Virus record (IMG/VR): IMGVR_UViG_3300020204_000455
Coordinates: 1 to 20,963 of that record
Length of the DNA: 20,963 nt
DNA from: a virus
Direction: 5' to 3' (one strand)
Made by a program: the position numbers and the translations under genes. The notes below the pieces were generated by a model. That model was not told the DNA's origin, did not search any database, and saw only the letters and a program-made list of their open reading frames with translations. The stretch's first letter is position 1, and the number at the start of each line of letters is the position of its first letter. Below, in pieces: positions 1-20,963 of the stretch.

Positions 1-3000
1 GGCTGGAGGTTCTCTGACAACTTCTCTTGTAAAGTGATGATGTTCAATAATTCTTTCTGGAACACTAATAATTTCTGGTTTAAGTTGCTCGTTTACCCAA
101 TAATCACTTTCTGGAACAATAGAAACAACACCATTAAATTGTCCAAACAAAAATGGTTGAATAGAGACTGCTTTATCGGAACACAAACCTTGTGTAATTG
201 CAGGTGTTTCTGTGTAATTTAAGCTGACAGTGCGTTTGTTTAATTTTGTGGATGAATTACCAATATTCTGCAATCCAACGGGGTATGATGCTACTGCAGG
301 TAACATAAATCCATTATTCAATGAAACTCTAAAGTCAACATTTCTAAAATCAGCAATATTAAAATTCCTGAAATTTTCGCCGATGAGACCATATTTTTCT
401 TTCTTTGTACCGTCCTCATATTCAGTTTGATCTGCTAGCGCTAGATTCTCAACATTGTTCAATGATGTAAAAAATTCAACTTTTTGCAGACGTTTATCAA
501 TAGAAGCGATATCCCTCATAGTATATCTTCTATTGTCTTTATATTTTAGTTTAATTTCTTTGATATTTGAAACATATGGCGGCAATGAAATAGTATAAAG
601 TGTCATTGCATCATCTAGATCTGCTGGAGCAACAGGTTGTGGTGATGAGCGACCTTTTACTATTCTAAATTCTTTATCTTTAGAAAGAACTAATTTATCG
701 ATTCTAGGTAGATAATATTCTAGCGAAAGTTCAGTAATCTCATCTGGCGCAGCTATGTTTGGGTTTTGAAATGCACCTGTTCCGCTACCAAGTTGTCTTG
801 TTGGTCTGAAGTCTAAACAGTCGCGTAAATTAAAAAATTGCCCTGCTTGAGAAACATAAATTGGTATAAGCCCATTTTCATATTGAGACAACGAATATGA
901 GTCTATTGAGAAGAATGATGTATTGGATGAGTTATAAACATGTTGATAAAAATCAACATGAACCAACATCTTCGCATTAGCAACATTATATCCCTCTTTT
1001 AAAACCAATTTAGCATGATCATACATATCATCGCGTTGACCGAAATCGCAATAAAATTGATCAGTAATATCTGTGTAATTATTTGCATCTGGCAGATGCG
1101 TTGTGTTACCCTTCAATATTCTATTAACTTTTACAACATCTGGCACAAATAGACCAATAGAATCTCCTGGGCGCACACTATTATAAGTTGCATCAGTTAA
1201 GAAAATAAATCCATGAGAAACATTAATATTTGCAACAATTCCATAACCTGGTAATGTAACTGTTGTATTTCCGTTTATCGCTGTTGGGTAAGTAAATGAA
1301 CTTGACGTTGCAGAAAATGTTGTATTTGAAATAAAATTCTTATTACGAATAGAATCTTCTGCATCATTTTGCTTAACATTTACTATTAAATCAGCGCTGA
1401 TTATATCAGGAACATTTGTATTAACAGTTAATGAGATAGCAGGAGAACCAATCGCAATATTAGCAGAAGTTAATTGTACGATGGATCCATTAGGGAAATA
1501 TGTGTTTCCGTTATTATTTCTAACAATTAAAATTAAATTATCTTGAATTGCGCTTGTTGAATCCGTCCAAGGAATGGTTTCATAAGATTCGAGTCCTGAA
1601 CCTTGCGCAATAGCAAATACACCTGCTGTCCCATTATTTGATCTGTTTGAGAAAAATTTTGTTGAGTTGTAATCTGCATTATTAATAGAAGAACGTTTAA
1701 TATAATTACCTGGTAATTTAAAGATTAATCCATTTTTTATTCTTTCTTCTACGGCAGTTTCACCACCCAAATATTTTGAATTCAATGCAACATTCATTGA
1801 TGCATTTGCAACTTTTGCCAAATTATTTCCAACAGCTGGACCTGCTACCAAAGACTCAGCATGCTCAAAATTATAGTTGAACGAAATAACGCTATTAGCA
1901 TCTGCAATACCATTATTATTAAATGGTGAATCTAGAAATAATGTTCTAGTAGGACCATCATATCTTTCAATAGTTCTAGTTTGAGAGGAGACGTTTTGAA
2001 GATATGGTGTTTGAATATAAACTTCTAATGGATTGGATAAATTGTTGGTTGCTTCAATTGTTCTATCCCATGCAGTATTAACAGTAAGAAAATCGCCAGT
2101 TGTATTTACAGAAACAACTTGTCTAATCATGTTACCAACATGAATTACACTACCAACATTTACATTGGAGTTAAAGACGTTGGCAACTGCTGAGTTGGCA
2201 TTTAAACGATAAGAGTTAATAAACACATTTGCTGTGTTAACATTAGCAATCGCATCAAGTCGAATTGGTAAAACTGTGATTGAAACATTACTATAGACAT
2301 TCGTATTCGGAGACATTTTGTCATTGAATCGTAATGTGTTTGCATTTGAAGATGCAATATTAACTTTTACTGTTAATGGTTCAATATCGATATCTGTGAG
2401 ATAAACTTTATAGACGCCATTTGAGTCAACATTTGAAGCATCAACTCCAAAAGAATCTGGGGTATAACGAATAAAGTTTCTAACTCGTGCTGTACCAATT
2501 CTGGTGTTAGCATAGAAGAATGCATTTGCAGTTCCGGAATGAGTGCCAGTTGCAGTAACATTATTGGTTTGCGCCAAATGAATGTCTACTTTTTCTAAAC
2601 CAGCAATGTTTATGAATCCATTACTTGTTCCGCGAACAGAAGTTACATATATGTAATTACCGTAAGATAAATCAACATCTGTATCAACAAGTGCTTTGAT
2701 ATCAGAAGCGCTTCTTGGTTTTTCTGCTTCTAATTTCAGAGTTGCTAATGTTTCAAATTCAAAACCTTTTACATATGCCTTACCTGGTTCAATTGCAATA
2801 ATATAATTATTTCCGCTTGCGCTATCTGTAACTGATGCGCGGAATGGAAGAACAGTGTAGTCGCCAGATTCATCAAATGTTCTACGAGCTAATGTTTTTT
2901 CTAGTTCGGCATAAACAGGATATTTTACTTGTTTTGTAATACTGCCATTTTCTAATCTCATCAATTCAAAAAACTTAGATTCGTCAACTTGCGTATCTAA

Positions 3001-3717
3001 TGGTCTTGTTGATAATGTTAAATTAAATTGATAACGATCGGCGCCAGGAGCTTGGAAGTTAAATGATCCTTGTGCTGGATCTAATAAAGTTGCATCAATT
3101 TCGCTGTCAACGATATTCTCGCTTATTTCTAATCCAACTTTTACGTTTGCTGATGTACCATACGCAGATGCAACTGCAGTTTGATCATTAACTTGCACGA
3201 AATAACCATCAACATAGAACACACCTTCGTTAATGGACACAACTGTACCAGTACCAGTAGCATTTGATGCAACTAATTGTGCTTCTGTTGTAGAATTGAT
3301 GATTCTGACGACATCGCCGTCTGTAAACTCATTTCCTGTTAGGTATTTTACCATAAGAGTTGGTATACCATCAACAGGGAAATATGTTGCTAGAACTTTA
3401 GCCTGAATCGTTCCAGTGCTATTTCTAATAATTGTGCCAACAAAATTTGTAACTTCAATATCTTGATTATTATACGTCTCAAGTAGTTTAATGTACTTTA
3501 CTTTATTATCTAGAGTTAAGTTTCCACCAATAACTGGTGATCCATCTTGAAAGATATGATCGCCGAATTGTTTGATTTGATTCTGTAGAATAGATTGAAT
3601 TTGCGTAAGTTCACGTGCCTGTACAGCCTTTCCAGGTTTGAACATAATGCGCATATAGTTATTATCTTTAGCATTTTGCTCAAAATCATCATAATACGGA
3701 TCAACATTAAATTCCAT
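1..3717 (-). CDS. DUF4815-type baseplate/tail structural protein, C-terminus missing
   Basis: An open frame of 1239 codons starts with the ATG at 3717 and reaches base 1 without a stop; I checked every in-frame triplet. The protein therefore continues past the left edge. The N-terminus (residues about 5-60) has the pattern DPYYDDF, then MFKPGKAVQARELTQ, then QNQIKQFGDHIF. This is the hallmark of the large DUF4815 virion proteins of marine T4-like phages. The rest is Asn/Thr/Val-rich and looks beta-rich. Residues about 501-559 carry a copy of the beta module also found in its gp7- and gp8-like neighbours. The last visible residues include a His-His-His stretch. An AGGT ribosome-binding site precedes the ATG by about 8 bases, and the gp8 stop is 10 bases upstream. 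By position (after gp8) it may replace the T4 gp9/gp10 wedge-periphery or fibre-attachment proteins. That role is inferred; family membership is recalled from the motif. Confidence 0.82.
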   Translation of the reverse strand, partial: MEFNVDPYYDDFEQNAKDNNYMRIMFKPGKAVQARELTQIQSILQNQIKQFGDHIFQDGSPVIGGNLTLDNKVKYIKLLETYNNQDIEVTNFVGTIIRNSTGTIQAKVLATYFPVDGIPTLMVKYLTGNEFTDGDVVRIINSTTEAQLVASNATGTGTVVSINEGVFYVDGYFVQVNDQTAVASAYGTSANVKVGLEISENIVDSEIDATLLDPAQGSFNFQAPGADRYQFNLTLSTRPLDTQVDESKFFELMRLENGSITKQVKYPVYAELEKTLARRTFDESGDYTVLPFRASVTDSASGNNYIIAIEPGKAYVKGFEFETLATLKLEAEKPRSASDIKALVDTDVDLSYGNYIYVTSVRGTSNGFINIAGLEKVDIHLAQTNNVTATGTHSGTANAFFYANTRIGTARVRNFIRYTPDSFGVDASNVDSNGVYKVYLTDIDIEPLTVKVNIASSNANTLRFNDKMSPNTNVYSNVSITVLPIRLDAIANVNTANVFINSYRLNANSAVANVFNSNVNVGSVIHVGNMIRQVVSVNTTGDFLTVNTAWDRTIEATNNLSNPLEVYIQTPYLQNVSSQTRTIERYDGPTRTLFLDSPFNNNGIADANSVISFNYNFEHAESLVAGPAVGNNLAKVANASMNVALNSKYLGGETAVEERIKNGLIFKLPGNYIKRSSINNADYNSTKFFSNRSNNGTAGVFAIAQGSGLESYETIPWTDSTSAIQDNLILIVRNNNGNTYFPNGSIVQLTSANIAIGSPAISLTVNTNVPDIISADLIVNVKQNDAEDSIRNKNFISNTTFSATSSSFTYPTAINGNTTVTLPGYGIVANINVSHGFIFLTDATYNSVRPGDSIGLFVPDVVKVNRILKGNTTHLPDANNYTDITDQFYCDFGQRDDMYDHAKLVLKEGYNVANAKMLVHVDFYQHVYNSSNTSFFSIDSYSLSQYENGLIPIYVSQAGQFFNLRDCLDFRPTRQLGSGTGAFQNPNIAAPDEITELSLEYYLPRIDKLVLSKDKEFRIVKGRSSPQPVAPADLDDAMTLYTISLPPYVSNIKEIKLKYKDNRRYTMRDIASIDKRLQKVEFFTSLNNVENLALADQTEYEDGTKKEKYGLIGENFRNFNIADFRNVDFRVSLNNGFMLPAVASYPVGLQNIGNSSTKLNKRTVSLNYTETPAITQGLCSDKAVSIQPFLFGQFNGVVSIVPESDYWVNEQLKPEIISVPERIIEHHHFTREVVREPPA

Positions 3718-3727
3718 GTTTTTCTAC

Positions 3728-5746
3728 CTAGAATGTTAAAACAACTTTTACTTGTTCTACTTGATTTTCGTTGCGTGTTACATTTTTACGGTTACTTATA
3801 TAGAGTACGTCACCCGTAAACTTCTTAATTTGTGATTCTGAAATTTCCAATATTGTGGTAATTGCACCAGAATCAGCCCCTCTGATTAATTGGGATGGAG
3901 AGTATGTTCCAGTTATATTATTTATATCGAGATAATTATCGGCTGAGTCCCAGTGAGCCACATTTGCAACCATTGTGGCTGTTGCCAAAGAGGTTCCAAT
4001 GAATACTGTTTCATCATCGATAAAATTTGTAGTACCTGGATCACTCAAGAAAAGTCTATCTGTAACTCGATAATTGGTCAAATTCGCTGCATAAGCCCCA
4101 TTTGCAACCAATGGGTCTTGTATTAAAGAAATTTGATTAAAATCAAAAGTATTTAAATTATCTGAAAGGGGAATAGTTGGATTAGCAGTAGTTTCTTCGC
4201 CCTCTAATTCTACAGTTATCATCAAACTACGCGCTCCAAGCTCCTCAGCTGGGAAACTGCCATGACCGCCTGGTGATGAAAATTCGATATCAAAGACTGC
4301 ATCGGAACGCTGAATTGTAGCGATAGCGGTGTTTAGTGTTCCTGTAAATGCAGTATTTACTGTTATTTGTGTTGCACTATCAACTGTAACGACGTTTCTC
4401 GTTTGACCCGAAATAGTAATGAGATCGTTTTTATACACATTACCAGTAAATGCCTGATTAGACGTATTAGCAACATTTGCAAGTATAATTAAACCACTGG
4501 CGTTAACAGTACCACCTATGGTTGTATTTCCAAGCCTTGATGTATCAACTGCAGTTACAGTTCCTTTGGTATAATTATTTCCGCCAGTTAAAATAGATAC
4601 AGACACAATCTCGCCATTTGAGACTTTAGCCACCAAATTAGCATTAGCGCCATCTGTATTTGTGACAGAAAGAATAGTCGATGTGTTACTATTGCCACCG
4701 CTCAAATACCCAGATCCACCCCAAAGAACATTAATAATGTCTATGCGTCCTGACTCAGAAGCGGCGATTACTGCAGCATCATTTGCTACTGGCATCAAAA
4801 TATCTGTAAAGAATTTTTGTTTTAAACCAGGTGGAATTGTATACAAATATTTCCACTTATATCCATCGCCAGTCAAAATAAATGCATTTTCTGGCAATTG
4901 ACCATCAATATCAATTGTGGGTTCTACTGTTGAAGTTGCAGAATTATTATTGTATAAACATTTAAATACTTGATCTCTGCTATTTCTAACATAAAAATTA
5001 TTAGCATATAGTGGGAAAGTATTATCTTTTCTAAACACTGAAACATTAGAATTTGAGTATGTTAAACTGGTGTTTAAGGAAATAACTTTATTGCTTCTTA
5101 ATGAAACAACTTCTCGAGTATCATTTCCAATAACGATTGTATTTCCAGGCGAAAGCGTAGAGTTAAATGCGGCAGAATTTCCAACGACAGTTGTACTATT
5201 CCCAATGAGCGTAATTGTTGCAACTGTATTAGTATTTGCAAAAGCGCTATTGACGATTAAATGTGTATTATTTGTTACAGAAACAACAGTCTTCGTTGAT
5301 AAATTTACTGCAATTTGATCGCCAGGAAAAATAAATGTGGAGAATGATGTGCCATTACCCACCAACACATTTGATGCTGCAATATTAGCATTGCCAGTTA
5401 AAACGGTATTGGCATTTGCATTAGCAGTACCAATGTTTGTAGATTTGTTGTAATTGTAAAGTTCAATATCATCTTTATATGCATCATATGCAATGCCAGA
5501 AACCCAATCTCGACGGGCTAAAACAACTTGCATATCAGATGCAGCAATTTTCTTAATTCCAACTAAATTGCTGTAGAGCTCATTTATTTTATTTGTCGTG
5601 AAAACAACATCATCAACATTAGAAGAAGTGTTTCCGAATGCTGCTGATCTACCAATTCCAATAAAAACATTAGAATGTTCTGAGAAATGATCCTTTACAT
5701 CATCAGCTGTAAATTTTGCAAATAATGGTGTGATGCTAGATTTCAT
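3728..5746 (-). CDS. gp8: Baseplate wedge protein gp8-like, enlarged
   Basis: This is a component of the baseplate wedge. The gp8 signatures match T4 gp8 as I recall it: a VFIGIGRS strand near residues 27-33, LARRDW at 76-81, GDGYKWKYLYTIPP at 293-306, and a C-terminus ending in a hydrophobic strand (VKVVLTF). T4 gp8 has 334 residues and this protein has 672. The extra length comes from beta-rich inserts: two tandem NT-x-VVGN...AF modules at about 104-235, a third at 408-478, and a GSGY-type module at 335-396. Another insert-like stretch lies at 578-640. The gene follows gp7 with a 3-base gap, and its start has a weak GGAA site. The gp6-gp7-gp8 order is as in T4. The assignment is fairly sure; the role of the inserts is unknown. 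Confidence 0.85.
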   Translation of the reverse strand: MKSSITPLFAKFTADDVKDHFSEHSNVFIGIGRSAAFGNTSSNVDDVVFTTNKINELYSNLVGIKKIAASDMQVVLARRDWVSGIAYDAYKDDIELYNYNKSTNIGTANANANTVLTGNANIAASNVLVGNGTSFSTFIFPGDQIAVNLSTKTVVSVTNNTHLIVNSAFANTNTVATITLIGNSTTVVGNSAAFNSTLSPGNTIVIGNDTREVVSLRSNKVISLNTSLTYSNSNVSVFRKDNTFPLYANNFYVRNSRDQVFKCLYNNNSATSTVEPTIDIDGQLPENAFILTGDGYKWKYLYTIPPGLKQKFFTDILMPVANDAAVIAASESGRIDIINVLWGGSGYLSGGNSNTSTILSVTNTDGANANLVAKVSNGEIVSVSILTGGNNYTKGTVTAVDTSRLGNTTIGGTVNASGLIILANVANTSNQAFTGNVYKNDLITISGQTRNVVTVDSATQITVNTAFTGTLNTAIATIQRSDAVFDIEFSSPGGHGSFPAEELGARSLMITVELEGEETTANPTIPLSDNLNTFDFNQISLIQDPLVANGAYAANLTNYRVTDRLFLSDPGTTNFIDDETVFIGTSLATATMVANVAHWDSADNYLDINNITGTYSPSQLIRGADSGAITTILEISESQIKKFTGDVLYISNRKNVTRNENQVEQVKVVLTF
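3919..3926 (-). promoter_or_regulatory. Possible late promoter core inside the gp8-like gene
   Basis: The minus strand reads TATAAATA here, the exact T4 late-promoter core, about 200 bases before the DUF4815-type gene and in its direction. It lies inside coding sequence (near residues 607-610 of the gp8-like protein), and such AT-rich octamers can occur by chance. Support is the motif and orientation only. Confidence 0.22.
5042..5437 (-). repeat. Two tandem beta modules in the gp8-like protein (residues about 104-235)
   Basis: Two consecutive units of about 60-65 residues follow the same scheme: LxGN-x-VVGN or LVGN, then a Ser/Ala-x-F stretch, PGD or PGN, IxI or IAV, a Thr-(Lys/Arg) turn, VVSV or VVSL, xxNxxLxVNSAF or equivalent, NT. 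The likeness is at protein level; the DNA copies are diverged. Related units occur at 4313-4525, 5810-6457 and 2041-2215. Confidence 0.6.
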
Positions 5747-5749
5747 GTT

Positions 5750-8700
5750 TTATTCCGACGTAAGAGTTACTATCTTATAAGTGTAATCTGAAGTTGAATA
5801 ATCAGGTACTATTTGGTATACCAGATTTGTAACGTTCGCAAAGATAGCTGTGTTTACAATGAGACTATTTCCTGAAATTGAAGATACAGTTTTGAGTAGA
5901 ACGCTATTGGCATTGATGTATTTATTAGTTGCAGCGTTGGTGAATGCAGAATTTACAGTTAGACTACTGCTATTTGAAACTACAGTAACTGTTCTAACTT
6001 CATTATTTACATTAACTTGGCTTCCCACAACAACATTTCCAACAAAGTATGTTGTATTTCCACCAACAGTGTTACCAGTAATTATTGTTCCGCTGACATT
6101 GACTGTTCCAGCAAGCTGAACATTAGTAATGTTGACTCTAACTTGGTCACCTGTAGCCACAAAATCGCTTACAGCATTTACATTACTTGAAATCTCAAAG
6201 TGCGTATTTCCCGTATTTGTTTTTAATTTACCTTGACCGACGTATATAAAATCACCAGCAACATTTAAAGACGTGTTACTATCAACAGCTGTAATAATCT
6301 TAGATTGAGTTCTAAGTATATTTGTGTTGTCTACTAGAATAAACATATCACCGACGTTAGCCTTATATGATGCAACAAGGAATGCTGTATTAGTTCCAGT
6401 TACAACATTTGAGAATGTGTTTGAAACCACGATAGTTGATGCAGTATTAATTGGCAATATCAGATCTACATTAGATTTGCTTATTGCTTCTGTAGAAGAA
6501 GATGATTTTAATACTGTTCTTGCCAGTAGTTCTAAACCTGCTGGGTGTGCAATGTTCCTTAATGGAATTTCAAATTCCGAAAGACTCTTTTCTGACTGAA
6601 CAATGTATGAGAAATTGTGATATATTGTATCGTCTTGCAATCTTTTATCTGAACTTGGGAATCCATCTGAATTTAGATAGAATCCATTAAATTCTATCAA
6701 GCCATTAGCGAATTGAGCATTTGCTTTAGCGCGCCCATTACCATAATACATTGGATTTACCAATCCACTTGCAATTGCTGCTGCTGGGTATTGCGCTGGC
6801 GCTGGAACATGTGCCGACGTATTTACGTTACATGTGACCCCATTAGCACTTATAATCGGAACAGTTGTATTAATAGTGCCAGAATAATCATAAAGTCTTA
6901 GAACATTTGTAGATCTGGTGTATGATTTAACATTCGCTCTAAATGTAGATGCAGCGAAAGACGCACCTTGGTAAACGTATTCTTGTTCAACAAATCCTTC
7001 ATTTTCTGGGATGGCTGTGATTACTGTATCCACGACTTTTAATGACGTATTTGGTACAGCGGTATAATCGAATCCGCGATATAATAAACGTAAATTTTGA
7101 ACTCTTCCGATCGCATTTGTTTCAATTGTATAATCAAATCCGTCTCCAAATAAAAATGCAGTTAACGATGCACCAGTGCCACCTGCTGTTGTAATTTGGC
7201 AATTCGGTCTGACAGTGTGACCTTCGCCTCTATCTAAAATACTGACGTTAATAATTGAACCTGATCCATTTACAGTGATCGATGCATTACCGCCATAACC
7301 ACGTCCGACAAACGAAATTGTATCTGAATTTGAATATCCAATTCCTGGATTATTGATGTAAACGTGAGCAACTTGACCTAAATCCTTGAATGTTTGCCAG
7401 TACTGCCTTTTATTATTACGTTCGGCTTCTATTTCATAATCATAGTTATCAGATAGATTTGTATCATAATGAGAAACCACATCAAGAAGTGGTTCTGATC
7501 TAAAACCAAATCCGCCGTTTATAACTGAAATTAATGCCACGCCACCAGTTTCAACAGTTTCGTAATCAAAAAACTGGATTAATTTTGCATTAGCATTAGC
7601 AGGTAATGGGTATGTTGTGATTGAATTAAATACAAATTCTTTAGAAGTATTTTTAGTATAAATTGATGCGCCTGTCAATACTGTTGAAAGTGCGCCAGTA
7701 TTCGCAATGTCATAAATGATTAATCCACCTGTGTATGCCGCACCACCAGATCCAAATGGTCCGCCATCACCGCCATTTGGTGTTGCTATTTTTGCAGTAA
7801 ATAATGCATCACTAAAGTTGTTACCATTAGCCCATATTTGTTCATAGTTATTAAAATCGTCATTAGCATCATCTTCTGTAACATTTAATAATGCATTTTT
7901 TGTATTTAATGTAAAGACTGCTATGTTCGCATTACCAATGTCATAATCTTTAGCAAATTCAATTACTGTTTTGCTGTAAGTAATGTTTTCTGTGAATGTG
8001 CGTTGACTGTTACTCGAGACGGAAGAAAGATTAAGAGCTTGTAATCTTAGGTCTGTGCTTAAATTTGCGGCTGGATCATCGCCAATAGATCTTAAGACAA
8101 GAACTTCTGTGTTTGGTGGGTAAACTCTGTATCCATACCCAGGAAACACCACATTTACTTCTTCAATAGAACCTATAGTAACATTTCCAACAATTGCTAT
8201 AGCATCTTCAGCTTCTGCAGTAAGTGCAAGACCACCAGTTATTACTACTGGATCGCCGACATTATACAATAAACCACGGCGTTTTTGTTGTGGATCAGTT
8301 CGAATATTTGAATCAACACGAATATTAGATAATGTGCCGATAATTTTTTCTGAGAATACCTTTTCTACGCCATTCGCGTCTACATAGTTAATAATGATAA
8401 ATTCGCCATTTTCAAAAAATCTTTTAATATTTGAAATGTAAATTTCAATAATTTCACGCCCACTATCAACATCTACAGTTCTATTTGCTGATTCTACAAA
8501 ACAAGTTGCTCCAGAATTTTTACCTGTGACAATTCTTTTTTCTAGTAAATTAACATCAACTGTTTTATTAGTTTCAGAAACAGTAATTCTAAATGCTTTA
8601 GGTTTTTTCCATTTACCATCAGAAGTAATTAAAATTTGTTCTTTTGGATAATTGAGTTCAATATCTTCATTAAACAATGCTCTAAAGAGCCACTTTACTG

Positions 8701-9034
8701 ACTCATCACTACCTTTTTTACTATAAAATTCTCTTGCGCTTTTTAATATTTTTCGAATATCAAGAGAGGCATTTTCTGGAACATACGGCAGTAATTCATC
8801 TCTGAAATACTTTATGAATTCAGATGGCGTATCATCAATGTCTCTATAACTAGAGATTTGCGTTGCATGATAGATTGTATTACCTGCAGTATTTGAAATG
8901 CCGTCAGGATTATTTTGTTCAAGCCATTGATAATATAATTCTAAAAATCTTTTGAATTTAGGATTATCTGCTTTTATAAAATCAGGAAGCTGAGATGGTA
9001 TAAAAGCTGAAACTATTTTTTCTGCTGCTGACAT
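5750..9034 (-). CDS. gp7: Baseplate wedge protein gp7-like, rearranged architecture
   Basis: This 1094-residue protein lies between gp6 and gp8, the gp7 position in T4. Gp7 forms the backbone of the wedge. Two blocks resemble the C-terminal part of T4 gp7 as I recall it. One is residues about 25-130, with FLELYYQWLEQ, AREFYSKKGSDES and LFRALFNEDIEL. The other is the IAHPAGLELL motif at 828-837, compared with HPVGF in T4. In T4 these blocks come after a long N-terminal part; here the first block opens the protein. Roughly 700 residues are inserted between the blocks, rich in GxGY-type modules (about 290-315, 500-520 and 550-670). About 215 C-terminal residues (860-1075) consist of NT-x-VVG...VNSAF beta modules. 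There is no clear Shine-Dalgarno site; the gap from the gp6 stop is 4 bases, so translational coupling is likely. The gp7 label rests on position plus these two blocks. Confidence 0.75.
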   Translation of the reverse strand: MSAAEKIVSAFIPSQLPDFIKADNPKFKRFLELYYQWLEQNNPDGISNTAGNTIYHATQISSYRDIDDTPSEFIKYFRDELLPYVPENASLDIRKILKSAREFYSKKGSDESVKWLFRALFNEDIELNYPKEQILITSDGKWKKPKAFRITVSETNKTVDVNLLEKRIVTGKNSGATCFVESANRTVDVDSGREIIEIYISNIKRFFENGEFIIINYVDANGVEKVFSEKIIGTLSNIRVDSNIRTDPQQKRRGLLYNVGDPVVITGGLALTAEAEDAIAIVGNVTIGSIEEVNVVFPGYGYRVYPPNTEVLVLRSIGDDPAANLSTDLRLQALNLSSVSSNSQRTFTENITYSKTVIEFAKDYDIGNANIAVFTLNTKNALLNVTEDDANDDFNNYEQIWANGNNFSDALFTAKIATPNGGDGGPFGSGGAAYTGGLIIYDIANTGALSTVLTGASIYTKNTSKEFVFNSITTYPLPANANAKLIQFFDYETVETGGVALISVINGGFGFRSEPLLDVVSHYDTNLSDNYDYEIEAERNNKRQYWQTFKDLGQVAHVYINNPGIGYSNSDTISFVGRGYGGNASITVNGSGSIINVSILDRGEGHTVRPNCQITTAGGTGASLTAFLFGDGFDYTIETNAIGRVQNLRLLYRGFDYTAVPNTSLKVVDTVITAIPENEGFVEQEYVYQGASFAASTFRANVKSYTRSTNVLRLYDYSGTINTTVPIISANGVTCNVNTSAHVPAPAQYPAAAIASGLVNPMYYGNGRAKANAQFANGLIEFNGFYLNSDGFPSSDKRLQDDTIYHNFSYIVQSEKSLSEFEIPLRNIAHPAGLELLARTVLKSSSSTEAISKSNVDLILPINTASTIVVSNTFSNVVTGTNTAFLVASYKANVGDMFILVDNTNILRTQSKIITAVDSNTSLNVAGDFIYVGQGKLKTNTGNTHFEISSNVNAVSDFVATGDQVRVNITNVQLAGTVNVSGTIITGNTVGGNTTYFVGNVVVGSQVNVNNEVRTVTVVSNSSSLTVNSAFTNAATNKYINANSVLLKTVSSISGNSLIVNTAIFANVTNLVYQIVPDYSTSDYTYKIVTLTSE
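5810..6457 (-). repeat. Array of beta modules at the C-terminus of the gp7-like protein (residues about 860-1075)
   Basis: Three or four related units in a row show FSNVVTGTNTAFL, VGDMFIL, SKIITAVDSNTSLNV; then FVATGDQVRV; then GNTTYFVGNVVVGSQVNVNNEVRTVTVVSNSSSLTVNSAF; then a final shortened SSISGNSLIVNTAIF unit. They follow the conserved IAHPAGLELL motif, so they form a C-terminal appendage. Confidence 0.55.
7025..7387 (-). repeat. GxGY-type modules in the gp7-like protein (residues about 550-670)
   Basis: Repeats of the form hydrophobic strand, then G-x-GY or a variant, then a strand with GRGYGGNAS or GGTGASL, then a strand, occur at NNPGIGYSNS, DRGEGHTVRP, GDGFDYTI and YRGFDYTAVP. The same scheme appears in gp6 (9303-9527) and the gp8-like protein (4559-4744). 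Confidence 0.55.
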
Positions 9035-9038
9035 TATA

Positions 9039-11102
9039 TTACACTACGGATGTTATACTTGTGCTGATAGCAGTTGGATCGGAAATATCCAGCGTTAATA
9101 TTGTATTTTTTTCTGATTTGAATATTTTATTCAACGGAACAACTTTTATCACCAACGTTCCAAATGGATCAGAAATAGAAGTTGGTGCAAAATTTCGTAG
9201 CACAACAACTCCATTTTGATAGTCGACATCGCCTGCATCTTCGGTGATGACTCTTTTAATTTGATTTACGTCATAATAATAAATTCTAAGTTTTCCTTGG
9301 CGTCCTTGTAGATTGGCTTTTGCAGTTGCTCCCGATCCACTGCCTCCGGAAATAGAAACTGAGGCTGAGGTGTATCCACTGCCAGGATCAGTGACCTCAA
9401 TTCTTTTTAATGCACCGTTGACAATAAGTGCTCTTGCTTTTGCCCCAGTTCCATCACCTTCAATAATAACTGATGGTGTTGATACATATTCACTTCCAGA
9501 GAACACAACATCTATAGAATCAATTCCTGTATATGACTGCAACACTTCTTCAATGAAAGAGTCGCGAGCAATCCCAGTAGAGTCTAGATATTTAAATGAT
9601 GGATAAGAATACAACTTCTTAGAAGTCGTTCCCTGCAGTAATGCTGCACCATAATTTAAAGTGTATGTTGCCGATCTTGTTACATCAACTGTAAATCGTT
9701 TTTCTAGCACAACTTCAAGATCATTACTTACAACAGAAAAATCTGAATCATCAATTGCTCTTGACAATTGGGAGACTCTGAATGTGGAGTTAAATGAATT
9801 TAAATTTGTATTAGCAAAATTTTGAATTGATCCAATCACTAATGCACTGATCTCATCAGGCGTTTTTGTTGTTTTAGTTGGATCAAAATAAATGTTAACA
9901 TTTAAATTAAGATAATTATAATCTGCTGAGACATACTCAGGCGTCACAGTTAAAATACTAAATGGTTTTATAATGGAATTTTTTACATACTCAATTTCAG
10001 TAGATGTAATTTCATATCCACCAACAGGTTTTGCGGTAAAATAAACTTTACCATAAACTGGTGGCACATTTTCCTCACCACCCCAAACATTTACTGCTTG
10101 GAAATACGGATAATCCCGATTAATAAGTGCAATATAATCATTTTTAGTAACTGCACGATTTTGTGATATAAATGCTTTTGGCGCTGTAAATCGAATACTT
10201 TCTATATCTTCTGCCGCTGCCCCTGAAGTTGATGCAGAATTCGTCGTAATGGATACTGTGCTACCTGGAAGAATTGTATCAACTAATTTAAATGTTTGTA
10301 GACCATTAGCAATCAATCCCGAAGAAGAAATATAAGATACGATTAAAATATTACCATCTAGTAATTTTTTACCAATAATTCCATCACCGAAATAAATTTG
10401 ATATTTGCCGTTTTTATTTTCTTCAATATAATAAACTAAAGCATTTGAATCAACATCTGTAGCGTCGCTTGCTAGAATGTAAGTGTTTTGAGTAGCATTT
10501 TCAGCAGATACCTGCACACGAACTTCTATTGTTGATGTGTCAATATTAGACTCAGGTAATTCAAATATTTGTCTTGGATTTGTTTGAGAACTGTATGTAA
10601 ATGTAATCGCCAAAGGTTGTCCTTCCTTTACCTCTAAATTCTCAGTTGTAAATAACCCAGTGCTATTATTTTTTGTGATTGTTCTAGAAGATGGATTTAC
10701 AAATACGAAATTGGTCCCATCTTTTGACTCAGATAAAAATCTTGTAAATCTAGGAATGACAACTGTGCTGTTAGCGTCACTCGTTACAGGTGTAAATGAA
10801 ACATTAATTGTGGCGCGAGAGGCAACAGTTGATCTAGGAGTATAACCCAATAATTTTGCATGCGAGACAACCGAAGAGCGACTTAAAGCGGTATCAATAA
10901 ACATTTCATTAGATACCATATTAAGATAATATCCCATGTAATGTGTGTTGTATGCAAGAATATCTAGAAGGACGGATAAACCCGATCCTTCAAAATTATA
11001 ATCGCTGAATTCTGATTGCGATTTTAGAAAATTCTTTAAATTATCTTTAATTGTATCAAAGTCGAGTTCAGCAACTTTGAGTTTAGCGTCTTGGTTTGCC
11101 AT
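9039..11102 (-). CDS. gp6: Baseplate wedge protein gp6 (baseplate J family)
   Basis: Gp6 dimers link the baseplate wedges into a ring. The 687 residues compare well with T4 gp6 (660). The N-terminal helical part has the family pattern LDILAYNTHYMGYYLNM (residues 46-62) followed by LLGYTPRS (84-91). The baseplate J core shows YFGDGIIGKKL (237-247) and APKAFISQNRAVTKNDY (307-323), then a VWGGEE stretch (339-344). Residues about 526-600 hold two GSGY-type repeats (GSEY and GSGY, each with a GDGTGA or GGSGSGA stretch) that look like an insertion before the C-terminal domain. The gene sits 3 bases after gp25, with a weak purine-rich site upstream. Confidence 0.93.
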   Translation of the reverse strand: MANQDAKLKVAELDFDTIKDNLKNFLKSQSEFSDYNFEGSGLSVLLDILAYNTHYMGYYLNMVSNEMFIDTALSRSSVVSHAKLLGYTPRSTVASRATINVSFTPVTSDANSTVVIPRFTRFLSESKDGTNFVFVNPSSRTITKNNSTGLFTTENLEVKEGQPLAITFTYSSQTNPRQIFELPESNIDTSTIEVRVQVSAENATQNTYILASDATDVDSNALVYYIEENKNGKYQIYFGDGIIGKKLLDGNILIVSYISSSGLIANGLQTFKLVDTILPGSTVSITTNSASTSGAAAEDIESIRFTAPKAFISQNRAVTKNDYIALINRDYPYFQAVNVWGGEENVPPVYGKVYFTAKPVGGYEITSTEIEYVKNSIIKPFSILTVTPEYVSADYNYLNLNVNIYFDPTKTTKTPDEISALVIGSIQNFANTNLNSFNSTFRVSQLSRAIDDSDFSVVSNDLEVVLEKRFTVDVTRSATYTLNYGAALLQGTTSKKLYSYPSFKYLDSTGIARDSFIEEVLQSYTGIDSIDVVFSGSEYVSTPSVIIEGDGTGAKARALIVNGALKRIEVTDPGSGYTSASVSISGGSGSGATAKANLQGRQGKLRIYYYDVNQIKRVITEDAGDVDYQNGVVVLRNFAPTSISDPFGTLVIKVVPLNKIFKSEKNTILTLDISDPTAISTSITSVV

Positions 11103-11105
11103 TTG

Positions 11106-11498
11106 TTATCTTATTCGCTCCAAGAAAAATGAGATTGTTATTGGATCTAAAACATTTTTTATAAAAAAAGTTATTGTAACATCATATTGATCAAGATCAA
11201 AATTAGGTGTTGCAGTTATTTCCTCAATAGTTATTCTTGGCTCATAGTTTTTTAATGTTTCAAATATTGAATCACGGATGAGTGTTGTAGTTACATCATC
11301 TATTGGCTCAAACAAAAATCTCTTTAGATTTGAACCTAAATCTGGATTAAATGGTCTTTCATAATGCGAAGTGAGGAGCAGTGTTTTAATTGATTGCGCA
11401 ATAGAGTTCTCGTCTTTCTTTTTTAAAATATCCTTTGTGACTGGATGAATTCCGAAATTTAAGTCAAAATCTGTGTATTTTCGAGCGACCAAACTCAT
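11106..11498 (-). CDS. gp25: Baseplate wedge protein gp25
   Basis: Gp25 is the small wedge protein with a lysozyme-like fold that contacts the first sheath ring; TssE of type VI secretion is its relative. The length of 130 residues is normal (T4 has 132). The family features are present: N-terminal DLNFGIHPVTKDI, then LLLTSHYERPFNPDLGSNL (residues 40-58), FLFEP (61-65), and the diagnostic EPR triplet in YEPRI (85-89). A good AGGGA site lies about 7 bases before the ATG. The gene starts 3 bases after the upstream ORF and ends 3 bases before gp6. Confidence 0.94.
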   Translation of the reverse strand: MSLVARKYTDFDLNFGIHPVTKDILKKKDENSIAQSIKTLLLTSHYERPFNPDLGSNLKRFLFEPIDDVTTTLIRDSIFETLKNYEPRITIEEITATPNFDLDQYDVTITFFIKNVLDPITISFFLERIR

Positions 11499-11501
11499 TT
11501 A

Positions 11502-12413
11502 CTATCCCTCAAATTCCTGCTCAGATTGCTCTACGGCATTGTCAAATGCTGTTAACGTAGATTCTTTGGCGACACCAAGATCAACAAACATAGAATAAGT
11601 TACGCTATCTGGGTCATTGTATTCGTCTGTTAGACCTATAACATCGGAAGATGCCGTTAAATTATTAGAAGCCTCATTAAAATTATTTGTATCTATTTCA
11701 ACAATGTCATTCATAACATTTGCTTGATTATTTAGTAGTTCATTAATATCCGTTACAATAGTTGCTATCGCAGTCTGCCCAGATATTGTTCCGGAATCTA
11801 ATCTTAAAATCTGATCCATTTTAGACTGAACGCTTATGTTTAGTTTATCTTTAATTGTGTTAAGAGTGTCGCCTGATTTAAGAGCGCCTGCGGTATTAGC
11901 AAGAAACCCTTTGGTAGTGTCAGAGCCCAATCCATTTAACATCTCACCGACATTCTGTAGTTTCTTAAAATCTGGTACGGCATCATTTATCGCAGAGGAT
12001 AAGCCAGAAAGATTAGATGTATGAGCCTGAAGATCGCCTAGTTTTGTCGTAACTTGAGATATGGCGTTTGTTATATTAGATAACTGACCACCAGTAAGTT
12101 TACCTGTAATGTCACCCAATTTACCACTTACACCACTCACAGCACTTCCAATGGCGGATTGCGCCAATCCAACAGGATTTTGGACTAATGAGGCAATAGA
12201 CCCAGCTTCTTGAACAACAGATGCAATTTTTCCAAGCGCACCACCAAGAGCTCCTGCACCACCCGTTCTAATTGCTACAGGCAATCCACCAACTGTGACC
12301 GTCTTTATTTGCTGCAGATTAGTTCCACCGTTCGTTTTAATGTCATTGATTTTATCTAAAAGTTTAGCCTCGATTTTAGCAATAATTTTTGCTTTTGCTT
12401 CTGTTAATGCCAT
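11502..12413 (-). CDS. Unrecognised Ala/Gly-rich protein between gp5 and gp25
   Basis: I do not recognise this 303-residue protein. It opens with a charged helix (residues 1-25, rich in Ala, Lys and Glu). A GGLPVAIRTGGAGALGGALGKI stretch follows at about 42-63, then a long Ala/Gly/Ser/Leu-rich amphipathic region (about 60-190) that resembles tape-measure or tail-tip chaperone segments. The C-terminus is acidic and Asn-rich (about 220-303). The ATG overlaps the gp5 stop by one base and has a GGGGG ribosome-binding site, so it is co-translated with the spike gene. Because it lies among hub and wedge genes it is probably a hub- or spike-associated structural or assembly protein. The gp5 C-terminal extension has a similar GKIAGGITSTISG stretch. 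No PAAR-type tip motif is visible. The role is inferred from context only. Confidence 0.85.
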   Translation of the reverse strand: MALTEAKAKIIAKIEAKLLDKINDIKTNGGTNLQQIKTVTVGGLPVAIRTGGAGALGGALGKIASVVQEAGSIASLVQNPVGLAQSAIGSAVSGVSGKLGDITGKLTGGQLSNITNAISQVTTKLGDLQAHTSNLSGLSSAINDAVPDFKKLQNVGEMLNGLGSDTTKGFLANTAGALKSGDTLNTIKDKLNISVQSKMDQILRLDSGTISGQTAIATIVTDINELLNNQANVMNDIVEIDTNNFNEASNNLTASSDVIGLTDEYNDPDSVTYSMFVDLGVAKESTLTAFDNAVEQSEQEFEG

Positions 12414-14131
12414 TATGACTGACCCCCATTAATAGACTTTAATATATCAAGCACTTCTTGGTTTTGTTCAGCTTCATCAGTTTGAGCCTCAAATCGCTCA
12501 AAAACTTCTGGGTTCGCAGCATATGATGGAACATTGTCGATCTGAATAGTTTCCGTTTTAGGATAAGTGTGTTTAGCGATCACATTTGTTAGTTGATTTT
12601 GTGCAATGTTATAAACTGTTGTCAAAATTTCATTTTGAATTGTACGGTCAAACTTAAATTCCACATTGTTATTAAACGCCAGCTGGGAAACTTGATCTAT
12701 CCTATTCAAAAGGAACTGCTTAGGATCTCTCGCTAATGAGATAATATCAGCTACATTATTATTAATAGCGATACCAAACCCATCAACTTTACCTGCCAAT
12801 TCTCCTATTGGCAGTTTGTTAGCAAAATCTTTAATGATACCATCAGCGGCAGCGCCAAGAGATTGAGCCACACCACTGATGGTTGATGTGATACCGCCAG
12901 CAATTTTTCCGAGAACTGATTGACCCTTTGGAACTTCAACTTTCTTAGATGTAACTTTAACTTCCTGCAATGAATCAGCGCCAGCTGAAACAGAATTTGC
13001 TTTCGCAGCTGGGTTTGCTGCCAGTGCAGCTGCATCACTTGCGGATTCTTGTACATCTTCTGATGATGGTGTTGATCCACCACCCTTCAATCCAGTGCCA
13101 GAAGCTGATTTCACTGATCCGCTTTGGATATTTACCTTTCCAGCTGGGATATCAACCGTAGCACCACCAAGACCAGCTGTGGCACCCTTCAAATCTAGTC
13201 GCCCACCAGCTGTAAATTTACCACCGCCGCCAGCTTTGAGGTCCATTCCACCTGTTGATTCAATTTTAACCGAGCTGCCTTTGATTTTAACGGCACCATC
13301 AGCTGCCATGTTAATCTCAGATGCTTCAATGTTAATTGTTTTTGTTTTAAGATTAAAATTACCATCAACTGTAATTGCAGCTTTGCCTTTGATGTAAATA
13401 AAGTCATCGCCCATAATCACAGAATAATTATCTTTCTGAACTCTCTGAATTTTAGAGCCATCTTTATCATATTCCATGTATGCACCCTTACGATGAGCCA
13501 AATGTACGCGCTCATTACCAGGTGTATCATCAAATTCTAGTGCATGCCCCGATTCAGATTCAAGAGCATTGTTGTATGGGTATTTTGGTTTAAAAGATGG
13601 CGCAGGTTCGCTCCAATTAACACCACCAGCAGACTTTACATTCTTTTTTAGATTTTTCTTTCGAGTTGCTATAATTGTACTATCAACTTTACCGCGAGAT
13701 AATCTGTTGAGCGTTGGTTCTTTTAAATATTTACTCTTTGGATACTTGTCAGAATCATCATCTGGTTTTTTAGGACGACCAGAAAGCGTATTTCCTGGAT
13801 CAGAGAATCCTCTTTCATACTTTGGTTTTTCTTCGGGTTTGCCTGGGAAAATTCCAAGAATAGCAGGATTCTGAGCATTCGTTCCATCGACAAAAAATCC
13901 AAAAACCATGTCTCCTTCTTTCGGTGTATACACATTAGGAGCATTAATTGGTAAAATTGGATGTGCCCATGGTAATGAATCAGTCGGAATTAATGATTTG
14001 TCATCTGAGTGAAATCCAAAACAACGAACACGGACGCGACCAAGTTGTTCTGGATCCTGGCGATCTTCAACAACGCCGATCCACCATATAAATCCTTCTA
14101 ATCCTATAAAATTTTTAATTGCACCAGGCAT
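12413..14131 (-). CDS. gp5: Baseplate central spike gp5-like, lacking the lysozyme domain
   Basis: This protein forms the trimeric membrane-piercing spike under the hub. Residues about 12-96 are the OB-fold: WWIGVVEDRQDPEQLGRVRVR, then PWAHPILP, KEGDMVFGFF and NPAILGIFPG. In T4 a lysozyme domain follows. Here residues 100-185 are a Lys/Pro-rich linker with no lysozyme-like sequence. Residues about 186-243 (SGHALEFDDTPGNERVHLAHR, MEYDKDG) lead into a repeated beta-helix (about 244-345) of alternating hydrophobic residues, Gly and Asp, the VgrG/gp5 needle. Unusually, about 225 further residues follow: an Ala/Ser-rich stretch (350-390), a Gly/Ala-rich helical segment (400-450) and a C-terminal domain (450-572). 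The ATG overlaps the gp27 stop by one base and has an AAGGG site. The total of 572 residues is close to the T4 length (575), but with different parts. Confidence 0.92.
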   Translation of the reverse strand: MPGAIKNFIGLEGFIWWIGVVEDRQDPEQLGRVRVRCFGFHSDDKSLIPTDSLPWAHPILPINAPNVYTPKEGDMVFGFFVDGTNAQNPAILGIFPGKPEEKPKYERGFSDPGNTLSGRPKKPDDDSDKYPKSKYLKEPTLNRLSRGKVDSTIIATRKKNLKKNVKSAGGVNWSEPAPSFKPKYPYNNALESESGHALEFDDTPGNERVHLAHRKGAYMEYDKDGSKIQRVQKDNYSVIMGDDFIYIKGKAAITVDGNFNLKTKTINIEASEINMAADGAVKIKGSSVKIESTGGMDLKAGGGGKFTAGGRLDLKGATAGLGGATVDIPAGKVNIQSGSVKSASGTGLKGGGSTPSSEDVQESASDAAALAANPAAKANSVSAGADSLQEVKVTSKKVEVPKGQSVLGKIAGGITSTISGVAQSLGAAADGIIKDFANKLPIGELAGKVDGFGIAINNNVADIISLARDPKQFLLNRIDQVSQLAFNNNVEFKFDRTIQNEILTTVYNIAQNQLTNVIAKHTYPKTETIQIDNVPSYAANPEVFERFEAQTDEAEQNQEVLDILKSINGGQS

Positions 14132-15426
14132 TATTTACCCTTTTTAGCCAATTTATTCAATCCATCTTTGGCTGCTGGTAGTGGTTCAGAGAAAGAATCA
14201 GTTGCAAGTTCAGCAACACACTCAAATGAGTTTTCCTCACGAATAATTTTATAGTTTACAGCAGAAACAATGTACTTTCCAGATAATTTTTTATTCAAAC
14301 TTCTTCCACCACTCTGTTTTCCTTCAAAAAGTGGAAATTCGACCTCAACAACGTCTCCTGCCTTCATTTCCGTGTCACCAGGAAGCGTAACTTTAATGCG
14401 AAAATGATTTAAAAGAGACATATGTAATGCTCTTGGTAGTAACCAAAATTTAATATCGTTACTTTTTTCTGATTTTGTGTCGTTTATCGTCAAATAAGTT
14501 CTAAAAAACGAATTATAGGCAGTAAAAAGAGTTTGATCTTTAGAATTTTTAAAACTATTAACAGGTTTAAATTTGTTTAGTAGATTTTTCTTGGCTTCAG
14601 CAACTTCTAAACTATAATCAAGAGTCTCATGTTTCTGAGAAAATAAGTCAATAGTAAGCAATCTTGAGGCGAACGATCCATTTGTCATTGAAGTGATCAT
14701 ATCAAAGTCATTTATAATCTCAAAGTCGTCCATTGAGTCTTTATTCAATGATGGATCGCTATCCGACAACTTAACTTCATACTTTATTTTTTTATATGGT
14801 TTTTGCTTCATCATTGTTTGTAATGATGTTAATTGAAAGCCATCTTTATTTTCAAAAAACATATAACAAAATTTATCTTGAGCATAACCGCGAGCCGTTG
14901 CCCATTGTATTGCTTCAAATGGACGATATGCTGGAATAATAAAATCAAAATTTCCTTGCGTGTCTTCTAATTTAGCAATACGATTAGACTCTACTTTAAG
15001 TTCTTTGCTTAAAATATCTAGAACTACATCTTTAATTTTAGTAGATTTATATGATTTACTTACAAGCATAGAATTTGAAGAAATAAATTCATCTGAACAA
15101 AAATAAACATCATACATCTGACCAGAATTAGAAGTTGCTTTTCTATCTGCAACTTTATACACTCTAAAGATTCTTTCAAAAGGTCGATTTAATCCAGGTT
15201 TGTCAAGAACAACATGTAAATATTCATTACCGCAGAGATAAAAATTTGTGAATGTTTCTTTTGAATCGACCACCAACAATTTACCTGACATACATTGCGC
15301 AAATATATCTTGGTAGATTTGCAATTGAACATATATTTCAGCAAGATTTATGCTTTGCCCACCAGAATTAATCAGATTAAGTTTTTGTATGGACGATTGT
15401 TTGGAACTTACTGGTCCGTTAGCCAT
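14131..15426 (-). CDS. gp27: Baseplate hub protein gp27-like
   Basis: This is the probable central hub protein, the platform that holds the gp5 spike (VgrG N-terminal type fold). It has 431 residues, against 391 for T4 gp27. The N-terminal half has NLAEIYVQLQIYQDIF (28-43) and SGKLLVVDSKE (47-57), a short strand-turn pattern typical of hub domains. Residues about 131-185 include VVLDILSKEL and a NFDFIIPAYRPFEAIQWATARGYA region that I associate with gp27-type hub proteins. The C-terminal barrel part (340-410) has RIKVTLPGD, KAGDVVEVEFP and GKYIVSAVNYKI. The last eight bases of gp53 overlap its start, and its stop overlaps the gp5 start. The assignment rests on these patterns plus adjacency to gp5. 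Confidence 0.78.
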   Translation of the reverse strand: MANGPVSSKQSSIQKLNLINSGGQSINLAEIYVQLQIYQDIFAQCMSGKLLVVDSKETFTNFYLCGNEYLHVVLDKPGLNRPFERIFRVYKVADRKATSNSGQMYDVYFCSDEFISSNSMLVSKSYKSTKIKDVVLDILSKELKVESNRIAKLEDTQGNFDFIIPAYRPFEAIQWATARGYAQDKFCYMFFENKDGFQLTSLQTMMKQKPYKKIKYEVKLSDSDPSLNKDSMDDFEIINDFDMITSMTNGSFASRLLTIDLFSQKHETLDYSLEVAEAKKNLLNKFKPVNSFKNSKDQTLFTAYNSFFRTYLTINDTKSEKSNDIKFWLLPRALHMSLLNHFRIKVTLPGDTEMKAGDVVEVEFPLFEGKQSGGRSLNKKLSGKYIVSAVNYKIIREENSFECVAELATDSFSEPLPAAKDGLNKLAKKGK

Positions 15427-16093
15427 CTCTCATAATCTCTTTAAATTCTTGTTCAATTTGAGCAACGTAGATATCTTCCAGTAACTTTATTTTTCTTCGT
15501 TTTTCATTTTCATTAAATTCATAAGTAAAATTTGATACTGCTTTATGATTAGTAGTAACAGTTAAAATATATGTGTTATAATTAAATGTTTCGGTACTTA
15601 TAGTTACATAAGTATCTGCTGTATTTGGTAATGTGTTTAATACCAATGATCCAGTATTTTGATTATAATCGTATGTAGATATTGTATAGGTTGTTGTATT
15701 TTTATCTAACACAACACCGCCATAAGTTGCCGTTTGTTCTATTTCTTTCTCGTAATGATGAATTGTAGATTTTGATTGCTCTAATGTTATGTGGTATTTG
15801 TTTGCAACATACGTCTCTAGAACATCATTTTTCATTGGCCAATCATAGTAAGGATTAATAATTTTGTTGTACAGCAAAACTATCCAGCTTCTATATGCAT
15901 CGCCATAAACTTTATGTGCGATAATCTCAGGTGTGTCTGAATCTTGAACTTGATATTCATAAGCAATGTCAACATTATTTGCAACTTCACGCAAAAAGTT
16001 AGATCGAGCAAAAATATTTGTAACCAACTGTTGATTAAAATTATCTTGCCCGAAGGTGTAGACTAATTTTGAAAAACTCTCAAAATATTTCAT
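15419..16093 (-). CDS. gp53: Baseplate wedge protein gp53
   Basis: Gp53 joins neighbouring wedges around the hub. It has 224 residues, against 196 in T4. The N-terminal half carries the conserved LysM-like block: VQDSDTPEIIAHKVYGDAYRSW (49-70) followed by IVLLYNKIINPYYDWPM (71-87), with the NPYY-W motif as in T4. The C-terminal helix (195-222, ENEKRRKIKLLEDIYVAQIEQEF) matches the family ending. Residues about 120-190 form a Thr/Tyr/Asn-rich beta stretch that accounts for the extra length. The start overlaps the gp48 stop by one base (TGATG) and has an AAGGG site. Confidence 0.93.
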   Translation of the reverse strand: MKYFESFSKLVYTFGQDNFNQQLVTNIFARSNFLREVANNVDIAYEYQVQDSDTPEIIAHKVYGDAYRSWIVLLYNKIINPYYDWPMKNDVLETYVANKYHITLEQSKSTIHHYEKEIEQTATYGGVVLDKNTTTYTISTYDYNQNTGSLVLNTLPNTADTYVTISTETFNYNTYILTVTTNHKAVSNFTYEFNENEKRRKIKLLEDIYVAQIEQEFKEIMRDG

Positions 16094-17286
16094 CAGTATC
16101 CCTTCTCGATAAGTTTCTTGTGCATAATCTCGACTTCTTTAAATCGAAGTTGCATAGCAATCTCAACAGGCATACCATTTGCGAAGGTTGTCCATTGACC
16201 AGCAGAAGCATAGTTTACATCAATACCTTGCAATACACAAGTTGAAACTTTTGGTATATTTCTATTCTCAGAGTCGCCATACATAAATTGAATATCAAAT
16301 TCATCTGGTGGCACGAAATATCTACCACCGCCTATCGTTGGAATTTCTGGTGCGGCATGATATCGAAATGCCTTAATGATGTTTATAATTGCGACAGATT
16401 CGTCTTGTGTTTTTGGGACGAATTTAAAATCGAAAAGAAATTCACGATTTTGAATAGACTTAAAAAGTAGTTCAATTTGTGGGTTTTGTGCATAGCCAGC
16501 TGAAAATAATAGTGCGTCAGTAATTCCTGAACCAAAATTACCAGTTTTTTCTGCCAAAAACCCACCAATTTCAGCTGTTCCTGGTCCTGCGCCGCCACCA
16601 GCTGCTTTCAGTTCTCCGCCAACTATTTCTGCACCAGATTGAGCTGCCAAACCTGCCTTTCCTAATGCTTGAGTTAAACTTAATTGGTCATAGTCATTTA
16701 CAACAGTCACATTTATTGTGTCTGGCATATAGAGCGAGATATAAGATGCAGCTCGGCGCGTCTTACGAGTTAGATCTATTCCAGCAACAACTGCACCTGT
16801 AACTGCTAAAGAGCCAACGACGGATAATCCTAATCCAATTGCCTTTCCTAATCCTAATTTACTTTTACTCAATGCATTCTTTAAAATGTCACCACCTTTA
16901 CCAAAATCGCCAGTAACGGCACCTTCGGCAATACCAATAGCACCTAAACCTGCTAATGCAGCACCAGCACTCAATGGATCGGCACCAGAACCTAGTTGCC
17001 CGCCAAATTCTGCTCTGTTTGCATCAGCAGAACCTAATCCGCCATTAGCAAAACTGGTTTTATATGAACCTGCTTGTTGAATTGTAGGCGTAAATCTTAT
17101 CCAATGTTTATTCTTTGCATTGATTGCAACTTCTTTAGGAAATCTTAAATCCTGTACGTTATAGGGGCTACTGCTCAATTTTGCTTGCGGTCCACTAGGA
17201 TTTTTATTCGCATTGGATTGGGGATTTTTGACGACCTTCGGATCGCTCATAATTTGATTGCGAAGAGGGCTGTTGACGATTGCCAT
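16093..17286 (-). CDS. gp48: Baseplate tail-tube cap protein gp48-like
   Basis: This protein probably sits on the hub as a ring on which the tube starts (gp48/gp54 pair). It has 397 residues, against 364 in T4. The best match to T4 gp48 is at residues about 281-306, REFLFDFKFVPKTQDESVAIINII, compared with a VFTWDLTPRSTEDLMAIINIY segment in T4 as I recall it. A SYISLYMPDTINV strand (181-193) and the C-terminal VEIAMQLRFKEVEIM strand fit the tube-protein fold. An odd Gly/Ala-rich region (105-170), including a membrane-like stretch at 148-170, lies before the tube domain. The ATG has an AGGA site six bases upstream. This is the first gene of the leftward cluster and starts 21 bases from the divergent gp4. 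Confidence 0.78.
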   Translation of the reverse strand: MAIVNSPLRNQIMSDPKVVKNPQSNANKNPSGPQAKLSSSPYNVQDLRFPKEVAINAKNKHWIRFTPTIQQAGSYKTSFANGGLGSADANRAEFGGQLGSGADPLSAGAALAGLGAIGIAEGAVTGDFGKGGDILKNALSKSKLGLGKAIGLGLSVVGSLAVTGAVVAGIDLTRKTRRAASYISLYMPDTINVTVVNDYDQLSLTQALGKAGLAAQSGAEIVGGELKAAGGGAGPGTAEIGGFLAEKTGNFGSGITDALLFSAGYAQNPQIELLFKSIQNREFLFDFKFVPKTQDESVAIINIIKAFRYHAAPEIPTIGGGRYFVPPDEFDIQFMYGDSENRNIPKVSTCVLQGIDVNYASAGQWTTFANGMPVEIAMQLRFKEVEIMHKKLIEKGY

Positions 17287-17307
17287 GAATGGTCCTATAA
17301 ATAACTG
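17287..17307. promoter_or_regulatory. Divergent 21-base intergenic region with a late-promoter-like TATAAATA
   Basis: This short gap separates the leftward gp48 gene from the rightward gp4 gene. On the plus strand it contains TATAAATA at 17296-17303, a perfect match to the T4 late-promoter core. With T4 geometry, transcription would begin at about 17308-17309, essentially at the gp4 start codon. On the minus strand it supplies the AGGA ribosome-binding site for gp48. I see no TATAAATA for the leftward cluster in this gap. The promoter assignment rests on the motif alone. Confidence 0.45.
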
Positions 17308-17742
17308 ATGGCTTATAATGGTAAATTTAGTCCTAAAAATACCAATAAATATTTAGGTGATCCAACAAACATCTGGTACAGATCGTTATGGGAACGCCGA
17401 GTAATGGTGCACCTAGATGGCAATCCGAATGTAATTGGTTGGTCGAATGAGGAAATAGTTATACCATATTTATCCCCAGTTGATGGAAAATGGCATCGTT
17501 ACTTTCCAGACTTTTTTGTAAGAATACGAAATAAAACTGGATTAACCGAGTCTATGATTCTTGAAGTAAAACCTAAAAGTCAGTCTGTTCCGCCCAAAAT
17601 TCAAAAGAAAGTTACCAAACGATATATTCGAGAAGTTACAACATATGGTATTAACGAAGCAAAATGGAAGGCAGCTGATGAGTATTGCAAAGATCGTAGA
17701 TGGAAGTTTATGATTATAACTGAGGAAGAACTAGGAATCTAA
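17308..17742 (+). CDS. gp4: Head completion protein gp4 (PD-(D/E)XK, TnsA-like)
   Basis: Gp4 acts on DNA-filled heads so that tails can join. The N-terminus MAYNGKFSPKN matches the T4 gp4 start as I recall it, which fixes the ATG even though no Shine-Dalgarno site precedes it. The 144 residues compare with 150 in T4. The nuclease-like motif is intact: Pro67-Asp68 in RYFPDFF, then Glu86-Val-Lys88 in ILEVKPK. This fits the TnsA-like endonuclease fold assigned to the family. WYRSLWERR (22-30), NEAKWKAADEY (115-126) and KFMIITEEEL (132-142) are also conserved. The stop overlaps the next start by one base (TAATG). Confidence 0.93.
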   Translation: MAYNGKFSPKNTNKYLGDPTNIWYRSLWERRVMVHLDGNPNVIGWSNEEIVIPYLSPVDGKWHRYFPDFFVRIRNKTGLTESMILEVKPKSQSVPPKIQKKVTKRYIREVTTYGINEAKWKAADEYCKDRRWKFMIITEEELGI

Positions 17743-18290
17743 TGCCATCGCTATTTGATAAATTCAATAAACAGATGAATGCCGCTGGCATTCGACCAAG
17801 AACAGATACAGCCAGATCTTGGTTGTTAGATAAAATTTCTAAAACGCGCATTCCGACAAATCGTAGTAATATTCTAAATGATCCAAATCGTATTTCATCT
17901 AATGTGTTTATAGGAAGAATGTTCATATACAAATATGATCCGAAATACAAGGATACCTTGCCAGTCTGGGATATGTATCCGTTAGTTATACCAATGGATA
18001 TCTATTCAGATGGTTTTTCAGGATTAAATTTACACTATCTTGATCCATATAATCGTTTGGCTCTGCTTGACAGACTACATGATTTCATAAACAACGATAA
18101 ATATAACAATACCACAAGATTTAATTTGGCTTATAGTTTATTATCTAAATCGCGAAGATACAAACTTATTGAACCTTGTGTTAAGCGATATCTGTTTTCT
18201 CATATTATGTCTTCGATTATCTATATTGAACCCGATAACTGGGAGACTGCAATCTTCCTACCTGTACAAAAAATGGTGTATAAGACCTAA
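17742..18290 (+). CDS. Conserved phage protein of unknown function downstream of gp4
   Basis: This gene encodes 182 residues with an AGGA site five bases before the ATG, overlapping the gp4 stop by one base. The distinctive blocks are WDMYPLVIPMDIY followed by SGLNLHYLDPYNRLALLDRL (about 76-112), then EPCVKRYLFSHI (144-155) and PDNWETAIFLPVQKM (164-178). These look like a conserved family seen near gp4 in marine T4-like phages, but I cannot name it with confidence. A relation to the T4 DNA-end-protector gp2, which neighbours gp4 functionally, is possible and untested. No catalytic motif, signal peptide or membrane segment is seen. It is co-translated with gp4 and the gp54-like gene, so a role in head completion or tail assembly is the likeliest reading. 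Confidence 0.88.
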   Translation: MPSLFDKFNKQMNAAGIRPRTDTARSWLLDKISKTRIPTNRSNILNDPNRISSNVFIGRMFIYKYDPKYKDTLPVWDMYPLVIPMDIYSDGFSGLNLHYLDPYNRLALLDRLHDFINNDKYNNTTRFNLAYSLLSKSRRYKLIEPCVKRYLFSHIMSSIIYIEPDNWETAIFLPVQKMVYKT

Positions 18291-19015
18291 TGTTTAAACC
18301 AGATGACTTTTTAAGTAATTTTGCAAAACACAAAGACTTTGCAAAGGTTTCTAAATTTCATGTTGAAATCTCGAAGCCATCTGGTTTTGTAGCAAGTGAT
18401 GTTGATTTTAAAGAACTGAGATTTCAATGTGAAGCTGCAGAACTTCCAGGATACAATATCAACACAGTAGATGCTAAGATATATGGTGTTCCTGCACCTG
18501 CAGCTTCTTTCGCCTCATTTAATGATGTTACGCTTACCTTCATATGTGCAGGCGATTTATGGGAAAAGAAACTATTTGATTACTGGATGAATCTAATAGT
18601 ACCAATTAATAGATATGAATTGCGTTATAAAAACGAATATGTTGCTAAAATTAATGTCACACAGTTTTATGAGACTGGTGAACCATCATACATTGTTTCT
18701 TTGTGGAACGCATTTCCAATAACATTATCTCCACTCACACTAAATTGGGGTGATGATGGTATTCATAAACTGTCAGTCACCTTTAAGTATGACTATTGGT
18801 CAACAAATAATACTGAAAAATTTGGATTGAATCAACAAACCGCCGCTGGAGCACCAACTAAACCTGCTACGCCAGCGCAACCCACAAACCCACAAGGTGC
18901 TGGTGGAAATTCATTTAAACCTGGAAGTGGTAGTCGAACATCTGGAATTAAACCAATAACATCACCACCATTGCTTGGTCTATTTGCTGCAGGTTTAAGA
19001 CCTGGTGGAAGATAA
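18290..19015 (+). CDS. gp54: Baseplate tail-tube initiator gp54-like (gp19 tube fold)
   Basis: This protein probably starts tail-tube polymerisation on the gp48 ring. The N-terminus (MFKPDDFLSNFAKHKDFAKVSKFHV) resembles the T4 gp54 opening as I recall it. Residues 47-170 have the tube-protein pattern: CEAAELPGYNINTV, then FNDVTLTFICAGDLWEKKLFDYWM, and finally LTLNWGDDGIHKLSVTFKYDYW. T4 gp54 has 320 residues; this one has 241. Residues about 183-241 are a Pro/Gly/Ala/Thr-rich low-complexity tail not expected in a tube ring. It could instead be a divergent gp19-type tube protein. However, a tube gene normally sits with the sheath gene, and none is here. The start overlaps the previous stop. Confidence 0.7.
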   Translation: MFKPDDFLSNFAKHKDFAKVSKFHVEISKPSGFVASDVDFKELRFQCEAAELPGYNINTVDAKIYGVPAPAASFASFNDVTLTFICAGDLWEKKLFDYWMNLIVPINRYELRYKNEYVAKINVTQFYETGEPSYIVSLWNAFPITLSPLTLNWGDDGIHKLSVTFKYDYWSTNNTEKFGLNQQTAAGAPTKPATPAQPTNPQGAGGNSFKPGSGSRTSGIKPITSPPLLGLFAAGLRPGGR

Positions 19016-19034
19016 TCTTAATATGGAGTAAATT

Positions 19035-19751
19035 ATGCCTTTGCCAAAACTTGATCATCCTGTGTTTGAAGTTCAATTAAATTCTATTGATCGTAAATTA
19101 AAGTTTCGTCCATTCTTAGTGAAAGAAGAAAAACTTCTTCTAATGGCTAAAGAATCTGATGATTTGAATGATGTGTTCAAAACTATGAAACAGATTATTC
19201 AAAATTGCTGTATGGAAGAGATTGACGTTGAATCTCTTCCAGTATTCGACATAGAAATGATTTTTATTAATTTAAGAATTAATTCAGTCGGCGAAAATGT
19301 GCAAATGAATTTTACTTGCGACAATGTCGTCGAAGGAAATACATGCGGACATATTACCGAATTTGATTTACATTTAAAGAACATTAAGTATCAGATTCCA
19401 GAGGATCATGATAAAAATGTAAGACTAACAGATAAAGTTGGTGTTGTATTTAAATATCCAACTCTACAGTTACCACCAGAAGTTTTAAATGAAACTGATG
19501 ATGGTGGATTTGAATTAATTGTAAATTATGTTGATTATATTTACGATGACGATGATTTGTATAAAGCAGATGAAACGCCTAAAGAAGAATTAAGAGACTT
19601 TTTTGAATCTTTAACTTTAGATCAAATACGAAAAGTAAAATTATTCTTTTTGACGACACCAACTGTTGTGCTTGACCAAGATATACAATGTGCAAAATGT
19701 GGCTATAATCATCATGTTAATGTGGAGGGCATTCTAAATTTTTTCGAGTAA
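19035..19751 (+). CDS. gp26: Baseplate hub assembly protein gp26-like
   Basis: This is the T4 gp26 family (T4 baseplate protein), involved in hub assembly. It has 238 residues, against 208 in T4. N-terminal LKFRPFLVKEEKLLLMAKES (residues 22-41) is the family hallmark, followed by FDIEMIFINLRINSVGE (71-87). Four cysteines in two pairs, Cys95/Cys104 and Cys219/Cys222 (CAKCGYNHH), suggest a zinc-binding ribbon. A GGAG site lies before the ATG, 19 bases after the gp54-like stop. The stop overlaps the next start by one base. Its last codons (AAT TTT TTC GAG TAA) contain a slippery heptamer, and part of the product may be extended by -1 frameshifting into the downstream frame. Confidence 0.86.
   Translation: MPLPKLDHPVFEVQLNSIDRKLKFRPFLVKEEKLLLMAKESDDLNDVFKTMKQIIQNCCMEEIDVESLPVFDIEMIFINLRINSVGENVQMNFTCDNVVEGNTCGHITEFDLHLKNIKYQIPEDHDKNVRLTDKVGVVFKYPTLQLPPEVLNETDDGGFELIVNYVDYIYDDDDLYKADETPKEELRDFFESLTLDQIRKVKLFFLTTPTVVLDQDIQCAKCGYNHHVNVEGILNFFE
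19724..19745 (+). promoter_or_regulatory. Candidate -1 programmed frameshift signal (SD-like GGAGGG plus T_TTT_TTC)
   Basis: A canonical slippery heptamer T_TTT_TTC occupies 19739-19745 in the gp26 reading frame, two codons before its stop. An internal SD-like GGAGGG lies at 19724-19729, leaving nine bases before the heptamer, close to the spacing that promotes -1 slippage in E. coli dnaX. After the slip the frame reads CGA GTA ATG and continues as the 64-residue downstream protein, giving a predicted 303-residue fusion. The GGAGGG is 21 bases from the downstream ATG, too far for a normal ribosome-binding site. No clear downstream hairpin was seen. The functional call is inference from these elements. 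Confidence 0.6.
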
Positions 19752-19945
19752 TGTTTGGTTATGAGTCTTTGAAAAATTATTTTGAAACAAATTTTACGCT
19801 AATGCATCATCACAAGTATTCATTGACTGAATTGGATAATTTAATACCATGGGAAAAACGGATTTACGTTTCTATGTTAGTTTCGTTCATCAAAGAACAA
19901 AATGAACAGATGAAACTGGCAATGTTACAGAGAAGAAGGTCATAA
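19751..19945 (+). CDS. gp51: 64-residue baseplate hub/tail assembly helper in the gp51 position
   Basis: In T4 gene 26 is followed by gene 51, the hub assembly catalyst. This gene has that place but only 64 codons, much shorter than my recollection of T4 gp51. The protein is helical, with HHHKYSLTELDNLIPWEKRIY at about 19-39 and a Gln/Met/Arg-rich end. I recall similar short proteins after gp26 in other marine T4-like phages. It can be reached in two ways. One is the ATG overlapping the gp26 stop (TAATG), with no well-placed ribosome-binding site. The other is a -1 frameshift from gp26 at 19739-19745, which would add Arg-Val plus all 64 residues. The second would make it the T part of a G/GT-like chaperone pair. 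The gp51 symbol is positional. Confidence 0.72.
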   Translation: MFGYESLKNYFETNFTLMHHHKYSLTELDNLIPWEKRIYVSMLVSFIKEQNEQMKLAMLQRRRS

Positions 19946-19948
19946 TAA

Positions 19949-20963
19949 ATGGCAACAATGAAAGTCAGCGGAAGAGTTTCTAAGGCAAAAAAGAAACTTG
20001 AAGTTGGTCTAACAGAATTAGAAAGGGCAATTAAATCGGAAACAAAAGGTGTTACCGATCCACAAGAAGCCAAAAAACGCGAAGCTGAGGTTCGTGATCT
20101 ATTTTACACAGCCAGAAAAAAGACAAAAGGACTACAATCTGGTTTGTTGATGGGTATTTTTAGCGATGAAGTTGGTCAGGCATTGGCGAATATTTTTGCT
20201 AAAGAAGATCCTTCAAAAGTTGAGTCTGCTGAAAAATTTTTAAAGAAATTTCAAAATAAATCGAAAGATAAGAGCTCGTTAAAGACTAAACAAATTAAAG
20301 ATATAAGCAATTTGGTTGGCAGAAAAAGAATGCCAATACAACCTTCTGAGATTTCAACACCCAAATCAGAACAAATCTCTCTAAAGAAAGGTTACTATTT
20401 TGATGAGCGAATTGGTGCAATGGGTGGAATTCGTAATGTTCGCACTGGTCGATTTGCATCAGAAGATGAAGCAACAAAGAGAAAAGAAAGAAGCGATCGC
20501 TTGACAAAAGCCATTGGTGCAGATGAAGATCCATTAACACTCTTACGCGAAAAAATAGTTGAAATAGTTGGCGAAGATAATACTGGAAAAACAGTTCATG
20601 AAAAACTTGATGAATTGCTTGATCAAATTGAGGGAGGCGGCGGTGGTTTTGGATTTGGATTAGGCGATCTACTTGGATTAGGCGGCGGTCTTCTTGGGAG
20701 ACGTGGACCAAAAACAAAGACGCCGACCAGAAAATTGACAACTAAAGGTCCAACAACTAAAGACACATCTTCAAAAAAATTAGCAAGAACATTAGCGGCA
20801 AACAGAAGTCGTTTTGGTGTAGATCAACCACGTGATGCGAAAGGAAGATTTGCCAAAAGTGGTGAATTTGGCGCAGGAAAGCTGCTAGCAGGTGGATTGG
20901 GTGCAGCAGCTGGTGGTTACTTGGCTTACAAGGCAGTTGATGCATTTAGAGATAAGGATATTA
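19949..20963 (+). CDS. Probable tail tape-measure / hub protein, N-terminal part
   Basis: The ATG at 19949 opens 338 codons without a stop up to the right edge, so the gene continues outside. An AAGG site lies nine bases upstream, inside the end of the 64-residue gene; an alternative ATG is at 19958. The first 120 residues are Lys-rich and helical, partly heptad-like. Residues about 228-250 are a Gly/Leu/Phe-rich hydrophobic stretch. Two GRFA motifs (VRTGRFAS about 164-171, AKGRFAKSG about 297-305) flank a basic Thr/Lys-rich linker. Residues about 309-332 are a Gly/Ala-rich membrane-like helix. This composition, and its place directly after a possible chaperone pair, fit a tape-measure protein (the gp29 role in T4). 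No direct sequence match to gp29 was recognised; a large hub protein with a distal enzymatic domain is the alternative. Confidence 0.65.
   Translation, partial: MATMKVSGRVSKAKKKLEVGLTELERAIKSETKGVTDPQEAKKREAEVRDLFYTARKKTKGLQSGLLMGIFSDEVGQALANIFAKEDPSKVESAEKFLKKFQNKSKDKSSLKTKQIKDISNLVGRKRMPIQPSEISTPKSEQISLKKGYYFDERIGAMGGIRNVRTGRFASEDEATKRKERSDRLTKAIGADEDPLTLLREKIVEIVGEDNTGKTVHEKLDELLDQIEGGGGGFGFGLGDLLGLGGGLLGRRGPKTKTPTRKLTTKGPTTKDTSSKKLARTLAANRSRFGVDQPRDAKGRFAKSGEFGAGKLLAGGLGAAAGGYLAYKAVDAFRDKDI

Follow-up and report, generated by a model that had tools for sequence, protein, structure and literature searches.

A probable -1 ribosomal frameshift at the end of gp26 that would yield short and long tail assembly chaperones in T4-like phages

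We analyzed a 20,963-nucleotide stretch of viral DNA (IMG/VR virus record IMGVR_UViG_3300020204_000455, positions 1 to 20,963; the whole stretch is hereafter called the window) and found that its gp26-like gene very probably ends in a -1 frameshift site, from which a single gene would yield both a short and a long tail assembly chaperone; we put the probability of this reading at roughly nine in ten. The proposal of a sequence-only reading of this DNA, a G/GT-type -1 frameshift where gp26 meets gp51, is strongly supported by comparative evidence, which consists of the heptamer, the -1 domain, the synonymous conservation and the split between phages with one gene and those with two. That ribosomes slip here in vivo, how often they do so and that the products act as chaperones are inferred.

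The gp26/gp51 junction in the window

The genes are arranged in the order of tail tube, gp26 with the -1 domain and an ORF of 1040 amino acids with an endolysin-type domain (Table 1). The PF12322 profile covers residues 11-238 of gp26, which is the whole domain, and among the phage records found, none has a gp26 with more than 39% identity to this one. By direct reading, the 3' end of the gp26 ORF (19035-19751) is CTA AAT TTT TTC GAG TAA, and the layout described in the sequence-only reading was borne out: the heptamer T_TTT_TTC is in the gp26 frame with GGAGGG nine bases 5' of it, the gp26 stop is the second codon past the heptamer, the -1 frame is open and enters the small ORF in phase, and a large ORF begins three bases past the stop of the small gene. 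After the slip, the -1 reading is (TTT TTT) CGA GTA ATG, in phase with an ORF of 64 amino acids (19751-19945), and the post-slip frame comprises 66 codons, resulting in a predicted fusion of 303 amino acids. Over its C-terminal part, the 64-amino-acid ORF matches PHROG 634 (gp51, "baseplate hub assembly catalyst") at 3.1e-24, and it also weakly matches the end of PHROG 150, beyond gp26, which is a first hint of natural fusions.

Table 1. Features at and around the gp26/gp51 junction, in positions of the window
Feature	Position	Strand	Evidence or remark
Tail tube protein (gp19-like), directly 5' of gp26	18290..19015	+	PHROG 45 tail tube 1.3e-37; PF23849
gp26-like gene, short chaperone form (TAC-N), 238 aa	19035..19751	+	PF12322 T4_baseplate 6.4e-60; PHROG 150 4.2e-64
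GGAGGG, putative internal Shine-Dalgarno-like element	19724..19729	+	9 nt 5' of heptamer; direct reading
Putative slippery heptamer T_TTT_TTC	19739..19745	+	gp26 frame; direct reading and conservation in relatives
-1 frame C-terminal domain (TAC-C, gp51-like)	19745..19945	+	PHROG 634; homology unbroken to slip site in relatives
Zero-frame TAA stop of gp26	19749..19751	+	Overlaps ATG 19751-19753 as TAATG
ATG giving separate 64-aa ORF	19751..19753	+	Mostly non-Met column in relatives
Start of 1040-aa ORF, probable tape-measure-like protein	19949..20963	+	Runs off the window; complete in longer contigs (L002/L003)

The bare string TTTTTTC occurred 11 times in the window versus 14.1 times expected by shuffling and, hence, is not rare in this AT-rich DNA. 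Among all 6,970 codons in the genes of the window, however, there was a single in-frame T_TTT_TTC, and any one gene has a chance of about 0.006 of carrying an in-frame T_TTT_TT[C/T/A] within its final five codons. Three IMG/VR contigs share the junction, each matching over 5,929 bases with 0 mismatches, so that an assembly error at this position is unlikely.

In the mechanism that we propose, most ribosomes would end gp26 at the TAA and produce the 238-amino-acid short chaperone, while a minority would pause with TTT in the P site and TTC in the A site, aided by pairing of 16S rRNA with GGAGGG, located 9 nt 5' of the heptamer. Both Phe-tRNAs would then re-pair with TTT TTT, one base further back, and the ribosome would go on through CGA GTA ATG to 19945, resulting in the 303-amino-acid gp26-gp51 fusion. 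The short and long forms would represent TAC-N and TAC-NC, like lambda gpG and gpGT, and serve as chaperones for the tape-measure-like protein encoded next.

The AlphaFold model of gp26 was confident (pLDDT 89), and that of the C-terminal domain was helical (pLDDT 82). A Foldseek comparison of the gp26 model with BFVD, a set of predicted viral structures, mainly retrieved other phage gp26/gp51-type and baseplate proteins. The comparison with the PDB gave no significant match, the HK97 tail assembly chaperone (2OB9) appearing only at E = 2.8, which proves nothing; the model of the 64-amino-acid C-terminal domain likewise had no significant match in BFVD, and a profile search of solved structures gave no match. 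As for the protein encoded next, the ORF from 19949, at full length in the longer contigs (L002 4915-8037), carries a GH19 chitinase/endolysin-type domain at residues of about 686-892, and its equivalent in S-RIM32 partially matches a tape-measure PHROG (4.8e-12); the ORF probably encodes a tape-measure-like protein. For the gp5-like hub protein of the window (12413-14131), Pfam gives an OB domain only, with no lysozyme, and the hub may have ceded its wall-cutting activity to the tape measure. A separate observation concerns the head closure protein (gp4-like, 17308-17742), which has a TnsA-like endonuclease domain (PF08722, 3.3e-22).

Conservation of the predicted slip site and the two-gene arrangement of T4-type phages

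The junction was compared among reference phages and 80 viral contigs, which provided 86 usable loci, and the relatives were grouped into 55 clusters at 60% identity or 33 clusters at 50%. An in-frame T_TTT_TT[C/T/A] closes gp26 in all 86 loci, 0-3 codons before the stop, and in all 86 the -1 frame opens directly into the conserved C-terminal domain. The first Phe codon was TTT in 55 of 55 clusters, and the codon before the slip was T-ending in every one of the 55, though its amino acid varies among Ser, Asn, Asp and Ala. Relative to the codon usage of the same genes, the log10 P was about -19 for the 55 clusters and -11 for the 33 clusters at 50%, these and the other P values for clusters being indications only, because they assume independence and the clusters are partly related. 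The second Phe codon was TTC in 39 of 54 clusters versus a background of 26% (P = 2e-12, likewise an indication), FF pairs elsewhere in gp26 were encoded as T_TTT_TTC in only 4 of 69 cases, and synonymous conservation was highest at the two heptamer codons (z of 8.0 and 6.8), except for a column near the gene start. Such a junction reaches as far as Aeromonas CC2 and Ah1, Vibrio PC-Liy1 and D486, Citrobacter Ci1, Stenotrophomonas Yut2 and Xanthomonas X1. Judged against codon usage, the conservation of the heptamer is far beyond chance. In these T4-like phages, the heptamer and the SD-like element are conserved beyond amino-acid constraint, the -1 frame is open, and the slippery site is present with the small gene in register, as the sequence-only reading would predict.

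The heptamer is absent from the T4-type phages T4, teqdroes, WFbE185, Konradin and vB_Ecl_id4496, in which the slip position reads TTC TTT, TTT GTT or TTC TTC. The number of PF12322 genes was one in 11 of 11 complete genomes with the heptamer, among which no second gp26-family gene was found, versus two in 5 of 5 T4-type genomes without it. In T4-type gp51, residues 6-200 align with gp26 and residues 207-244 with TAC-C, which suggests that T4 encodes by two genes what the phage of the window appears to make from one. T4 gp26 corresponds to the short form and T4 gp51, composed of a gp26-like domain and TAC-C, to the long form, whereas the T4 system differs in having two genes on opposite strands and no heptamer. 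The record of Konradin labels both gp26 and gp51 as tape measure protein assembly chaperones. The earlier suggestion that the T4-like gp26/gp51 pair may be the equivalent of G/GT is supported for the phages with the heptamer. T4 itself does not use a frameshift, the two genes being separate there and gp51 being in itself the long form. On the predicted proteins, the short and long forms share their N-terminal domain, by frameshift here and by separate genes in the T4 type, making a clear contrast of two routes to the same two proteins, one frameshifted gene versus two genes in T4.

Candidate stimulators and competing explanations

Upstream of the slip, the codon usage of the relatives was shifted toward G-ending codons: Glu five codons 5' of the slip was encoded by GAG in 24 of 38 cases versus a background of 21% (P = 2e-8), and G-ending Leu codons were also enriched. 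The pairing with the anti-SD sequence had a mean of -6.5 kcal/mol versus -4.8 kcal/mol in synonymous shuffles (t = -6.3), with its peak 7-9 nt 5' of the slip, and the duplex in the window was strong (-9.8 kcal/mol). These comparisons indicate that the putative upstream SD stimulator is selected beyond amino-acid constraint in the relatives. On the 3' side, the structure predicted for 3-63 nt past the slip had a mean z of -1.44 in the relatives, with z below -2 in 34%, versus +0.1 to -0.7 in control windows, save an overlapping one at +10, so that the structure peaked exactly past the site. No such hairpin was found in the window (z of 0.2); like an upstream SD, a downstream structure is frequent at -1 frameshift sites of the X_XXY_YYZ type without being required.

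The 3' stem-loop was also considered as a universal part of the signal and was rejected, since it is missing in the window and its correlation with SD strength is nil (Spearman 0.03). Distinct perfect or near-perfect hairpins, differing by lineage, lie directly 3' of the heptamer in seven loci (L084, L094, L010, L078, L098, L064 and L088); for example, GATCCATATGGATC in L084 and GGTCCATATGGACC in L094 represent a paired change.

A free 64-amino-acid gp51 could also be produced without any fusion, if ribosomes stopped at the TAA and restarted at the ATG that overlaps it as TAATG. The overlap does exist in the window, giving the small ORF its own ATG, and the annotations of S-PM2, S-RIM32 and P-SSM4 list gp51 as a gene of its own; thus, reinitiation at TAATG may occur in the phage of the window. 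As the explanation of the junction, however, it is improbable. In most relatives, the column of the window's ATG holds Ser, Thr, Ala, Gly or Ile, 42 of 53 clusters (about 80%) have no ATG within four codons of the slip, leaving only about 11 with one near the junction, and the first ATG mostly falls within the conserved domain. There is no ATG near the start of the homologous region in CC2, Ah1 or Ci1, and in CC2 and Ah1 the -1 domain is intact but unannotated, located in an apparent intergenic gap (L013 3199-3363 and L104 2242-2407). Furthermore, the gap of 21 nt between GGAGGG and the ATG is too large for ordinary initiation, and reinitiation leaves unexplained why TTT and a T-ending preceding codon are each found in 55 of 55 clusters. 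The alignments point to the fusion, not the ATG of the separate ORF, as the conserved feature.

Two further explanations are, in our estimation, highly improbable. The frames could be fused at the level of mRNA by slippage of the RNA polymerase on the T run, which would generate mixed transcripts and for which a run of six to eight T speaks; however, six T are short for transcriptional slippage, TTC, which breaks the run, is strongly favored over TTT at the second Phe, and neither the SD-like element nor the 3' hairpins would have a role. It could also be a coincidence, with FF retained for reasons of the protein and gp26 and gp51 being ordinary neighboring genes, in line with the retention of FF (or FV) by the T4-type gp26, which has no frameshift. 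The T4-type codons given above indicate that the protein sequence allows codons other than TTT TTC here, and the peak of synonymous conservation exactly at the two heptamer codons also argues against this possibility, which is as remote as transcriptional slippage.

Known systems and other junctions

The sequence-only reading regarded frameshifting as a feature not described for T4 gp26/51, which is not the case: as far as the passages of two articles that cite it indicate (PMC10885494 and PMC12846349), it was already proposed in print in 2022. The work of Vladimirov, Gautam and Davidson (2022, Virology 566:9-15) is cited in PMC10885494 for T4-like phages in which a short gene accompanies a fused long one, and in PMC12846349 for TAC-N genes of T4-like phages with poly-T slip sites. 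As represented in those citations, the T4-like chaperones are the same gene pair with short and C-terminally extended forms, and the present case differs only in that the phage of the window is uncultured and its gp26 distant from the phage records found. The published proposal gains independent and quantified confirmation from the present comparison. Frameshifting is reportedly conserved in several T4-like groups according to that proposal, with the T4 group said to use genes 26 and 51. Possible additions to it are the quantified selection on the SD-like element, the 3' hairpins that differ among lineages and, in Ackermannviridae, the junction with its non-canonical slip.

To our knowledge, lambda gpG/gpGT and gp26/gp51 have no sequence homology. 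Lambda gpG/gpGT (PMC5009743) resembles the system in its position before the tape-measure gene (a probable one in the window), a -1 shift close to where the short form ends and the C-terminal extension, and the window differs in having the heptamer T_TTT_TTC and the putative upstream SD-like stimulator. The dnaX cassette of Escherichia coli (PMC5009743) is similar with respect to the internal SD about 10 nt 5' of a homopolymer-type heptamer and to the 3' stem-loop, also present in many relatives of the window phage; in contrast, the product in the window would be extended, not truncated, and the window is without a 3' stem-loop.

The gp51 of cyanophages is only about 20% as long as that of non-cyanophages (Sullivan et al, 2010; PMC3037559). 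A frameshift would account for this unusual shortness, the "small gp51" of cyanophages being most likely just the C-terminal half of what the slip produces. For these marine phages, a group of great abundance, the annotation of gp51 would be corrected accordingly, and in some genomes, such as Aeromonas CC2 and Ah1, this half has been missed entirely.

At about even odds in our judgment, T4-like phages set the ratio of gp26 to gp26-51 by a dnaX-type cassette composed of an internal SD under selection that goes beyond the encoded protein, a T_TTT_TTC slip and, in certain lineages, 3' hairpins that turn over rapidly, while the -1 fusion is retained in Ackermannviridae and some Vibrio phages via a different, non-canonical slip (around ATT TTC AT[T/C] TAA in Ackermannviridae). 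In Ackermannviridae and close relatives (L016, L100-L102 and L111-L127), gp26 ends as ATT TTC AT[T/C] TAA T[T/G]T TTG, and the canonical heptamer is absent, but a conserved domain similar to gp51 lies in the -1 frame and is unannotated in S118 and STML-13-1. Several phages of this group have a -1 frame stop just 5' of the junction, so that any slip would be confined to about nine bases. Vibrio K475 and K448 (L018 3200-3300 and L099 2650-2760) have the same layout, with a -1 domain and no canonical heptamer; CTT TT[T/C] precedes the stop, which an ATG overlaps as TAATG, and the only options for them are a P-site T_TT[T/C] slip or reinitiation. A single PF12322 gene was present in the genomes of this type that were searched (S118, Dickeya XF4 and K475).
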